Part shown: positions 1-64,000 of the stretch, one piece after another
Layout of the letters: every line of letters starts with the position of its first letter
Numbering within the stretch: the first letter of the stretch is position 1
Origin: Flavobacterium sp.
GTDB taxonomy: Bacteria > Bacteroidota > Bacteroidia > Flavobacteriales > Flavobacteriaceae
Direction: 5' to 3'
NCBI RefSeq assembly: GCF_013822155.1
Contig: NZ_PNJW01000012.1
Location: 1-64,000 of the forward strand
DNA length: 64,000 bases
Position numbers and translations under genes: made by a program
The notes under the pieces: generated by a model
What the model saw: the letters and a program-made list of their open reading frames with translations, nothing else
What the model was told of the DNA's origin: nothing
Database searches by the model: none

Positions 1-1
1 C

Positions 2-295
2 GAAACAGAATTCAAGCAAATGGCTGAAGTAGACGTGCCTTTGGAACAATTAGAAGAAGCTAGAGAAAATTTAATTCATCAAATCAATTCTCAAATGACA
101 GACAATGAAAAGAAATTTCTTTTATCTTTCAAAAACAAAAATCCCAATTGGAATCTACTGGAAATGGAAAATATAGACGTAATTGCTAACCTTCCTTCAG
201 TGCTCTGGAAAAGGATAAATCTTGAAAAAATGCCTGATCAAAAGCACAAAGAAGCGTATGATAAGTTGCAAAATATATTATTTCCAACACATTAA
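2..295 (+). CDS. AbiEii/AbiGii-type nucleotidyltransferase, C-terminal fragment (5' end off window)
   Basis: The frame is open from base 2, so this is the tail of a longer gene and the listed ATG at 20 is internal. The residues FLLSFKNKNPNW followed by NLPSVLWKRINLEKM match the conserved end of the AbiEii/AbiGii nucleotidyltransferase toxin family (pattern FLLSFKxGxPxW ... LPAVxWKLLNLxKL). Members are nucleotidyltransferase toxins of type IV-like toxin-antitoxin or abortive infection systems. The catalytic N-terminal half and any antitoxin lie outside the window, so activity cannot be judged. It sits 70 bases before the primase-helicase gene on the same strand, which suggests a defence-type neighbourhood. 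The family call is fairly secure. Confidence 0.75.
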   Translation, partial: ETEFKQMAEVDVPLEQLEEARENLIHQINSQMTDNEKKFLLSFKNKNPNWNLLEMENIDVIANLPSVLWKRINLEKMPDQKHKEAYDKLQNILFPTH

Positions 296-365
296 TAATA
301 GATCCAGGTCTAGCATTCAAACTTACTTGCTATATCGATAAAGTTAGACTATTTGAATAATCCAA

Positions 366-3300
366 ATGATGCCATCAAGCCCAATAAATAACTTTCAACT
401 ATTCAAATCTGTTTTTGCAGGAAGAGAAGATGTGTTTGCAATTCGATGGGAAAAAGGCGGTAAGAGTGGCTATATGCCTGCCTATTTTTATGATCCATAT
501 AGGTATAAAGCTCATAAAATGAATGGAGGAACTTTTCAAAATTATGCTGATAAAGAATATTTACCTTTCACTGAAAAAGAAATTGAAAAACACCTTAACG
601 GCGAACAACATATTGGAATTTATCCTTTGCTTAAAGATAATACTTCATGGTTTATTGTGGCAGATTTTGATAAAGTCGAGTGGGTTGATGATTGCAAAAA
701 GTTTATAACTGCTTGTAATGAAAAAGGAATTTCCGCTTATTTAGAACGTTCACGTTCGGGTAAAGGCGGACATGTTTGGATATTTTTTCAACAACCGTAT
801 CCAGCTGCAAAAAGTAGAAAAATTTTCATTTCGATTTTAGTGCAAATAGGCATTTTTTCTTTATTTGACAAAAGTTCCAGTTTTGACAGAATGTTTCCAA
901 ATCAAGATTTTCTTTCTGGAAAAGGATTTGGAAATTTAATAGCACTTCCGCTCTATAAGAAATCATTTGAACAAGGAAACAGCTGTTTTATTGATGTATT
1001 TAGCCTAGAACCAATTTCAAATCAATGGCATTTTATAGAGAATATTCAAAGAATTTCGACAGTACAACTTGATGAATTATATCAAATTCATAATATACAG
1101 CAAAATATTCCAGTTTCGATTGTATCAAAAATATACAATGAAAAGCTCACAATAAAATTGGGGAATGTTGTAAAAATTAATCGCAATGCCATTTCAATCC
1201 CATTAATTAATTTTCTAAAAGAAGAATTGAATTTTCTGAATACAGAATTTTTAATAAAAAAGAAGATGGGTAAAAATACTTTTGGAACAGAGCGATATTT
1301 CAAACTGGTCGAAGAAACAGAAAACGAAGTAATCATTCCGAAGGGTTTTATTGGAAAGATAATTCGTTTTTGCAGAGATAACAAAATTGAATATGATTTC
1401 AAAGATGAAAGGAAAAAGCTAAAAGAGATTGTTTTCTTATTCAATGCACAACTACAAAAACATCAGCAATTAGTTATTGATACAATTGCAAAGAAAGATT
1501 TAGGAGTGGTTGTTGCACCGCCGGGTTCAGGAAAAACGATCATTGGTCTAAAAATTATTGCAGACAAAAAACAACCAGCATTAATTATCACACATCGAAA
1601 ACAAATTGCTGACCAATGGATGGAACGAATTGTAACTTTTCTTGGAATCCCAAAAAATGAGATTGGAAAAATTGGTCAAGGAAAAACCAAAATTGGTAAG
1701 CAAATTACTGTTGCAATGATTCAAAGTCTATCAAAAGAATTGGATAAACCTAATGAAGAAAAACTTAGGAATGCTTTTGGGACGATTATTTTGGACGAAT
1801 GCCATCACATACCAGCGGAAACATTCAGGAATACAATTTCAAAACTACAAACTTTTTATTTATATGGATTGACAGCAACTCCCTTCCGAAAATATAATGA
1901 CGGTAAATTGATTTTTATACATTTGGGTGAAGTGATCTCCGAAATAAAATCAAACGAAATAAGCAAGGCTAAAAAACCAAAAATCATTATTAGAAATACT
2001 GAACTTGAGGTGCCATTCAATTCAAAAACCGACAAATTTGAAACGTTATCAAAAATACTAGTTCACGATTCTACTAGGAACAAAACAATTCATGAAGATG
2101 TCATTAATGAATTGAAATCAGACAAAAAAGTAATTATAATTACTGAACGCAAAGAACATATTGACTCACTTTATCAATATTTAAAACAGTCTTATGAAGT
2201 AGTTACCTTGAGTGGAGAAGATTCTGAGAGCAGTAAAAACTCTAAATGGAAATTATTAAAAGAAGGAAGCTATCAAGTAGTCATAACCACTGGACAATTC
2301 TTTGGCGAAGGAACCGATTTACAAGATGCCAATTGTCTTTTTCTAATTTATCCATTTTCTTTTGAAGGAAAACTGATTCAATACATTGGCAGAGTGCAAC
2401 GTTCAGAAATAACGCCAACTATTTATGATTATCGTGATATCAAGATTGATTATTTGAATAAAATGTTTCTGAAAAGAAATGTCTATTACAGAAAAATTGA
2501 CGAACAGGCAACTTTGTTTGATGAACCTCAAGAGGAAATTAGTGTTCCAAAAAACAATTTTAGTATCCATAAAAAAGTAAAGATTCCATTTGAAAAATTG
2601 GAATTTCGTTACGGAAGTATCTCTTTTAAATATGAAGTTTCAGAAATGAAAACCGAGCTTGAATTTGATATTGAAAATTTTGAAATAAGACCCGAATTTG
2701 AAGTTTTAAAAGCTTATTTCTCCAAAACACTCAAAATAAAAAACATCACAGTTACTATTATCGCTGAATTCGAAGAAGGAAAACTAATTTCGCAATTGGC
2801 TTTATCCAATGAGATAAAAAAGATAACTAGAGAATTGATTGAAAGCGTAAAATTCACCTTTATAACCAAGGCTTTCTTGGCAAAATCAAATGCAATTGGC
2901 AAAGAAAATTTACTAGATATAAATCAATTGCAAAATGAAAATAATGTCAAATTATATGATTCGGGAGATGAATTATTAAATGATTTTTTACAGAATCAAA
3001 ATTACAAACACCAAAAGCATTTACAATATTTAGCTGAACATCACGAAAGAACTATTCTTAAAATTCGATTTGTATTGAATCCATTTTCATTTGTTTTTCT
3101 TCTAGCAGGAAAAACAGGATTTCATATTGTTTTAGAAACCTTAAATACGGAAGAAGCAACCTATATTTGGCATTTTGATAATGACAAAAAATCACTTCCT
3201 GAAAAATTAAAAAAAGTGGATAGCTCGCTAAATACCATTAGAAATGACGGAAGACAATCTTTCACAGAAAATCCTCCCGATAATTTCAGTAGAATACTTC

Positions 3301-3368
3301 ACGATTATTCACCTGAGAGAAAAGGTTTTGTAATTTGGAAAGATTTACTAGAGGAAAGAATTACTTGA
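366..3368 (+). CDS. Archaeo-eukaryotic primase-SF2 helicase fusion, TOTE conflict-system-like
   Basis: A 1000-residue protein. The N-terminal ~270 residues look like an archaeo-eukaryotic primase: ADFD (about residues 99-102) supplies the two metal-binding aspartates, SGKGGHVW (about 131-138) the sxH-type motif, and SFDRMFPNQD with GNLIALPL the third acidic motif. A superfamily 2 helicase follows from about residue 370: PPGSGKT (Walker A), DECHH (about 476), TATPF (about 503), GEGTDLQDA (motif V) and QYIGRVQR (motif VI). The last ~250 residues are unassigned. This architecture is known from the TOTE conflict-system family, thought to act on invading nucleic acid. ATG ATG at 366/369 gives two possible starts. 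No separate nuclease is visible downstream, where a hairpin array begins. The domain calls are strong; a defence role is inferred. Confidence 0.82.
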   Translation: MMPSSPINNFQLFKSVFAGREDVFAIRWEKGGKSGYMPAYFYDPYRYKAHKMNGGTFQNYADKEYLPFTEKEIEKHLNGEQHIGIYPLLKDNTSWFIVADFDKVEWVDDCKKFITACNEKGISAYLERSRSGKGGHVWIFFQQPYPAAKSRKIFISILVQIGIFSLFDKSSSFDRMFPNQDFLSGKGFGNLIALPLYKKSFEQGNSCFIDVFSLEPISNQWHFIENIQRISTVQLDELYQIHNIQQNIPVSIVSKIYNEKLTIKLGNVVKINRNAISIPLINFLKEELNFLNTEFLIKKKMGKNTFGTERYFKLVEETENEVIIPKGFIGKIIRFCRDNKIEYDFKDERKKLKEIVFLFNAQLQKHQQLVIDTIAKKDLGVVVAPPGSGKTIIGLKIIADKKQPALIITHRKQIADQWMERIVTFLGIPKNEIGKIGQGKTKIGKQITVAMIQSLSKELDKPNEEKLRNAFGTIILDECHHIPAETFRNTISKLQTFYLYGLTATPFRKYNDGKLIFIHLGEVISEIKSNEISKAKKPKIIIRNTELEVPFNSKTDKFETLSKILVHDSTRNKTIHEDVINELKSDKKVIIITERKEHIDSLYQYLKQSYEVVTLSGEDSESSKNSKWKLLKEGSYQVVITTGQFFGEGTDLQDANCLFLIYPFSFEGKLIQYIGRVQRSEITPTIYDYRDIKIDYLNKMFLKRNVYYRKIDEQATLFDEPQEEISVPKNNFSIHKKVKIPFEKLEFRYGSISFKYEVSEMKTELEFDIENFEIRPEFEVLKAYFSKTLKIKNITVTIIAEFEEGKLISQLALSNEIKKITRELIESVKFTFITKAFLAKSNAIGKENLLDINQLQNENNVKLYDSGDELLNDFLQNQNYKHQKHLQYLAEHHERTILKIRFVLNPFSFVFLLAGKTGFHIVLETLNTEEATYIWHFDNDKKSLPEKLKKVDSSLNTIRNDGRQSFTENPPDNFSRILHDYSPERKGFVIWKDLLEERIT

Positions 3369-3608
3369 TTAGGAAATAAAACGAATAATTATAACATTTT
3401 TCAAGGTATTCGCATTATCCTATATCTCATTTATCTGCATAAAAATTGCTCCTTTTCCAAGTATTCGTAACATCGATGCTACTGTTTGCTTCTTAGCCCG
3501 AATAGAGCTCAGTCGAAGTACTAATTTAATTTCTAATTACAATAGTGCTTTTCGTTTAGTGGTAGTATACAGTTTGAGTCCTCCGTTCCCCACCGCTTCC
3601 CACCGCAT

Positions 3609-3679
3609 AAAAGTTTTTGTATGCCCCGGAACGACCCTGCCAAATAAGAAAAAGTATCGAAGGGGCAACAAAAACTTTT
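3609..3679. repeat. Hairpin 1 of the array
   Basis: AAAAGTTTTTGTATGCCCC pairs with GGGGCAACAAAAACTTTT with a one-base bulge. The loop is about 34 bases. It is the first clear member of the array. Confidence 0.75.
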
Positions 3680-3685
3680 CCCAAA

Positions 3686-3780
3686 GCTTCTTTACATAAT
3701 GTGGCATTATAGGGCATTAAAAAGAGTGAATAATTTTTTTGGTTTTTTCAATGCCCTATAATAACATTATGTAAAAAAGC
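3686..3780. repeat. Hairpin 2 of the array (about 35-bp stem)
   Basis: The arm reading ACATAATGTGGCATTATAGG pairs with the later CCCTATAATAACATTATGT, extending on both sides to GCTTC/GAAGC-like ends. Of the three substitutions seen, the C.A and A.C mismatches on the + strand would be G.U wobbles on the minus strand. Confidence 0.8.
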
Positions 3781-3799
3781 CGCTCACCCCACGCTCGAA

Positions 3800-3900
3800 A
3801 GCCCCGCTCCAGCCACACATTTTTTTCGCTTACAGCCTGGATTGTCATCCTGAGCCTGCCGAAGGACAGCTTCAAAAAACACGTGGCTTCGCGGGGCTTA
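3800..3900. repeat. Hairpin 3 of the array, enclosing a common dispersed repeat
   Basis: AGCCCCGC...AGCCACACATTTTTT pairs with AAAAAACACGTGGCTTCGCGGGGCT. Three adjacent mismatches (A.C, C.A, A.C) are all minus-strand wobbles. The loop contains TCATCCTGAGCCTGCCGAAGGAC, a short dispersed repeat common in Bacteroidota genomes, apparently inserted in the loop. Confidence 0.75.
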
Positions 3901-3989
3901 CATCGTGTTTTCATAAGAACATTTATCCTTTGCTAAAAAGCCTTATTTCATAGGAAATTCTATCATTGGTCTTTATCAGCTAACCGCTT

Positions 3990-4288
3990 AAATCGGTAGT
4001 ATTTGCATTATATTTTGAAGTTGCCATCCATCTCCGAATCTCGTATGTTTGAATCCATTTTTCAAAACACATCTAGGCAACATCAAAATATAAAATCATC
4101 CGCAAGAGTATCGTTTTTATTTGCTCACAGAAGTAGTGGTAATTGCTTAAAGGTTTGCTGATGCCACAATACTTTAAACAACTTTTAAACTCATAAACCC
4201 TTAAACTCTTAAACAACTTCATGACATCAGCAAACCTTACAAGCAATCAGAAAATAAAGTACTAAGCAAATAAAAACGATACCCTTGC
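3990..4288. repeat. Repeat unit 1: loop-type stem plus nested long stem
   Basis: After GGTAGTATTTG, TATTTTGAAGTTGCC (4011-4025) pairs with GGCAACATCAAAATA (4076-4090) around a 50-base loop that starts ATCCATCTCCG. The second stem is GCAAGAGTATCGTTTTTATT (from 4102) with its partner ending at 4288. Nested inside it, ATTGCTTAAAGGTTTGCTGATG (about 4142-4163) pairs with 4225-4246. This unit is the most diverged of the three and the only one with the nested stem. Confidence 0.8.
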
Positions 4289-4325
4289 TCTTCCTCCGAA
4301 ACACATTCTTCGTTATACTTGAAAA

Positions 4326-4524
4326 AAGCGGAAGTATTTGCATTGTTTTTTGAAGGTGCCACCCATCTCCGCAGCCACTGAGCACTAATAACTGTCCACT
4401 GAACACTTTCAGGCACCCTCAAAAATCAAACAGTGCAGCAAGAGTTTAAAATTTTGGTGCCGGATAAAAAGCATGTCTATTGATTTTAGTTTTTTTATCC
4501 GTCCCCAAAATTTAAAACCCTTGC
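4326..4524. repeat. Repeat unit 2
   Basis: The lead-in AGCGGAAGTATTTG is followed by TTTTTGAAGGTGCC (4347-4360), which pairs with GGCACCCTCAAAAA (4412-4425) around a 51-base loop starting ACCCATCTCCG. The second stem pairs 4438-4470 with 4492-4524 over 33 bases with few mismatches. The ends are GCAAGAG and CCCTTGC. Confidence 0.85.
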
Positions 4525-4591
4525 AAGACGACCCCAACTCCGATTCAAAAGATAAAGTCTCCGAAAGAAAATAAACTGCTCGCTTGTAAAA

Positions 4592-4791
4592 AAAGCGGAA
4601 GTATTTGAATTGCTTTTTGAAGGTGCCACCCATCTCCGTACCAACTGAACACTATTTTCTGACCACTGAACACTTTCAGGCACCCTCAAAAATCAAAACG
4701 TCAGTAAGAGTTTCAAATTTCGGTTCTGGATAAAAAGCAAGTCTTTTTTATTTCGTTTTTTTTATCCAGCCCCAAAATTTGAAACCCTTAC
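4592..4791. repeat. Repeat unit 3
   Basis: Same plan as unit 2. The lead-in is AGCGGAAGTATTTG. TTTTTGAAGGTGCC (4614-4627) pairs with GGCACCCTCAAAAA (4679-4692) around a 51-base loop starting ACCCATCTCCG. The second stem pairs 4704-4735 with 4760-4791. The stem sequences differ from unit 2 while pairing is kept. Confidence 0.85.
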
Positions 4792-4902
4792 ATCAAAACC
4801 CCGTCTCCGATTGAAAAAAAATCGCATTCCATCGCAAAAGTGTGCTTGAGATTCAAAAAAAATAAAATAAAAAAAAGGTAGCAAAGTTAAGTTCCGGGTT
4901 AT

Positions 4903-5050
4903 CAAAAAAGCAAGTTCAAGCCCTCCGGGTTTTTTAAAAAATCTCCACCACCCATACATTTTCATAAAAACCACCCATCAACCCACAAAATCCGACTTCC
5001 ATAGGACGTATCGGGGTGGTAGTATTTTTTAAAAAAAACTTGCTTTTTTG
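4903..5050. repeat. Terminal hairpin of the array
   Basis: CAAAAAAGCAAGTT (4903-4916) pairs perfectly with AACTTGCTTTTTTG (5037-5050). Inside it, TTTTTTAAAAAATCTCCACC plus ACCC pairs with GGGGTGGTAGTATTTTTTAA. The interior contains ACCACCCAT twice, echoing the unit-loop motif. Gene 5156-5578 begins about 105 bases further on. Confidence 0.75.
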
Positions 5051-5155
5051 AAACCCTCCACTTGACGTCAGTGCTTTCTTTTTTTTCTTTTTTTTCTTTT
5101 GAAAAAATTTTATGGGGGTTGTGTGCCTTATTCAGAAATCTTTAAACGCCAGGAT

Positions 5156-5578
5156 ATGATTAATTTTAAATTGAAACACCACAAAAGCGGAATGAGTTAC
5201 TCAAAACCTCATTTTTTCATCCTTAACAAAGGATTAAACACCGGAAAACCTTTGTCCGAACCCTGTCCAAACTGTTTTGTGATACAATTCGGCAGCACTG
5301 AAGACTCCGAAAACATGGAATCCATCTGTAAAAGCCTATGGAGAGTGAAGTTCTGGCACCAATTTTTAATAGGTTCCGTCATTCCCTACATAAGAATCAA
5401 CGATTTTTCCAAAAACCTCACCCAAAAATCCAATGAAATGATGCTCGACTTCGAGCTTCACAAGAAAAACATTGCAGCCCTCAAACTCCTAGAGCAAAAA
5501 GAAAAGCAATTTCACGACAACATCAACCTCATAAACGATATGCGTCGAGTAATCTTGTACCGCTACTGCAAACGTTAA
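5156..5578 (+). CDS. Conserved Bacteroidota hypothetical protein (possibly DUF6943)
   Basis: A 140-residue basic protein. I chose ATG 5156 because the track's TTG at 5099 lies in a T-rich leader and the recognisable part starts with MINFKLKHH. It contains KPHFFILNKGLNTGKPLSEPC then CPNCFVIQF (a CPxC pair), a Trp-rich middle (SLWRVKFWHQFLIGS) and a charged helical C-terminus ending RVILYRYCKR. From memory it resembles DUF6943, a family of unknown function in Flavobacteriia; this was not checked. It lies directly after the hairpin array and ends in its own terminator, so the array could be its leader or partner element. No function is claimed. Confidence 0.7.
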   Translation: MINFKLKHHKSGMSYSKPHFFILNKGLNTGKPLSEPCPNCFVIQFGSTEDSENMESICKSLWRVKFWHQFLIGSVIPYIRINDFSKNLTQKSNEMMLDFELHKKNIAALKLLEQKEKQFHDNINLINDMRRVILYRYCKR

Positions 5579-5580
5579 TT

Positions 5581-5611
5581 AAAAACTGGTCCACTCGGAC
5601 TAGTTTTTTTT
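5581..5611 (+). terminator. Rho-independent terminator
   Basis: AAAACTGGTCC-ACTC-GGACTAGTTTT followed by a T run, immediately after the stop codon at 5578. Confidence 0.85.
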
Positions 5612-5710
5612 GCACCTTAAACGCTACATATTGACTACATAAAAGCAATATAAATGCTCCTCTTAAATAAATCGAAGAAAAGCAAAGCATTTGACATGTA
5701 TTGACTGCTA

Positions 5711-5742
5711 AAAACAAAAAAAGCTCCGAAATTCGGAGCTTT
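5711..5742 (-). terminator. Terminator of the minus-strand phage-like cluster
   Basis: AAAGCTCCGAAATTCGGAGCTTT with a T-rich tail on the minus strand, 20 bases beyond the stop of the gene ending at 5764. Confidence 0.85.
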
Positions 5743-5763
5743 AAAATGGATTTTTTAGGGTTT

Positions 5764-6006
5764 TTATTCCTTTGGTTCCGGAGTTTCTTCAGATTTCACA
5801 GCCGTTTGTGAAACTACTGAAATAATACTTCCGCCCAGGATTAAATATCCGGCTGCCGAAACCAATCCAACCGGTAAAGCTACCGGAGAAGCAAGAACTA
5901 CTCCGCCCACAGATGCCATTGCAATGCCAACAGTACGAAGAATTCTAAACCATTTTGGGGTTGGAGCCAATGCTCTTTCTACTACGTTCAAATTATTGTT
6001 TTTCAT
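5764..6006 (-). CDS. Small two-helix membrane protein, possibly holin-like
   Basis: An 80-residue protein with two hydrophobic segments: VGIAMASVGGVVLASPVALPV (about residues 26-46) and LVSAAGYLILGGSIISVVSQ (about 48-67), then an acidic tail SEETPEPKE. Size, topology and position next to another small membrane protein and a DUF5675-type gene suggest a phage lysis-type module. No holin family motif is seen, so that is inference. It overlaps the upstream gene by 14 bases, which implies co-translation. Confidence 0.65.
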   Translation of the reverse strand: MKNNNLNVVERALAPTPKWFRILRTVGIAMASVGGVVLASPVALPVGLVSAAGYLILGGSIISVVSQTAVKSEETPEPKE

Positions 6007-6259
6007 AATCTTGATTTTTAAATAGTGTTAATTCAATTTTTGATACTCGTTTTTCTAAAAATTCTACTTTTTGGTTCAGTAAGTCATTACCACTTTTGAA
6101 CTCCGTTTTGATGATTAAAGCCATCGTTTTTACCTCTACCAAATCTTTCTCCATGCTCTTGAAATCAGTGTGTAATTGCTTGATAAAATAAGCCACAATC
6201 GAAAGTAACAAGGTTATGAGTGTTCCAAAAAGTGTTGCGATGATGTTTATATTATCCAT
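5993..6259 (-). CDS. Small membrane-anchored coiled-coil protein (XhlA-like topology)
   Basis: An 88-residue protein. One N-terminal transmembrane helix (IATLFGTLITLLLSIVAYF, residues about 7-25) is followed by a long charged helix with heptad-like spacing (EFKSGNDLLNQKVEFLEKRVSKIEL). This resembles phage hemolysin/holin accessory proteins in layout only; the helix order is reversed compared with classical XhlA. It lies in a tight minus-strand cluster. Confidence 0.62.
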   Translation of the reverse strand: MDNINIIATLFGTLITLLLSIVAYFIKQLHTDFKSMEKDLVEVKTMALIIKTEFKSGNDLLNQKVEFLEKRVSKIELTLFKNQDYEKQ

Positions 6260-6271
6260 GATTAGGACTTT

Positions 6272-6724
6272 TTAGAATTGAAAATTGTTTTCAATGGTTA
6301 ACTTATTATTTTCAATCTTAGCCAATGCAACTAACTTCGGATAGATCATTTTGTAAGCTGCAATACTTTGAGTGACTTGGTAATTTCCATCAAGAAATTG
6401 GAAACCAAAACCACAAAGAGGACACCCGGCAGTATCTTTAATGGTATTACCAACATGGATGTACACAAAATTGAAGTTTGGTAAACCAACAATTTCAATC
6501 ATTCCTTCGTGAAGCTTTGTAAATACTCTTTTATAGTCTACATTTTTTGCTCCGTGAGTGTTCAGTTTCAAACCAAAAACACCCGTTGGAATGGCTGTCT
6601 GTGAGGGTATTTTCACTTCTCGTATTTTATCCTCTAACAGATATCATTGAAATATTCCGTTGATATACAATTGGCTCAATGTGCTTTCTTTGCCCTGGGC
6701 TACTCTTATTATTTTGCTTTCCAT
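6272..6724 (-). pseudogene. DUF5675-family phage protein interrupted by an in-frame TGA
   Basis: The ORF track starts at a GTG at 6616, but the same frame continues upstream through one TGA (6644-6646) to an ATG at 6722-6724. The full reading is MESKIIRVAQGKESTLSQLY..GIFQ-stop-YLLEDKIREVKIPSQTAIPTG. DUF5675 proteins have a conserved C(Y/F)TLED at this point, so TGA replaces a cysteine codon. The downstream half keeps the family's VYIHVGNTIKDTAGCPLCG core and a C-terminal AYKMIYPKL. A single nonsense mutation (TGC or TGT to TGA) explains it best; translation restart at the GTG would give a 114-residue fragment. Family role: phage- and element-borne, function uncertain. Confidence 0.75.
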
Positions 6725-6748
6725 TGTTTTGATTGATTTGAGATTAAT

Positions 6749-6781
6749 TAAAAAATCCCTCACTTTTGATGAGGGATTTTT
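6749..6781 (-). terminator. Bidirectional-looking terminator
   Basis: AAAAATCCCTCA-CTTTTGA-TGAGGGATTTTT between the DUF5675 pseudogene and the gene ending at 6793. On the minus strand it is followed by a T run and would end the 6793-7596 transcript. Confidence 0.8.
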
Positions 6782-6792
6782 GGAAGGTTTTT

Positions 6793-7596
6793 CTAAAAAG
6801 CATCCTCTACTTTTAAGCAGTTACCACTTGCAAACAAGTAGTAATTTCCACCAACTTGTTGGTAGAACTCAATTCCAATACATTGCAACACGGTTGTGTT
6901 TGCAGTTGGAATAGCTCCGTTTGGCAGAGTTGCAGTAATAGTTGTCAATGGAACCGGAGCGAACAAATCAAGGTAACCACTATATTGAATATCGTTTACC
7001 TCATTCAATTCTGCATCCATTGGATCATAAGTGTTTGTGGTAGCATTGTACTCAAAATCACTTACCACTGATAACGAATGAATCAAACGGAAATGTGTTG
7101 CTCCGGATGGTGCATTTACCAAATTCAATGGATTGAATCCAGGAACAACAAAATCTCCTGTTTCTCTGTCAACTTCATGAGTTACGGAGTAGGGGGCATT
7201 GAAAATCCCATTGAAAGAAGTGTTTTTGTCAAACTCAAATCCTTTCAAATAACTACGTTGAGTAGTGATTTCAATTTTACGGTAACCTCTGGCTTCCGTT
7301 TGATCTTCCAGGTTGATTTTCTTCATAATTGAAGTTAATCTTCCGGTAACTTGGCTATCCGCCATTTGTTTCATTACTTGAGACAATCCTGTTCGAACTG
7401 ATTTCCCGGCTTTGGCACAAGCACCAAATTCGTTCATGTTCTCACGTGTTCTCTCAAATTCTGGTGCTGATAATACTTGATCACCAGTTGGTCCGCCTAC
7501 CATGCCTGCAAAGTAGCCTTCCTGTCCTTTAATTTTAAAGTGTCGAACATCACCAAGAGTTCCGATGTACTTTAAATTGCCTTTCTGTCTTGCCAT
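6793..7596 (-). CDS. Conserved Bacteroidota protein (MARQKGN...GTLGD type), function unknown
   Basis: A 267-residue protein. The ORF track begins at 7782, but the conserved start is MARQKGNLKYIGTLGDVRHFK, so I place the start at ATG 7594-7596; the extra 62 residues overlap the divergent promoter and nuclease gene. The N-terminal part (GPTGDQVLSAPEFERTREN, then EFGACAKAGKSVRTGL) is a pattern I recognise from many Bacteroidota hypothetical proteins, often found in tandem or beside phage-like genes. The rest is beta-rich with no catalytic motif. A structural or surface role is possible but unproven. Confidence 0.72.
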   Translation of the reverse strand: MARQKGNLKYIGTLGDVRHFKIKGQEGYFAGMVGGPTGDQVLSAPEFERTRENMNEFGACAKAGKSVRTGLSQVMKQMADSQVTGRLTSIMKKINLEDQTEARGYRKIEITTQRSYLKGFEFDKNTSFNGIFNAPYSVTHEVDRETGDFVVPGFNPLNLVNAPSGATHFRLIHSLSVVSDFEYNATTNTYDPMDAELNEVNDIQYSGYLDLFAPVPLTTITATLPNGAIPTANTTVLQCIGIEFYQQVGGNYYLFASGNCLKVEDAF

Positions 7597-7631
7597 TTTT
7601 TTAAGTTTTAATGGGTTAATAAATAGATTAA

Positions 7632-7663
7632 ATTGATAAGACAAATTTCTATCATTATCTTTG
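7632..7663 (+). promoter_or_regulatory. Bacteroidota-type promoter for the nuclease gene
   Basis: ATTG, 20 bases, then TATCTTTG, matching the TTTG/TAnnTTTG consensus with one mismatch in the -33 box. It lies 31 bases before ATG 7694 in the divergent intergenic region. Confidence 0.5.
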
Positions 7664-7693
7664 AATATCAACAACTTAAAATATTGAAAATCA

Positions 7694-8185
7694 ATGCAAT
7701 ACGAAGCAAAAGCACCGTTTATAGTGGAAACCCATTGGCAAATTGAAGAAGTGCTTGATGGAGATAGCATAATCATTTGCAATCAATTCACTCAATTGAA
7801 AAAAGAAATCCGACTGTATGGTTTAGATGCACCGGAAGTAAAGATTAATCGAAAGATGATGGAAGACGAAGAGAAAAGCAGTTTACCGGCTGAATTACTG
7901 CTCCAATTTGGTTTACAGTCCTTGCAGTTCGTTTTGTCGGTTGCACCGCCTAAAACGACTGTAACCATCATTACAGAACAGGAGAATTATTATGACTATT
8001 GGAACAGGCAATTAGGCTATGTAATTCTTCCAGGAGGCGAATGTTTAAATGACTTACTATTGATCAATGGGTATGCAAAAGCAACACATCAATATTTTTG
8101 TAGTAAATTAGCACACTATCAAATATTAAATCGTGAAGCTCAGCTCAATGAATTAGGTATTTATAGTCAAGTAAAAAGGTTCTGA
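7694..8185 (+). CDS. Staphylococcal-nuclease-like (thermonuclease) protein
   Basis: A 163-residue protein with the SNase fold signature: EVLDGDSI (about residues 18-25), IRLYGLDAPE (about 38-47), a central basic/aromatic strand NYYDYWNRQLGYVILPGG, and LNDLLLINGYAKA near the C-terminus. SNases cut DNA and RNA in a Ca2+-dependent way. The first motif supplies the metal-binding aspartate, and LDAPE occupies the canonical position where the catalytic arginine lies nearby. No signal peptide is evident, so it may act inside the cell, unlike secreted homologues. It is divergent from the MARQKGN gene, with which it probably forms an accessory cluster. Confidence 0.8.
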   Translation: MQYEAKAPFIVETHWQIEEVLDGDSIIICNQFTQLKKEIRLYGLDAPEVKINRKMMEDEEKSSLPAELLLQFGLQSLQFVLSVAPPKTTVTIITEQENYYDYWNRQLGYVILPGGECLNDLLLINGYAKATHQYFCSKLAHYQILNREAQLNELGIYSQVKRF

Positions 8186-8312
8186 TTTGTTGTACTTATG
8201 TTGTACCTAGTGAACCCAAAAGAGTAACAATATCAATAAATACAAACCCTAACAGGCGTAAGGAGTATATATACAAGTTAGCAGTCATTGTTAGACGAAA
8301 CGCAAAATTAAG

Positions 8313-8801
8313 ATGACAAACAATAAACTTGACATAAAACTTAGACCAACAGAATTAGCGGACTTGAATATTTTATTTGAATTTCAACTTGACAGTGAAG
8401 GTGGATACTTAGCTGCATTTATGCCTAAAAATCACACAGACAAATCTGTTTATATCAATAAATACACAAAATTGTTGAGCGACCCAACCGTAAACAATCA
8501 GACAATTATCGTTGACAAGATTATCGTTGGAAGTGTTGCAAAGTTTGTTTTGGAAGGCGATGCGGAAATTACTTATTGGTTGGATAGAAAATTTTGGGGA
8601 CAGGGAATTGCAACAAAAGCATTAAAAATATTTCTTAACCTTGAAACAACAAGACCAATTTTTGGGCGAGTTGCGTTTGATAATTTTGGTTCGCAGAAAG
8701 TTTTAGAAAAATGTGGTTTTGTCAAAATCGGTTCTGACTATGGTTTTGCAAACGCAAGACAGACAGAAATAGAAGAATTTATTTATAAACTTGACATATG
8801 A
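8313..8801 (+). CDS. GNAT-family N-acetyltransferase (RimJ/RimL-like)
   Basis: A 162-residue protein. It opens with DIKLRPTELADLNILFEF, has the acetyl-CoA-binding region ITYWLDRKFWGQGIATKAL (Q/RxxGxG/A), and closes with NFGSQKVLEKCGFVKIG, a typical Acetyltransf_3 ending. Substrate unknown. It overlaps the next gene by four bases (ATGA). It sits in a cassette-like neighbourhood; the upstream TTAGCAGTCATTGTTAGACG segment resembles tails seen around other small genes here. Confidence 0.85.
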   Translation: MTNNKLDIKLRPTELADLNILFEFQLDSEGGYLAAFMPKNHTDKSVYINKYTKLLSDPTVNNQTIIVDKIIVGSVAKFVLEGDAEITYWLDRKFWGQGIATKALKIFLNLETTRPIFGRVAFDNFGSQKVLEKCGFVKIGSDYGFANARQTEIEEFIYKLDI

Positions 8802-9223
8802 ACCTACAAGAACAAATTAAAAAATATATTGACAGCCTACCTGAACCAAAACAGGCTGACATTGAATCCTTGCACGAAAGGATACTTCTATTAATGCCAA
8901 AATGTAAGTTTTGGTTCTTAGACGGCAAGGACGAGAAAGGAAAAATTGTTTCTAATCCTAATGTAGGGTATGGACTTCAAACCATAAAATATGCTGACGG
9001 AAAGACTAAAGAGTTTTATCAAATTGGCATCAGTGCCAACACAAAAGGAATTTCAGTTTATATAATGGGTCTTGAAGACAAAAAGTATTTGCCTGACACT
9101 TATGGAAAAGCAATAGGCAAGGCAAGTGTAACGGGCTATTGCATTAATTTCAAAACGCTAAAAGACATAAATATTGACATACTTGAAACAGCGATACGAG
9201 ACGGAGTTAAACAGACGGCGTAA
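8798..9223 (+). CDS. DUF1801 domain protein
   Basis: A 141-residue protein beginning QIKKYIDSLPEPKQADIESLHERI, with NVGYGLQTIKYADGKTKEFYQ and ISVYIMGLED, the hydrophobic core pattern of DUF1801 (YdhG/YjbR-like fold, sometimes linked to iron chaperones). Here the middle is extended by a glycine-rich strand, and the end INFKTLKDINIDILETAI matches the family's closing helix. It is translationally coupled to the GNAT gene. The family is clear, function unknown. Confidence 0.75.
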   Translation: MNLQEQIKKYIDSLPEPKQADIESLHERILLLMPKCKFWFLDGKDEKGKIVSNPNVGYGLQTIKYADGKTKEFYQIGISANTKGISVYIMGLEDKKYLPDTYGKAIGKASVTGYCINFKTLKDINIDILETAIRDGVKQTA

Positions 9224-9235
9224 TGATAGAAAACA

Positions 9236-9372
9236 AAGAACAACGAACCGCTAACAGCAGTAACCGTTGCACAACTCTGAAAAAAAATATCCCTAAGCTT
9301 CGGAATTAAAATAAAAAAAACAACCTCGTTTGTCCCGAAGTTTCGGGATTCTAATAGAGGTTTGTTTTTTAG
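9236..9372 (+). repeat. Cassette-tail repeat copy A with terminator hairpin
   Basis: CGCTAACAGCAGTAACCGTTGCACAACTC, then TATCCCTAAGCTTCGG and ATTAAAATA, then a terminator formed by AAACAACCTC / GAGGTTTGTTT around an inner CCCGAAGTTTCGGG. It matches copy C at 14694-14822 and partly copy B at 10447-10500. Confidence 0.7.
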
Positions 9373-9380
9373 TGTTGTGA

Positions 9381-9448
9381 AAAACTAATATATTTACTTC
9401 TTAATTCATAAAAATCAGTTTGGAGGAAGGTTTAATCGAACTGAGGTT
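9381..9448 (+). repeat. Leader repeat copy 1, upstream of the cupin gene
   Basis: AAAACTAATATATTTACTTC, then AAAATCAGTTTGGAGGAAGG, ending near CTGAG. A close second copy lies at 9904-9970 ahead of the next gene. It probably carries the promoter and leader of each small gene. Confidence 0.65.
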
Positions 9449-9476
9449 GGTAGTAATTTTAACTAATAAACATATA

Positions 9477-9833
9477 ATGGAAACAGGCATCAAAAAACAC
9501 ATCGTCCAGACAGAACAAACCGATTGGAAACCCTTGACAGAAGACGGAGTTGATACCAAAGGTATTTATTTTAAAATTCTTCGCTATGATGACAAACAGA
9601 AGCGACCACCAAGTTTTTTATTGAAGTTTGACGCAGGTGCATCTTATCCGTATCACAATCATCCCGGTGGCGAAGAAGCTTTTGTTATAGAAGGAGAAGT
9701 TTACTTCAATGAAGCTAAACTTTCAAAAGGCGATTATCTATACACGCCCCCTGGCTTTAAACATTCGGTAAAAACAGAGACCGGTTGTATAATTTTATTT
9801 ATAGTTCCAGAAGAAGTTGAAATTATAAAGTAG
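9477..9833 (+). CDS. Cupin domain protein
   Basis: A 118-residue protein. I start at ATG 9477 (METGIKKHI), since the track's TTG at 9420 lies in the leader repeat. Cupin motif 1 is seen as YPYHNHPGGEEAFVIEGEVY (the H-x-H-x(3-5)-E metal ligands) and motif 2 as GDYLYTPPGFKHSV (P-x(4)-H). It therefore has the metal-binding beta-barrel typical of ChrR-like cupins; substrate unknown. It is flanked by the leader and cassette-type repeats and seems to be a single-gene unit. Confidence 0.85.
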   Translation: METGIKKHIVQTEQTDWKPLTEDGVDTKGIYFKILRYDDKQKRPPSFLLKFDAGASYPYHNHPGGEEAFVIEGEVYFNEAKLSKGDYLYTPPGFKHSVKTETGCIILFIVPEEVEIIK

Positions 9834-9903
9834 AAATCAAATATTGATTTTTCATCGTATTCAGTTAGCCTTTTTATAAAAAAAATCGTTTTTATTGTAA
9901 CAT

Positions 9904-9970
9904 AAAACTAATATTTTTACTTCCACTATTAATTAAAATCAGTTTGGAGGAAGGGTTTGAGGGGCTGAGT
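9904..9970 (+). repeat. Leader repeat copy 2, upstream of gene 9993-10436
   Basis: AAAACTAATATTTTTACTTC, then AAAATCAGTTTGGAGGAAGG and GGGGCTGAG; a near-duplicate of 9381-9448. A weaker third match (CCAATATATTTACTTC) is found near 17813. Confidence 0.65.
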
Positions 9971-9992
9971 TTATAATACATTTGAAAATCAC

Positions 9993-10436
9993 ATGAAAAA
10001 TATACTTCTTTATTTAGTTTTAATATTTTCAATATTTACCTATTCTCAAAAGAAAAAAGATAAAGAAATTTTACTTATCAGCACGCAATATTATGGACAA
10101 AAATGTCAATATGTTGCCTTTAAACTTTCAACAAAACAAGTTGAAATAGACAATTGTTATAATTCTGCAACGGGTTTTAACGTTACAAAAATCATTCCCC
10201 TTAAATCAGAAAGTGTTCTTCAAACTATATACAAAATGAGCACTTCGACCTTAAAAGATTATCAAAAGCGAATTGATTCAGTCAAAAATTGTGACACTCT
10301 CAGTCCAATAAAAGTCAGAGTTAATGAAAATGAAACTTTGACTAATATAAAATGGAAGAGTTTGCCTAACTGCTATCCTCAATCTGTGCGAAATGTTATA
10401 AAACCTCTAGAGGATTTATTCGTGAAATACAAATAA
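9993..10436 (+). CDS. Exported hypothetical protein
   Basis: A 147-residue protein with a signal peptide (MKNILLYLVLIFSIFTYSQ, cleavage probably after residue 17-19). The mature part is lysine-rich, with four cysteines (about C37, C51, C95, C126) that could form two disulfides in the periplasm or outside. No family recognised. It is flanked by leader copy 2 and tail copy B, so it is another cassette-like unit. Confidence 0.6.
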   Translation: MKNILLYLVLIFSIFTYSQKKKDKEILLISTQYYGQKCQYVAFKLSTKQVEIDNCYNSATGFNVTKIIPLKSESVLQTIYKMSTSTLKDYQKRIDSVKNCDTLSPIKVRVNENETLTNIKWKSLPNCYPQSVRNVIKPLEDLFVKYK

Positions 10437-10446
10437 AAAAAGGGTT

Positions 10447-10500
10447 ATAATAGCGGTAGCTGTTGCACAACTCTTTAAAAAACTATCTCGAGGCGTGGGT
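10447..10500 (+). repeat. Cassette-tail repeat copy B (diverged)
   Basis: TAATAGCGGTAGCTGTTGCACAACTCTTTAAAAAACTATC matches the first half of copies A and C; the terminator part is degraded. Confidence 0.55.
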
Positions 10501-10681
10501 ATAATTTTTGAAAAAATATTATATTATAAAGTTTAAAAAAAATATTACACTAATCTTTTGGGTATATTTATTTATTTATTACTTTTAATAAGAAATTTGT
10601 TTTTTTGGAACAAAAATTTTGAATTTACAACTCTTTAATTTTGTATAATAAATAATAAACAACCATTTAAATCGATTCTAA

Positions 10682-13072
10682 ATGAAAACCAAAATTACTT
10701 CACTACTGCTTGCAGTAATGGCACTAGTTACTTTTAGTAGCCAAGCACAACAACCTGAATTTAAAGGGGTCGTCAAACTTGATGTTCGCGATTCAAAAGC
10801 TGATTGGGCACCATTTATTCGTAAGAAAGCTCCAGAAGGTTCACCTAACATCCTGTTTATTCTATATGATGATACGGGCCAAGCTGCATGGTCTGCTTAT
10901 GGCGGAAGAATCAACATGCCTACGCTGGATAAACTTGCAGCTGATGGATTGACTTATACCCAATGGCAAACAGTGGCACTTTGTTCTCCTACCCGTTCAT
11001 GTATTAACACGGGTCGTAATCATAACCTAAATGGAATGGGTGCAATAACAGAGGCTGCCACCGGTTTTCCGGGATATAGTGGAGTGTTGCCTCCACAAGC
11101 AGCTACTATGGCACAAATATTAAATGATAATGGATGGAGTACTTTTTGGTTGGGTAAAGATCACAACGTTCCGGAAACTGATTTATCAGCCGGAGCGAAT
11201 AAAAGCCAATGGCCTTTGCAACAAGGGTATGATCGTTTTTATGGTTTTATTGGAGGGGAAACTAACCAATGGTATCCAGATTTAACCGAAGATAATCATG
11301 CAATTGAGCAACCGTATGGTCCGGAAAAAGGATACCATTTATCGAAAGATTTAGCAGATCAAGCGATTAAAATGATTAGCGACCAAAAATCGGCAAATCC
11401 TTCTAAACCTTGGTTTATGTGGTATTGTCCTGGAGCTAATCATGCCCCGCATCAAGCACCAAAAGATTACATTGCAAAGTATAAAGGAAAGTTTGACGAT
11501 GGATATGATGCGTATCGCAAATGGGTTTTGCCTCGCATGATTGAAAAAGGAATTTTGCCTAAGGATACGAAACTAACAGAGATTAACCCAATGCCCGGAG
11601 ATCAAGCCAATGCAGCGGATTTTGTTCGTCCTTGGAATACTTTGACTGCTGACGAAAAGAAATTGTTTTCTCGATTGTGTGAAGTTTTTGCTGCTTTTTC
11701 TGAATATACAGATGTTCAAATAGGACGGATTATTGATCATTTGAAAGCCACAGGTCAGTATGATAACACTATTATTCTGTATGCTGCCGATAATGGAACA
11801 TCAGGAGAAGGGAGTCCGAATGGTTCTGTAAACGAGAATAAATTCTTCAATGGTTATCCGGATGATTTAGCAGAGAATATGAAACTAATTGATGAGTTGG
11901 GTGGACCCAACACTTATGAGCATTTTCCAACAGGATGGGCAGTTGCTATGTCGACTCCTTACAAAATGTTTAAAAGATATGCTAATTATGCCGGTGGAAC
12001 TACCTGTCCGTTGACCATAACTTGGCCAAAAGGGATTAAAGCCAGAGGTGAAGTGCGAAATCAGTTTCATCATGCCGTAGATATAGTGCCAACTATTCTT
12101 GAAATTGTTGGATTAGAAATGCCAAAAGTATATAAGGGTGTGGAGCAATACCCATTATCCGGTGTTTCTATGAAATATACTTTTGATGCTGAACCTAATG
12201 ATCCATCACAAAAACACATTCAATATTTTAATATGATTGGAACTCGTGCTTTGTGGCAAGATGGTTGGAAAGCAGTATCAGTTCATGCACCTCTTACTTC
12301 AGTGGGTAAATTTGACCAAGACAGATGGGAATTATATCATACTGATGTTGATCGTGCAGAATCTACAGACCTTGCTAAAAAATTTCCTGAAAAATTAGAG
12401 TCCCTGAAAAAATTGTGGATGGAAGAAGCTTTGAAAAATAATGCTTTACCACTTGATGACCGTACTGCTATCGAAATATTAGGTACCGATCGTCCTACAG
12501 AAGAATTACCACGTGACAGTTATACTTACTATCCACATACTAGTCAAGTTCCGGAAGCTGTGGCCGTGAATGTGAGAGGAAAATCATTTAAGATTGTTTC
12601 CAATGTTGAAATCGAAGCTAATGCTTCAGGAGTTATTTTTGCTCATGGTTCTCGTTTTGGTGGTCATAGTTTATTCATTAAGGATCATAAATTGTATTAT
12701 GTATATAATTTCTTGGGTATAACGGAACAACAATTAGTCTCTACAGAGACATTAAAACCAGGGAAATACACTTTTGGTATGGAATTTACCAAAGAAAAAG
12801 CTGGTAAACATGGCGAATCTATGGGGACAGCTAAATTGTATATCAATGACAAAGAAGTTGCTACCGGTGCAATGACTGCACAGGTTGGTAAATTTACCCT
12901 TGTGGGCGATGGATTGTGTGTTGGATATGACAGTGGTGATCCAGTTAGCAAACAATATTCATCTCCAGGTGAATTTGAAGGAGGTATTATTAGTTTTGTT
13001 ACCATTAGTACAGGAAAAGAGCAATATCTAGATTTAGAAAGAGAAGCTGCGAGAGCGTTTAGAAAAGAATAA
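10682..13072 (+). CDS. Secreted type I arylsulfatase
   Basis: A 796-residue alkaline-phosphatase-superfamily sulfatase. A signal peptide ends at QAQ (about 23). YDDTG (about 62-66) gives metal-binding aspartates. CSPTR at about 101-105 is the formylglycine motif (C-x-P-S/T-R), so this is a Cys-type enzyme needing a maturase that is not in the window. LYAADNGTSGEGS later gives the second metal site. The C-terminal ~170 residues form a beta-sandwich-like domain seen in long arylsulfatases. It hydrolyses sulfate esters, probably in the periplasm. The barrel-like protein gene follows after 100 bases and may be co-transcribed. A TAATTTTG box near 10636 could be the -7 element. Confidence 0.9.
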   Translation: MKTKITSLLLAVMALVTFSSQAQQPEFKGVVKLDVRDSKADWAPFIRKKAPEGSPNILFILYDDTGQAAWSAYGGRINMPTLDKLAADGLTYTQWQTVALCSPTRSCINTGRNHNLNGMGAITEAATGFPGYSGVLPPQAATMAQILNDNGWSTFWLGKDHNVPETDLSAGANKSQWPLQQGYDRFYGFIGGETNQWYPDLTEDNHAIEQPYGPEKGYHLSKDLADQAIKMISDQKSANPSKPWFMWYCPGANHAPHQAPKDYIAKYKGKFDDGYDAYRKWVLPRMIEKGILPKDTKLTEINPMPGDQANAADFVRPWNTLTADEKKLFSRLCEVFAAFSEYTDVQIGRIIDHLKATGQYDNTIILYAADNGTSGEGSPNGSVNENKFFNGYPDDLAENMKLIDELGGPNTYEHFPTGWAVAMSTPYKMFKRYANYAGGTTCPLTITWPKGIKARGEVRNQFHHAVDIVPTILEIVGLEMPKVYKGVEQYPLSGVSMKYTFDAEPNDPSQKHIQYFNMIGTRALWQDGWKAVSVHAPLTSVGKFDQDRWELYHTDVDRAESTDLAKKFPEKLESLKKLWMEEALKNNALPLDDRTAIEILGTDRPTEELPRDSYTYYPHTSQVPEAVAVNVRGKSFKIVSNVEIEANASGVIFAHGSRFGGHSLFIKDHKLYYVYNFLGITEQQLVSTETLKPGKYTFGMEFTKEKAGKHGESMGTAKLYINDKEVATGAMTAQVGKFTLVGDGLCVGYDSGDPVSKQYSSPGEFEGGIISFVTISTGKEQYLDLEREAARAFRKE

Positions 13073-13174
13073 ACATTTTGACTTGCTAAACTTTTTTAGT
13101 AGAATTATAAATCAACGGTCGTCATAATGGTGACCGTTAGTTTTTAAAAATAAATTAAAACACTTTAAAACTAA

Positions 13175-13996
13175 ATGAAAACTTCAAACCTAAAAGTTCA
13201 ATCTTTATTGCTGATTTTTGTAATGTTCTTTACTATTGGATCAGCCATAGCACAAGACAAACCTAATGAAAGTGCTGCTGATTTAGCCAAGAAATTATCC
13301 AATCCTATTGCATCTCTTATCAGTGTGCCGTTTCAAAACAATACTGATGTGGGTATTGGTGCTTATAATGGTTCTAGAAACACCTTGAATTTCCAACCCG
13401 TAATTCCTATTTCGTTATCCCCCAAATTGAATATGATTACTCGGGTTGTTCTTCCTATTATCACCCAACAAGATATAACAGCACCCGGAGTAAAACAAAC
13501 CGGTTTGAGTGATGCTGTTGTAAGTGCTTTTTTCTCTCCAGCTGAAGCTAAAAATGGATTGACTTGGGGTGTTGGTCCTGCCATTTTAGTACCGACTGCT
13601 ACCGATAATTTATTAGGAACTGAAAAATTGGGCGTTGGCCCCACAGCCGTAATTTTAAAACAAGCAAACGGTTGGACTTATGGAGCCTTGGCAAATCAGA
13701 TCTGGTCGGTTGCAGGAAATGAAGACAGATCCGATGTAAATCAAATGTATGTGCAACCTTTTTTGATTTACAATTGGAAAAGTGGTGCAGGAGTTGGAGG
13801 TGTTTTTGAAATTACTGAAAATTGGGAATCCAATTCTACTTCTGTTTTCTTTATGCCAACGGTAAGTGGGATTACGAAATTAGGCAAACAAATGGTACAA
13901 CTGGTAATTGGTCCACGTATTCCGATATCCGTTCCTGCTACCGGAAGACCCGATTTTGGTGTGAGAGCATTGGTAAGTTTTGTTTTTCCAAAGTAA
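13175..13996 (+). CDS. Outer-membrane beta-barrel-like protein, sulfatase neighbour
   Basis: A 273-residue protein with a signal peptide ending near SAIAQD (about 27). The mature part has alternating hydrophobic strands, glycine- and proline-rich turns (ISVPFQNNTDVGIGAY, PILVPTATDNLLGTEKLG) and a final aromatic strand FGVRALVSFVFPK, the usual C-terminal signature of an outer-membrane barrel. Relatives are often annotated 'neuromedin U' or transporter. Position after the arylsulfatase suggests a linked role, such as uptake of products; this is inference. Confidence 0.68.
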   Translation: MKTSNLKVQSLLLIFVMFFTIGSAIAQDKPNESAADLAKKLSNPIASLISVPFQNNTDVGIGAYNGSRNTLNFQPVIPISLSPKLNMITRVVLPIITQQDITAPGVKQTGLSDAVVSAFFSPAEAKNGLTWGVGPAILVPTATDNLLGTEKLGVGPTAVILKQANGWTYGALANQIWSVAGNEDRSDVNQMYVQPFLIYNWKSGAGVGGVFEITENWESNSTSVFFMPTVSGITKLGKQMVQLVIGPRIPISVPATGRPDFGVRALVSFVFPK

Positions 13997-14164
13997 CTGA
14001 TTTTAAAAGTGGGGTTTGTTTTTGAGGTGATTTACTTCGCTTGTTTGCTATCGCTCAGTTGGCAAATTGGAAAATAGAAATTACTTTAGTAGGAAAGATG
14101 ATGAGGGATTAGAAGGTTAACGGTAATTGTTAGAATCTGCAAAACCGCATAGAAAGCAAGAAAA

Positions 14165-14686
14165 ATGATAGAAACAGAACGTCTTATATTAAAACCACTG
14201 ACTTACGAGCAGTTAATAAAATATATAAAATGCGACAACTCCTTAGAGAAAGAACTGAACTTGAATGAAACTTCAAGAATAATTTCTCCGGAATTAAAAG
14301 AAGCGTTTGAACAAACAATTCTTCCAAACGTGGCGGACAAGACAAAAAACTATTTGTATTCGACGCTTTGGACAGCCATTTTAAAAACAGAGAATAAGAT
14401 GGTTGGTGACCTATGTATTGTTGGCGAACCAAATGCAAATGGGGAAATTGAAATTGGATATGGTACTTATGGGGAATTCCAAAATAAAGGATATATGACG
14501 GAAATTGTAGGAGGAATTATTGAGTGGGTAAAATCACAACCAAAAGTAAAATCAATAATAGCATCGACAGTAAAAACAAATATTGCATCATATAAAGTGC
14601 TAGAAAACAATAAGTTTGTAAAGATTGGAGAAACTGAAACGCTTTTAAATTGGAAACTTCAAATGAATTTTGAAATTAATATTTGA
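14165..14686 (+). CDS. GNAT-family N-acetyltransferase
   Basis: A 173-residue protein starting MIETERLILKPLTYEQLIKYI, the usual Acetyltransf_3 opening. EIEIGYGTYGEFQNKGYMTEIVGGII holds the acetyl-CoA loop (Q/N-K-G-Y/x), and IASYKVLENNKFVKIGE is the closing motif. Target unknown. It is followed by tail repeat copy C, and TTAACGGTAATTGTTAG upstream is tail-like, so this is another cassette-type gene. Confidence 0.85.
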   Translation: MIETERLILKPLTYEQLIKYIKCDNSLEKELNLNETSRIISPELKEAFEQTILPNVADKTKNYLYSTLWTAILKTENKMVGDLCIVGEPNANGEIEIGYGTYGEFQNKGYMTEIVGGIIEWVKSQPKVKSIIASTVKTNIASYKVLENNKFVKIGETETLLNWKLQMNFEINI

Positions 14687-14693
14687 CAAAAAA

Positions 14694-14822
14694 GAATAAC
14701 GAATCGCTAACAAAGCGTAACCGTTTTACAACCTCATCAAAAACTATCCCAAAGCTTCGGGATTAAAATAATTATAAAAACAACTTTGTTTTCTCGAAGT
14801 TTCGGGGTTTTGAGATTGATTT
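14694..14822 (+). repeat. Cassette-tail repeat copy C
   Basis: AACGAATCGCTAACAAAGCG then GTAACCG, TATCCCAAAGCTTCGGGATTAAAATA and AACAACTTTG / CGAAGTTTCGGGG. The same order of blocks as copy A at 9236-9372. Confidence 0.68.
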
Positions 14823-14951
14823 TTAACTTGTTTTACCAGTAAAGCTTCTGCCCTATTTAGATTATAAAAAAAGTAAGAAAAAGTTTGGAACGATTCGTTG
14901 ATTTGAAACGAAAAGACTACTTTTGAAAAAATTTTTTAAAATCAAAAATCA

Positions 14952-17645
14952 ATGAATAAAAGTTACTTTTTAGTAATCGCTTTTTTAAGTTTTTTTACAA
15001 GCATTGCTCAACAACCCGGAGATTTAGACGCTACTTTTGGATCAGACGGAATTGTTAGATCTAATTTATGGAATGCCGCTTTTAATGTAAAAAGTCATGT
15101 TGTTCTTGCTGACGGTAAGACAATTGTTGCCGGTGAAATAAATAATGGCACCTATCCAAAAGGTTTTATAATGCGGTTGTTGACCAACGGCGAACTGGAC
15201 ACTACTTTTGGCACGAATGGAAAAGCTGTTCACCCCTTTCTTGCCGGTTTTAACGTAGTAAAAGTTCAAACCGATGGTAAATTATTGGTTGGCAGTATGT
15301 ATAACAATGATTTTGCAGTGGCCCGCTATTTAGCTAACGGTAGTTTAGATACTGCATTTGCTTTTGACGGAAGTTATTATAACACCAATCCGGATGCCTT
15401 TCCTTTTTCTTCTCATCCTGTTGTTGATTTAGAAATTCAATCGGACAATAAAATAGTTGGCCTCACCACGACCAACGTAAATGATTTAAATTACTATCGG
15501 TTGTTCCGATTAAATTTAAACGGAATTTTAGATTCTTCTTTAAACGTTACTGATAATTTTGGTACAACGGATAATCCGGTTGCCTTAAGCATTCAATCAG
15601 ACAACAAACTAATTGTAAACGGATATTACTATAACGGTTCAAGTCCTTTTGTTTTTATTGCCCGTTATAACACTAATGGCACGGCAGACAGTTCGTTTAA
15701 TTCAAACGGAAGAAGAGCTTTTTCTATCAGCAATACAACAGCCGTGAGAGCAACCGATTTGCAATTGCAACCGAATGGAAAAATTCTGTTCAGCGGAAAA
15801 TACTACTCTAACGGAAATGCATTGTTCATGGTTCGATTTAACACGAATGGCTCTTATGACACTACGTTTAGTGGTGATGGTTTTCAATCTGCCACTGTTG
15901 ATGTAGGCTTTAGTCGTCCCGGAAAAATTGCTTTGCAATCAGATGGGAAAATTATCCAAATGGATACTTATCAAAACATCTCTACAGGTTATGAAGACAT
16001 GCTTTTTGTTCGTTATTTATCTAACGGAGAATTAGACACTACTTTTAACGGAAGTAGCTGGGGTGTTGTGCTTCCTTTTAATGGTTTGAATGATACAGCA
16101 GCGTGCATTTCAATCGTTGATGATAAATTAATTATTTCCGGAAACGCAGAAGCTACTGTCCTTGACAACAACATGGCTTTTGCTAAATTCAATTTGAACC
16201 CGCTTTCATTTGATACTACTTTTGGAAATAATGGAAGAAAGCAACTGAATATTCCTTTTCCAACGTATGAAGAAATTAAAAAATCGGTGGTGCAATCAAA
16301 CAATAAGGTTGTGGTTCTTACCCGAATTTTTGTCAACAACTTGTATTTTTCAGGTTTGCAACGATTTAACGAAGATGGCTCACTGGACAGTACTTTTGGT
16401 TCTAACGGAAAAATTGGTCTTGGTTTTTATTTTACAGATTTTGATGCTTTGGCAGTGGATAACGCAAATAATATAATTATAAGTGGTTATACTTCGTTGC
16501 AAAGCGGTCTTATTCTTCGCATTACCCCTGCCGGTGCTTTAGATGCAACTTTTGGCGATCAAGGGATTACCTATTTGCCGCAAGATAACTTTAATTTTAT
16601 TCCAAGAATTAATTCTATAAAAATTCAAACAGACAATAAAATTGTATTGGGCGGCGGGAACAATGTTAACGGCATTATTGATTATCTATTAATCCGCTTG
16701 AATGCAAATGGAACTTTAGACTCTACTTTTGGCGATAACGGAATAAGTGAAGTGGGCTTAACTAATACATATGAGATGATTACAGCTCTTGAAGTTTTAA
16801 ATAATGGAAAAATTGTAGCGGTTGGTTTTACACAAGAAAATTATGGTAATGATCTTCAAGCTGTTATTCTGAAATTCAATTCGGTTGGTTTGCTTGATCC
16901 TACTTTTAACGGAAATGGTAAATATTTTACTGAAAAGGCCGTTGATTTTTATATGAATGGTGATATTAAAGTTCAAACAGACGGAAAAATTCTGAGCACT
17001 TTTGAATCGATTAATGATAATTTTATTCTTTATCGTTTAAACAGCAATGGAACTGCAGATGTTAACTTTGGTTCGGGTGGCTATGTTAATACATTTGTAA
17101 CCGGATTTGATAAGTCGGCACAAATTCATTATAACCCAACCAATCAACATATTACTTTAATTGGCACGACGCTTACAGATGATATAGGGAAATTTGCTTT
17201 AACCCGTTATTTTGGAAACGGAGATACTGATTTCTCTTTTGGTGATTCCGGTAAGGTTATCACTGATATTGGTCATTTTACACAAGTTATTTCAGCTTCA
17301 CCAACCTCCGACGGAAAATTAGTGGTTAGTGGTCTTTTGTATGACGATGTTGCCAAAGATTATGATCAAGTGATGGCTAAATATTATTTAGAGGAATCGT
17401 TGAGCCTTAGTGACCAACAAGCTGTAAACGTTCAATTATATCCAAATCCGACAACAGAAAAATTGTTTATTCATCTGAAAGATGGCACCGCCGCCAACAA
17501 CTATAAGGTTACAGATTTGACCGGAAAAGTTTTGTTGAATGGGAAATTTGCTTCTGAACAATGTGTGCACGTTTCGAATTTAACGAATGGTGTTTATTTT
17601 ATCACCATTGATGAATTTCAACCTATTCGATTTATAAAACAATAA
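14952..17645 (+). CDS. Delta-60 repeat protein with type IX secretion sorting domain
   Basis: An 897-residue protein. A signal peptide (MNKSYFLVIAFLSFFTSIAQ) precedes more than ten copies of the delta-60 repeat, recognisable from the recurring pattern NG(E/T/S)LDTTFGxNG followed by LQSDGKI or similar, which probably builds a beta-propeller-like solenoid. The last ~75 residues (VQLYPNPTTEKLFI ... DLTGKVLL ... LTNGVYFITI) are a type A T9SS sorting domain, so it should be carried across the outer membrane by the Por/Gld machinery and anchored or released. Ligand unknown. A strong terminator follows, so it is monocistronic. Confidence 0.9.
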   Translation: MNKSYFLVIAFLSFFTSIAQQPGDLDATFGSDGIVRSNLWNAAFNVKSHVVLADGKTIVAGEINNGTYPKGFIMRLLTNGELDTTFGTNGKAVHPFLAGFNVVKVQTDGKLLVGSMYNNDFAVARYLANGSLDTAFAFDGSYYNTNPDAFPFSSHPVVDLEIQSDNKIVGLTTTNVNDLNYYRLFRLNLNGILDSSLNVTDNFGTTDNPVALSIQSDNKLIVNGYYYNGSSPFVFIARYNTNGTADSSFNSNGRRAFSISNTTAVRATDLQLQPNGKILFSGKYYSNGNALFMVRFNTNGSYDTTFSGDGFQSATVDVGFSRPGKIALQSDGKIIQMDTYQNISTGYEDMLFVRYLSNGELDTTFNGSSWGVVLPFNGLNDTAACISIVDDKLIISGNAEATVLDNNMAFAKFNLNPLSFDTTFGNNGRKQLNIPFPTYEEIKKSVVQSNNKVVVLTRIFVNNLYFSGLQRFNEDGSLDSTFGSNGKIGLGFYFTDFDALAVDNANNIIISGYTSLQSGLILRITPAGALDATFGDQGITYLPQDNFNFIPRINSIKIQTDNKIVLGGGNNVNGIIDYLLIRLNANGTLDSTFGDNGISEVGLTNTYEMITALEVLNNGKIVAVGFTQENYGNDLQAVILKFNSVGLLDPTFNGNGKYFTEKAVDFYMNGDIKVQTDGKILSTFESINDNFILYRLNSNGTADVNFGSGGYVNTFVTGFDKSAQIHYNPTNQHITLIGTTLTDDIGKFALTRYFGNGDTDFSFGDSGKVITDIGHFTQVISASPTSDGKLVVSGLLYDDVAKDYDQVMAKYYLEESLSLSDQQAVNVQLYPNPTTEKLFIHLKDGTAANNYKVTDLTGKVLLNGKFASEQCVHVSNLTNGVYFITIDEFQPIRFIKQ

Positions 17646-17663
17646 CAAACTTCTACTTATATA

Positions 17664-17698
17664 AAAACGGCTTGACAATACTCAAGCCGTTTTTTTTT
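17664..17698 (+). terminator. Rho-independent terminator
   Basis: AAAACGGCTTGA-CAATAC-TCAAGCCGTTTT followed by a T run, 19 bases after the stop of the delta-60 protein gene. Confidence 0.92.
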
Positions 17699-18047
17699 AG
17701 GTGAACTTTTGGTCGGGGTTTTAGAGAAATGGAAAGGTTTAAAATGAATCCCTATTCATTTCTTTTTTTTTCATTAATTTCTTTTTTAACACTATTTATT
17801 TTGGTTTAAAACCAATATATTTACTTCATAACAACTAAAAATTAGTTCATTCAAATTTTTTTAAGATTTGTTATAGAAAAAATTAAACGAAAATTCACAT
17901 AACAACTAATGATTCTATCGACTAGAAAGTTAACAAAAAACGTTTGTTGAATAGAATCTTTGGGAAGTAACTTTTTAATAAGGAAAATTTATGGGCGTGA
18001 ACTTCACTTTATGAATCAGATACATTAATTATTTAAACAAAAGAGAA
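17699..18047. other. Intergenic region without a gene
   Basis: About 350 AT-rich bases. AACCAATATATTTACTTC near 17813 resembles the start of the leader repeats at 9381 and 9904 and may mark a promoter for the TPR gene. No ORF or hairpin of note was seen. Confidence 0.5.
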
Positions 18048-19019
18048 ATGAAAAATCTTTTACTACTTCTTATTTTTATCTCTATCTCCTCAAACGTAAT
18101 TTCACAAACAAATGAAAAGTCAAGTTCAGCATCATTATTAAAAGAATTAGCTGAAAATGGTTGTAAATGTGTTGATTCAATAAACACTTATAACAAGCCA
18201 AAAATTGAAGTTACTGATGCAATTAATAAGTGTATCAGCAAACAAGTTGGAGCTTATCAAATGGGCTCAAAGCTAATGCAACTTGACGATTTAAAAGAAA
18301 ATGCAAAAGTTGTTGATGGGAAAAAAGAAATAAATATTTCAATTAATGTGAACGAAAACTCAGTTGAATATAAAAAATATTATTATGAGTTTGAAAGCTA
18401 TATGATGACAAATTGTGCTTCGTTAAAAGAAAAAATTGCAAGTAGTGATAAACATAATTCTAAATCATTTTCTGAAAACAAGAAGGCCATTGAATTTTAT
18501 TCAAAGGGATTAGATGAATCAAAAAAAGAGAATTATGAAAAAGCAGTTGACTATTTTGAAAAAGCAGTAAAAGAAGATCCAGAATTTGCCTTTGCTTGGG
18601 ATAATTTGGGAATAAACTATAGAAGATTAAACAATTTTGATAAGTCAATAGAATGTTATCAGAAATCATTAACAATAGATCCTTATGGTTTAATGCCTTT
18701 ACAAAACATTGCCATAGTTTACCAATATAAAAAAGAATATTCTAAAGCGATCGAAGCTTATGGTAGATTAGCCAAAATAGACGTAAATAATCCGGAGGTT
18801 TTTTATGGGATTGGAAATATATATGCAACAAATCTAAATGATTATGAAAATGGATTAGATAATATGTGTAAAGCCTATACTATTTATGTTCAACAAAAAT
18901 CACCATATCGAGTAGATGCAGAAAAAATAATTTCGCTTATTTATATTGAAATGAAAAAACAAGGAAAGGAAGAGGAATTTAATAAAATTTTAAAAGCTAA
19001 TAATATATCACAGGAATAG
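18048..19019 (+). CDS. Exported TPR-repeat protein
   Basis: A 323-residue protein with a signal peptide (MKNLLLLLIFISISSNVIS). The N-terminal half contains paired cysteines (NGCKCVDS, C140 region MTNCAS). The second half has about three tetratricopeptide repeats (about residues 150-275), e.g. YEKAVDYFEKAVKEDPEFAF and FDKSIECYQKSLTIDPYG. TPRs form a protein-binding superhelix. Likely periplasmic; partner unknown. There is no close neighbour on the same strand upstream. Confidence 0.75.
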   Translation: MKNLLLLLIFISISSNVISQTNEKSSSASLLKELAENGCKCVDSINTYNKPKIEVTDAINKCISKQVGAYQMGSKLMQLDDLKENAKVVDGKKEINISINVNENSVEYKKYYYEFESYMMTNCASLKEKIASSDKHNSKSFSENKKAIEFYSKGLDESKKENYEKAVDYFEKAVKEDPEFAFAWDNLGINYRRLNNFDKSIECYQKSLTIDPYGLMPLQNIAIVYQYKKEYSKAIEAYGRLAKIDVNNPEVFYGIGNIYATNLNDYENGLDNMCKAYTIYVQQKSPYRVDAEKIISLIYIEMKKQGKEEEFNKILKANNISQE

Positions 19020-19099
19020 AATGCTGATTTGTTAAAGCTTATGTTTGATTTATTGATTGGAAAAAAAACGAAACTTTGAATAACCTTAAAAAACATCTT

Positions 19100-19492
19100 A
19101 TGTTTACCGTAACACAAATAGAATTAGCTCACGCGAAAGTGAAATCAGGAGCTGATTTTCCGCATTATATTCAGGAAATAAAAACAATTGGGGTTAGTGC
19201 CTTTGAAACGTGGGTTTTGGATAGTCACACCGTTTATTTTGGTGAAAATGGTTTTCAGACCAAATCAGCCCCTAATTATGAAGCGTTGATAATAGCTCAG
19301 GAAAGTAATAAAGAACTGTTTAGGCATTATCTAAAAATCCATCAGCAAGGGGAATCAGACTATTTTACGTTTTGTAAGCATTGTGCTGAAACAGGGATTG
19401 AAAAATGGTTTGTTTCTTTAGATAAAATGACTTGTACTTATTTTGACAAGGTTAAAAATGAAGTCTTGGTGGAGCATGTTCCTTCTGTTTAA
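19100..19492 (+). CDS. DUF1398 family protein
   Basis: A 130-residue protein. Start chosen at ATG 19100 (MFTVTQIELAHAKVKSGADFP); the TTG at 19076 in the track adds only a weak extension. The body GADFPHYIQEIKTIGVSAFETWVLDSHTVYFG matches the DUF1398 (YbcV-like) family, whose members are often phage- or stress-associated and of unknown activity. CKHCAETGIEKW and MTCTYFD are typical of its C-terminal half. Confidence 0.72.
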   Translation: MFTVTQIELAHAKVKSGADFPHYIQEIKTIGVSAFETWVLDSHTVYFGENGFQTKSAPNYEALIIAQESNKELFRHYLKIHQQGESDYFTFCKHCAETGIEKWFVSLDKMTCTYFDKVKNEVLVEHVPSV

Positions 19493-19607
19493 AAAATATA
19501 AGCAATTTGAAAAAAAAGAAAAAAAACGGAAACAACTAATCAAAGTCATTCCCATTTTTCAAATACAAACCTAAAAAATTTATGTTTTTAGTGGTTGTAA
19601 AGACCGT

Positions 19608-20036
19608 TTAGTCTCTTTCGTACACTTCAATAAGACCATTAGCGTCTTTTAATTTTAATTCCGATAAAGTAAGATTTACGATGTCTTGCACTTTAGTTTC
19701 TCCTTCTAAAATAGTCGTTAAATCATTATGAGATCTAGAGTAAGTTCCTGTTCTGGTAATTAATTCACAAGGATTATTTGATGAATCATAATTACCTTGA
19801 TTCACATCGTTATCAATTTTAAGGTCAAGATAATCTTTGTCACAACCACTTTGATTTTGAGGAGCATCAATTAAATATTCTTGTCCGGCTAAAGTGGTCC
19901 CTACTTTAGTAATGTTCCATTTTCCGGCTAAAGGAGCAAGCGTTTCCCCATCGTTATCATCATCGCTACAAGAAGTTGCAAACAATCCTAAACTTAGGGC
20001 AAAGGCGAATAATAAACTACGATTTTTCATAATCAT
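19608..20036 (-). CDS. Lipocalin-like lipoprotein
   Basis: A 142-residue lipoprotein: the signal sequence ends in LFATSC with lipobox cysteine at about 23, followed by an acidic SDDDNDGE stretch typical of lipoproteins exported to the Bacteroidota surface. LAGKWNITKVG and TGTYSRSHNDLTTIL fit the small lipocalin-like beta-barrels (DUF5004/lipocalin_4 type) common in this phylum. Ligand unknown. Two starts are possible (MIM); I keep the longer one. Confidence 0.7.
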   Translation of the reverse strand: MIMKNRSLLFAFALSLGLFATSCSDDDNDGETLAPLAGKWNITKVGTTLAGQEYLIDAPQNQSGCDKDYLDLKIDNDVNQGNYDSSNNPCELITRTGTYSRSHNDLTTILEGETKVQDIVNLTLSELKLKDANGLIEVYERD

Positions 20037-20190
20037 TTCTTTAATTTGTTAGGTGTAAAAGTAATTGCATGACCTAAGAGGCATGTTATAGAATTATTTC
20101 TTTCCGTTACATAATTATATTTTCCAATTGTTGAGTGAAATATTAGGCCTTTTAATCTGATTTATCTGAGTCCAACAATCCCTTAAAACA

Positions 20191-20226
20191 AAAAACCTGA
20201 CAGTAAGCAACTGTCAGGTTTTTTTA
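20191..20226 (-). terminator. Terminator after the MFS gene
   Basis: AAAAACCTGACAGT-AAGCA-ACTGTCAGGTTTTTTT; on the minus strand it follows the stop of the gene ending at 20245. It can work in both directions. Confidence 0.88.
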
Positions 20227-20244
20227 ATTATAATGTATAGCTGA

Positions 20245-21681
20245 TTAATGTCCGCCGGAAACTTTTTTATCAAAATCAATTCCTTGGTTTCTTAAAATTC
20301 CGCTTACTCTCCAAGCATAAAAAACTAAATAGGCAAAACAAACGACTCCCACAATGTAACTGAAATGAATGTTTGTTGCATCCGAAACCGCTCCTTGTAA
20401 CCAACTTACGATTCCGCCTCCCATGATCATCATGATAAGGAAACTACTTCCTTGACTGGTATGTTTACCTAGACCACTAATAGCTAACGTAAAAATACAA
20501 GGCCAAAGTGTACTACAGAAAAGACCAACACTGGTGAAAGCATAAACACTGACCATACCATCTGTAGCCATTCCTGTTAATAAAGCAACGATACCCAGAA
20601 CAGAAAATATTAATAACATTCTGGCCGGATTACCTTTGCTGGCCATATCTGCAATGATTAATACTAAAATGATTAATCCGTATACATAGAAAGGTGTTAA
20701 ATCATGGTTCATGAATTTATTTACACCTAAGAAAACACCAAAAGCAAGGTAGGGAGCTATGAAACGCAATATTTTTTGCAAATTCATATCGTTAGTAAAC
20801 GCTTCTACTGCCCCAGTCCATCGACCAATCATCAAACTCGCCCAATACAAAGAAATGAAGGGAGCAATATCTTGTGTTTTGAATCCTAAATTGTTTTCCA
20901 TGTAGGCAGGAAGGTTACTTGCGGTAGATACCTCTACTCCTACGTAAACGAAGATTGCAATCATTCCCAAAATTAACTGCGGGTATTTTAAAGCCGAACT
21001 TCTTGCTGAAGTTTTATCACTTTCTGTTTCAACTACGGCTTGAGGTTTATCCGGTAGAGAAGAAAACTTTAATAATATGGCAACCAATAAAAAAGCGGCT
21101 CCCAAAACTAAATAGGGAACTTTTACACTCTCAATACTCATTTCAGAATTGCCGGAAGTAACTGAACCGAAAATGGCAAAACTTACGATTAAAGGTCCAA
21201 TAGTTGTTCCTAAGTTGTTGATACCTCCTGCTAAAGTTAATCGTTGTGAGCCGGTAGTAATTGGTCCGAGAGCAATTGCAAGCGGATTAGCGACCGTTTG
21301 TTGCAAAGAAAAACCAAGAGCTACAATAAACAAACCGGATAGCATTAAGGGAAAAGAACCCGTATTAGCAGCCGGATAAAATAATAATGTTCCTAAAGCA
21401 GAGATAACAAGTCCTAAAGCCAAGGAATTTTTATAGCCAATTCTATTAATCAAATCACCTTTGGTCAAATAAGAAATAATCATGTAAATGATAGAACCCA
21501 CCGTATAAGCGACATAAAAAGCCACAGAAACTAATTGGCTTTGCCCTTGGGTTAAATCAAAAGCTTTTTTGAAAACGGGAATTAAAATATCGTTGCTGGC
21601 GGCAACAAATCCCCAAAAGAAAAAAACGGTTACTAGAGGAATAAACTGCCCCCACTTGGTTTGTACTTGTTCTGCACTCAT
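20245..21681 (-). CDS. Sugar:H+ symporter, MFS FucP/GluP-like
   Basis: A 478-residue inner-membrane protein with about 12 transmembrane helices. FIPLVTVFFFWGFVAASNDILIP near the N-terminus is the characteristic FucP-type opening (FFxWGF..xxNDILIP), and FSLQQTVANPLAIALGP also fits fucose/glucose/galactose permeases. It would import a monosaccharide with protons. The LacI-like operator at 21851 and the glycosidases upstream suggest it imports sugar freed by GH43/GH3. Its start codon is about 170 bases from the operator. Confidence 0.85.
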   Translation of the reverse strand: MSAEQVQTKWGQFIPLVTVFFFWGFVAASNDILIPVFKKAFDLTQGQSQLVSVAFYVAYTVGSIIYMIISYLTKGDLINRIGYKNSLALGLVISALGTLLFYPAANTGSFPLMLSGLFIVALGFSLQQTVANPLAIALGPITTGSQRLTLAGGINNLGTTIGPLIVSFAIFGSVTSGNSEMSIESVKVPYLVLGAAFLLVAILLKFSSLPDKPQAVVETESDKTSARSSALKYPQLILGMIAIFVYVGVEVSTASNLPAYMENNLGFKTQDIAPFISLYWASLMIGRWTGAVEAFTNDMNLQKILRFIAPYLAFGVFLGVNKFMNHDLTPFYVYGLIILVLIIADMASKGNPARMLLIFSVLGIVALLTGMATDGMVSVYAFTSVGLFCSTLWPCIFTLAISGLGKHTSQGSSFLIMMIMGGGIVSWLQGAVSDATNIHFSYIVGVVCFAYLVFYAWRVSGILRNQGIDFDKKVSGGH

Positions 21682-21850
21682 TTGGTTTTGGTTAAGAGAT
21701 TAGTTTTGAACTTGTTTTGAAATTAAATTTTATTAAATCCTGAAAAAAAATGTGTCTATACTAAAAGACTGCTAATTTTTTGCTGAAATAATTCCTAAAT
21801 ATACATTTATGTCAAAATGTAAAGCCAATTATTTGTAAATAGTTTTCAAC

Positions 21851-21862
21851 GAAAACGTTTTC
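21851..21862. promoter_or_regulatory. LacI/CcpA-type operator palindrome
   Basis: GAAAACGTTTTC, a perfect 12-base palindrome with a central CG, the hallmark of LacI-family operators. It is in the 242-base gap between the MFS and GH43 genes, upstream of the MFS start. Confidence 0.5.
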
Positions 21863-21923
21863 AAAGCAACATTTTTTTGAAAAAAGAAAAAAATACAACG
21901 TTTGCGAAGAGCCTAAATTCGGT

Positions 21924-23678
21924 TTATTCGCTTTTTTTAATTTCTGATTTCGGGCCAATTCCGTTGTTATTAAACGCTTCTATTTGAAAATAATAAACAT
22001 CCGAACGGTCTAAACCATTAAAATAATACTCCGTTTTTCCATAGACCATGATGGAACCGTATAATTTATCTGGTGATTTGCCGAAATAAATGACATAGCC
22101 GTCTGCAGAAGGTTCCTGTTGCCATTTGAACCAAACATTTCTGCGTTCGCCTTCCACTTTGGGTCCGGAACGAAGCGGAACAAAGTTTTTAACCATCTGC
22201 GGTTTATCGCCGGAACCTTTTCCAAATACCCGAAATCCGCTTAAAGCAAACTTACCGGTTGGCATTTGGTAATTTTCGAGTTTTATAAATCGAGCTTTAA
22301 AGGGTGTTTGAAATTCGATATATTCATGCGGGACATCTTTTCTACTTTTGCTTTTGTCGGCAATGATTTTCCACTTTTTACCATCGTCAGAAGCGTATAA
22401 AATATAGTTGTGCCCCGTTGTGGTTTTGGGTTTTCCCATGATGTCAGCATCTTGGTCGGCAAAATTGATTTGGATGGCATTAACCGTGCTGCTTTCGCCT
22501 AAATCTGACAGGAAATATTCGCCTTTATTGCCCGTTTTTGCACTCCAATAGGTTTTTATGTCTTCGTTAACGGCAAAGTTTGGTTGGTAGCCACCCAAAG
22601 TAGAAGAAACCTGCACCGGTTTATTGTAATTCAACAGCATCCAGCCGGCAAAATTCTCGTTTAAATGATTCTTGTTTTGAGAAGGCAAATAGGTTGGATA
22701 ATCACCGTAAGCTGTATTGCTGTACATTATTCCGTCTTTATCAAATCCGGCAGGCCAAATACCTACTCTTCTTTCAAAATTGTTTTTAACGCAAATTCCG
22801 ATGGTGGAAACGTGCCAATATTGTTCTTTGTTATCTTGAAAAGTTGCTCCATGCCCTGCTCCTCTGGCAAAACCGCCGGGTTTATAGGAAAACGGATTAT
22901 GTGATTGGTATTCAAAAGGGCCTAGCGGACCATCACCCACATAAACCCCATCGGCATACCCGCTGAATTCTGTTCCGGGAGCACCGTATTGCAAGTAATA
23001 TTTGTTATTGTATTTGGTCATGAAAGCCCCTTCCGTAAAAGGTTGCAAAAATGTATTGTCGTTATTTTCACCAAATCGTTCCCAGCCGTGTTCATGGTCG
23101 TTTAAGGCTAAAACAGAAACTGGTTCTCCTTCCGGTTGAAACGTTTTTCGGTTTAGTTTTAATCCGTATAAAGGATATAAATTGCTTGAACCATAATACA
23201 GATAGAGGTCATCTTTTTCTTTATCCCAAAAGATTTGTGGGTCCCAAGCTCCTGCTTCTTGCTTGTGAACAAGTTCTTTCCAATCGTCTACTTCGGGATT
23301 TTTACTCATCCAAATGGGAAATTCTTTAGTATGGGTGGAACCAATTACTAAAAGTGTATCGTTTACAAAAGACAAAGAAGGAGCACATAATTCATCCCAA
23401 ACTTTGTGTTCGGGTCGAAGAAATTTTCGGGGAACAAATTTCCAATCGAGCATGTCTTCGCTGTGCCAATATCCCCATTGGTTAGTGGAAAATAAATAGT
23501 ATTTCCCTTTGAAGAACGTAATGACCGGATCGGCTGTAGCCCTATGTTTACCTTGTGTTACAAATGGTTCAATGGGACAATAGCCGTAATCGATATTGAT
23601 AGGATTACAATATGTTTTTTGTTGAGCATACGTTTGTATTCCCAATAAAAACAACAGCAATAAAGTGATTTTTTTCAT
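21924..23678 (-). CDS. Secreted glycoside hydrolase family 43 with discoidin and Fn3-like domains
   Basis: A 584-residue protein with signal peptide (ends TYAQQ). Five-blade propeller residues are visible: D50 in RATADPVITFFKGKYYLF (general base), D146 in GAWDPQIFWD (pKa modulator) and E216 in FTEGAFMTKYNNKYYL (general acid). Residues about 340-465 look like an F5/8 discoidin carbohydrate-binding domain (FAVNEDIKTYWSAKTGNKGEYF...FRVFG) and about 500-584 like Fn3. GH43 enzymes cleave arabinoside, xyloside or galactoside bonds; the substrate cannot be read here. A terminator separates it from the GH3 gene upstream, so it may have its own promoter. Confidence 0.85.
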   Translation of the reverse strand: MKKITLLLLFLLGIQTYAQQKTYCNPINIDYGYCPIEPFVTQGKHRATADPVITFFKGKYYLFSTNQWGYWHSEDMLDWKFVPRKFLRPEHKVWDELCAPSLSFVNDTLLVIGSTHTKEFPIWMSKNPEVDDWKELVHKQEAGAWDPQIFWDKEKDDLYLYYGSSNLYPLYGLKLNRKTFQPEGEPVSVLALNDHEHGWERFGENNDNTFLQPFTEGAFMTKYNNKYYLQYGAPGTEFSGYADGVYVGDGPLGPFEYQSHNPFSYKPGGFARGAGHGATFQDNKEQYWHVSTIGICVKNNFERRVGIWPAGFDKDGIMYSNTAYGDYPTYLPSQNKNHLNENFAGWMLLNYNKPVQVSSTLGGYQPNFAVNEDIKTYWSAKTGNKGEYFLSDLGESSTVNAIQINFADQDADIMGKPKTTTGHNYILYASDDGKKWKIIADKSKSRKDVPHEYIEFQTPFKARFIKLENYQMPTGKFALSGFRVFGKGSGDKPQMVKNFVPLRSGPKVEGERRNVWFKWQQEPSADGYVIYFGKSPDKLYGSIMVYGKTEYYFNGLDRSDVYYFQIEAFNNNGIGPKSEIKKSE

Positions 23679-23690
23679 ACTGCAAGTTAT

Positions 23691-23727
23691 TTAAAAAAAC
23701 CCTTCGAACGAATCCAAAGGGTTTCCT
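23691..23727 (-). terminator. Terminator after the GH3 gene
   Basis: On the minus strand AAACCCTT-TGGATTCGTTCG-AAGGGTTT is followed by a T run, between the GH3 stop (23747) and the GH43 start (23678). Confidence 0.7.
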
Positions 23728-23746
23728 CGAACAAAAACTCAAAAAA

Positions 23747-26044
23747 TTATTTAACTAACTCAATGCTAACTTTTTGTTGTACATCAGAATTGGTTCCGAT
23801 AAAAAATTCAAAAACTCCAGGTTCAGCAACAAAATCTAAATTGGAATCATAGAATTTTAAATCTCCCACAGACAATTCAAATGAAACGGTTTTTTTCTCT
23901 CCTTTTTTAAGGGCTATTTTTTGAAAGCCTTTCAACTCTTTGATGGGTCTCGTTACTGAACCCACAACATCTCTACTGTATAATTGAACTACTTCTTTAC
24001 CGTCGAAATTACCTGTATTGGAAACGTCGACAGAAACAGTTATTTTATCTGAGAAAGTCATTGTTGGACTGGAAACTTTCAAATTGTCGTATTTAAATGT
24101 GGTATAACTTAACCCATATCCAAACGGATAGAGTGGTTCATTTCTTTCGTCAATATAATTTGAAAGAAATTTTACAAACTTACCTTCTTTATTCGTTAAT
24201 GGTCTTCCAGTATTTTTATGGCTGTAATAAATTGGAATTTGTCCAACACTTCTTGGGAAAGTAGCGGTCAATTTACCGGAAGGATTTTCGTCTCCAAACA
24301 ACACATCAGCGATGGCATAGCCTGCTTCTGTTCCGGGAAACCAAACGTTTAAGATGGCGGAAAGGTTTTTATCTTCTTCCACTAAAACCAACGGACGGCC
24401 GGTAAATAATACCAAAACAACAGGTTTGCCAGTTTTTAATAATGCTGCCAATAATTCTTTTTGAACACTTGGAATTTCTAATTCCGTACGGCTACTGGAT
24501 TCTCCACTCATTTCAGAAGATTCCCCCAAAGCAGCTACTATTATATCCGCTTGACCGGCAATTTGTAGAGCCTCGTTTAGTAGTTGTTCTTTCGTTCGGC
24601 TATCTCTGTTTAATGTTTTGCCAAACATAGTTGCCCGCTCTTCATAGGCTGCATCTTCGGTTAAATTGCTCCCTTTGGCATAAATTACTTTAGCGGATTG
24701 TCCAAGCACTTCTTGCATTCCCTTTAAAAGTGGAATTGCCATTTCATGTTTTGTTGCCACACTCCATGTTCCGGGCATGTTGACTGCATTATTACCCAAT
24801 GGTCCTACAATGGCAATTGTTCCTGCTTTTTTCAAAGGCAATAGTTGGTTGTCATTTTTAAGTAAAACAAATGATTCCGCTGCTGTTTTTCTGGCTTCTG
24901 CCCTATTTTCTTTGGTAAAAATATCTGTTTTATTCCTTTTTAAATCACAATATCTATAAGGGTCTTCAAATAATCCTAAATCATATTTGGCATTCAAAAT
25001 TAATCGAACGGCATTATCAATTTGTTGCATGGACACTTTGCCTTCGTCTAACGATTTTTTAAGTGTGTTTAAAAATCCACCGCTAACCATATCCATTTCA
25101 ATTCCTGCCTTTAAAGCCGCAGCGGAAACTGTTTGAAAATCGCCAATACCATGTTCCATTAATTCTTGAACGGCGGTGTAATCTGTTACTACAAATCCTT
25201 TGAATTTCCATTGGTTTCGTAAGACTTCCGTCATTAACCATTTATTAGCGGTAGCAGGAACACCATCCACTTCATTAAAAGAAGCCATCACTGAACCAAC
25301 TCCGGCGTCAACGGCAGCTTTGTAAGGCGGAAAATAATCATTGTACATACGAATGCGACTCATGTCGACTGTGTTGTATTCTCTACCCGCTTCAGGAGCA
25401 CCATATAAAGCAAAATGTTTGACACACGCTAAAATGGTTGAATTGAGAGATAAATCAGTTCCTTGATACCCTTTAACCATTGCTTTTGCTATTTGACTTC
25501 CGAGGTAAGGGTCTTCCCCTGAACCTTCAGAAACTCTACCCCAGCGAGGGTCGGGTGAAATATCAACCATGGGTGAAAAAGTCCAATTGATTCCATCAGC
25601 ACTAGCTTCCTTTGCTGCAATTTGAGCACTGCGTTCGATTAAACTTAAGTTCCAAGTGCTGGATAATCCCAATGGAATTGGAAAAGTGGTTTCATATCCG
25701 TGAATAACATCCATTCCGAAAAGCAAAGGAATTTTTAAACGCGTTTGTTCAACAGCAATTTTTTGAACCTCTCTAATTTTAGAAGCTGATTTTATATTGA
25801 ATAAACCCCCTACTTTACCCTCTTTAATGTTTTTTGCAACATCTGAACTATTTGCCTGACCGGTTGTTATGTCGCCGGATGTGGGCAAGTTAAGTTGTCC
25901 TAGTTTTTCCTCCACTGTCATTTTAGCGATTAACTCTTCAATAAATTGAGCTTTGGAAATTGGGTTTTGGGTCTTATTCGTCGTTTGGGCAGTTCCCAAA
26001 AAAGTGAAGAATAAAAGTAATAAGGAGGTTTTAATAAAATTCAT
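23747..26044 (-). CDS. bglX: Periplasmic beta-glucosidase, glycoside hydrolase family 3
   Basis: A 765-residue three-domain GH3 enzyme. A signal peptide (to about 20) is followed by the TIM-barrel with KIPLLFGMDVIHGY, the substrate-binding KHFALYGAPEAGREY, and the nucleophile aspartate D288 in GFVVTDY. The alpha/beta sandwich holds ESSEMSGESSSRTELEIP with the likely acid/base region, and a C-terminal Fn3-like domain ends the protein. It releases glucose from beta-glucan or cello-oligosaccharides in the periplasm. It lies downstream of the truncated glucoamylase gene, a known arrangement in flavobacterial beta-glucan loci. Confidence 0.92.
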   Translation of the reverse strand: MNFIKTSLLLLFFTFLGTAQTTNKTQNPISKAQFIEELIAKMTVEEKLGQLNLPTSGDITTGQANSSDVAKNIKEGKVGGLFNIKSASKIREVQKIAVEQTRLKIPLLFGMDVIHGYETTFPIPLGLSSTWNLSLIERSAQIAAKEASADGINWTFSPMVDISPDPRWGRVSEGSGEDPYLGSQIAKAMVKGYQGTDLSLNSTILACVKHFALYGAPEAGREYNTVDMSRIRMYNDYFPPYKAAVDAGVGSVMASFNEVDGVPATANKWLMTEVLRNQWKFKGFVVTDYTAVQELMEHGIGDFQTVSAAALKAGIEMDMVSGGFLNTLKKSLDEGKVSMQQIDNAVRLILNAKYDLGLFEDPYRYCDLKRNKTDIFTKENRAEARKTAAESFVLLKNDNQLLPLKKAGTIAIVGPLGNNAVNMPGTWSVATKHEMAIPLLKGMQEVLGQSAKVIYAKGSNLTEDAAYEERATMFGKTLNRDSRTKEQLLNEALQIAGQADIIVAALGESSEMSGESSSRTELEIPSVQKELLAALLKTGKPVVLVLFTGRPLVLVEEDKNLSAILNVWFPGTEAGYAIADVLFGDENPSGKLTATFPRSVGQIPIYYSHKNTGRPLTNKEGKFVKFLSNYIDERNEPLYPFGYGLSYTTFKYDNLKVSSPTMTFSDKITVSVDVSNTGNFDGKEVVQLYSRDVVGSVTRPIKELKGFQKIALKKGEKKTVSFELSVGDLKFYDSNLDFVAEPGVFEFFIGTNSDVQQKVSIELVK

Positions 26045-26094
26045 TGTTGTATTTTTTCTGATTGAACTATTTATAAAAATAGTCCGTTTTTATT

Positions 26095-26820
26095 TTAAAA
26101 TCCATGTTGAGTGGATGAAAATCCTAAATTTTGTAATCCTGTTTTTACTTCAGGAGCTTGCATGAATAAATTCCACAAGAAACCTGTTCTGTAATTTTCA
26201 ATCATCGGAACGATAGTTCCCTGATCGATGGCTAAATATCGTTTGGTTACCCAATTATGGTGAGGCGAAAAAGCATCATAAGGTCCGGCAACTCCAATCA
26301 ATTTGTCTTTCCAATCTTCACTTTCATAAAAGTAACGAAGGGCTTTCATTGATTCTACAGGAGTGTACGGGAAAGAAGATAAGGCAGCAGTAGGAGAAAT
26401 TACTCCTCTATCGTTGCCCGGTTTGTGGTCAGTGTAGCCAACCGAACCGTTATTATTTCTCGAATAACTGGCGGTTAACCCCCAACATTCTTCGCTATAA
26501 CCAGTCCAACCTACGGGATTTGCAACACAATAGGCATGCATGATTTTAGCATGATTTTGTGTTAACTCCCAATAATTTGCATATTGGTCAGTTAATCCCC
26601 TTGGGTCTAAACCCAAATAGGAATAATGTGCCCAAAACATTGGACCAACATTTCCTGTTGCTCCATTATAATTAAAAACAACCGGAATATTATATTTTAA
26701 TCCCGGGTGAACAATGCTTCCATTTCTTGCCCATGCCTGATGATAAGCTTCATTAGGAATAGGATGAGTGGGAGATGATGCTCCCATGATATACGTAATT
26801 AAACATTCGTTATATCTTCC
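26095..26820 (-). pseudogene. Glucoamylase-family protein, 5'-truncated remnant
   Basis: The ORF track gives 230 residues from MGASSPTHPIP, but the frame is open upstream to GRYNECLITYI, which together read as the conserved NEC(L)xxYxxxASSPTHPI segment of glucoamylase-family (DUF3131-related/GH144-like) proteins. These are normally about 450 residues; here the signal peptide and first half are gone. The rest (WARNGSIVHPGLKYNIP, GLTASY, GVISPTAALSSFPYTP, LWNLFMQAPEV) is intact. Just upstream the sequence becomes the start of an unrelated regulator gene in another frame. The gene is therefore broken by a deletion. Confidence 0.82.
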
Positions 26821-27520
26821 AAGGGTATAGTTCGCCGTTTTTTTCTACAAAAACACCCTTTTTTTGAGTAAAAACGTAAAGTGTATTTTTATTTTTTTCA
26901 ATAGCATGAATAACGTTGTTATCTACTATTTTCCATTTCTCAATTTTGGTGAATTTCTTATTTTCAAATTCATAAATTCCATTTCTTACAGAAGCGGCAT
27001 AAATTTTATTATCCACTACAAAGCAATAGGAAATTTGGAATGGAATTCTGATTTTTTCTATGGTTTTTCCATCAAAAACAAACAAATCATTGAATGACTG
27101 AAAGTATATTTTTTGTTGAAATTTAAAAATTTTCCAAATTTCTTCATTATTTGAATAACCGGTAAATAGTGCTTTCCCTTTACTCAAAGAATGATAAATC
27201 ATCTCCCCGTTGGTTCTAATCCAGTAGCCAAATTCAGTGTAAGAGCCACAATAAATTCGGTCACCATCTGAAAAAACTGAACGAATAATGGTTTTATTAG
27301 GAAGAATATATTTATCCCATTTAACACCATTGTACCGCAAAAAATAATGATTATTGGCAAAATACATCGCATTGTCATTACCTTGTGTTACGCTCCAAAT
27401 TTGATTATCACCGTTATAATTTGATTTGGTGAAATTTTCAACAAAAGGAAGTAACTCCTGTGAAAAACTATTCAAGGAACACCATAAAATGAAAAGAAAA
27501 AGGCAATTTTTTTTCAACAT
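26810..27520 (-). pseudogene. Two-component-propeller/triple-Tyr regulator, 3'-truncated remnant
   Basis: 236 residues: a signal peptide (MLKKNCLFLFILWCSLNSFS) and two-component-type propeller repeats (IWSVTQGNDNAMYFANN, RIYCGSYTEFGYW, KIYAASVRNGIYEF). Full relatives are about 900 residues or more, with a triple-tyrosine domain, a transmembrane helix and a cytoplasmic LuxR-type DNA-binding domain that senses glycans. Here the reading stops at ELYPWKI, where glucoamylase sequence starts in a different frame. With no transmembrane or DNA-binding part, it cannot regulate transcription. Confidence 0.8.
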
Positions 27521-27602
27521 TGGGTATAATATTCTCCAAATGTAAAAAACAAATCGGACTTAACCATTAAATTAGGCTACGTCAATAAGAATCAAAGGGA
27601 TT

Positions 27603-28805
27603 TTACTTCCCCTCTACATACTCTTGTAAATAACTGAATCGAGGTGTGAGCATTCCGTTTTCAGTCATTTTTGCCCGTTGCAAAATTCCGTCTTTATCGC
27701 CGTTAAAGAAAGCCGGGATGACATGTTGCATAAACATTTCGCCAAAGCCTTCACTGGCATCTTTTGGTAATTCACAAGGTAAATTATCTACGCTCATGAC
27801 CATTATTGAGGCCGGATGCGAAAACGGTACTTCTTTATTTTCAAAAGGTAAATAACCAAAAAATGGGTCGGCAATAGTCGATGCTTTTATGGTGCAAGCA
27901 ATGGGACCATTGACATCACAGGAAATATCTGCCACTACTTTTATTTTACAATCTGACTTTTTGAGCATTTCCTGGGTCAAAATATAGGGAGCATTATTGC
28001 CATAAAAATGACCTGCCATAAATACATCGGCTACTTTTGTAAAACGTTCAAAATCGGAAATATATTCTTGTGGATTTTTATAAAAATCTTGGTTTTCAAG
28101 TTGCTGACCGTCTTTTCGTTTATTGTAATCTAAAACATCTATTTGAACATAAACCGGCTCTGAATATAGTTTAGTCAAAAAGTTTTCAACGGAAACTTCT
28201 TTGATTTTAATGGCATCTAAAATTTCTTTAGCCCCCATGCCTACTTTCCCTTTTCCGGTAAGGACGATTTTTATGGGAGGCAAAACCTGTCTTTTTAATT
28301 TTGCTATTAATTCGTCTTTCCCTTTTAATGTTTCAGCTTTTGGAATATTGAATAACTCATATTTAATTCCGAAACCACGAAAAGCGTTATAAGCACCTAC
28401 AATTCCGGCATAACGCCCGAAACCTATTAATCGTCGGTTTTGTTCATCAACAATGGTTTCGTGGTCATATAAATCGATGTTTTTGTCTAGAACTGCTTGG
28501 AGTAATTTTCGATTATACGGTTGTTTTTTGATTGTATGTGAAAAGAAAAAGTATTTTTTGTTTGGAAGTAGTGCCTCAACAGGAACTTCTTTTACACCAA
28601 TTAAGACATCGCAAGCAGACATATCATTTGTTACTTCCAACCCTAAATCAGTGTAGGCAGAATCAGGAAAAACTCTGATGTCTGAAGCTTCTATTTTTAT
28701 ATTTGCTTCAGGAAATTGTTTTTTTAACCGCACCAATTCTTCGGGTGTAAATACAACTCTTCTGTCTGGCGGGTTTTTACGTTCTTTGATGATTCCGAAT
28801 GTCAT
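27603..28805 (-). CDS. Alanine dehydrogenase/PNT-like or saccharopine-dehydrogenase-like NAD(P)-dependent enzyme
   Basis: A 400-residue protein. The N-terminus FGIIKERKNPPDRRVVFTPEEL matches the alanine dehydrogenase/transhydrogenase N-terminal domain (KE..p.E.RV..tP). The nucleotide-binding region IKIVLTGKGKVGMGAKEILD (about residues 178-197) is followed by DISCDVNGPIACT and PFFGY, as in LYS1/saccharopine-dehydrogenase-type enzymes. The Rossmann glycine motif is slightly unusual (GKGKVGMG). Likely an amino-acid-metabolism oxidoreductase in the cytoplasm; exact substrate uncertain. Chromosomal housekeeping gene just before ssrA. Confidence 0.72.
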   Translation of the reverse strand: MTFGIIKERKNPPDRRVVFTPEELVRLKKQFPEANIKIEASDIRVFPDSAYTDLGLEVTNDMSACDVLIGVKEVPVEALLPNKKYFFFSHTIKKQPYNRKLLQAVLDKNIDLYDHETIVDEQNRRLIGFGRYAGIVGAYNAFRGFGIKYELFNIPKAETLKGKDELIAKLKRQVLPPIKIVLTGKGKVGMGAKEILDAIKIKEVSVENFLTKLYSEPVYVQIDVLDYNKRKDGQQLENQDFYKNPQEYISDFERFTKVADVFMAGHFYGNNAPYILTQEMLKKSDCKIKVVADISCDVNGPIACTIKASTIADPFFGYLPFENKEVPFSHPASIMVMSVDNLPCELPKDASEGFGEMFMQHVIPAFFNGDKDGILQRAKMTENGMLTPRFSYLQEYVEGK

Positions 28806-28873
28806 TTGTGATATTTTTATTGTAATGCTTTAAAAATGTTTCAAATGTAACATTATTGAATAAGTCAGGCAAG

Positions 28874-28905
28874 TTTTATTTATGACAAATTTTCATGTAT
28901 CTTTG
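28874..28905 (+). promoter_or_regulatory. Promoter of tmRNA
   Basis: TATCTTTG at 28898-28905 fits TAnnTTTG, with TTTT (one off TTTG) 20 bases upstream. The mature tmRNA 5' end is about 53 bases downstream, leaving a precursor leader. Confidence 0.5.
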
Positions 28906-28957
28906 TGGCTTGATTTTTGTGTTTGCTTGGAATAGCAGACAACAAATGCAAAAAAAT

Positions 28958-29353
28958 GGGGTCGACCGGTTTTGACAGCGGGTGGAACTAAACGGTAAGC
29001 ACGTCGAGCATTGGACATTTGGCTCGTAAATATCAAGGTTCACACTTTATAAACGGCGAAAATAATTACGCTTTAGCTGCTTAATCTGAATTATAGTAAG
29101 ATTTGCCTAGTTCCTACCAGGTAGGAAAGCTAGATTCACCTCGAAAGCCTTGGTTTGTGGCGTTTGATTTAGGTGAACCGAAAAAATAAACCTAGAAACG
29201 GTAAAGCTTTAAATCCGTTTTGACAATTATAAAGCTAAGCAAGAAGTGGCTGCCTTTGGCCTTGCTTTTTGTCGAAAATTCAATCGGAGGATAAACGCGT
29301 AGAAAGCTCTTTGGTTGCTTGTTTGGACGAGAGTTCGATTCTCTCCGACTCCA
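28958..29353 (+). ncRNA. ssrA: Transfer-messenger RNA (tmRNA)
   Basis: The 5' end GGGGTCGACCGGTTTTGACAG and 3' end TTCGATTCTCTCCGACTCC-A form the tRNA-like half: acceptor pairs GGGGTCG/CGACTCC with one G.U, and a T arm with GTTCGATTC. The tag frame at 29055-29084 reads GENNYALAA then stop, the tag usual for Flavobacteriia. tmRNA rescues stalled ribosomes with SmpB. CCA is not encoded (ACTG follows), so it must be added. The 3' end is also the insertion point of the conjugative element, which left tmRNA complete. Confidence 0.95.
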
Positions 29354-30867
29354 CTGGGAGGGATGATTGAAGAATCATCCCTCTTTTTTTTGTAAAAAAG
29401 ACAACCTTTTTCACTCATTTTCAAGTGATTATGAGAAAAAATATTTAACATGGTGGGTGTTCGATAGGTACCCTCCTGATAGTATAGGTTGCTGTCGAAC
29501 ACCAAGTTTACAAACTCTCTTTTTTGTAAAATATCAGCTCTTAAATACACTGAACGAATGTCAGTTAGCAATTCTAAGTTTTTCTCTAAAATAGTAAATG
29601 CGTTAGTTTCATTTTTGCTAAGTCTTTCTATTGCTGCTTTTGCAGATAAGATAGAACTATTGAAATTTGAATGCCACCTTTCATAAGTTTCTTTAGATAT
29701 TTCGTTATTAATCCATTTCTCCTCGAGTGAGAACATCTTCTCTTGGGTATCATCTACTAGCTTCTTCTTTTCAATTATTTTTTGTTTATTAGACTTGATA
29801 TGGTCTTCCAATGTATTTTTACATTTTGTTTTAACTTCCAACAACATATTTTCTGGTAAACTCATTAATTCGCAAACACTTAAAAATTGATTGTGTGCTT
29901 TGATAGCACTAATGTTATTGTGTTTTGGTACTTTACATTTATAGTAGTAAAAATACTTTCCCGATTTACCTCTAGAGGCTGCACCAGTAAGCAAATTACC
30001 GCAGTGACATTTGAGTATGCCCCTTAACGGAATTTCTTCATCTAATACTGACCTTGTCTTGTCTGGTTTTTTCATTTTGTTTTGCACCATTTGCCATGTT
30101 GTAATATCTATAATTGGCTCATGTATAGCGGGAAAAATTCCTCCTGGTAAATCTTTATATCCCTGAACTTTTAGCATGCCAACATACACAGGATTTAATA
30201 AAACCCTTTCAATAGCAGTGTTACCTTTTGTTTTAAATCCTAATTGATATGCTTTTTCTTTTATTTTATATAAAGGCACGTCTTTTAGATATGCATCATA
30301 TATAAAACTAATAATCTTCGCTTCTTTTTCTTCAACAACTAATTTTCTATCTTTCTGCTCTCCTACTTTAATGTATCCAAATGGCGGTCTTGTGCCAATG
30401 TAACGTCCCTCCTTCGCTCTAGCCGTATAAAGTCCCCCTCTAATCTTTATACTCCTATTGATATTATCTTCTTCAGCAAGTAATAATTGTAATCCCGCTC
30501 TAAAAAAACTACCGGGAGTATCATAATCAAATGTTATACCCTCAGTTACACTAACCACCTGAATACTATATTTCCTTTGTAACATTTTAACCATACTCAT
30601 TGCCTCTCCCGCATCACGACTAAATCTATCTAATTGATCCACCAACAGATAATCAACTACTTTATAATGCTTAGAAATAAACTCTTGCAACTTTATAAAA
30701 TCTGGTCTATCAAAGGTCTTAGCACTCTTACCTCTATCAATAAAAGTATCAACTAATTTGACATCGTTAAATTTAAGCCATTGATCTGTATAAAGCTCTT
30801 GCCTTTCAATAGAACCATTACTTTGACCTAATTGGCTAAATCTTAAATATCTAATCGCTCTTTTCAT
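29227..30867 (-). CDS. Large serine recombinase (integrase) of the ICE
   Basis: A 546-residue protein. Resolvase domain: catalytic Ser11 in YLRFSQ, the DQLDRFSRD motif, and RAGLQLLLAEEDN. The Recombinase domain follows (GYIKVGEQ..., VLLNPVYVGMLK), then a zinc ribbon CHCGNLLTGAASRGKSGKYFYYYKC and a coiled-coil region rich in K/E. It should integrate and excise the element by serine-nucleophile strand exchange. The last 41 codons lie antisense to the 3' end of tmRNA and just before that cross the tmRNA terminator, so the C-terminus is set by the attL junction. Its start overlaps the small ORF upstream. Confidence 0.88.
   Translation of the reverse strand: MKRAIRYLRFSQLGQSNGSIERQELYTDQWLKFNDVKLVDTFIDRGKSAKTFDRPDFIKLQEFISKHYKVVDYLLVDQLDRFSRDAGEAMSMVKMLQRKYSIQVVSVTEGITFDYDTPGSFFRAGLQLLLAEEDNINRSIKIRGGLYTARAKEGRYIGTRPPFGYIKVGEQKDRKLVVEEKEAKIISFIYDAYLKDVPLYKIKEKAYQLGFKTKGNTAIERVLLNPVYVGMLKVQGYKDLPGGIFPAIHEPIIDITTWQMVQNKMKKPDKTRSVLDEEIPLRGILKCHCGNLLTGAASRGKSGKYFYYYKCKVPKHNNISAIKAHNQFLSVCELMSLPENMLLEVKTKCKNTLEDHIKSNKQKIIEKKKLVDDTQEKMFSLEEKWINNEISKETYERWHSNFNSSILSAKAAIERLSKNETNAFTILEKNLELLTDIRSVYLRADILQKREFVNLVFDSNLYYQEGTYRTPTMLNIFSHNHLKMSEKGCLFYKKKRDDSSIIPPSGVGENRTLVQTSNQRAFYAFILRLNFRQKARPKAATSCLAL
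29322..29353. other. Candidate attL core at the 3' end of ssrA
   Basis: The recombinase gene reads straight into this segment, and everything to the right is conjugative-element DNA. A repeat of part of ssrA's 3' end is expected at the right end of the element, outside the window. The exact core cannot be set from one side. Confidence 0.45.
29358..29391 (+). terminator. Terminator after tmRNA
   Basis: GAGGGATGATTGAAGAATCATCCCTC followed by eight T residues, five bases beyond the tmRNA 3' end. It lies on the element side of the junction and inside the recombinase reading frame on the other strand. Confidence 0.88.
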
Positions 30868-31006
30868 ATAGTTCTTTTAACGTTGTGGAGATAATAATTT
30901 CAACAAGTAAATTTAATATTTTTTGTTCTTTTTCTTTCTCAAAATCAATAAAATTTTCAGTTATTTTATTATCAATCAAACTTTTATCATCACCTTTTTC
31001 TTCCAT
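30851..31006 (-). CDS. 51-residue ORF coupled to the recombinase
   Basis: Not in the ORF track because of its length. ATG at 31004-31006 is preceded on the minus strand by AAGGAGGATTAAA, an unusually strong Shine-Dalgarno for Bacteroidota. The product starts MEEKGDDKSLIDNKITENF, is acidic/lysine-rich then hydrophobic (ILNLLVEIIIS), and its stop overlaps the recombinase start by 17 bases, a sign of translational coupling. It could be an excision or control factor; no family is recognised. Confidence 0.55.
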   Translation of the reverse strand: MEEKGDDKSLIDNKITENFIDFEKEKEQKILNLLVEIIISTTLKELYEKSD

Positions 31007-31499
31007 TTTAATCCTCCTTAACTAAATAAAGCAAAGCCCTGACTGACTTTGGAAATTTTTTCTAACTCACACCCTGTAAGCTCATTATTTTGAATTTAGT
31101 AAGAAGACTAAATGATAATCATAAAATGGCTACTAATGGTTTTTTTTTTCCTCCAAAGTCTTATGTAGAAGCTTTAGAAAAATTTTAAGCTATCATTTTC
31201 TTAAAACATAAAACCAATAAATCTAATTGGAATAGAACTTTTTCCAATGCGAAACGGATAAAAAGGCAGCTAAGGTGTAATGGGCATCCTCCGCACCACC
31301 CTACCAAAAGACTACGGCATAAACGGTTTCCTCCCCAAAGGGTACCCCTCCAATTATTCCGTTTCCTTTTGGTTTTTGCAATTGCCCATACCCTATGAAG
31401 GCTTTCTTTTTTTCCGTTTTTTCTTTTGGAAAAAAGTTTTGCGGAGCAGGAAGAAAAGGAAATGTAACAGTATTATAAATCATTTAAACAAGAAAAACT
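31007..31499. other. Intergenic control region of the ICE left end
   Basis: About 490 bases between the divergent recombinase and ssb operons. TTTTTTCC-GTTTTTTCTTTT-GGAAAAAA near 31407 forms a hairpin, and TCCTCCGCA (31287) could pair with TGCGGAGCA (31439), enclosing about 150 bases. Both divergent promoters are expected here. The ORF at 31280-31843 is a shadow overlapping ssb. Confidence 0.45.
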
Positions 31500-31892
31500 A
31501 TGAACATTACAGGAAGACTGACAAGGGATGCAGAAGTACGCACAACGTCACAAGAAAAACAAGTAGTAAACTTTTCAGTAGCGACAAACGACAACTACCG
31601 CAACAGACAAGGAGAACGTGTAGAGCAAACAACATATTTCGACTGCTCCTATTGGATAACCCCAAATGTAGCCAAACTACTTACAAAAGGCACTTTGGTA
31701 GAATTATCGGGACGAGTAAGTACAAGAGCATGGACAGGCAAAGACGGAGAGCCAAGGTCAGGACTGAATTTCCATACCTCGCAAATCAAACTGCACGGAG
31801 GTGGAAAGAGAGCAGAAACCGTACAGGTTACTTCACAAACTGAAAGTAGCAAGGGAACACCAAAGGGAACAGAGGACGACCTCCCATTTTAA
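31500..31892 (+). CDS. ssb: Single-stranded DNA-binding protein
   Basis: A 130-residue OB-fold SSB. MNITGRLTRDAEVRTT and VVNFSVATND open the family pattern, TTYFDCSYW the aromatic DNA-contact strand, and VELSGRVSTRAWTGKDG the later strands. It ends in the acidic protein-interaction tip EDDLPF. In an ICE it coats the incoming strand after transfer. First gene of the + strand early operon; the long A/C-rich codon style is shared with the following PRTRC genes. Confidence 0.92.
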   Translation: MNITGRLTRDAEVRTTSQEKQVVNFSVATNDNYRNRQGERVEQTTYFDCSYWITPNVAKLLTKGTLVELSGRVSTRAWTGKDGEPRSGLNFHTSQIKLHGGGKRAETVQVTSQTESSKGTPKGTEDDLPF

Positions 31893-31926
31893 CAACGAGT
31901 ATTTAAACATTTAAAATCATTATATC

Positions 31927-33000
31927 ATGGCACACAACATTAATTTCAACGAGAGAACAGGACGTTATTCATTCTTTAGCGTACAACAAAAAGCATGGCA
32001 CAGTTTGGGGCAAATCGTGGAGCAATACCCAACAAGCGAAGAAGCTATCAAGCACGCAGGGTTAGATTACGAAGTCGTAAAATCCCCAATATTTACCAAA
32101 GGTTCGGGCATTATCGAAACAGCTAATGGCATCGAGATAGGCAGTAGCGAATTGGAAGTACCCAACTATTTCGCCAACATTCGCACCGATAACAATACAG
32201 TATTGGGAGTAGTCGGTAAGGATTACCACATTGTACAAAATCGTGAAGCCTTTAATTTCTTTGATGCCATTGTAGGCGGTGGTGAGGGTATTCTCTATGA
32301 AACCGCAGGAGCGTTAGGCAACGGAGAACGCATTTTTATCACAGCCAAACTGCCCGACTATATCCGAGTAGGCAATGGCGATGATGTAACGGAAAAGTAC
32401 ATTTTCCTGACCACTTCGCACGATGGTAGCGGAAGTATCACAGCCGCATTTACACCTATCAGAATTGTTTGCCAAAACACCCTTAACGCTTCGTTACGCA
32501 GTATGACCAATGTAGTACGTATCAAACACACTTCGGGGGCAAAACAGCGTATCGAGAATGCCCACAAGATTATGGGGTTAGCTAACACATTGAGCAACCA
32601 GTTAGAGGGCATATTTAATGAGTGGGCAAAGGTAAAGGTAACAGACCGAGAGGTAAGAAAGTTAATCCAAATGGTACTTTGCCCGAACAAGGAAATGCTT
32701 GACCTAATCAAAAAAGGTGCGGAAGATGAAGTTTCCACCGTGTTCAAAAACACCGTTGATGATGCCTTTTCTTATGCAATGATAAGCGATACCCAACAAA
32801 TGGACACGACCAAAGGTACTTTGTTCGGAGCATATAATGCAGTTACAGGCTACTATCAGAATGTAAGAAATTACAAAAACGATGAAGCCAAATTACAGAG
32901 CATTGTATTGGGCGGAACTGCCCAACTCAAATCACAGAAAGCATTTGAACTATGTACCGCCTTTGCAATGGATGGTGCGGAAACCTTTAACCTTAATTAA
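31927..33000 (+). CDS. DUF932 / phage-plasmid-like protein (TIGR03299 type)
   Basis: A 357-residue protein. MAHNINFNERTGRYSFFSVQQKAWHSLGQ is the usual N-terminus, followed by EAIKHAGLDYEVVKSPIF, TVLGVVGKDYHIVQNREAFNFFD and ALGNGERIFITAKLPDYIRVG, all typical of DUF932. Such proteins are common in leading regions of conjugative elements and in phages, where they are suspected to protect or establish incoming DNA; activity is unknown. Followed by a hairpin and more leading-region genes. Confidence 0.88.
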   Translation: MAHNINFNERTGRYSFFSVQQKAWHSLGQIVEQYPTSEEAIKHAGLDYEVVKSPIFTKGSGIIETANGIEIGSSELEVPNYFANIRTDNNTVLGVVGKDYHIVQNREAFNFFDAIVGGGEGILYETAGALGNGERIFITAKLPDYIRVGNGDDVTEKYIFLTTSHDGSGSITAAFTPIRIVCQNTLNASLRSMTNVVRIKHTSGAKQRIENAHKIMGLANTLSNQLEGIFNEWAKVKVTDREVRKLIQMVLCPNKEMLDLIKKGAEDEVSTVFKNTVDDAFSYAMISDTQQMDTTKGTLFGAYNAVTGYYQNVRNYKNDEAKLQSIVLGGTAQLKSQKAFELCTAFAMDGAETFNLN

Positions 33001-33009
33001 ATAACAAAC

Positions 33010-33037
33010 AGGCTACCGCTTTAAACGGTGGTAGCCT
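33010..33037 (+). terminator. Intergenic hairpin, possible attenuator
   Basis: AGGCTACCGC-TTTAAAC-GGTGGTAGCCT between two operon genes, without a T run. More likely a processing or attenuation stem than a full stop. Confidence 0.4.
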
Positions 33038-33052
33038 ATAAAAACAACAACT

Positions 33053-33529
33053 ATGGCAAATTGGTGCAGTAACACGGTTGTTTTCGAGGGCAAACCCGAA
33101 GCAATCAAACAGATACAACAGCTTTTCCAAGCAATGAAGGAAAAGGAAGATAAGACCGAAGAAGGGCAACTGCCCGACTATTCGAGCGATACCAACGGAG
33201 GGTATTTCTTCGATATTTATTGGAACGAGGGAGACGAGGGCGTATTTCAGTATGAAACTAAATGGTCGCCCAATACAGAAGTGTTAAGAAACATGGCGGA
33301 AAAATATAAAGTGAATTTTATACAGGACTATGAGGAAATGGGAAACGGAGTATATGGCAGGGCAAGTTATCAAAATGGGATTTTGGACGATGTGTGTTTG
33401 AGCGATGAAGAACTGGAAACCTATTCTTTTGATGAAGAAACGGACACTTACCATTTCGAGGGGGAAACATACGATAGCGATTGTGAGATATTGGAAACGC
33501 TTTTAGAACGCAAACTATCATTCCTATGA
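33053..33529 (+). CDS. Api92-like ferredoxin-fold protein (DUF1281-type)
   Basis: A 158-residue acidic protein that begins MANWCSNTVVFEGKPEAIKQIQ, the typical start of the Api92/DUF1281 family (MxNWCxNxVxFxGxPexI). FFDIYWNEGDEGVFQYETKWSPN gives the conserved W.P.. centre. Members occur in phages and conjugative elements; function unknown. The ATGA overlap with the next gene shows coupling. Confidence 0.75.
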   Translation: MANWCSNTVVFEGKPEAIKQIQQLFQAMKEKEDKTEEGQLPDYSSDTNGGYFFDIYWNEGDEGVFQYETKWSPNTEVLRNMAEKYKVNFIQDYEEMGNGVYGRASYQNGILDDVCLSDEELETYSFDEETDTYHFEGETYDSDCEILETLLERKLSFL

Positions 33530-33735
33530 AAATAACAGACTTGAACGGATGCTCCATTGAGGTAACGAACCTTAAAGAAGCTATTGAAATGGCAAGGCAA
33601 TACAAAGAGTACCGCCACGAGGATAAAAGTTTCTCCGAGTTCGACAAACGACAAAAAGCCTATTGGGAGGATATGCACGAGAAACTCAAAGCAATAAAAA
33701 AGCAAGTAACAATAACTAAAATCGAAAAGCAATGA
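33526..33735 (+). CDS. Small conserved ICE protein
   Basis: 69 residues, mainly one charged helix (EAIEMARQYKEYRHEDKSF, FDKRQKAYWEDMHEKLKAI). Overlaps the genes on both sides by four bases (ATGA), strong evidence that it is translated. No family recognised. Confidence 0.65.
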   Translation: MKITDLNGCSIEVTNLKEAIEMARQYKEYRHEDKSFSEFDKRQKAYWEDMHEKLKAIKKQVTITKIEKQ

Positions 33736-34337
33736 ACACAAATTTTTTCAATCAAATACAGCAGTTGGACTTTACAGGAGTATTGCAACTGAACATTTCA
33801 AAAGGAATAGAAAGCAACCTAATTGTAACGGTTATGCTCAACAACGAACAATGCGGAGATAACGCCAAAAACGGTATTCCCCCATTGACATTTAACGCCA
33901 CGCCCCAAGAATTTGACGAGGGATTTTTTGAGCAGATAACCAAACCTATACAAAAGGTATCGGGATTAATGGTGGATATGGAAAAATTCCTAAAACAATT
34001 GGAAGAAGTTAAAAAGCAATCCGCAATCGAAAAGGAAAAAACCGAGAAAGCCAAAAAGGAGAAAGAAGCCAAAGACAAGAAGTTTAAAGATGCAATGGCA
34101 AAGGTGGACGAGTTGGAGAAAGAGGGCAAATTCCGTGAAGCGTGGATAAAAGTTCCTGATATAACGGAGTGTCCCGAAAAAGCGGACGAGATACGCAAAC
34201 GCAAAACATCATTGTCCGACAAGTTTGGAACACCGAGCCTTTTCGGGGCAATGGAAGAAGCAAAACCCGAACCGCAAAAAGAGGAAGAAGTTACTGCCGA
34301 TTATCCCATTGATGAAGCGGACGAAGAACAATATTAA
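33732..34337 (+). CDS. PRTRC system protein E
   Basis: A 201-residue protein. The N-terminal half (NFFNQIQQLDFTGVLQLNISKGIESNLIVTVML, then LTFNATPQEFDEGFFEQI) matches PRTRC protein E. The rest is a long lysine/glutamate coiled coil (residues about 95-140) and an acidic end DEADEEQY. PRTRC genes are conserved blocks on plasmids and ICEs. Role unknown. It starts inside the previous stop codon. Confidence 0.8.
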   Translation: MNTNFFNQIQQLDFTGVLQLNISKGIESNLIVTVMLNNEQCGDNAKNGIPPLTFNATPQEFDEGFFEQITKPIQKVSGLMVDMEKFLKQLEEVKKQSAIEKEKTEKAKKEKEAKDKKFKDAMAKVDELEKEGKFREAWIKVPDITECPEKADEIRKRKTSLSDKFGTPSLFGAMEEAKPEPQKEEEVTADYPIDEADEEQY

Positions 34338-34355
34338 CACTTAAAAACGAGCATT

Positions 34356-34574
34356 ATGTTATTAGCAACCCAATTAGAGCGAGTATTCATACTCAAAGAT
34401 AAAGGACAGGACATCAAATTGACCGACCCCGAACCACGTTGGAGCGTGGAAGCCGTAATGAATTTTTACGCCAATATGTACCCGATTTTGACCACTGCCA
34501 AAGTATCTGCACCGCAAATCAAAGATGATGCAGTAGAGTACAAATTTGAGAGCGTAATGGGAACGAAAGGTTAA
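34356..34574 (+). CDS. PRTRC system protein C (prokaryotic ubiquitin-like, Prok_Ub family)
   Basis: 72 residues, LLATQLERVFILKDKGQDIKLTDPEP then SVEAVMNFYANMYPILTTAKV and YKFESVMGTKG. This is the PRTRC-C family, assigned to beta-grasp ubiquitin-like proteins. It ends in a lone C-terminal glycine rather than GG, which would suit activation by the ThiF protein two genes on. Conjugation targets are unknown. Confidence 0.82.
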   Translation: MLLATQLERVFILKDKGQDIKLTDPEPRWSVEAVMNFYANMYPILTTAKVSAPQIKDDAVEYKFESVMGTKG

Positions 34575-34597
34575 CCAAAATTATAAAACGATGAATT

Positions 34598-34774
34598 ATG
34601 CAACACAATATCATATCGGGAACAATCAGCATACCCGAACAGAAACGACAACAGCAGTTATACCGACAATTGGGCGAGTTCGCAAATTGGCTACAAAGAC
34701 CAAAGGACACAAGCCAAGTGCAGAAAGACAAACAGAAATCCGTACCCATAGCAATGCTACCAATGGTATTCTAA
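34598..34774 (+). CDS. 58-residue ORF of the PRTRC operon
   Basis: Too short for the ORF track. ATG 34598 gives MQHNIISGTISIPEQKRQQQ, then LYRQLGEFANWLQRPKD, and a stop at 34774. Its residue composition is more protein-like than the competing frame that the track reads through here (TRTETTTAVIPTIGRVRK). No family recognised. Confidence 0.5.
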   Translation: MQHNIISGTISIPEQKRQQQLYRQLGEFANWLQRPKDTSQVQKDKQKSVPIAMLPMVF

Positions 34775-34794
34775 AATGTACGTTTCTACCAAAA

Positions 34795-35757
34795 TTGAAA
34801 ACAGCACAATCTGTACAGGCTTGTCAGAAAACGGAGAGGGATTTCTATAAGTCCCTTTCCAAACTTGGCGACCATTACAGTATTGAACCAATGCAGACCA
34901 AAAATTTTGAGTTTCCCTACAATATAGCATTGGCTATGTGGGATATGGAAGCCAAAATAAAACGCACCCATATCAATTGGGATAGTTTCAAATTGGTACA
35001 GGACAGTAAGAAAATCTACTTCACAAGTGAGGAACGATACAGTACAGGTACAACCTTGTATTATATTCCTATTGTACCACTCTTTCAAATGCTCAAAGAC
35101 CCCAAGCGTAAAAAGACCACACAGCTACTTATATCAGTATGCAGTTATCTGTACCATATCGCCCAAATTCCATATTACAGGCAGGAAGACAGTTATTTGT
35201 ATTGGCTCTACGAAATGATGAACGATTGGGTGGAACAAGACGATGAAATAGACGAAACCGAAGCGTACAAAAGTGAGTTGAGAAATGCCGAATATTTAGG
35301 CGATAAAATTGAACAAAAGCTATTCAACCGTATTAATCTAAAGGTATTTGAACAGCGTTTGAGCCGATTTAAAAGCCTTGATACATTCGACAGGGAATGT
35401 TGGCAAGTTGCTTGTAATGCCTTTGCACTTTATACGGAATATCCCACAGCAAGCATTTTCAGAAACGCACCATTGCCTGAACAAGACCCCTATGATGATG
35501 ATTACGAAAATGAAGTAATCGGAATGGAAAAGTACATTTCATTTGTCGCAGATACAAAAGGTTGGCTATATGAAAGCATTGCAGACAGCATCAACAATGA
35601 ATTTAACGAATATGGAGCAATGGAAGAACCTACCATATCCAAGCGATTTGATGGAAGCGAAATACCAACAACCAACCTCGATTTTGAGAACCGTCTGTTT
35701 GATTTATTGAATGATTTGAGTGGATTATTATACGAATACAAAATAATAGAAAAATGA
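34795..35757 (+). CDS. PRTRC-associated hypothetical protein (start uncertain)
   Basis: The track starts at 34591, but the first ~60 codons overlap the 58-residue ORF in another frame and read like a shadow. In-frame alternatives are TTG 34795 and ATG 34891. From FYKSLSKLGDHYSIEP onward the sequence is clearly coding: NIALAMWDMEAKIKR, GTTLYYIPIVPLFQMLKD, LLISVCSYLYHIAQIPYYRQEDSYLYWLYEMM, and a helical, acidic C-terminal half. It has no recognised domain. It sits between the ubiquitin-like and the E2-like genes and overlaps the latter by four bases, so it may belong to the same pathway. Coding is sure, function unknown. Confidence 0.72.
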   Translation: MKTAQSVQACQKTERDFYKSLSKLGDHYSIEPMQTKNFEFPYNIALAMWDMEAKIKRTHINWDSFKLVQDSKKIYFTSEERYSTGTTLYYIPIVPLFQMLKDPKRKKTTQLLISVCSYLYHIAQIPYYRQEDSYLYWLYEMMNDWVEQDDEIDETEAYKSELRNAEYLGDKIEQKLFNRINLKVFEQRLSRFKSLDTFDRECWQVACNAFALYTEYPTASIFRNAPLPEQDPYDDDYENEVIGMEKYISFVADTKGWLYESIADSINNEFNEYGAMEEPTISKRFDGSEIPTTNLDFENRLFDLLNDLSGLLYEYKIIEK

Positions 35758-36476
35758 ATAATACAACCGACATAACAGACCATTTTGGCACATTGTACCA
35801 TCCAAAATCTGCTTTGGTTTTTTATGAAGCCAAAGGAACTGAAACCTATATGTATGTGGAGCATTTCGATATGGACAGCAACGGAACGCCTATCAATGCC
35901 CATCCATTAACCGTAAAGGAAGCTAATGTTTTGGCAAAAGCTTTACAGACCGATGAAGAAAAGAACCAAGCCTTTTTAAAACCAAAAGGAATCTTACCGA
36001 CAAACATTCTGCATTTCAATCCGAATGTTGAAAAAGGTACAGTATTATGGTACACCAAAGCACAGAAAAGGCAACTGTATTTTGTGGATAGTTTGGGCAT
36101 CCCTAATGGAATAGCACAAGTACCGCCCATGCTTTGGTTGGCGAACAAAAGCAGTCTTACAGTATTTGCATTGGCAAACGACAGAAGACCCACCGAGAAA
36201 ACGCCATTGCATTATGCACCTTTCTTCAATATCTACGAAAAGGGCAATGTTTGTATGGGTACTGTTGGCATTGATATTAAAAATTCGGCTTCGGTTGAGG
36301 AATTTATACAGGCGTGGGAACATTATTTTTTCAATTCCTATTTCAGCCATTCCTTATGCGAGAACTTGACAAAAACAAACATTGTAAACCTTTGGAAAGA
36401 CCTTGTTGGTACTGACAAGCCTTTTCCGAAAGAAGCATTGAAAAAGAATAACAAAACCCTTAAAAATCTATTGTGA
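35754..36476 (+). CDS. PRTRC system protein B (prokaryotic E2-like family D)
   Basis: A 240-residue protein. YHPKSALVFYEAKG, HPLTVKEANVLAKAL, GTVLWYTKAQKRQLYF and TPLHYAPFFNIYEKGNVCMGTVGI match PRTRC protein B, placed in the prokaryotic E2-like (Prok-E2_D) family. The cysteine in NVCMG is a candidate thioester residue, by position only. It would accept the ubiquitin-like protein from the ThiF enzyme. It overlaps both neighbours by ATGA, a tightly coupled set. Confidence 0.82.
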   Translation: MNNTTDITDHFGTLYHPKSALVFYEAKGTETYMYVEHFDMDSNGTPINAHPLTVKEANVLAKALQTDEEKNQAFLKPKGILPTNILHFNPNVEKGTVLWYTKAQKRQLYFVDSLGIPNGIAQVPPMLWLANKSSLTVFALANDRRPTEKTPLHYAPFFNIYEKGNVCMGTVGIDIKNSASVEEFIQAWEHYFFNSYFSHSLCENLTKTNIVNLWKDLVGTDKPFPKEALKKNNKTLKNLL

Positions 36477-37282
36477 TGGGAACAGAAAAAACCGCAGTGC
36501 ATTTTACGGACAATTACCTGCTCAGTCCGACCAATCCGATTTCGCTAAACCTTATCGGGGCAGGTGGCACAGGCTCAAAAGTATTGACCGCCCTGATGGA
36601 AATAAACGAGAGCCTGATAGCGTTGGGACACGCAGGGTTGCAGGTACGCCTTTGGGATGATGACATTATCACGAGTGCCAATTTGGGCAGACAGCGTTTT
36701 GCAGAAAGTGAAACAGGATTATACAAATCCGTTACCTTGATCAATCGTTGCAACCGCTGGGCAGGAACAAATTGGAAAGCCGAAACGGTAAAATTTGAAA
36801 AGGATAAATTCGGAAGATTGCCCGAAAAAGCAAGGGCAATCATTACTATTACGTGTGTGGACAATGTACAGGCGAGGTTTGGCGTTGCTGAAATCCTAAA
36901 AGAAACAAGCTACCGAAGACACTACCAAGATGAACCAAAATATTGGATGGACTTTGGCAACAGCCAAGATACAGGGCAGGTACTGCTATCTACTATCGGA
37001 GCGATAAAACAACCCAATTCAGAGAAATACCGAACGGTGGCAAGCCTGCCTTTTGTTACGGATGAATTTGGCGAATTGCTGAAGCAATCCGAACAAGGGG
37101 ACAACACGCCAAGTTGCTCACTTGCCGAAGCATTGGAAAACCAGGATTTGTTTATCAATTCATCATTGACACAAATGGGGTGTTCCTTGTTGTGGAACTT
37201 GTTCCGCACGGGAATGACCGAATACAAGGGATTTTTTCACAATCTGAAAGATTTCCGAACGCACCCGATAAAAGTAGCCTAA
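36473..37282 (+). CDS. PRTRC system ThiF-family E1-like protein
   Basis: A 269-residue protein with a nucleotide-binding glycine loop NLIGAGGTGSKV (about residues 26-37), WDDDIITSANLGRQRF (acidic/ATP-binding and arginine-finger region) and a distal cysteine (TPSCSLAEAL) suited for thioester chemistry. ThiF/E1-like enzymes adenylate the C-terminus of ubiquitin-like proteins. In this operon PRTRC-C is the evident substrate and PRTRC-B the evident acceptor. PRTRC A (JAB peptidase), D, F and ParB are not in the window. Confidence 0.86.
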   Translation: MMGTEKTAVHFTDNYLLSPTNPISLNLIGAGGTGSKVLTALMEINESLIALGHAGLQVRLWDDDIITSANLGRQRFAESETGLYKSVTLINRCNRWAGTNWKAETVKFEKDKFGRLPEKARAIITITCVDNVQARFGVAEILKETSYRRHYQDEPKYWMDFGNSQDTGQVLLSTIGAIKQPNSEKYRTVASLPFVTDEFGELLKQSEQGDNTPSCSLAEALENQDLFINSSLTQMGCSLLWNLFRTGMTEYKGFFHNLKDFRTHPIKVA

Positions 37283-37613
37283 ATGCCAAAATCGGCGGGC
37301 AAAAATGCAATTCCTTACTACGGTCGGAAACGAATTTTTGCATTTAAAATTGGTGCAACCCCTTTGTCAAAATGTACCGCTACACATTTCCCTTCCCTTA
37401 CATCTTACCAAGCAGGTTGCTAGATTTTTACATGGGATATTCACTATCCCATTTGTTGTGTTTAAGACTGACTTCTTTTCTTTTCAAATAGCGACCAAAG
37501 AAAAGAAGCAAAAGAACGTCGCAGAATTGATTTGGATTTTATCTTTTTGAAAGTTACAGAACCTGTTAAATTGATTAAATTTGAGGTCTGCTAGTAACAC
37601 TATAAATTTCAAA
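37283..37613. other. Boundary between the PRTRC operon and cargo genes
   Basis: About 330 bases without a credible ORF. ATGCAATTCC...TTTTTGCAT repeats are weak. Base composition shifts from the balanced PRTRC style to AT-rich cargo here, so this is a likely insertion boundary. Confidence 0.5.
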
Positions 37614-38603
37614 ATGATTGAAACAGAAATCTCAATAACTATAAACAGGAAATCCGATATTACCTTATTAGAGCAAACAATTGTGGGGAACAAGTTCCAA
37701 TTTCCAGTTTACATTCGGGAATTTGAATTTAGCTATCAAATAAATTTTACAAGTGATTATGAGGAATGGGAATTAGACACGGTCATTCTCAATTCTTTTC
37801 CTGGATATGAATTTACCACCGACCTTGAAAAAGGACTAAAAGAAATACGGGTTCAAATATCCAGATACCAATCTGAATTATCGACCGATGGCTGGGGAAG
37901 ACGGATTGAAAATCCTTTAGATGAAACGAAATATCTTGTAAAAGCGTCGGCAAGTAAACCTGAAAAATTCAACCCTAAAATCAAAGTATTGTTTGAAGAT
38001 AAAGAGCATTACTACTTTGTAAATATTGTAGATGGTGTTAACAGGACTACTGAAGAAAAAGGTTTTTTACTTCTGGATCATTTTAAACCCAATGAAACTA
38101 ATGAAGCAACATTTTTTAAAGATAGATTGTATAAATCTCCTTTAGAAGCCTTTCATTCAGGATACTATAAGTTATCTGAATTAGTGGATAAGGATTTTAG
38201 AACATACCTTGAAAACAGAAAGAAAGAAATCAGGGAAATTCAAAAGCAACCACGAAAAATCATCAGTGATTTTATAACTGCTTGCAACAGTTCAGATGAA
38301 AGTAGTATCCTGCTAAATCTTGACGAAAATATCGTTTTTGAAGCACGTAAAAACTGGAAAACTTTATTTGAAACCGAAAACATTTCAAATTTCAAAGAAT
38401 ATCTGAACTCATCCGAACAACAATTGTGCAGTAAGAATTTTAAAATTCGTTCATCTTGGAGTTTTAGTTTACCAAACGTGACTATTGGTGTAAAATATTT
38501 TCCACCAGCTACAGAACAGGATATGCACCCCACTCAAAAACATGAGCAGATAAGGTTTGTACTAGATGATAAAAAAATCGTCAGTATTCTGTATGAATGT
38601 TAG
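37614..38603 (+). CDS. Hypothetical cargo protein
   Basis: A 329-residue soluble protein starting MIETEISITINRKSD (the track's TTG at 37581 adds an unlikely extension). N-terminal part beta-rich (FQFPVYIREFEFSYQINF), then a lysine-rich helical linker (YLENRKKEIREIQKQPRK) and a C-terminal alpha+beta part (ISDFITACNSSDESSILLNL...). No catalytic motif or family recognised. First gene of the AT-rich cargo block; about 110 bases separate it from the 533-residue gene. Confidence 0.68.
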   Translation: MIETEISITINRKSDITLLEQTIVGNKFQFPVYIREFEFSYQINFTSDYEEWELDTVILNSFPGYEFTTDLEKGLKEIRVQISRYQSELSTDGWGRRIENPLDETKYLVKASASKPEKFNPKIKVLFEDKEHYYFVNIVDGVNRTTEEKGFLLLDHFKPNETNEATFFKDRLYKSPLEAFHSGYYKLSELVDKDFRTYLENRKKEIREIQKQPRKIISDFITACNSSDESSILLNLDENIVFEARKNWKTLFETENISNFKEYLNSSEQQLCSKNFKIRSSWSFSLPNVTIGVKYFPPATEQDMHPTQKHEQIRFVLDDKKIVSILYEC

Positions 38604-38714
38604 TCAGGTATAGCTAAAGTCAGTTTGGTTATGTCCACGATATAAATTTCAAGATAGTTTATTTTGTAAATTTGAAGAATAGTAGGTTACTAATAAATCA
38701 AATAGGAATTTTTA

Positions 38715-40316
38715 ATGGCAGTATTACAAAAAGGCAAATCAAATTATCCATTTTGGGGAGCATCCATAAATCTAATCACTGGACTAGATCCTTTAGGACT
38801 GCAAACAACATCAGAGGCTACCTATGCCACTATGTTGCCAGGTATTTCTAACTTGACTAATCGTCTCCGTTATTATGGTTTTTATTGCTGGCTGTTAGAT
38901 TTTTATTTCAAAAATGAAAAGCAAGGCAACTCAAAAGAACAATATCGTTTTATCCGCAGAGCTGAATTGATGATTGCCATAATTATGCAAAGCGAGCGTA
39001 AAGGAGTTCAACAGATAACAGGAAGTAACTTTGCTTCAAACCTAATAAATACAGCTGAGGACACTTATTTTGACTTAGCCGAAGGAGCAGACAAGGACAA
39101 TACCGATAAAAATGTTTATTGGAAATATCCGTCCGGTGCATTCGGACAATATTATTATGGAGCAATGCAGGCACTTTCCTTAATTATTACAGCAATAAAT
39201 GATGATGGAGATGTTATTTACAACATTAGTAAACCACACCCAAGACAAAAAGTTTCTGGGAAACAATTAGCCGAGGCTTTTGAAGTTTCATTGTCACCAC
39301 AAATAAAAGAGTTGTTTTATAGTAATATTAAAAAAGGAAAACTTTACCACTCTGATATTTCAGAACTGATAAAATATTTTGCGATTGACACGATACAAAC
39401 AGAAAATGCCGAATGGCAACTATATGTGGAAATGTTTTTGGACAAAGACGAACCAAGTCAAGAAATGGAAGAACGTTTTACTTTTCACAGAAAGGAAACA
39501 ATTTTGTCACTGTTAAATACAGCTGTTAAAAATGAAAATAATTACGACTGGTATAGATTTCTATTGGAAAGTTACCGAAAGAAATTGGGCACAAATAGTT
39601 ATCCTGAAACGGAAACTAATATTGGCTGGTACTGCTATCAATTAAATGAGTATTGGCAATACAGTTGCGGAACAATATTTTGGGCTGTATTACAACATCT
39701 TTACGATTTTCAACAAGACCAATATCTGCCATTGTTTGTAAAGAAATTTTCAAGCAGTATTACAAATGAAATATGCAAAGAGCTAAAGCAAGCCATAGAG
39801 CCAACAAGTTCACTTGCAGAAATTTTGGTGTTAATCACTGATACAGAAGACGAAGAAAACATCAAAAAGGAAATTGATGCAACAAACGACCCTGTTATGG
39901 CAGCAAAATATGGCTTTATGCTTTTGCTTCAAATATTCAAGAATAATAGAGAGCAACTTCATCCATTGAAAGAATTTATGAGCAGAAAAAAGATAGAAAG
40001 GGATGGGAATATGGTTGATGGCATCTTGACAGTTCACACAGCAGAAAATGACACACTTCAAGATTTTGTTGAACAATTTATTTTACGCAAAATTATTTAC
40101 AGGCACTCAATGGTTGCACTCAGAAAAATGGGCAACGGCTCACAGGCTACCCACAAATTTTTTATTGAGGAACAATACATCCGTTTCATAGATACATTTC
40201 CACCAAGAAACACATCGCCAAGAATGAACGCCTTGCAAAACATAATGTTTGATTTACAGGTAATCAACGACCAAAGGGTTTTATCGCCATTACATAAGAA
40301 ACTTTTGATTGACTGA
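38715..40316 (+). CDS. Uncharacterised protein, partner of PLD-like protein
   Basis: A 533-residue cytoplasmic protein, largely helical. It opens with KSNYPFWGASINLITGLDPLGLQTTSEATYATMLPGISNLTNRLRYYGFY, a distinctive aromatic region, and later has SIITAIN-type helices, WYRFLLESYRKK and a C-terminal MVALRKMGNGSQATHKFF. I see no Walker, nuclease or methylase motif. Its stop and the PLD gene's start overlap (TGATGA), so the two proteins are made together. The genomic setting (ICE cargo next to a HEPN gene) suggests defence, but no known system is recognised. Confidence 0.72.
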   Translation: MAVLQKGKSNYPFWGASINLITGLDPLGLQTTSEATYATMLPGISNLTNRLRYYGFYCWLLDFYFKNEKQGNSKEQYRFIRRAELMIAIIMQSERKGVQQITGSNFASNLINTAEDTYFDLAEGADKDNTDKNVYWKYPSGAFGQYYYGAMQALSLIITAINDDGDVIYNISKPHPRQKVSGKQLAEAFEVSLSPQIKELFYSNIKKGKLYHSDISELIKYFAIDTIQTENAEWQLYVEMFLDKDEPSQEMEERFTFHRKETILSLLNTAVKNENNYDWYRFLLESYRKKLGTNSYPETETNIGWYCYQLNEYWQYSCGTIFWAVLQHLYDFQQDQYLPLFVKKFSSSITNEICKELKQAIEPTSSLAEILVLITDTEDEENIKKEIDATNDPVMAAKYGFMLLLQIFKNNREQLHPLKEFMSRKKIERDGNMVDGILTVHTAENDTLQDFVEQFILRKIIYRHSMVALRKMGNGSQATHKFFIEEQYIRFIDTFPPRNTSPRMNALQNIMFDLQVINDQRVLSPLHKKLLID

Positions 40317-42967
40317 TGATACTAGAAAGAGAAAACATACTAACATTAATAGGAAGCAGAAGATATCATTCTGCAATTCTTACTACCTTCAGCTTTGACT
40401 TTTATTTTTTTGAAATGAAAGCAATGAAATGGTTGCGTTCTTGTGGCGTGAGAAACATCAACGTTTTTATTGACGGACATTATTATTCAGAGTTAATGCA
40501 ACAAGCTACAGGAGAAGAAATGCAACTTTCTGCCGGTTATTCACTTTATCCTGTTTTCCAAAAGTCAGTATTCCATCCAAAAATTTGGATGTTGTTTGGT
40601 GAAAAAGAAGGGTTGCTTATTGTTGGTTCCGGAAACCTTACAAATTCTGGAAATGGTAACAATGATGAGATTTGGGGAGCATTTCATTTTGATATTCGTT
40701 CAACCGAAAATTCATCAATCTTTTCGTCAGCTTGGGATTATCTATCAACTCTTTCTTCGTCAGTTAAGGGACAGATGAATGAAAAAACTACAAAATGGAT
40801 ACTTGAACATTCTAAATGGCTGAATGAATTGCCAAAGACAAGACCATTTCAATTTTTCGAAACGTCGCAAAAAGAGAAGGTTGCTTTCCTGTTTAATACT
40901 GAAACAACTTCTATTTGGAACGAACTTTTAAAACATCTTAGCAATGAGAAAGTAGTAGAAATAACTACCATTTCTCCATATTATGACAAGAATGGGAAAG
41001 TATTACAAGAACTCAATTCTCTTTTTCCTTCAGCCACAGTAAAAGTTATATTGGATGAAAGTGGGTTAATCCCTTCTACAATGCAAGTGAGCAAAGCTTT
41101 TACATTTTACGATTGGTGTTATGCCGGCGTAAGCAAAGTGCAATATGCAAAATCTGGAAACTCAAAATCAAAACTTCACGGGAAGATTATTCATTGCAAG
41201 ACAAAAAATGGAAAAGAGTTTTGCCTGTTCGGTAGTGCCAATATTACACCTGCAGGGTTGGGATTATTGGGCAAAAATTCAAATGCAGAAGTTTCACTTC
41301 TTATTCAGTCAGAAAAAGGTGGATTGTTAAATCAATTAGGCATAAAACTGAAAACAAGCAATAGTAAAAGCCTTGATGAATTTGCAACGACTACAAGTAA
41401 ATCAATTTATGAAACTATAATCGAGAATAATCAATACAAACTGCAACTGCTATCGGCAGAGTTGATTTATGATGAATTTATACTTCATTCCAATGGTACT
41501 TATACCGATGAATTCAGGATTGTCTTCTTCGATAAGCAAAACCGATTTTTGTATTCCAAAACATTCTCAAATTATGGGAAAGAACTAAAAACAAAACTTA
41601 ATTTGGAATTAGGCACTTTCCAATATGTGCAATTGACAAATATTAATGACGAGATTATCTCTAATAAACTTTTGATTTCAGATTATTTCCTCTTGGCGAA
41701 AACGCATCCTAATCCAAAGACAGAGGAAATTGAAAAAATTTATAGCGAAATCCAAAATGGAGAGCTGAGTAAAGTTCTCGACCTGTTGCATTATGCAATC
41801 TTTGATGAAACAGAAAATGAAACAGGAGCTAGCTTTTTAGATAGTAGGAGAAACACGTTTACAAAGCTGAATGATTACAAAGAACCTGAAAAACTTTACG
41901 ATCGCTCTTCTTATAAAACAATAGAAAATTCTGGATTTGAAAAAAACCTTCTACTCTCTTCTCTTTCCCTACGTGTCTTAGATGTTTTGAAGTTCATAAA
42001 TTTAAATGGACTTTCAACGAATAAGCAAGCTGATATAAGTATTGATGAGCAAGAAGACGATTTAGGTAACATAAATGGAAATGAGGAAGGAGAAGTGGCA
42101 ACTGTTCGTAACCTCTCTTTTGCTGTGCTTAAATCTGAAAAAAGAAAGTTGATGAACTACTTTGATAACCTTTACCATTACCAACAAGAAATTCTTTATG
42201 GGTATAATCGACCAAAAACATATAGGCCTACACTTACAGATTTGACTAAATATTTAATCGCTCTTGAGTTGATAAATGAATATGGAGGGAAATCTGCAAA
42301 GTATGACGAACAAGGAACACAACATTTTTTCAGTTATTTGCCCTTAGTAGATAACTATGATAATAACAATGTAAAAGGTTGTTGTTTAAACTTAATTGGC
42401 GACTTTTTGATGCTGGCAAGAAGCGGATTTAAAGCGTATGAATTTGACTACACCAAAAAGAAAATTGAGGAACTAAAAAAAGAGGCGCTCATAAGCACAA
42501 TTGTTTGCTTGGTAAACAATCGCTGGAAAGATGATGAATTGCATTACTTTTTTACGATGGTTTTAAATGCACTTCATCATTTAGGTTGCAAAAATGCAGA
42601 TGATTTCAATGCCAACTTCGAAGAGTTGAAAACCAAAATTAACAGTAGAATTTCTGAGTTGAAAAACAGGACAAAGGGATTTGAAAAAAACTTAGAGATA
42701 TTTTACAGAAAACTTTGTCCATCGTTTATAAAGGTAATTAAACAGATTGAAGATAAGACCTTTGATACCTCCGCAGTTCAGGGTCAAATTATTTACAAAT
42801 CGCCTTGGGGCTATAGCTACGTTCAGTCCGTTACAAAAACAAACGATTTCAGTTTAATCAGACCAGGCTTTATGTGGGATGATAATAAGGAAGATTACAT
42901 AAAGCATAGCCCAGACGAAATTTATTTACCTTTAAAGCTTACATCTTTTATATGTACTGATTTGTAG
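40316..42967 (+). CDS. Phospholipase D-like (double HKD) protein, 883 residues
   Basis: Two HKD-type motifs are visible: FHPKIWMLFG...VGSGNLTNSG (about residues 85-110) and KLHGKIIHCK...FGSANITPAGLG (about 287-315). The H-x-K plus following G-S-x-N pattern is the PLD-superfamily active site found in nucleases such as those of NgoFVII type and DISARM DrmC. The C-terminal ~500 residues have no recognised domain: helical, with a conserved-looking YRPTLTDLTKYLIALELINEYG and LHYFFTMVLNALHHLG. No helicase or ATPase is fused. With the 533-residue partner it forms a two-gene unit; nuclease activity is inferred. Confidence 0.78.
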   Translation: MILERENILTLIGSRRYHSAILTTFSFDFYFFEMKAMKWLRSCGVRNINVFIDGHYYSELMQQATGEEMQLSAGYSLYPVFQKSVFHPKIWMLFGEKEGLLIVGSGNLTNSGNGNNDEIWGAFHFDIRSTENSSIFSSAWDYLSTLSSSVKGQMNEKTTKWILEHSKWLNELPKTRPFQFFETSQKEKVAFLFNTETTSIWNELLKHLSNEKVVEITTISPYYDKNGKVLQELNSLFPSATVKVILDESGLIPSTMQVSKAFTFYDWCYAGVSKVQYAKSGNSKSKLHGKIIHCKTKNGKEFCLFGSANITPAGLGLLGKNSNAEVSLLIQSEKGGLLNQLGIKLKTSNSKSLDEFATTTSKSIYETIIENNQYKLQLLSAELIYDEFILHSNGTYTDEFRIVFFDKQNRFLYSKTFSNYGKELKTKLNLELGTFQYVQLTNINDEIISNKLLISDYFLLAKTHPNPKTEEIEKIYSEIQNGELSKVLDLLHYAIFDETENETGASFLDSRRNTFTKLNDYKEPEKLYDRSSYKTIENSGFEKNLLLSSLSLRVLDVLKFINLNGLSTNKQADISIDEQEDDLGNINGNEEGEVATVRNLSFAVLKSEKRKLMNYFDNLYHYQQEILYGYNRPKTYRPTLTDLTKYLIALELINEYGGKSAKYDEQGTQHFFSYLPLVDNYDNNNVKGCCLNLIGDFLMLARSGFKAYEFDYTKKKIEELKKEALISTIVCLVNNRWKDDELHYFFTMVLNALHHLGCKNADDFNANFEELKTKINSRISELKNRTKGFEKNLEIFYRKLCPSFIKVIKQIEDKTFDTSAVQGQIIYKSPWGYSYVQSVTKTNDFSLIRPGFMWDDNKEDYIKHSPDEIYLPLKLTSFICTDL

Positions 42968-42994
42968 GTTTAGCAGAAATCGAACTACTCTGGA

Positions 42995-43810
42995 CTATCC
43001 GTCTTTTGGTTCCTTAAGTCCTGTTCTATAAGTGTTATCGAGTTTATTATGGATTATTGTTGCTACAACCAAAACTTCTGTCATTTGTGAGAGTTGGGTA
43101 TCCTCTAATATTTTTGGATTGTGCGCTTTTGGATTTCTATACATAGAAAAAAACCCTTTACAGAAGTTTCCAAAGCCCTTATGTTCACTTTCTTCGCTTG
43201 GATTATTAAGGGTATTAAAAGCAAGCATAGGTCTTTTTTCCTTTCCCAACGCAAAACAATCATCAACTAAATCTGCTCCGTCTGAAGTATAGCCACTCTT
43301 TTGCCTAAGCCTTTCTGCAACACTTTTTGTAATTTCAAGTATAGCGTGAAAATAATTTTCCTTTAACCATTCAGCTTCACAGTAAGGCAAAATTTCTGAA
43401 TGAACTCCAATGCCGTGTACTTTTTCTTTGATTTTAAGTGACCTGCTTTTAGCTTCTGAAATGGTTTTAGCCCTATCAACTTGTCGGGGTTGCCCAGTTT
43501 TATCAATTTCTATCCCTTCATAAACGAGTTTCTCATTCATAGTCGTTCTATCTTTTTCAAATTCATCTTCTGAATTATATCTTTTTGGGTTTAATAACCT
43601 GACAACAAATGCCAATACATTATTTCCGCAACTGTCTTGTTCTTGTCTTTCTTTTAGCGCATAAAAGAGTCTATCTGTTTTGTTTGTACCGTATTGAGAT
43701 TGAGAAATACCAGCACCAGATAAATGTTCTGTAATTTTGGTATGGGTCAGCATATTTGAAACTATATCAGATATATTTCGCAGGGTTATGTCATCAAAGG
43801 ATTTTGTCAT
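42995..43810 (-). CDS. TIGR02391 (Ymh) family protein with HEPN RX4H motif
   Basis: A 271-residue protein. The C-terminal region MLAFNTLNNPSEESEHKGFGNFCKGFFSMYRNPKAHNP matches the TIGR02391/Hypoth_Ymh family. R225-NPKA-H230 is an RX4H motif as in HEPN ribonucleases, so it may cut RNA when triggered. The N-terminal part (residues 1-130) is probably regulatory. It is encoded convergently with the PLD gene, 27 bases away, and so is probably expressed separately. No antitoxin partner gene is evident beside it. Confidence 0.75.
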   Translation of the reverse strand: MTKSFDDITLRNISDIVSNMLTHTKITEHLSGAGISQSQYGTNKTDRLFYALKERQEQDSCGNNVLAFVVRLLNPKRYNSEDEFEKDRTTMNEKLVYEGIEIDKTGQPRQVDRAKTISEAKSRSLKIKEKVHGIGVHSEILPYCEAEWLKENYFHAILEITKSVAERLRQKSGYTSDGADLVDDCFALGKEKRPMLAFNTLNNPSEESEHKGFGNFCKGFFSMYRNPKAHNPKILEDTQLSQMTEVLVVATIIHNKLDNTYRTGLKEPKDG

Positions 43811-43837
43811 TCAATAATTGTTCTATTTTAAAATTAG

Positions 43838-44110
43838 TTATCTTGATTTTTGTATCTCCACATTTTGTTTTTCTTTATCTTTCTTTTCACGAGAATAAAC
43901 CCATAATGACAAAAGTCCATAAATAATCAGTGCATAAGCTACCCATTTACCAAACTTTTCAAGCAATTTAATAGTAAGCGAACTTTCATAAGATGAAAAT
44001 CCTTCTGCTCCCATAGGGCTACGTCTGTAAAACTTTCGCCGGTTAATCCAGTAGCGAAGTCCCAAGCCTGCAACCAAAAATATGATGCCTATTATCAATG
44101 ATGCGATCAT
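43838..44110 (-). CDS. Small membrane protein of the tra region
   Basis: 90 residues with an N-terminal transmembrane helix (IASLIIGIIFLVAGLGLRYWI), a basic loop NRRKFYRRSPMGAEGF and a second helix (WVAYALIIYGLLSLWVY), then a lysine-rich tail. Conserved in Bacteroidota ICEs, often misnamed a molybdenum transporter permease. Role unknown. Confidence 0.65.
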   Translation of the reverse strand: MIASLIIGIIFLVAGLGLRYWINRRKFYRRSPMGAEGFSSYESSLTIKLLEKFGKWVAYALIIYGLLSLWVYSREKKDKEKQNVEIQKSR

Positions 44111-44167
44111 AACAAAAACACTTTATATTCACCTTTTAAATTTACAAAAATTTAGCTTCGATTACTC

Positions 44168-44213
44168 AAAAGAAAGAAATCCTGCTTTTTGTGGCAGGAT
44201 TTCTTTCTTTTTT
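44168..44213 (-). terminator. Terminator of the tra operon
   Basis: AAAGAAAGAAATCCTGC, a short loop, then GCAGGATTTCTTTCTTTTTT; a strong stem at the end of traQ, which stops at 44212. Confidence 0.9.
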
Positions 44214-44664
44214 AATCAGTACTGTTAAACTGAAAACTTATCTGCTTTTCATTCCCGAAGCTGTCCGAAATCCAAACCACAAAGGATTGTGATACGGCAG
44301 ATGTTGAGGTGTAATACAACCGAAACTGCTCCGTTGGTAATTGGTACAGATCGTTAGGCAGATACGGTGGTTCATCGTAGTATCGCAACGTTCCCTGTCC
44401 GTCAAATTGAAAGTAGCGGAGAAAATATTGCGTGTTGCTGTAATTGCCTGTTCGCTGTATGGTAATCCGTATCTCTACGGTCTGCCCACTGGCAACATCT
44501 TTGGGTACAGGCATTACTTTGACCTCAAAAGGGAAATCGTTCTGTATTTCGAGTTCATCGTCTTTGCTACAAGATACCAACGTAACCGAAGCTGTGAGGA
44601 TTGCTAAGAACATATATATTAGTAGTAATCCTATTCTGAATTTATTGAAAAATATTGTCATCAT
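44212..44664 (-). CDS. traQ: Conjugative transposon lipoprotein TraQ
   Basis: 150 residues. A hydrophobic lead ends in the lipobox TLVSC (Cys at about 32) followed by SKDDE, so it is a lipoprotein. PFEVKVMPVPKDVASGQTVEI and NTQYFLRYFQFDGQGTLRY match the TraQ/DUF3872 family of Bacteroidota elements. Last gene of the tra operon. Probably sits on the outer membrane near the mating channel. Confidence 0.85.
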   Translation of the reverse strand: MMTIFFNKFRIGLLLIYMFLAILTASVTLVSCSKDDELEIQNDFPFEVKVMPVPKDVASGQTVEIRITIQRTGNYSNTQYFLRYFQFDGQGTLRYYDEPPYLPNDLYQLPTEQFRLYYTSTSAVSQSFVVWISDSFGNEKQISFQFNSTD

Positions 44665-44672
44665 TTTACGTT

Positions 44673-45233
44673 TTAAAAATTAAATCTTAATCCCACACCT
44701 GCTGACGGTCGGAGTTGTTCCAAATCCGTACCCCATAAGATTTTTGCACGTCCTTGCAGGACTAACACAAAACGGTCAGATAGATACGTTTCAAAAGTGA
44801 GTCGTCCACCTGCTCCATAGATGAAGGTGTCCTGGCTCAGTATTTTCGCTCCGTCATACAACATTGCTTCTCCACGGTTGATGCTTTCATAACCGACTAC
44901 GCCTGTTATTCCAGCATTCAAAGTGATATTTTTACGGGCATCGCCTAACAAGAAGAAACTGTAACCACCCTCTGCGGTATAAGTTTCCTGTGGTATGCGA
45001 AGGTCTTTGTAATTGTGATATTGATGCGTATATTCCAATGCCCAAAGCTGATAGTTACTGTTTTTACCGTTTACTGTCATTGCTACATTGATATAATAAT
45101 TGTTAGCTATTTTATCATCAGATAGTACACCAGCACTCACTTCCAATCCTTTTTGTTTGGGTAACATTCTTTGTGCCTGTGTAACCGTGATGATCATAAA
45201 TATGAGCATCACGGTATAGATATACTTTTTCAT
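44673..45233 (-). CDS. traO: Conjugative transposon protein TraO
   Basis: 186 residues with a signal peptide (to about QA-20). RMLPKQKGLEVSAGVL, YTAEGGYSFFLLGDARKNITLNAGI and a final beta strand AGVGLRFNF give an outer-membrane barrel-like profile, as for TraO. Nine bases separate it from traQ. Role: outer-membrane part of the mating apparatus. Confidence 0.86.
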   Translation of the reverse strand: MKKYIYTVMLIFMIITVTQAQRMLPKQKGLEVSAGVLSDDKIANNYYINVAMTVNGKNSNYQLWALEYTHQYHNYKDLRIPQETYTAEGGYSFFLLGDARKNITLNAGITGVVGYESINRGEAMLYDGAKILSQDTFIYGAGGRLTFETYLSDRFVLVLQGRAKILWGTDLEQLRPSAGVGLRFNF

Positions 45234-45254
45234 ATTATTTGCTTTAAAAGGTTA

Positions 45255-46154
45255 TTAAAATTTTAAGTGCATATTGTTAATCAAACGAGCATTGATTAAG
45301 TCGGAATTTTCTATCTGAAGCGTTTGATGCCTACCTCCGTTTTTCTCGAAAATCTCAATCAACAGTACCTTGTCATCGACAATTGTAAACTGATCTAAGA
45401 GGAACACATTTTGTTCAATTATTTTTCCTCCAATCTCATCCAGTGGTCTGTAAATACGAAGTGGTATCATTGGTCTTTCCTGAACTACGGTACGCTTAGC
45501 TACCTTTTTGTCCACCACTTTGAAATTGATAAAATCAATTTGGAAAGGCACATTTGTACGGTTTCTCAATTCCGTATGAAAATAGTATTTACCGTTGTGG
45601 ATGTAAATTCCTTTTAGAATAAACTGAATTCCGAAATTTTTAGCCCCAATATGCTTTACGATACGTTTGTCTTTTTTGTAGATAGTTTCCAGTAACAAAT
45701 TTGCCAACGAAGGAGAATCTATTCCCAATTCTTCAAACAGAGCTTCGTTTTCCATACTTCTGTTTGCGGATTTGCGGATCTTTAGCAGATCAATATTCAG
45801 TATCTCAGGACATGCGGCATAAAGCACATTGAAATTGTAGAAATGTCCATCATCAGTAATCACCGAAAAGTTCGTTTCTTCCTTAAAATCTTTAAGTGCA
45901 GCTTTGACACGCAATACATTTTCCGCATCCTCAGCCTTTCCTGCAATTAAGTTCCCACTACCTAAATCCACATAACGGATAGCCGCCGGAAAAATAAGAT
46001 GGGAAGTCTTGTCATAAGTTACTTCCATATTGTAAGGTTCGATTCTACCTAAAGGAAGTGTTGTATTCTTTGATAAATTTTCCTGTGCATTAGACAGGGT
46101 TACATAACCAACAAATAAGGCTAAAGCCAATACGTTTTTTAAAATCTGTTTCAT
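45255..46154 (-). CDS. traN: Conjugative transposon protein TraN (VirB9-like)
   Basis: 299 residues with a signal peptide (to about A23). EVTYDKTSHLIFPAAIRYVDLGSGNLIAGKAEDAENVLRVKA matches TraN (DUF4138). VirB9-like proteins help form the outer-membrane core of type IV secretion systems. Its mid part GIYIHNGKYYFHTELRNRTN is also typical. Neighbours traM and traO are within about 25 bases. Confidence 0.9.
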   Translation of the reverse strand: MKQILKNVLALALFVGYVTLSNAQENLSKNTTLPLGRIEPYNMEVTYDKTSHLIFPAAIRYVDLGSGNLIAGKAEDAENVLRVKAALKDFKEETNFSVITDDGHFYNFNVLYAACPEILNIDLLKIRKSANRSMENEALFEELGIDSPSLANLLLETIYKKDKRIVKHIGAKNFGIQFILKGIYIHNGKYYFHTELRNRTNVPFQIDFINFKVVDKKVAKRTVVQERPMIPLRIYRPLDEIGGKIIEQNVFLLDQFTIVDDKVLLIEIFEKNGGRHQTLQIENSDLINARLINNMHLKF

Positions 46155-46180
46155 CTTTCTGAGTTTTTATATAATTACTA

Positions 46181-47494
46181 TTATTTTTTAGGTACCAAAA
46201 AAAGCTGGTGACCTGCTTTGAGTGTTATCTTGGGGGTATTCATTTTTTTGGAAAAATAACCGGAAGTTCCCTGTACTAGTCCTTTGCTTAAATCTGCTGT
46301 CAGTTGCTGACCCGGAGATGAAGTCAACATTATATTCGTTCCGGTAGAGGTTCCCATTCCTGAAGCAATTTCTTTTAAAGCGTTCATCTCAGGAGCATAA
46401 GGAACATATAACCCCTGCTGTCCATCCAGATCATAGGCTATAATATCTACAGGAAGAATAGAACCTTCCAATTCCATCGAAGTTACTTGTAACATTAACC
46501 TACCATTGTTCATTTTTACCGATGCAGTAGTTAATAATGTCCCTATTGGAATAATCCTGTTTCCAACACGTGCCGATTCCAATAAACGAAGACGGACACT
46601 ACTGCCTATAGAAACGGTTTGCATGTCATGCACACAGGCACGTATGCTGTTTTTAGGAGCAGAAGGTTCTAAAACGCTTCCCACAGTATGGAAATTTCGA
46701 TTACGCTGCTGACTCCAGTCGGCCAGAAATTCTGCATTTGTCGGTTCTCGATACAGAGAAGATATCGGTTGCTTTTTAACAGAAAAGACCGGTTCTATCG
46801 GTTCTCTCCGAGTATTTCCTTGAGCACTTGTTTTAGATTTAATTGTATCGCCTGTCTGTGGGAAATACTTGGCGGCCATTTCATATGACTTCTCCATTAA
46901 TATTAACTGGTTTTCCATCGGATTTTGCGGACTTTCTTTTTGTGCCAGTTGCCCTTTCAATTCTTCCAGTTCCTTGCGTAAAGCATCGGTTTCACGATTT
47001 CCTTCGTAAAATGTTCCCAAAGTGTTTTGCATATTACGGTAGCTCTTCAGAGCTGCATTAGTTTTGCTCTGTGGTTTTCCGTAAGAATTGACAACAGCTT
47101 CTTCTTCCAGTTGTTCAATATCAGGTTGCTCCATTTCAGTACTGTCCGTATTCCAATAATCAGATAAAGCCATCAGTGTAGCTTTTTTTTCCCTTTCTTT
47201 TTGTTCCATCATTTCCTGCTCGTAAGCCTTTTGCTTGTCTGCCTGCAGTCCTGCATCAGTAGCCTGTGGAACAGCATCATTAATTCCTACATCTTCAGGC
47301 AGCTTTTTATTAGGCTCTGGAGCGAAAATCATATACAAACATCCTAAAAAGACTATTATCATTAACCCGAAAATCATCGGTTTCTTGAACCGTTCAATCC
47401 TGCCGGATGAAATATTCTGCGGGTTATCGGAGTCCGTTTTTCGGTTTCCTTCTGTTACCAGAATATCTGGTCTCTTTTTTTCGTTTTCTTTCAT
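46181..47494 (-). CDS. traM: Conjugative transposon protein TraM (VirB10-like)
   Basis: 437 residues. A cytoplasmic N-terminus, one transmembrane helix (PMIFGLMIIVFLGCLYMIF, about 40-58), a long Q/E-rich periplasmic region, and a C-terminal domain beginning IRACVHDMQTVSIGSSVRLRLLESARVGNRIIPIGTLL (VirB10/TraM-type) to the end. It should span the envelope and link inner- and outer-membrane parts of the transfer channel. Confidence 0.9.
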   Translation of the reverse strand: MKENEKKRPDILVTEGNRKTDSDNPQNISSGRIERFKKPMIFGLMIIVFLGCLYMIFAPEPNKKLPEDVGINDAVPQATDAGLQADKQKAYEQEMMEQKEREKKATLMALSDYWNTDSTEMEQPDIEQLEEEAVVNSYGKPQSKTNAALKSYRNMQNTLGTFYEGNRETDALRKELEELKGQLAQKESPQNPMENQLILMEKSYEMAAKYFPQTGDTIKSKTSAQGNTRREPIEPVFSVKKQPISSLYREPTNAEFLADWSQQRNRNFHTVGSVLEPSAPKNSIRACVHDMQTVSIGSSVRLRLLESARVGNRIIPIGTLLTTASVKMNNGRLMLQVTSMELEGSILPVDIIAYDLDGQQGLYVPYAPEMNALKEIASGMGTSTGTNIMLTSSPGQQLTADLSKGLVQGTSGYFSKKMNTPKITLKAGHQLFLVPKK

Positions 47495-47504
47495 ATTATC
47501 ATTT

Positions 47505-47771
47505 TTATTGGTTATTATTAAACTTTTGTACGCTGTCTGCTTTGGGTATATTCATCTTTTTGATAGCTGGAATCTGAATATGCCTGATTTCCATATTTTT
47601 ATCTTGCTTTGTGAATTCAGACCATTCACTTGCAACAGTGATAATCCCCAGCAATACATATAGTCCCAAAGCAATTAATATGGCTTTTTTTCTCTGTTGG
47701 GGAGAAAGGTTTTCACACCATTCTTCTATCCGCTTATTCAACGCATCTAAATAGTCTAAAATCTTTTTCAT
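47505..47771 (-). CDS. traL: Conjugative transposon protein TraL
   Basis: 88 residues. KILDYLDALNKRIEEWCENLSPQQRKKAILIALGLYVLLGIITVASEWSEF: a short cytoplasmic helix, one transmembrane segment (about 28-47) and a short tail, as expected for TraL, which lies between traK and traM in this class of operon. Confidence 0.78.
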   Translation of the reverse strand: MKKILDYLDALNKRIEEWCENLSPQQRKKAILIALGLYVLLGIITVASEWSEFTKQDKNMEIRHIQIPAIKKMNIPKADSVQKFNNNQ

Positions 47772-47777
47772 AATCTT

Positions 47778-48401
47778 TTATCGTTGAATGACCTGTATAT
47801 CCTTGTTTTCCAATACACCGAATTTTTCAATGGTAAATCCCTGCGGGTTGTTATCCGAACGCACCGAGTTAACCAAAAGGCAGGAAGTAATAAGACTTCT
47901 CTGGGTTACATTACTGGAACGGATGATGAACTGCTTGGCAAATGTTTTTACCAAATATGGATATTGGTTAAAATCACATTGGATGCTGTCCACCTCAATA
48001 CGTTGCTGTACGTTACCGCTTATGATGCGATTGTAATAGCCCTTTTCGGATAAGTCCTTATAGTAATCGAAAGCACTTTTATCAGCCAGGTAAAAAGCCC
48101 GTTTCATATTACTTTCAATTGCCTGCTTATCTGGTGCTAAAGTGAAAAACAACTCGTGAAAGCGACGGATATGCTCACGGGCTTCTACCGGCTTGTTGAT
48201 CGAGGCATCCTGAGAAAGTGCCACCATAAGGGATTTCCCATTATCCAGCACATAAATTTTTTGTCTTTGTTTTTCGGCAAACTGATACGAATTCCATACG
48301 GTATAACCGGAAATGCCGATGCACAGCAAAGCAAAAACAAGGGCAAAAAGCCTGATTTGTCTAAAACTATTTTCTATGTTCCTTAAAATTTTAAATTCCA
48401 T
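47778..48401 (-). CDS. traK: Conjugative transposon protein TraK (VirB8-like)
   Basis: 207 residues. FKILRNIENSFRQIRLFALVFALLCIGISGYTVWNSY has one N-terminal transmembrane helix; then REHIRRFHELFFTLAPDKQAIESNM and the VirB8-type periplasmic domain (YYNRIISGNVQQRIEVDSIQCD). TraK is the inner-membrane VirB8-like subunit. Six bases separate it from traL. Confidence 0.88.
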   Translation of the reverse strand: MEFKILRNIENSFRQIRLFALVFALLCIGISGYTVWNSYQFAEKQRQKIYVLDNGKSLMVALSQDASINKPVEAREHIRRFHELFFTLAPDKQAIESNMKRAFYLADKSAFDYYKDLSEKGYYNRIISGNVQQRIEVDSIQCDFNQYPYLVKTFAKQFIIRSSNVTQRSLITSCLLVNSVRSDNNPQGFTIEKFGVLENKDIQVIQR

Positions 48402-48432
48402 TTTTCATTTATTTTAAATTGGTTAATACGCG

Positions 48433-49440
48433 TTATTTTTTCAAAAGCTGTCCGCTGATATTGCCTGCCACTGACCCTGTACCAGCACCTGCAAGATTTC
48501 CTGCTTTTTGAGCCGATTGGTTCACGTTGCGGTTATAATTACCCATACCTCCGGCCTGAATAACCCAACCTGTTACAGTCGGTATCGTGAAGTAGCCAAT
48601 AATTCCAATAATCATGAAAATAATATACACGGTGTTCGAGGTATCGGGAATAAATGCCGGATCTGACAAGCTCTCAATATCATTTTCCAGAATGAGTGAT
48701 TGTATCTTGGCAAGCATAGAACTGAACAGGTCAGCTACCGGAAGCCATAAATACACACTAATGTATCGGGTGAGCCACTGGGTAAGCGTGGATTGAAAGC
48801 CATCCCATACCGAGATTGCAAAGGCAATCGGCCCCAAAATGGACAGGACTATCAGAAAGAATGTCCGTATTGTATCTATAACGAGTGCTGCTGCCTGAAA
48901 AAGTACCTCCAGTAATTCCCTAAAAGAATCTCGGACACTTTTTTCCATATTATACATTGTCCTCTCGATATACATTCCCGACATCGTTGCAAGGTCTGAA
49001 GGCGACCAGCCCAATTCTTCAAGCTTTTTGTCAAATTCCTCGTTTGATACGAGATAAGCTGTTTCAGGATTACGGAGCATGGCTTCCCTTTCCAATTGGT
49101 CTTTCTGTTGTTGCAATGCATGCAGGTCAAGCACCTGACCCTCCAATATATTATGCGTACCGGTTACTACAGGGCTCAATACAGCATTAATAGTTCCCAA
49201 TACAATGGTAGGAAAGAACATAATGCACAAGCCCAAAGCAAAAGGTCTTAAAAGCGGATATACATCAATCGGTTCCGCACGGCTGAGTGCCTGCCAGACT
49301 TTAAGAGCAATATAAAACAAGGCACCTAATCCCGCAACACCCTTCGCTACAACAGCCATCTCCGCTGAAAGCGGAAGCATTTCGTCATATAATGAGCGTA
49401 ATACCTCATGAAGATTGTTAAATTCGACAGCTAAAATCAT
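48433..49440 (-). CDS. traJ: Conjugative transposon protein TraJ (VirB6-like)
   Basis: 335 residues, polytopic inner-membrane protein with about six or seven helices (e.g. VVAKGVAGLGALFYIALKVW; FFLIVLSILGPIAFAISVWD; YIIFMIIGIIGYFTIPTVTGWVIQAGG). The pattern NNLHEVLRSLYDEMLPLSAEM is the TraJ start. It would form the inner-membrane platform of the channel. The glycine-rich C-terminus is typical. It is four bases from traI. Confidence 0.88.
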   Translation of the reverse strand: MILAVEFNNLHEVLRSLYDEMLPLSAEMAVVAKGVAGLGALFYIALKVWQALSRAEPIDVYPLLRPFALGLCIMFFPTIVLGTINAVLSPVVTGTHNILEGQVLDLHALQQQKDQLEREAMLRNPETAYLVSNEEFDKKLEELGWSPSDLATMSGMYIERTMYNMEKSVRDSFRELLEVLFQAAALVIDTIRTFFLIVLSILGPIAFAISVWDGFQSTLTQWLTRYISVYLWLPVADLFSSMLAKIQSLILENDIESLSDPAFIPDTSNTVYIIFMIIGIIGYFTIPTVTGWVIQAGGMGNYNRNVNQSAQKAGNLAGAGTGSVAGNISGQLLKK

Positions 49441-49443
49441 ACT

Positions 49444-50076
49444 TTACCAGTATTTTTGATTGGCAGTTCCATAAAGTTGCAAGACACGTTGGCTGTCATT
49501 TTGTTTTTTGGCTCTTAAAAAACTTATGGAAATATTCTTGTTAGTATAGTATCGTACCAGATTATGGTAGTCTTTGACTTCTTTATATACCCTGTCGATA
49601 ATATCCATTCGCTCCTTATCATTCAGTGACAAACTTGAAGCATTTATAATCTGCTTCAGTTCTTTAAGCAGTTCTGTACTTTCATTTAAAAGCTGTGAAT
49701 ACCCATTGGCAATTGCAGCGAGCTCCTGCGGTGCGAAATTGGGATCGTTCATCATCTTTCCAAAGTTTGTCACGTAGATTTCTGATATATCACCTACCAT
49801 TAGTACTGTCTGTTGCACCTTACGTGCGTCTTTTACCAGATTGTTGACAGCTTTCAGGGCATCATAGTACTGTTTCCCTTGATTATACACTTTTTCAACT
49901 TCCTTGAAGTTTTTGATCACATTGGTAACTGTGGAAGAAGTCTGAACGATTTCCTGTGCACTGTTCACAATACTCTGTGCCAAATTGGTAGGATCGGTCA
50001 CTACCCATTGGGCTTTTGCGGACGGTGTCGCAACTAACATCAGTACTGCACACACCATGAACATTAATTTTTTCAT
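49444..50076 (-). CDS. traI: Conjugative transposon protein TraI (DUF4141)
   Basis: 210 residues with a signal peptide ending near AKAQ (about 23). QWVVTDPTNLAQSIVNSAQEIVQTSSTV is the conserved start of DUF4141, followed by helices NFKEVEKVYNQGKQYYDALKAVNNLVK. VirB5-like periplasmic component. The name follows CTnDOT nomenclature and is unrelated to the F-plasmid relaxase. Confidence 0.86.
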   Translation of the reverse strand: MKKLMFMVCAVLMLVATPSAKAQWVVTDPTNLAQSIVNSAQEIVQTSSTVTNVIKNFKEVEKVYNQGKQYYDALKAVNNLVKDARKVQQTVLMVGDISEIYVTNFGKMMNDPNFAPQELAAIANGYSQLLNESTELLKELKQIINASSLSLNDKERMDIIDRVYKEVKDYHNLVRYYTNKNISISFLRAKKQNDSQRVLQLYGTANQKYW

Positions 50077-50095
50077 TGTTTTAAAAATTTAAGGA

Positions 50096-52603
50096 TTAAT
50101 AATTAGTTATATTTTCTCTTCTTTGGGAAGCAATACGTTTGATTGCCAATTCTACATTTCCGTTCAGGCTTTGCGCGAGCTGCATCACTTCCATCTTTTC
50201 TGTTTCTTCGGTAGTATAAGCGAGATACTCTTCGAGTGAAACTTCAGTGGCATAGACCGCCGAGTGCGTTCCACCCAAGCCTATCCATACCTCTTTGTAA
50301 AGTCGTGAGGGATCATTGTTCATGTTGATAGATAATACCTGTGCTTTTTCCTTGTCGGTCAATCCGAGCATTGCCTGAATGTCATCGAATTTGTTCATGT
50401 ACTTGCGTTGGTCGAGCAAGATTTTGCAATCTGAATTATTGATAATGCTCTCCTTGACAATGGGCGACTGGATTATGTCGTCAACTTCCTGAGTTACGAC
50501 AATAGCTTCTCCGAAAAATTTCCTCACCGTTTTAAATAAATACTTGATGTACTCCGCCATTCCTTCTTTTGCAATGGCTTTCCACGCCTCTTCAATTAGA
50601 ATCAGTTTACGAATGCCTTTGAGCCTTCGCATTTTGTTTATAAAAACCTCCATGATGATGATTGTTACTATTGGGAACAAAATTTTATGATCCTTAATAG
50701 CATCAATTTCAAACACTATAAAACGTTTGGATAGCAAGTCTAACTGCTTATCAGAATTGAGTAGGTAATCATATTCACCACCTTTGTAGTAAGGTTCCAA
50801 AACATTCAGAAAATTGGAGATATCAAAATCTTTTTCCCTAACTTGTTTTTCTTCCAATACCTTACGGTAATCGCCTTTTACATACTCATAGAAACTATTA
50901 AATGATGGATAGGAATCATCTTTTTTAATACGCTCGATATAACCACTCACGGCATTGGAAAGAGCAACCTCTTCTGAACGGGTTGGCGGTTCATCATCAC
51001 GTTTCCAAAGTGTCAGTATCAAAGTCTTGATACTCTCTCTTTTTTCAATATCAAAGACACCATCATCAGTATAGAATGGATTAAAAGCAATAGGATTGTC
51101 TTCCGTATATGTAAAGTAAACACCGTCTTCTCCTTTGGTCTTTCCTTTGATTAGTTCGCATAAACCTTGATAACTGTTTCCAGTATCAACTAATAGTACG
51201 TGAGCACCCTGTTCATAATATTGTCTAACCATATGATTAGTGAAGAACGATTTTCCCGAACCTGACGGACCCAAAATAAATTTGTTCCGGTTCGTAATAA
51301 TCCCACGCTTCATAGGTAAATCCGATATATCCAAATGAATAGGCTTTCCAGTTAGTCGGTCTGCCATTTTAATTCCGAATGGTGATGGCGAATTCTGGTA
51401 ATTTGTTTCTTCGGTAAAGAAGCACAAAGCCGGTTCAATAAATGTGTAAAAGCTTTCTTCACTTGGAAAATCCGCAGCATTACCTGGGATGCCCGCCCAA
51501 TAAAGCGTTGCCACATCAGTAGTGTTGTGTCTGGGTTTACACTCCATCAATGCCAAAGCACTGCCAGTATTGTTCTTTAATTGCTTCAACTCATTTGGAT
51601 CATCCGACCATGCCATTACATTAAAATGGGCACGGATAGAAGAAAGCCCGAAGGATTGTGCTTCGTTCAAATACCGTTCAATCCACTCTTTATTTATCTG
51701 ATTACTTCGGCTGTAGCGTGCCAACGAATGCATGTTCCTTGCTGACTTTTCAAATTTTCTAAGGTTTTCATCACTATTATCAATAAATAGGTACTGGTTA
51801 TATATGTGATTACAACTCAATAGCAAACCTACAGGAGCAGCAAACGATAAACGGCAGTCACTTCGGTCGGTGGAAAGTTTTTCATAACGATTATCTGCTG
51901 ACACTGTTGCTGGCAAATCATCCGTATCGGACAAGGTGTGCAGGCATAATCTTTTATTCCCTATGCGCAATTCTTCAGCACTTAGAGCAATATCCTCCAT
52001 CGGACTGTTCGCTTCTTTGGAAAGGGTAAGATATTGTTCCAGCAGCCCCTGCCTTTCATCATTCCCTATAATATCTTCTTCAGTCAGGCGAACAATCTCT
52101 ACAAATCCAGAATCATTCATAATTCGTTCAAACTGTGCTACGGCTTCCATGAAACGTTGAATTACTTCTTTATCCCTGACTTCTTTCGGAATTAAAGTTC
52201 CTTTGCAAAGGGATGAAAAATTGCTCTGCATCCGCATACGCTCTTTGGAAGTTTTGGTCAGAAACAGGTAGCAATAATGGTTCAAAAATGGTCGCTCGTT
52301 GAAATGGCGTTGATAGGATTTTGCCAAAAAACTCTGGTCTTCCTTTGGCATATCTGGTGCATAACTCTCTTTAAGGTACCAATCCTGTTTATGGATAACC
52401 GTATAGTCTGGCAGGGTTTTGATGGCTTTATACCAAGCGGAATGAATAGCTTCATATTCAGCCGAGGCTACTGTAAACAGTTCTGGTAAATGAACTTTGA
52501 AACAGGCGGTAATATCGGCATCTTTAGAAAGAATGCAATTATTTTCTATAGCCATCAATGGAAACTTATTCTCTAAAGTTGATATTTTGGATGCATTTCT
52601 CAT
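50096..52603 (-). CDS. traG: Conjugative transposon ATPase TraG (VirB4-like)
   Basis: 835 residues. FILGPSGSGKSFFTNHMVRQY (Walker A, about residue 440) and KLILIEEAWKAIAKEGMAEYI (Walker B, about 665), with the typical N-terminal (RNASKISTLENKFPLMAIENNCILSKDADIT) and VVTQEVDDI segments. This VirB4-family ATPase powers assembly and transfer. Its ATG overlaps the traF stop by one base, so it is coupled. Confidence 0.92.
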   Translation of the reverse strand: MRNASKISTLENKFPLMAIENNCILSKDADITACFKVHLPELFTVASAEYEAIHSAWYKAIKTLPDYTVIHKQDWYLKESYAPDMPKEDQSFLAKSYQRHFNERPFLNHYCYLFLTKTSKERMRMQSNFSSLCKGTLIPKEVRDKEVIQRFMEAVAQFERIMNDSGFVEIVRLTEEDIIGNDERQGLLEQYLTLSKEANSPMEDIALSAEELRIGNKRLCLHTLSDTDDLPATVSADNRYEKLSTDRSDCRLSFAAPVGLLLSCNHIYNQYLFIDNSDENLRKFEKSARNMHSLARYSRSNQINKEWIERYLNEAQSFGLSSIRAHFNVMAWSDDPNELKQLKNNTGSALALMECKPRHNTTDVATLYWAGIPGNAADFPSEESFYTFIEPALCFFTEETNYQNSPSPFGIKMADRLTGKPIHLDISDLPMKRGIITNRNKFILGPSGSGKSFFTNHMVRQYYEQGAHVLLVDTGNSYQGLCELIKGKTKGEDGVYFTYTEDNPIAFNPFYTDDGVFDIEKRESIKTLILTLWKRDDEPPTRSEEVALSNAVSGYIERIKKDDSYPSFNSFYEYVKGDYRKVLEEKQVREKDFDISNFLNVLEPYYKGGEYDYLLNSDKQLDLLSKRFIVFEIDAIKDHKILFPIVTIIIMEVFINKMRRLKGIRKLILIEEAWKAIAKEGMAEYIKYLFKTVRKFFGEAIVVTQEVDDIIQSPIVKESIINNSDCKILLDQRKYMNKFDDIQAMLGLTDKEKAQVLSINMNNDPSRLYKEVWIGLGGTHSAVYATEVSLEEYLAYTTEETEKMEVMQLAQSLNGNVELAIKRIASQRRENITNY

Positions 52604-52929
52604 TACCTATTGTTTTTTGAAAGTTGAACATACCGACGAATAGATTTTCGACAGAGGATGTACTGAGGATGCCTTTTCTTAGCACCAATTTTCATTAATC
52701 CGTGTTCGCCATATTTTTTATTTAGAGAAAATGTCTGCCAGATGATTAGTGACCCTCCACCGGCTCCTAGAAATAGGCAGATGTACGAATTCACTCCTGC
52801 CATATACAGAATCATTATCAAAATGAGAATACCCAAAAGCCCTCCTGCAAAAATGAAGAGATACTGAGATTTAAGCCCCTTAAATTCAACTGTCCTTCCG
52901 ATTCCTTTATTAATGTTGTAGCTCACCAT
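52603..52929 (-). CDS. traF: Conjugative transposon protein TraF (DUF4133, VirB3-like)
   Basis: 108 residues. I use ATG at 52927-52929 (MVSYNINKGIGRTVEFKGLK), the conserved start; the track's longer version runs into traE. Two adjacent transmembrane helices (YLFIFAGGLLGILILIMILYM and SYICLFLGAGGGSLIIWQTF) then a basic tail. VirB3-like partner of TraG. Confidence 0.86.
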   Translation of the reverse strand: MVSYNINKGIGRTVEFKGLKSQYLFIFAGGLLGILILIMILYMAGVNSYICLFLGAGGGSLIIWQTFSLNKKYGEHGLMKIGAKKRHPQYILCRKSIRRYVQLSKNNR

Positions 52930-52943
52930 ATTTATCACCACGA

Positions 52944-53249
52944 TTAAAGGAAAAAAGCTTGTAGTATCGTAGCTGCCACAATTAGGAATATACATGCTCC
53001 AAACCAGCTAGCTGCTGTTTTTGATGTATCAGGATCACCACTGCTAAATTTGTTATATACCTTGACGCCTCCAATAAGCCCTACCACAGCACCTATGGCA
53101 TAGATAAGCTGTACTGCCGGTGCGAAATAGGAAGTGACCATTTGCGTTGCCTCATTAATACCGGCTACGCCGTTACCTTGTGCAAAGGTTTCCGATACTA
53201 TCAGAAGTACTACTCCTAACAACAGAACCTTTTTTGTTTGTTTTTTCAT
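52944..53249 (-). CDS. traE: Conjugative transposon protein TraE (DUF4134, VirB2-like)
   Basis: 101 residues. I start at MKKQTKKVLLLGVVLL (ATG 53247-53249). Signal peptide to about FAQ, then GNGVAGINEATQMVTSYFAPAVQLIYAIGAVVGLIGGVKVYNKFSSGDPDTSKTAASWFGACIF, the DUF4134 pattern with two helices. A pilin-like subunit. First gene of the traE-Q segment; the Septu-like genes start divergently 255 bases away. Confidence 0.88.
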   Translation of the reverse strand: MKKQTKKVLLLGVVLLIVSETFAQGNGVAGINEATQMVTSYFAPAVQLIYAIGAVVGLIGGVKVYNKFSSGDPDTSKTAASWFGACIFLIVAATILQAFFL

Positions 53250-53503
53250 AATTAAAACACATTTAATTGTTATTTTTTTCCACACTTTGCGAACTTTCAC
53301 TGCAAAGGTGTTGCGGAAATTAAAGCATTATAACAAATTGGCAGTGATAGGAATTATTTGGTAGTAAGTGGCCTACCTTAATAAGAATTATTTTATATTA
53401 GTAGCATTAAAGTAGCAATGATATAATTTTAAATAGTATGTCAGTGAAATACATAATTCTCGTCAAATCTGAACGTTCAATCTAAAAAAAAGGTTTTAAA
53501 ACA

Positions 53504-55345
53504 ATGCAAATACACTATATCTGGATAAAAGAATTCAATGCCATTAAAGAATCAGGAGTAAACCTATCTTCGAAATTCCTAATCCATCTGGAAAAGAAAG
53601 ATGGCTTTTTTTTACTGATTATCAGGCACAATCCTGACTACATAAGTAATTTCTTCCAGGAGGAAAATGTGACCGATGTCTGTGCAATTATTGGAAAAAA
53701 TGGAACAGGAAAGTCCAGTGTGCTTAAATATATTAAGGATAATATGCCTGACGGATTAAGCACTAGGATAGAAAATGATATCATTCTCTATTCAGTTGAT
53801 GAAAAGTATTATATATCTTATCCTGAATTAGTAAAACTTGAGTTAGAAAATAATACAGATGTTGGTTTTAAAATGCAGAAATATACCAAAATCCGTTCTT
53901 CCTCCGGATTAGGTCATGCCGACTACATTTATTACAACTACCTTCTGGATTATAATGAAGACTACACCAACTGGCATGGGTTACAAAATATTTCTACCAC
54001 CTCTCTATTACTAAAAGAACGCAAAAGGATATTGGAAGAAATGCAGTCTGTGGAATTTAAGAAGGGACTGCTGATCCGTACAAGTGACCTGCAGCATCTG
54101 CATATGATGGAAGTTTACCAAGCAGTAATTTTTATCAATAATACAGGGGAAGAGTTACCTTTTTCAAAACCAAAATCACTGCATTTGATGCTCGATAGTA
54201 AAGAGGACGATTATTTTTTTGGAGATACAGAAAAATATCAGGATGTAGTTGACCTCATAAAATATCTGGAGAGCATAATTCCTCAATACAGCAGTCCGGA
54301 AGAAACTTTTATAGGTAACTTATGGTACTCCGTATTTATCAATTTCCTTATAACAGAAAGAAAATACAGTGTAAGCAATCCCTATCAGCATGTAATCACT
54401 CGGGAAGAAAATGAAAACAGAGACCGTTTTATAGAGCGTTTTTTTACCAGTATGAATGGCGTAACATTTCCCCATACTTCAAATGGTGAAATATATGATG
54501 TTGGTATTCCGAAATTAGATAATTTATCAATACTGGTTCCTGCCTTTATTGCATTGGCCTCTAGATTAATTCAAAGTAATACGATAAGGATAAAAAATGA
54601 AGGCGAAGCTTTTTTTCACTTCAATACTGGTTCTGAAAACGAATTTAAAGAATTCCAGAATTTATATGTTAAGATAAAAGGGATTACCTCATTTATCCAA
54701 TTCAGGTGGCATTCATTAAGTTCGGGTGAACAGTCTTATTTATCCTTAATGTCAAGATTTTACTCATTGGTTCATGAAGAATCGGTTCGTCTGCAAAACA
54801 GATTGATTATTTTGATTGACGAAGGAGATGCTGGTTACCATCCAGAATGGCAGAGACTGTTTTTTAAAAATACGATCCGGTTTTTAAGTTCACTGTTTCA
54901 TAACCACAGCATACAGCTTATTTTCACATCAAATACTCCCTTCCTTACATCTGACCTGCCTAAGTCAAATATACTATTTGTGCAGAAATCAGAAGACGGA
55001 ACACCTTACTTTCTTGACAAACAGAATCATAACTCAAATACATTTGCTGCCAATATCCATACGCTCTTTTCAGATTCTTTTTATATGGATGGAATGCTGA
55101 TCGGAGAATATGCAAAAGATAAGATAAATGAAATCATAAAATACCTAAATGACCAAACTGTAAAAGTAAGCAATGACAGCTATAAGAAAATTATTGACAG
55201 CATTGGAGAACCTGTACTGCGTAAAAAACTGCAGGACATGTGGTTTGAAAAATTCGGGCTGCAGGAAAAATTAGAAGTACTAAGAAAACAAGTTGCAGAA
55301 GTAGAACAGAAAATTAAAGATAATAATGATAAAAGTTCCCTTTAG
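53504..55345 (+). CDS. Septu-like ABC/SMC-type ATPase (PtuA-like)
   Basis: 613 residues. Walker A GKNGTGKSS (64-72), ABC signature LSSGEQSYLS (about 404), Walker B IILIDEGDAGYHPEW (about 432-446) and a switch histidine region TSNTPF (about 479-486). The middle is a long insert with no identified domain. ATPases of this form next to an HNH gene are the hallmark of the Septu defence system (PtuA with PtuB). It lies on the opposite strand from the tra genes and is overlapped by the HNH gene by 20 bases. The C-terminal coiled coil (KLEVLRKQVAEVEQKIKDNND) fits SMC-like proteins. Confidence 0.8.
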   Translation: MQIHYIWIKEFNAIKESGVNLSSKFLIHLEKKDGFFLLIIRHNPDYISNFFQEENVTDVCAIIGKNGTGKSSVLKYIKDNMPDGLSTRIENDIILYSVDEKYYISYPELVKLELENNTDVGFKMQKYTKIRSSSGLGHADYIYYNYLLDYNEDYTNWHGLQNISTTSLLLKERKRILEEMQSVEFKKGLLIRTSDLQHLHMMEVYQAVIFINNTGEELPFSKPKSLHLMLDSKEDDYFFGDTEKYQDVVDLIKYLESIIPQYSSPEETFIGNLWYSVFINFLITERKYSVSNPYQHVITREENENRDRFIERFFTSMNGVTFPHTSNGEIYDVGIPKLDNLSILVPAFIALASRLIQSNTIRIKNEGEAFFHFNTGSENEFKEFQNLYVKIKGITSFIQFRWHSLSSGEQSYLSLMSRFYSLVHEESVRLQNRLIILIDEGDAGYHPEWQRLFFKNTIRFLSSLFHNHSIQLIFTSNTPFLTSDLPKSNILFVQKSEDGTPYFLDKQNHNSNTFAANIHTLFSDSFYMDGMLIGEYAKDKINEIIKYLNDQTVKVSNDSYKKIIDSIGEPVLRKKLQDMWFEKFGLQEKLEVLRKQVAEVEQKIKDNNDKSSL

Positions 55346-56360
55346 CTTATCCGAACTTGACAGAATGGCAATCACCTTCTATAAAGATTTGGAGAAAGAG
55401 TTTAATATTAAAAGCGATTTGCAGAATTGGCCAAATGATGAGCTAAAGCCTGTAATGGATTATTTGGCACAACGTCTAGAAACCATCATCTGCGGGAGGC
55501 CCCATGAACTGGAATCAGAAATGCAGTCATTAAAAAATCTTGTTGACACCGCAAAACAAAATTATAAAAGCAATAACCCGAAGAATTCTAAAGGGAAAGA
55601 TATTACGGATGCTGATTTACATTCGTGGTTTAAAGGTAAAATTTTCAGGGTTTTTGATTATGACAGCAGCAAAGATTCTTTTACAACAAAAGATTCGGGA
55701 AGATTGGCATATAGGCACGCGAAGAGACTTGATATGAATACATGTCCTTATTGTAACGCAAATTTCACTTTCACCGTAAGAAATAAAAGACTGAAATCCC
55801 GACCACAGTTTGATCATTTCTATAATAAAGGCAGGCATCCTTATCTATCGCTCTCCTTTTACAATTTGATCCCCAGCTGTGCCCTTTGTAATTCGGGAGC
55901 TTTAAAAGGACAGAAAGAATTTTCAATGGCAGAAAACAGTCATCCCTTTATAGAATCAGTAGAAAACATCTATCAATTCAGGACAAAAATCAGTGCTGTA
56001 GATTTTCTTGTTTCGGCTGGCAGTTTTGAATTAAAAATGGTTTTATGCGAAAAAGTTAAATTTAGAGATCCTGTTTCTATCAAGGCGCGAAATAACATGG
56101 AAGTCTTCGCCTTGAACGATCGTTACAAATATCACAAAGACATAGCAGAAAGTGTTATCAAGAATTCACATATCTATTGTAACACCGCTATTGGTGACCT
56201 ATACAAAACATTCAAAGTAGATGGAAAAAGTATCTTTAATTCTGAACTTGAAATAAAGGAACTGATCGTGGGCAATTATTTACGCATCGCAGATTCACAT
56301 AAGCGGATACATACAAAACTGGTAAGGGATATAGCTGAAGAGTTTGGGCTTGTAATTTAG
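55326..56360 (+). CDS. HNH endonuclease-like protein (PtuB-like)
   Basis: 344 residues. CPYC (139-142) and CALCN (about 186-190) form a zinc-binding pair, with QFDHFYNKGRHPYLSLSFYNLIP between them: DH followed by Y..LS...LIP.C is the HNH treble-clef core of PtuB-type nucleases. It starts within the ATPase gene (ATG 55326, ATPase stop 55345), so the two proteins are co-translated. It is expected to cut nucleic acid when released by the ATPase upon infection; that mechanism is family knowledge, not seen here. Confidence 0.8.
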   Translation: MIKVPFSLSELDRMAITFYKDLEKEFNIKSDLQNWPNDELKPVMDYLAQRLETIICGRPHELESEMQSLKNLVDTAKQNYKSNNPKNSKGKDITDADLHSWFKGKIFRVFDYDSSKDSFTTKDSGRLAYRHAKRLDMNTCPYCNANFTFTVRNKRLKSRPQFDHFYNKGRHPYLSLSFYNLIPSCALCNSGALKGQKEFSMAENSHPFIESVENIYQFRTKISAVDFLVSAGSFELKMVLCEKVKFRDPVSIKARNNMEVFALNDRYKYHKDIAESVIKNSHIYCNTAIGDLYKTFKVDGKSIFNSELEIKELIVGNYLRIADSHKRIHTKLVRDIAEEFGLVI

Positions 56361-56385
56361 ATTTTAGCAAAAAATATTGAGAAGT

Positions 56386-57021
56386 CTACACAAACTTCCC
56401 AATATCAAAATCCTTCAAATCATTTTTCCGCAAATTGGAAGAACTGGCATCTGTTTCAGAAGAAAAGCTACTGTCCAATAGCTCAGCTATTTTATGTGAA
56501 GCACTTTCAATGGAATTTTCTAATAGACTGAATAATTCGGTCCCCTGTATTTTCTGAACAATATCTACCGCTGTTTCCTTCTGAGATGGCTCCAATTGTT
56601 CTTTTTGCAGCAGCATCCCCACGGAACTTAGTTCTTCAAAGGTAACCCCTTGAGCAAAACCGTCATCCCCACTAGATATTCCATACCTGTTCCATTCTTC
56701 TTCCTCTTCTTCAAAATCAGGCATATTGCTGAAAATAACATCCAGCTCTTCCTTGCGGATCTGAATACTTACGTTTTCATTTTCGTCGTATTCAATGTCT
56801 AAATTATTAAGATTTAGCTCTGCTTCTTGAATTTGGTCTTCAGTGGCGTTTTTTGGCACTAAAAGACTTCTTACTTGTTTGGACTGTCCCATAATATCAG
56901 GCAGGTTCGCGTTAGGCTTTTCCTGCACTGGCTTCTGCCCTTTCCTTTTATGGATAACAATATTATCTTGTGCCAATAAGGCAATAACCACCAACAGGCA
57001 TATCACAATTACGATTTCCAT
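56386..57021 (-). CDS. traD: TraD-like conjugation protein (DUF4122)
   Basis: 211 residues. One N-terminal transmembrane helix (EIVIVICLLVVIALLAQ) then LPDIMGQSKQVRSLLVPKNATEDQIQEAELNLNNLDIEYDENENV, typical of the Bacteroidota TraD/DUF4122 family, with acidic and Ser-rich C-terminus. Lies between traB and the Septu-like insertion. Note that it is not the F-plasmid TraD coupling protein. Confidence 0.75.
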   Translation of the reverse strand: MEIVIVICLLVVIALLAQDNIVIHKRKGQKPVQEKPNANLPDIMGQSKQVRSLLVPKNATEDQIQEAELNLNNLDIEYDENENVSIQIRKEELDVIFSNMPDFEEEEEEWNRYGISSGDDGFAQGVTFEELSSVGMLLQKEQLEPSQKETAVDIVQKIQGTELFSLLENSIESASHKIAELLDSSFSSETDASSSNLRKNDLKDFDIGKFV

Positions 57022-57024
57022 AAT

Positions 57025-57447
57025 TTATAAAATGGGTTTATATTTTTCGTTAAAACTCTTGGTAATCTGCTCCCCAAATTCCTGAAAGTGGTAATCCAAC
57101 AAATTATCTAAATAAGCATAGATGGTTATTTTGTCTTCGCCTATTACCTGTACAATCCTTGAAAGCTTTTCGTGAAAATCAGGTCGAATATAAACTGTTT
57201 TACCATCACGAGCATTAGTATCGGGTTTTCTAAAAAAGATGATTTCGTACTTAGCTTCGTTTGTTTTTTTCGCTCTGCTCTTTTCTTTGATTGCAAGCTT
57301 TTCCTTTGGTAATTTTTCCTTTTGCGGTTCTTCGAAGGGTTCTGGAGGAAGTTTTAACCCTTCCTTTTTAATGCCATCGACCATCAAGTTCATCATCAGT
57401 TCCTCGTTAATTTCCGGCGTGGCTTTTTTCTTGTTTTCTTTCTCCAT
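57025..57447 (-). CDS. DUF3408 conjugation protein (TraB/TraC-like)
   Basis: 140 residues, highly charged. The C-terminal part KTVYIRPDFHEKLSRIVQVIGEDKITIYAYLDNLLDYHFQEFG is the DUF3408 core, a ribbon-helix-helix-like fold near ParA-type genes of these elements. N-terminal half is a lysine/glutamate coil. Three bases separate it from traD and four from traA. Confidence 0.8.
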   Translation of the reverse strand: MEKENKKKATPEINEELMMNLMVDGIKKEGLKLPPEPFEEPQKEKLPKEKLAIKEKSRAKKTNEAKYEIIFFRKPDTNARDGKTVYIRPDFHEKLSRIVQVIGEDKITIYAYLDNLLDYHFQEFGEQITKSFNEKYKPIL

Positions 57448-57451
57448 AATG

Positions 57452-58219
57452 CTATAATTGAATGATTTTTAAAAATTCTACCATAAACAAGTCTAACTGA
57501 CAAGCTTTCATCAACCGCTCATCGGGAGGCATTACAGTCGATCGGAAAACGGTTTTACTGTCCACTTCGCTTTCTTTACGAAAACGGGTGCTACTTTTGA
57601 TTTGACTCTGCATCAAGCTTAATCCCAACTGCTCTATGAGTTGGTCATAAACATCATATAAAGGAGTACTTTCTCTTCCGTCAACCTGATTCCAAAACAG
57701 ATTAATGGTTTCTATGGAAGTTTCTCCTTTTTTCATAATCACATCCTGTAAGAGCTGTGTAAATATGAGTGTACTTTCCATTACTACACGGTCTGCTGTG
57801 ATGGGAGTAAAAATGTGGCGCATTCCTGACAATGCTTTCAGAATACCTGGCGTATTCACCGTTCCGGGCAGGTCAAAGAATACGGCATCAATGGGTATTG
57901 GAGAAGTGTTTAAAAATTCATGAGCTACTTCCAATACGTTATCCGCTTTATGCTGCATAATTGGATAGGCTTTTTTGTTAATGGTCGTAAATTGTTTATA
58001 CGCTAGCTTTTTCAAAGCCTCATTTTCCATTACCATTGCCAAATCACGGGCTTTCATTTTCATCAGGCTATGTTGCGGGAAATCCGCATCAAATACCGCA
58101 ACATTGTAACCTAAGCGATAGTGCATCGTACTCGCAACAAGCGTTGTAAATGTACTTTTACCGACACCACCCTTTTGAGAAGAAAAGGCGATAAATATTG
58201 TTTTGTGCTTTGCATTCAT
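57452..58219 (-). CDS. traA: ParA-family ATPase TraA
   Basis: 255 residues. SSQKGGVGKSTF (14-24) is the deviant Walker A of ParA/MinD proteins, FDADFPQHSLMKM (about 43-55) and DAVFFDLPGT (Walker B-like, about 113) follow. First gene of the traA-B-D segment. Such ParA proteins may position or stabilise the element or transfer machinery. The phased TA-rich region just upstream could carry its binding sites (inference). Confidence 0.88.
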   Translation of the reverse strand: MNAKHKTIFIAFSSQKGGVGKSTFTTLVASTMHYRLGYNVAVFDADFPQHSLMKMKARDLAMVMENEALKKLAYKQFTTINKKAYPIMQHKADNVLEVAHEFLNTSPIPIDAVFFDLPGTVNTPGILKALSGMRHIFTPITADRVVMESTLIFTQLLQDVIMKKGETSIETINLFWNQVDGRESTPLYDVYDQLIEQLGLSLMQSQIKSSTRFRKESEVDSKTVFRSTVMPPDERLMKACQLDLFMVEFLKIIQL

Positions 58220-58767
58220 ATTTCTGTTGTTTTTAATTATTTATATATCCATTTACTTATGTCCGTATATCCGTAGTTACCTATCTGTGTACTACTGTAT
58301 TTGTTTTTTTCGCTCTGTACCTATTTATATGGTTAGGCAGGTATTTACAATCCAAACTACCTATGTATCTAAATACACGCTTATAGTTGTATGTAGACAG
58401 ATATGTTTGTACCCACAGACCTGCTTACTTATATGAGTGAATGTGTCCGAACTCAACTGCATAATCAGGTATTTCAATAGATCCTTTTCTGCATAGCTGA
58501 TTGCGCACTTATGTTGTTACCTGCATAACTAATTATGTCCTTATATCTATTTGTAAGCACAAAGAAATGCAGGTATTTTTATGCTTTTACCATAGTGGTA
58601 GTGTTTGGCACTCAAAAGCTGTGTTTGTGCGGATATTGCATTGCAATACTCTCACGAACAGAGCTTTACTTTGTAAATAAATTTTTATTAACGGATTTAT
58701 GCAAAAGCTAGCTGACATATCCTGTATGAAAAGGAACAGCCCGAAGCTGTTTTTCCCTGCTACATTT
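58220..58767. other. Non-coding region with TA-rich phased motifs, upstream of mob genes
   Basis: About 550 bases between divergent traA and mobA. From 58235 to about 58560 the sequence is full of short related words (TTACTTAT, GTATATCC, TTACCTATC, CTACCTATGTATC, TTACCTGC, TTATGTCC) spaced about 10-12 bases. No convincing gene: the ORF at 58203-58436 is a low-complexity artefact. Possible ParA/partition or regulator binding array. Confidence 0.45.
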
Positions 58768-58901
58768 AATCCGTCCGAAGGGCGGATTTTCCTTTCATCA
58801 GAAAGGAGCAAGTTGTGTTTTGAGCTGCTTGGAAAGTATCCCGCAGCTCAAAACAACTTGCCCTTGCAGTGGGCTGAAAATCCCTCCGAAGTCAGGATTT
58901 T
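58768..58901. other. Candidate oriT: hairpin cluster
   Basis: Three hairpins. AATCCGTCC-GAA-GGGCGGATT (58768-58788). A long stem GCAAGTTGTGTTTTGAGCTGC (58808-58828) pairs with GCAGCTCAAAACAACTTGC (58843-58861). AAAATCC...GGATTTT (58877-58901) closes the set. The two outer ones share TCCGAAG. Position just before mobA and the relaxase is where oriT is expected. Confidence 0.55.
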
Positions 58902-58920
58902 TTGAATTTAAAATGGATTT

Positions 58921-59370
58921 ATGATGGAAGATAAAAACAAACAATTACGTAAAGGAGGTCGCAATCCGAAAAAGGATCCTGCAGTGTTTCGCTATTCCAT
59001 ATCACTAAATGCAGAAGATAATGCACGCTTTCTTTCACTCTTTGAGCAATCAGGAATGAATGTTATGGCTCACTTTATCACAGCCTGTATTTTTAAGAAA
59101 ACAGTTAGAACTATAAAAATAGATAAGGCGACAATGGATTATTATATGCGTTTGACGACGTTATACGGTCAGTTCCGTGCAGTTGGTGTGAATTATAATC
59201 AGGTAGTAAAGATACTTTACCGCAATTTTTCAGAGAAAAAAGCGGGTGCTTATCTCTTTAAACTGGAAAAACAGACGGCTGAAATGGCGGTATTATGTCA
59301 AAAAATTATTCGGCTGACACAGGAATTTGAAGAAAAATATTTGAAAAAGGAGGGTAAAAATGATAGCTAA
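58921..59370 (+). CDS. mobA: Mobilization protein MobA-like (relaxosome accessory)
   Basis: 149 residues; KQLRKGGRNPKKDPAVFRYSISLNAEDNARFLSLFEQSG is typical of the ribbon-helix-helix relaxosome proteins in Bacteroidota elements, followed by YMRLTTLYGQFRAVGVNYNQVVKIL, the MobC-type signature. It binds oriT and helps the relaxase. It overlaps the relaxase gene by 11 bases. Confidence 0.86.
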   Translation: MMEDKNKQLRKGGRNPKKDPAVFRYSISLNAEDNARFLSLFEQSGMNVMAHFITACIFKKTVRTIKIDKATMDYYMRLTTLYGQFRAVGVNYNQVVKILYRNFSEKKAGAYLFKLEKQTAEMAVLCQKIIRLTQEFEEKYLKKEGKNDS

Positions 59371-60649
59371 AATCAGTAGAGGAAAAAATCTGACAGGGGT
59401 TCTTACCTACAATCAACAAAAAGTAGAACAGGAAAATGGAAAAGTATTGCTTGCCCATAAGATAGTAGAGTCATTAAACGGTCATTATTCCATAGCTCAA
59501 TTAGCTCAATCTTTTACTCCTTACCTCATCGCAAATCGCAATACGCAATATCATACGTTGCATATTTCGCTCAATCCCAACCCGAAAGACAAAGTAAGTG
59601 ATGACAAATTCAGGGAAATGGCGAAAGAATATATGAGAGAAATGGGTTACGGAGAGCAGCCTTTTGTGGTTTTCAAGCATACAGATATTGATCGCACCCA
59701 TATTCATATAGTCTCGGTTTGTGTGGACGAAACAGGTAAAAAGATTTCGGATAAATTTGAGAAAATGCGGTCTATGAATGTCTGCCGTGATCTCGAAAAG
59801 AAACACAGATTGATACCTGCAACGGATAAAGAGCATAAACAGAACGACAAGATTTTCCGTCCGGTAAATTATCGGGCAGGCGATATAAAAAGTCAGATTG
59901 CTTCAGTAGTCCGATACCTCCCTAAACATTACAGGTTTCAAAGCTTAGGCACTTACAATGCTCTATTGTTTTTATTCAATATCAGAGCCGAAGAAGTTAG
60001 TGGTGAATTACACGGACAGTCCAGACAAGGACTGGTTTATTTTGCATTGAATGAGCAGGGAGAAAAAGTAAGTAATCCTTTCAAGGCATCTCTCTTTGGT
60101 AAAGGAGCAGGGTTTGTACAGCTTCAAAAACATTTTATGGAATCTAAAGAGCATTTGAAATCAAATCCAGTAAGAATTCTGCTTAAAAATACGATTGAAG
60201 CAACGATGAATATTGCTTCTGATGAAACCGGTTTTAAAAAACAATTGACGAAGCAGGGCATCAATACCGTTGTACGAAGAAATGATGAAGGACGTATTTA
60301 TGGAATGACCTTTATAGACCACGAATCCCAAACGGTTTGGAACGGTTCACAATTAGGGAAGAACCTATCTGCTAACGTATTCAACGATTGGTGGAGTGAG
60401 CAGAATGCAGAAAAGCGAAAAGCTGTTTCACATGATAAAATACCTGTAGTAAACAAAGATATCCCTTTGGGGGAAAATGAACAGCCTCACGAACTTTTTG
60501 ATTTCCTGACCCGAGTAAGTACTATATATGATTCAGGACTGATAGAAGGATTCGGTGGACTGCTTCCTGAAGTATATGCGCAAGATTACGAGGAACAGGC
60601 TTTTATCAACCAAATGAAGAAAAAGAAAAAACATAAAAAGAAACAATAA
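59360..60649 (+). CDS. mobB: Relaxase/mobilization nuclease (MobB-like)
   Basis: 429 residues with relaxase features: an N-terminal Tyr in LTGVLTYNQQKVEQENG, YHTLHISLNPNPKDKVSD, and the metal-binding HTDIDRTHIHIVSV (about residues 107-120; H-x-D-x-x-x-H-x-H type) of the MobP/MOBP1 class. It nicks oriT and stays joined to the 5' end. The C-terminal part is extended and ends in a poly-lysine tail. It follows mobA and precedes the coupling protein by about 18 bases. Confidence 0.9.
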   Translation: MIAKISRGKNLTGVLTYNQQKVEQENGKVLLAHKIVESLNGHYSIAQLAQSFTPYLIANRNTQYHTLHISLNPNPKDKVSDDKFREMAKEYMREMGYGEQPFVVFKHTDIDRTHIHIVSVCVDETGKKISDKFEKMRSMNVCRDLEKKHRLIPATDKEHKQNDKIFRPVNYRAGDIKSQIASVVRYLPKHYRFQSLGTYNALLFLFNIRAEEVSGELHGQSRQGLVYFALNEQGEKVSNPFKASLFGKGAGFVQLQKHFMESKEHLKSNPVRILLKNTIEATMNIASDETGFKKQLTKQGINTVVRRNDEGRIYGMTFIDHESQTVWNGSQLGKNLSANVFNDWWSEQNAEKRKAVSHDKIPVVNKDIPLGENEQPHELFDFLTRVSTIYDSGLIEGFGGLLPEVYAQDYEEQAFINQMKKKKKHKKKQ

Positions 60650-60667
60650 CATTTTAAGTATAAAATT

Positions 60668-62668
60668 ATGCAGGGAGAAGATGATTTAAGAGGGCTTGCC
60701 AAAATTATGGCATTTATGCGTGCAGTAAGTATCATTCTAATACTGATGCATCTCTATTGGTATTGTCACAGTTTCTTTCTCGACAAGGGATGGACACACG
60801 AAACTATCAATAAAATATTGTGGAATTTTCAAAGAAAGGCAAGTTTGTTTTCCCATACATTATATACCAAAATGTTTGCTTTTGTTTTGTTGGCATTAAG
60901 TTGTTTGGGAACAAAAGGGGTAAAAAACGAGAAAATTACATGGTCTAAAATAATTACAGCTTTAGTCATCGGTGTTATACTTTTTTTCCTAAACACACCT
61001 TTATTGAAATTGCCTATGAATATGGCAGCTTTCTTTTATATACTAACCATCAGTTTGGGATATATAGCATTGCTTATGGCAGGTGTTTGGATGGGTCGAT
61101 TGCTGAAGAACAACTTGATGGATGATGTTTTCAATAATGAAAATGAAAGTTTTCAGCAGGAAATTAGACTGATGAAAAATGAGTATTCGGTAAACCTACC
61201 TACCAAGTTTTATTATAAAGAGAAATGGAACAATGGTTGGATTAACGTGGTAAACCCCTTTAGAGCTACAATAGTGTTAGGAACTCCAGGTTCCGGTAAA
61301 AGCTACGCTATCGTTAATAGTTTTATCAAGCAGCATATTGAGAAAGGTTTTAGTATGTACATTTATGATTTTAAGTTTGATGATCTTTCCACCATTGCTT
61401 ATAATCACCTGCTGAAACATACAGACAAATATAAGATAAAGCCAAAGTTCTATGTTATCAATTTCGATGACCCGAGAAAAAGCCATCGCTGTAATCCGCT
61501 AAATCCCGATTTTATGACGGATATATCCGATGCTTACGAAGCAGCTTATACCATAATGCTAAATCTGAACCGTAGCTGGATACAGAAGCAGGGTGACTTC
61601 TTTGTAGAATCCCCGATTATCTTACTGGCTGCTATTATATGGTTTTTGAAAATCTACGATAGTGGTAGATATTGTACTTTTCCACACGCTATTGAACTAC
61701 TAAACAAAAAGTATTCAGACGTATTTACCATTCTTACCTCATATCCCGAACTAGAAAATTATCTATCTCCTTTTATGGATGCCTGGCAGGGCGGAGCACA
61801 GGATCAATTGCAAGGGCAGATTGCTTCAGCAAAAATTCCTTTATCAAGAATGATTTCACCGCAGCTTTACTGGGTGATGACTGGAGATGACTTTTCATTG
61901 GACATCAATAATCCGCAAGAACCTAAAATACTTTGCGTAGGAAACAATCCCGACAGGCAGAATATTTATTCTGCTGCCTTGGGGCTTTACAATTCCAGAA
62001 TTGTAAAGCTCATTAACAAAAAAGGACAACTTAAAAGTTCAGTAATTATTGATGAGTTACCTACGATTTACTTTAGAGGACTGGATAATCTGATAGCAAC
62101 TGCCCGAAGCAATAAAGTAGCTGTTTGTTTAGGTTTTCAGGATTACTCGCAATTAACCCGTGATTATGGCGACAAGGAAAGCAAAGTAATCCAGAATACT
62201 GTCGGTAATATCTTCAGCGGGCAGGTTGTTGGAGAAACGGCCAAAAGCCTTTCAGAACGTTTCGGGAAAGTATTGCAAAAACGACAAAGCATGACCATCA
62301 ACCGTAACGACAAATCTACTTCAATATCTACCCAGCTTGATAGTTTAATACCAGCTTCCAAAATTTCCACACTAACACAAGGTATGTTTGTGGGAGCGGT
62401 ATCAGATAACTTCGATGAGCGTATTGAACAGAAGATTTTCCATGCGGAAATCGTTGTGGACAATGACAAGGTAATCGCTGAAACCAAAGCCTATAAGAAG
62501 ATACCACCAATACTTTCTTTTATAGATGAAAACGGAGAAAACCTGATGAAACAGGAAATTGAAGCCAATTACCGTCAGGTAAAGCAGGATATTGTCCAAA
62601 TTATCGAAACAGAATTGGAACGTATCAAGAATGACCCGGATTTACAGCATTTGGTGCAACAGGGATAA
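60668..62668 (+). CDS. mobC: Type IV coupling protein (MobC/TraG-like)
   Basis: 666 residues. N-terminal transmembrane helices (VSIILILMHLYWYCHSFF; IITALVIGVILFFLNTPLL; FYILTISLGYIALLMAGVWMG), Walker A VLGTPGSGKSYAIVN (about 201-215) and Walker B VIIDELPTIYFRGL (about 457-470), then an AAA-like FNNSRIVKL/ QNTVGNIFSGQVVGETAKSLSERFG stretch typical of VirD4-like couplers. It brings the relaxosome to the channel. Name follows the Bacteroidota mob operon convention. Confidence 0.9.
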   Translation: MQGEDDLRGLAKIMAFMRAVSIILILMHLYWYCHSFFLDKGWTHETINKILWNFQRKASLFSHTLYTKMFAFVLLALSCLGTKGVKNEKITWSKIITALVIGVILFFLNTPLLKLPMNMAAFFYILTISLGYIALLMAGVWMGRLLKNNLMDDVFNNENESFQQEIRLMKNEYSVNLPTKFYYKEKWNNGWINVVNPFRATIVLGTPGSGKSYAIVNSFIKQHIEKGFSMYIYDFKFDDLSTIAYNHLLKHTDKYKIKPKFYVINFDDPRKSHRCNPLNPDFMTDISDAYEAAYTIMLNLNRSWIQKQGDFFVESPIILLAAIIWFLKIYDSGRYCTFPHAIELLNKKYSDVFTILTSYPELENYLSPFMDAWQGGAQDQLQGQIASAKIPLSRMISPQLYWVMTGDDFSLDINNPQEPKILCVGNNPDRQNIYSAALGLYNSRIVKLINKKGQLKSSVIIDELPTIYFRGLDNLIATARSNKVAVCLGFQDYSQLTRDYGDKESKVIQNTVGNIFSGQVVGETAKSLSERFGKVLQKRQSMTINRNDKSTSISTQLDSLIPASKISTLTQGMFVGAVSDNFDERIEQKIFHAEIVVDNDKVIAETKAYKKIPPILSFIDENGENLMKQEIEANYRQVKQDIVQIIETELERIKNDPDLQHLVQQG

Positions 62669-62746
62669 ATTCAAATAGTATATAAAAAAGAAACTGGCAC
62701 TTTATTGTGGTCAGCTACTTTTTTTTTATTACAATCGTAGAACGTT

Positions 62747-64000
62747 TCACAACACACCTCTTGATAAATGATTACCTTTTGTCCCAAATATTTTTTCAGA
62801 ATTATTAGAAACCGATTCCTGTTCCTTTACAGACTCTGTTTGTTCTTCTTTAGGTTCAGGAGCAATAGATAATTGGATTTTCCTCTCAATAGCCGCCAAT
62901 TCTGTTTTTAAATCACATAATTTGCTTTCCTTTGCCCATGAATCGTTTACAACTTCCTGAAGAATAGGCAAGTCTTTTTTTAGTTCGTTAATTTTCTTTT
63001 GTTCCTGCTCAATATAACTAGGTAACTTTTCCAAAGCTTTAAGGAAATTCATTGAAGCCGTTTTTGGCTCGGATGCTATTATACCATTATTGAAGGTATA
63101 CTTAATGTTTCCTTCCCCCTGCACTAAAAAACGATTTACTTTTATATCAACACCTTCTTTTTCGGACATTTCAGTTTTAACTAATAGTGTAAAACCATAT
63201 AGGCTACCAATCTCTTCATACTGACCTCCGGTGCGGGCTTTGTCCGCAAGCTGGTTGAGCTTTGCACCAATTTGCTTAATATCCGCATTGGGCGACAAGC
63301 CGTCCAACTGTACAGGATTTGCGATCGTACCGTCCGAACGTTTTTGTATGCGTTCCTGTAAATTTTCCCAATCAAGGTTCATACGGTCAAAGCGGGATTG
63401 GGCTTTATCAAGTTCAGCCGTATAGTCTTCCAATTTATACTTCGCACTATATTTTGAACGGTTGAATGCCTGTTTTTCGCTTTCTAATCCTGCAATCTGT
63501 TTTTCTAATTTGGCTTTATCCAACAGGTCGGTATTTCCCGAAAGAATAGCTACATATTCCGAAAAGTTCATTCCCGATTTTTCGTCCATATTGCCCTCGT
63601 CAATGGTTCGTTTGGCAAGATTGTTATTTTTTAATTGGTCTATGAATAGCTGTTTATTGTACAGCAGGTTAAACTTGTAGCTATCCAATGATTTTTCTAC
63701 GGCATAGATAATCACATCTACTTTATTGTTCGCAAAAAACTTGGCAATTTCATTGCCTTTACGAACAGCTCTGCCGTCCCTTTGAGCAAGGTCACTTGGT
63801 CTCCACGGCGTATCCAAATGATGAACGGCAACAGCTCTTTTCTGTGCATTGACACCTGTCCCCAACATACTTGTAGAACCAAACAGCACGCGAATTTTAC
63901 CCTCGTTCATACCTTTGATAAGTTCCTTGCGTTGCTTATCACTTTTCGCTTCCTGAATAAAGCGAACTTCGTGTGCCGGTATGCCGTAGTTTTCCTTGAG
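62747..64000 (-). CDS. Very large helicase protein, C-terminal part (5' end off window)
   Basis: The frame stays open to the window end (LKENYGIPAHEVRFIQEAKSD... before the listed Met). Helicase C-terminal motifs: FGSTSMLGTGVNAQKRAVAVHHLDTPWRPSDLAQRDGRAVRKGN, i.e. motifs V and VI of a Snf2/SF2-type helicase. A coiled-coil rich region follows. In Bacteroidota ICEs this is the end of a methylase-helicase giant protein of ~1800 residues; the N-terminal methylase part is not visible here, so that is family knowledge. Confidence 0.8.
   Translation of the reverse strand, partial: LKENYGIPAHEVRFIQEAKSDKQRKELIKGMNEGKIRVLFGSTSMLGTGVNAQKRAVAVHHLDTPWRPSDLAQRDGRAVRKGNEIAKFFANNKVDVIIYAVEKSLDSYKFNLLYNKQLFIDQLKNNNLAKRTIDEGNMDEKSGMNFSEYVAILSGNTDLLDKAKLEKQIAGLESEKQAFNRSKYSAKYKLEDYTAELDKAQSRFDRMNLDWENLQERIQKRSDGTIANPVQLDGLSPNADIKQIGAKLNQLADKARTGGQYEEIGSLYGFTLLVKTEMSEKEGVDIKVNRFLVQGEGNIKYTFNNGIIASEPKTASMNFLKALEKLPSYIEQEQKKINELKKDLPILQEVVNDSWAKESKLCDLKTELAAIERKIQLSIAPEPKEEQTESVKEQESVSNNSEKIFGTKGNHLSRGVL

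Follow-up and report, generated by a model that had tools for sequence, protein, structure and literature searches.

A conserved one-strand hairpin array and a putative single-strand DNA promoter at the edge of a Flavobacterium defence island

Introduction

We describe a non-coding array of long hairpins in a Flavobacterium genome of 3.4 Mb, analysed in a window of 64,000 nucleotides that is the start of its contig. Comparison with related genomes supports the conclusion that the array is a conserved structure folded on one DNA strand, the minus strand, and the region is best explained as the non-coding border of an integrative island that carries defence genes. On balance, we favour reading the hairpin nearest to the DUF6943 gene, P1, as an Frpo/ssi-like promoter active on single-stranded DNA, fitted to the Bacteroidota sigma factor and positioned at the edge of a defence island with the hairpin array appended.

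Bacteroidota are dominant in gut, soils and seas, and conjugative elements in this phylum spread resistance and defence genes. Single-strand promoters have already been described in enterobacterial plasmids (PMC9849209, PMC11541004): the Frpo hairpins are such promoters in the leading regions of F and ColIb-P9 (PMC9849209, PMC11541004), they lie upstream of ssb on F (PMC9849209; PMC11541004), and Frpo-like hairpins sit in anti-defence islands (PMC11541004). Early expression in F and ColIb-P9 recipients has been reported for the genes ssb, psiB and ardA (PMC9849209). The main text of PMC11541004 makes no mention of Bacteroidota, and we found no report of single-strand promoters in Bacteroidota in the literature searched.

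A conserved hairpin array folded on the minus strand

Twelve of the 14 strong inverted repeats in the whole 64 kb window are located at 3.6-5.1 kb. We observed 11 in the array region itself; among 100 dinucleotide shuffles of that region, 99 contained none and one contained a single repeat. A greedy, non-overlapping set comprised 10 stems with arms of 17-35 nt, in keeping with a preliminary description of this DNA that had counted at least ten stems with arms of 14-37 bases. The stretch lies between a TOTE primase-helicase gene (366-3368) and a DUF6943 gene (5156-5578) and has no long open reading frame inside it. The same description had placed the array at 3575-5050; the array is real, but that end is too early, since the outermost stem extends to ~5103. 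Some of the array units are duplicated, at a spacing of 267 bp and with 91% identity. Apart from P1, the hairpins are as follows.

3606-3683, minus strand: hairpin at the distal end of the array; next to it, at ~3572, lies the edge past which copies are no longer homologous
3684-3782, minus strand: array hairpin, 3686-3702/3764-3780 plus 3706-3723/3745-3762 (inverted repeats; helix 23)
3797-3902, minus strand: array hairpin with a conserved GAAG / TGGAG asymmetry (helices 19 and 20; compensatory change in 20 of 29 pairs)
4008-4093, minus strand: array hairpin, 4008-4025/4076-4093 (inverted repeats; helix 16 of the consensus fold)
4102-4288, minus strand: nested hairpin pair, 4102-4125/4265-4288 around 4150-4163/4225-4238 (inverted repeats; helices 14 and 15; compensatory change at 25 pairs)
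4342-4432, minus strand: array hairpin with variable loop, second unit (direct repeat D1)
4438-4524, minus strand: array hairpin with 33-nt arms, second unit (inverted repeat I1; conserved G.U pair, alignment columns 580-664, GU in 9 of 9)
4609-4699, minus strand: array hairpin with variable loop, GGGTGCC...GGCACC (direct repeat D1; fold)
4704-4791, minus strand: array hairpin with 33-nt arms, GTAAGGGTTT...AAACTCTTAC (inverted repeat I2; fold)

BLAST searches over 301 genomes of the family identified complete array homologues; many more genomes gave short matches, which fell on the DUF6943-proximal hairpin. We aligned ten arrays from Flavobacterium genomes and derived a minus-strand consensus fold in which 94.8% of cells pair. 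Covariation was very strong: 86 of 244 pairs have both-sided changes, and the score of 0.274, against 0.114 for shuffled alignments, was reached by none of 500 shuffles. When the structure was slid by one column, the score dropped to about 0.07. The minus strand also folds better, both for the consensus (-225.8 versus -164.7 kcal/mol on the plus strand) and for the array itself (-512 versus -418 kcal/mol). These results support the earlier proposal of a fold maintained on the minus strand, in a transcript or in single-stranded DNA, for which a lack of covariation had been named as the refuting outcome.

That proposal had rested on mismatches within stems, said to be often A.C and never G.T on the plus strand. 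The excess is there, with nine A.C and two G.T mismatches in the window's own stems, so that the word "never" was slightly wrong. Across 27 related loci the two kinds are likewise unequal (142 A.C and 42 G.T on the plus strand). The plus strand of the array is C-rich, with 87 C.T and 43 A.G mismatches in the same 27 loci; hence, composition accounts for roughly a factor of two of the wobble bias. With a strand-neutral, GU-free consensus fold of the ten arrays, single-step departures from Watson-Crick pairing numbered 27 for minus-strand G.T and 10 for A.C (binomial p=0.008), and a fold derived on the plus strand still gave 28:16 for the minus strand; the composition-controlled test was by itself not significant (p=0.13). 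We conclude that the wobble bias is real, smaller than it appears, and partly compositional.

No credible Rfam family matched the array at gathering or relaxed thresholds, in agreement with the earlier statement that no known RNA class fits. The only models below threshold were spurious miRNA models, which we discarded as chance resemblances, and the Rfam covariance models of the GOLLD, ROOL, HEARO and OLE RNAs gave no match at gathering score. By DNA similarity, the whole array had no match in phage and plasmid collections (72,556 plasmids), and sigma-70 and terminator scans stayed at chance level. Like GOLLD and ROOL RNAs, the array is a large, many-helix, conserved structure on mobile elements (PMC12286853), and it shares with the transcript between the inverted repeats of the PLE satellite its structured, non-coding character and its setting in a satellite island of the defence type (PMC7567579). 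It differs from GOLLD and ROOL in having no Rfam match, phage or tRNA island, and from PLE in that PLE is a Vibrio satellite with a measured transcript (PMC7567579), whereas the array is known here from sequence alone.

We also rejected an integron attC array: RYYYAAC / GTTRRRY core sites are not conserved, the GTT of the candidate core varies (columns 1365-1377), and no integron integrase lies beside the array. The candidate core reads GAGCGTTGGG in some copies and GAGCGTGGGG in the window. On the minus strand of array alignment A3, motifs like GAGCGTTGGG recur near columns 1365-1377 and 1659-1670, at the outer edge of the array and also between its hairpins. Another contig of the same genome carries a second, partial copy of the outer end of the array with 90% identity (G000:C91:430-491).

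Promoter elements within the P1 hairpin

By far the most conserved hairpin of the array is P1, which consists of an A/T-tract base stem, a covarying upper stem and a variable apical loop, and is flanked by an A-tract and a T-tract.

4852-5103, minus strand: P1, the DUF6943-proximal hairpin, core 4869-5084 (24-sequence alignment A4; motif scan)
4882-4889, minus strand: -7 promoter element TAACTTTG (TAnnTTTG) on P1 arm B (pattern match, alignment)
4911-4913, minus strand: -33 TTG, 21 nt upstream of the -7 element (TTG-N21-TAACTTTG)
4912-4949, minus strand: P1 core motif of 38 nt, GGTGGAGATTTT-N5-AAACCCGNAGGGCTTGANCTT, including a CCC-GNA-GGG mini-hairpin at 4921-4929 (exact matches)
5156-5578, plus strand: DUF6943 (PF22105), 140 aa, A-side gene of P1 (Pfam 3.8e-51; AlphaFold pLDDT 91)

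Among the 24 copies in alignment A4, 21 of 33 pairs show compensatory change, a level seen in 0 of 500 shuffles. The fold is stronger on the minus strand, which is the template strand of the downstream gene. For P1 alone, G.T versus A.C events (12:8) were not significant, and a GU-free fold of 62 P1 sequences yielded no structure.

The Bacteroidota promoter consensus is TTG / TAnnTTTG. On arm B, most P1 copies have the arrangement TTG-N21/22-TAnnTTTG, and the T-tract then follows. The promoter pattern around the -7 element has one match in 64 kb, with 0.03 expected, and the TAnnTTT[GA] of P1 is the only one conserved in the array alignment on either strand. In 84 folded P1 sequences, pairing in the -7 region was about 0.5, compared with 0.7-0.8 in the flanks (Wilcoxon p=8e-7); in ssb-type and some ArdA-type copies the element is paired, not bubbled.

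We searched 85,462 species genomes for the 38-nt core motif and found at least 117 exact matches; those listed include Flavobacterium, Lutibacter, Tenacibaculum, Paludibacter, Algoriphagus, Labilibaculum and others. The motif is single-copy in its own genome, and a reversed-pattern control gave 0 matches. P1 queries against plasmids matched only Bacteroidota plasmids, with no enterobacterial plasmid sequence among the matches. Two contigs with P1 and DUF6943 are labelled as Bifidobacterium breve and Rickettsiales MAGs (L138, L198); these are probably mis-binned Bacteroidota sequence. Two near-identical P1 copies with DUF6266 (L050:4730-4924 and L051:5366-5560) have different single cargo genes past the T-tract; these genes, a DUF1508 gene and a 345-aa HNH-like open reading frame, follow the T-tract directly, as if genes had been swapped in. 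In a further locus, a gene for a 289-aa protein of unassigned family lies between P1 and the remaining array (L092:6252-7121). Two ArdA-linked copies (L243:4001-4232 and L237:5990-6220) have almost identical flanks and the same TAnnTTTG, and their hairpin arms differ, a natural arm swap that preserves the architecture.

Strand placement of the promoter and genes downstream of P1

A single-strand promoter model predicts that the promoter lies on the template strand and that there is none on the coding strand. We looked for TAnnTTTG between gene and hairpin for 58 distinct P1-linked genes, using as controls 147 genes with at least 200 nt upstream. On the coding strand the element was depleted (2 of 58 P1-linked genes versus 44 of 147 controls; p=1e-5), and on the template strand it was enriched (34 of 58 versus 40 of 147; p=4e-5). 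The Bacteroidales copies of P1 gave 0 of 7 for the coding strand and 6 of 7 for the template strand.

Of 80 loci found by the motif, 59 have DUF6943 as the first gene on the A side, a count that includes near relatives, and this gene always points away from P1, never the reverse. A further 17 of the 80 have no recognised module gene nearby, and five of these are of the ssb type. These five loci, all from Flavobacterium, have P1 upstream of a gene that Pfam assigns to SSB, with DUF932 following; an integrase adjoins wherever the B side is readable, and one locus (L131) also has DUF1281_C and PRTRC genes after DUF932. In a Phocaeicola conjugative element, a P1 homologue is located upstream of ArdA (PF07275, 2e-33). 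The annotated order in a Parabacteroides distasonis conjugative element is integrase, ORF6N, P1, ArdA and tra genes, and other Bacteroidales records, from conjugative elements, have P1 at the head of operons that include PcfK and PcfJ. The template strand of ArdA would be the transferred strand in one annotated ICE, provided that the relaxase side enters last. The array proper accompanies DUF6943-type islands and is absent from the examined elements of the ssb or ardA type.

An ordinary 5' UTR structure would put the wobbles on the coding strand, but P1 folds better on the template strand. Since one hairpin both carries the promoter and sits upstream of an oriented gene, single-stranded DNA is favoured over RNA as the form in which P1 folds. 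The conservation, covariation and orientation of P1, the placement of its promoter and its gene context are all direct observations.

DUF6943 itself was not mentioned in any of the literature searched. The best Foldseek matches to its model are mostly type I S subunits, and they are weak (E 0.009-0.09, TM below 0.4); PF22105 likewise weakly matches HsdS open reading frames (2.7e-6 to 9e-4). Of 297 Bacteroidota genomes sampled, 16 have DUF6943 matches, one of them four; the weakest three matches are in large open reading frames, and the two of these that were examined are HsdS. Based on the slot that it has in common with ArdA and SSB, together with the weak HsdS resemblance, we suggest that DUF6943 may have an anti-restriction-like role.

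A model for P1 on single-stranded DNA

We read P1 as a probable Bacteroidota counterpart of Frpo/ssi because it has the same anatomy, a template-strand promoter inside a hairpin with the coding strand depleted. The element would become single-stranded after conjugative or mobilised transfer, and its minus strand would fold. In the folded P1, the 3' arm (B) would present TTG-N21-TAnnTTTG and the 5' arm (A) would serve as template, such that RNA polymerase could start at the hairpin base and, with the second strand still to be made, transcribe the A-side gene, which is DUF6943 here and ssb or ardA elsewhere. Once the DNA is double-stranded, the promoter would face the opposite way, into the array, thus leaving the A-side gene without its promoter. 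In this way P1 would turn on protective genes during the arrival of mobile DNA in a recipient. Both the transcription of P1 from single-stranded DNA and the entry of the element in that form are what we infer from sequence; entry is an assumption in particular because the parts of the DUF6943 islands that were read contain neither a relaxase nor transfer genes. The remaining hairpins, folded on the same strand, probably also act on single-stranded DNA. They may provide further single-stranded structure (origin, protection, priming) or, in double-stranded DNA, belong to a leftward RNA from arm B.

P1 resembles Frpo/ssi in being a long stem-loop on the template strand of the downstream gene that presents both promoter boxes, and in lying upstream of the leading-region genes ssb and ardA. 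Unlike Frpo/ssi, which have TTGACA / TATAAT, it has the boxes TTG / TAnnTTTG, and no enterobacterial plasmid matched it in sequence; its downstream gene is DUF6943 in this genome, island-type copies continue into a hairpin array of 1.3 kb, and the promoter activity of P1 is a prediction from sequence. The sso of ICEBs1 and rolling-circle plasmids is, as proposed for P1, folded single-stranded DNA of a mobile element that host RNA polymerase recognises (PMC4595007). The sso primes the second strand, whereas P1 is located upstream of an oriented gene and has a full promoter; second-strand priming by P1 is nonetheless possible.

If the single-strand reading of P1 is correct, P1 marks the leading region of Bacteroidota elements and names the genes needed first on entry, DUF6943 and its neighbours become candidate counter-defence proteins, and one 38-nt motif gives a simple handle for finding further such elements. 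A wider version, which we offer tentatively as a possibility, is that P1 typifies a class of single-strand DNA promoters, spread through the mobile elements of the phylum and built on the TTG/TAnnTTTG consensus, that its main partner DUF6943 acts in anti-restriction or establishment and has so far gone unrecognised as such, and that defence islands add a minus-strand structure of a new kind, 1.3 kb long, acting on entering single-stranded DNA.

Alternative explanations

Arm B is also a good double-strand promoter, and the cargo genes of L050 and L051 begin right after it; arm B may thus simply drive the genes on the B side. A related explanation, rather unlikely in our judgement, is that arm B is an ordinary double-strand promoter for a large leftward non-coding RNA of 1.1-1.4 kb, ornate in the style of GOLLD and ROOL. 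The TTG-N21-TAnnTTTG does face the array, which covaries strongly, has its G.U pairs on the would-be RNA strand and folds better on the minus strand (-512 versus -418 kcal/mol), and arm B lies directly upstream of genes in L050 and L051. However, P1 covaries on the same strand and is located upstream of that promoter, hence outside the RNA, and elements of the ssb or ardA kind keep P1 without the array. Variant B and L092 have opposite-sense genes between P1 and the remaining array, and the presence in some copies of genes directly after P1, in either sense, argues against one fixed RNA, for which our scan found no clear terminator.

We consider it improbable that the region works as a double-strand element, whether a palindromic operator, a cruciform, a bidirectional terminator or a recombination site for cargo swapping. 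Homology between islands stops at the array edge, the cargo differs just past the P1 T-tract in L050 and L051, and A- and T-tracts flank P1, all of which would suit such an element. A strand-neutral role, however, would neither favour G.T on one strand nor strip TAnnTTTG from the coding strand only, attC core sites vary between copies, and no integron integrase lies next to the array. Functionless remains of nested MITE-like palindromes, as hairpins inside hairpins and unit duplications might suggest, are very improbable, being largely refuted by covariation (86 compensated pairs), by invariant unpaired motifs and by the conservation of P1 across the phylum.

The surrounding island

The array belongs to a block shared with another Flavobacterium genome (G508) that holds the array, DUF6943, small membrane proteins, a DUF5675 protein, a protein beginning MARQKG and an SNase.

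366-3368, plus strand: TOTE-type primase-helicase gene, a defence-type neighbour (Pfam AEP-TOTE 6e-84)
3572-8289, no strand assigned: shared mobile block, homologous to Flavobacterium G508 (L094) and unrelated outside this span
5764-6616, minus strand: two small membrane-like proteins (5764-6006, 5993-6259) and a DUF5675 protein (6272-6616)
6793-7605, minus strand: MARQKG... protein, 270 aa, beta-rich
7694-8185, plus strand: SNase-like nuclease of the module (Pfam SNase 1.2e-9)

The gene order of the module is widely kept in relatives, and its distribution is patchy. Defence genes on the array side vary by copy: TOTE, AbiE, HNH, Piwi plus helicase, type IIG, type I restriction and DISARM. Islands seen in full also contain RteC, an ATPase and a tyrosine integrase. 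The earlier statement that no reverse transcriptase or transposase lies beside the array is true locally; in relatives the tyrosine integrase lies at the module's far end. Around DUF6943, the island sequence that was read showed neither relaxase nor transfer genes. We discarded a phage or lysis reading of the DUF5675 and membrane proteins, for which PHROGs gave no function, and the fold of the MARQKG protein, a generic beta-sandwich, had no informative match.

Two genomes (G122 and G155) have 26 kb in common at 99.9% or more, ending at a core that resembles the 3' end of tRNA-Ser, which also occurs in G135 and G111. This attachment core, CAAATCCCTCTTTCTCCGC, is located at right island ends (L034:7864, L035:1192, L044:8050), where ARAGORN detected no whole tRNA. 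Within the window, a tmRNA gene with the tag GENNYALAA occupies 28958-29356.
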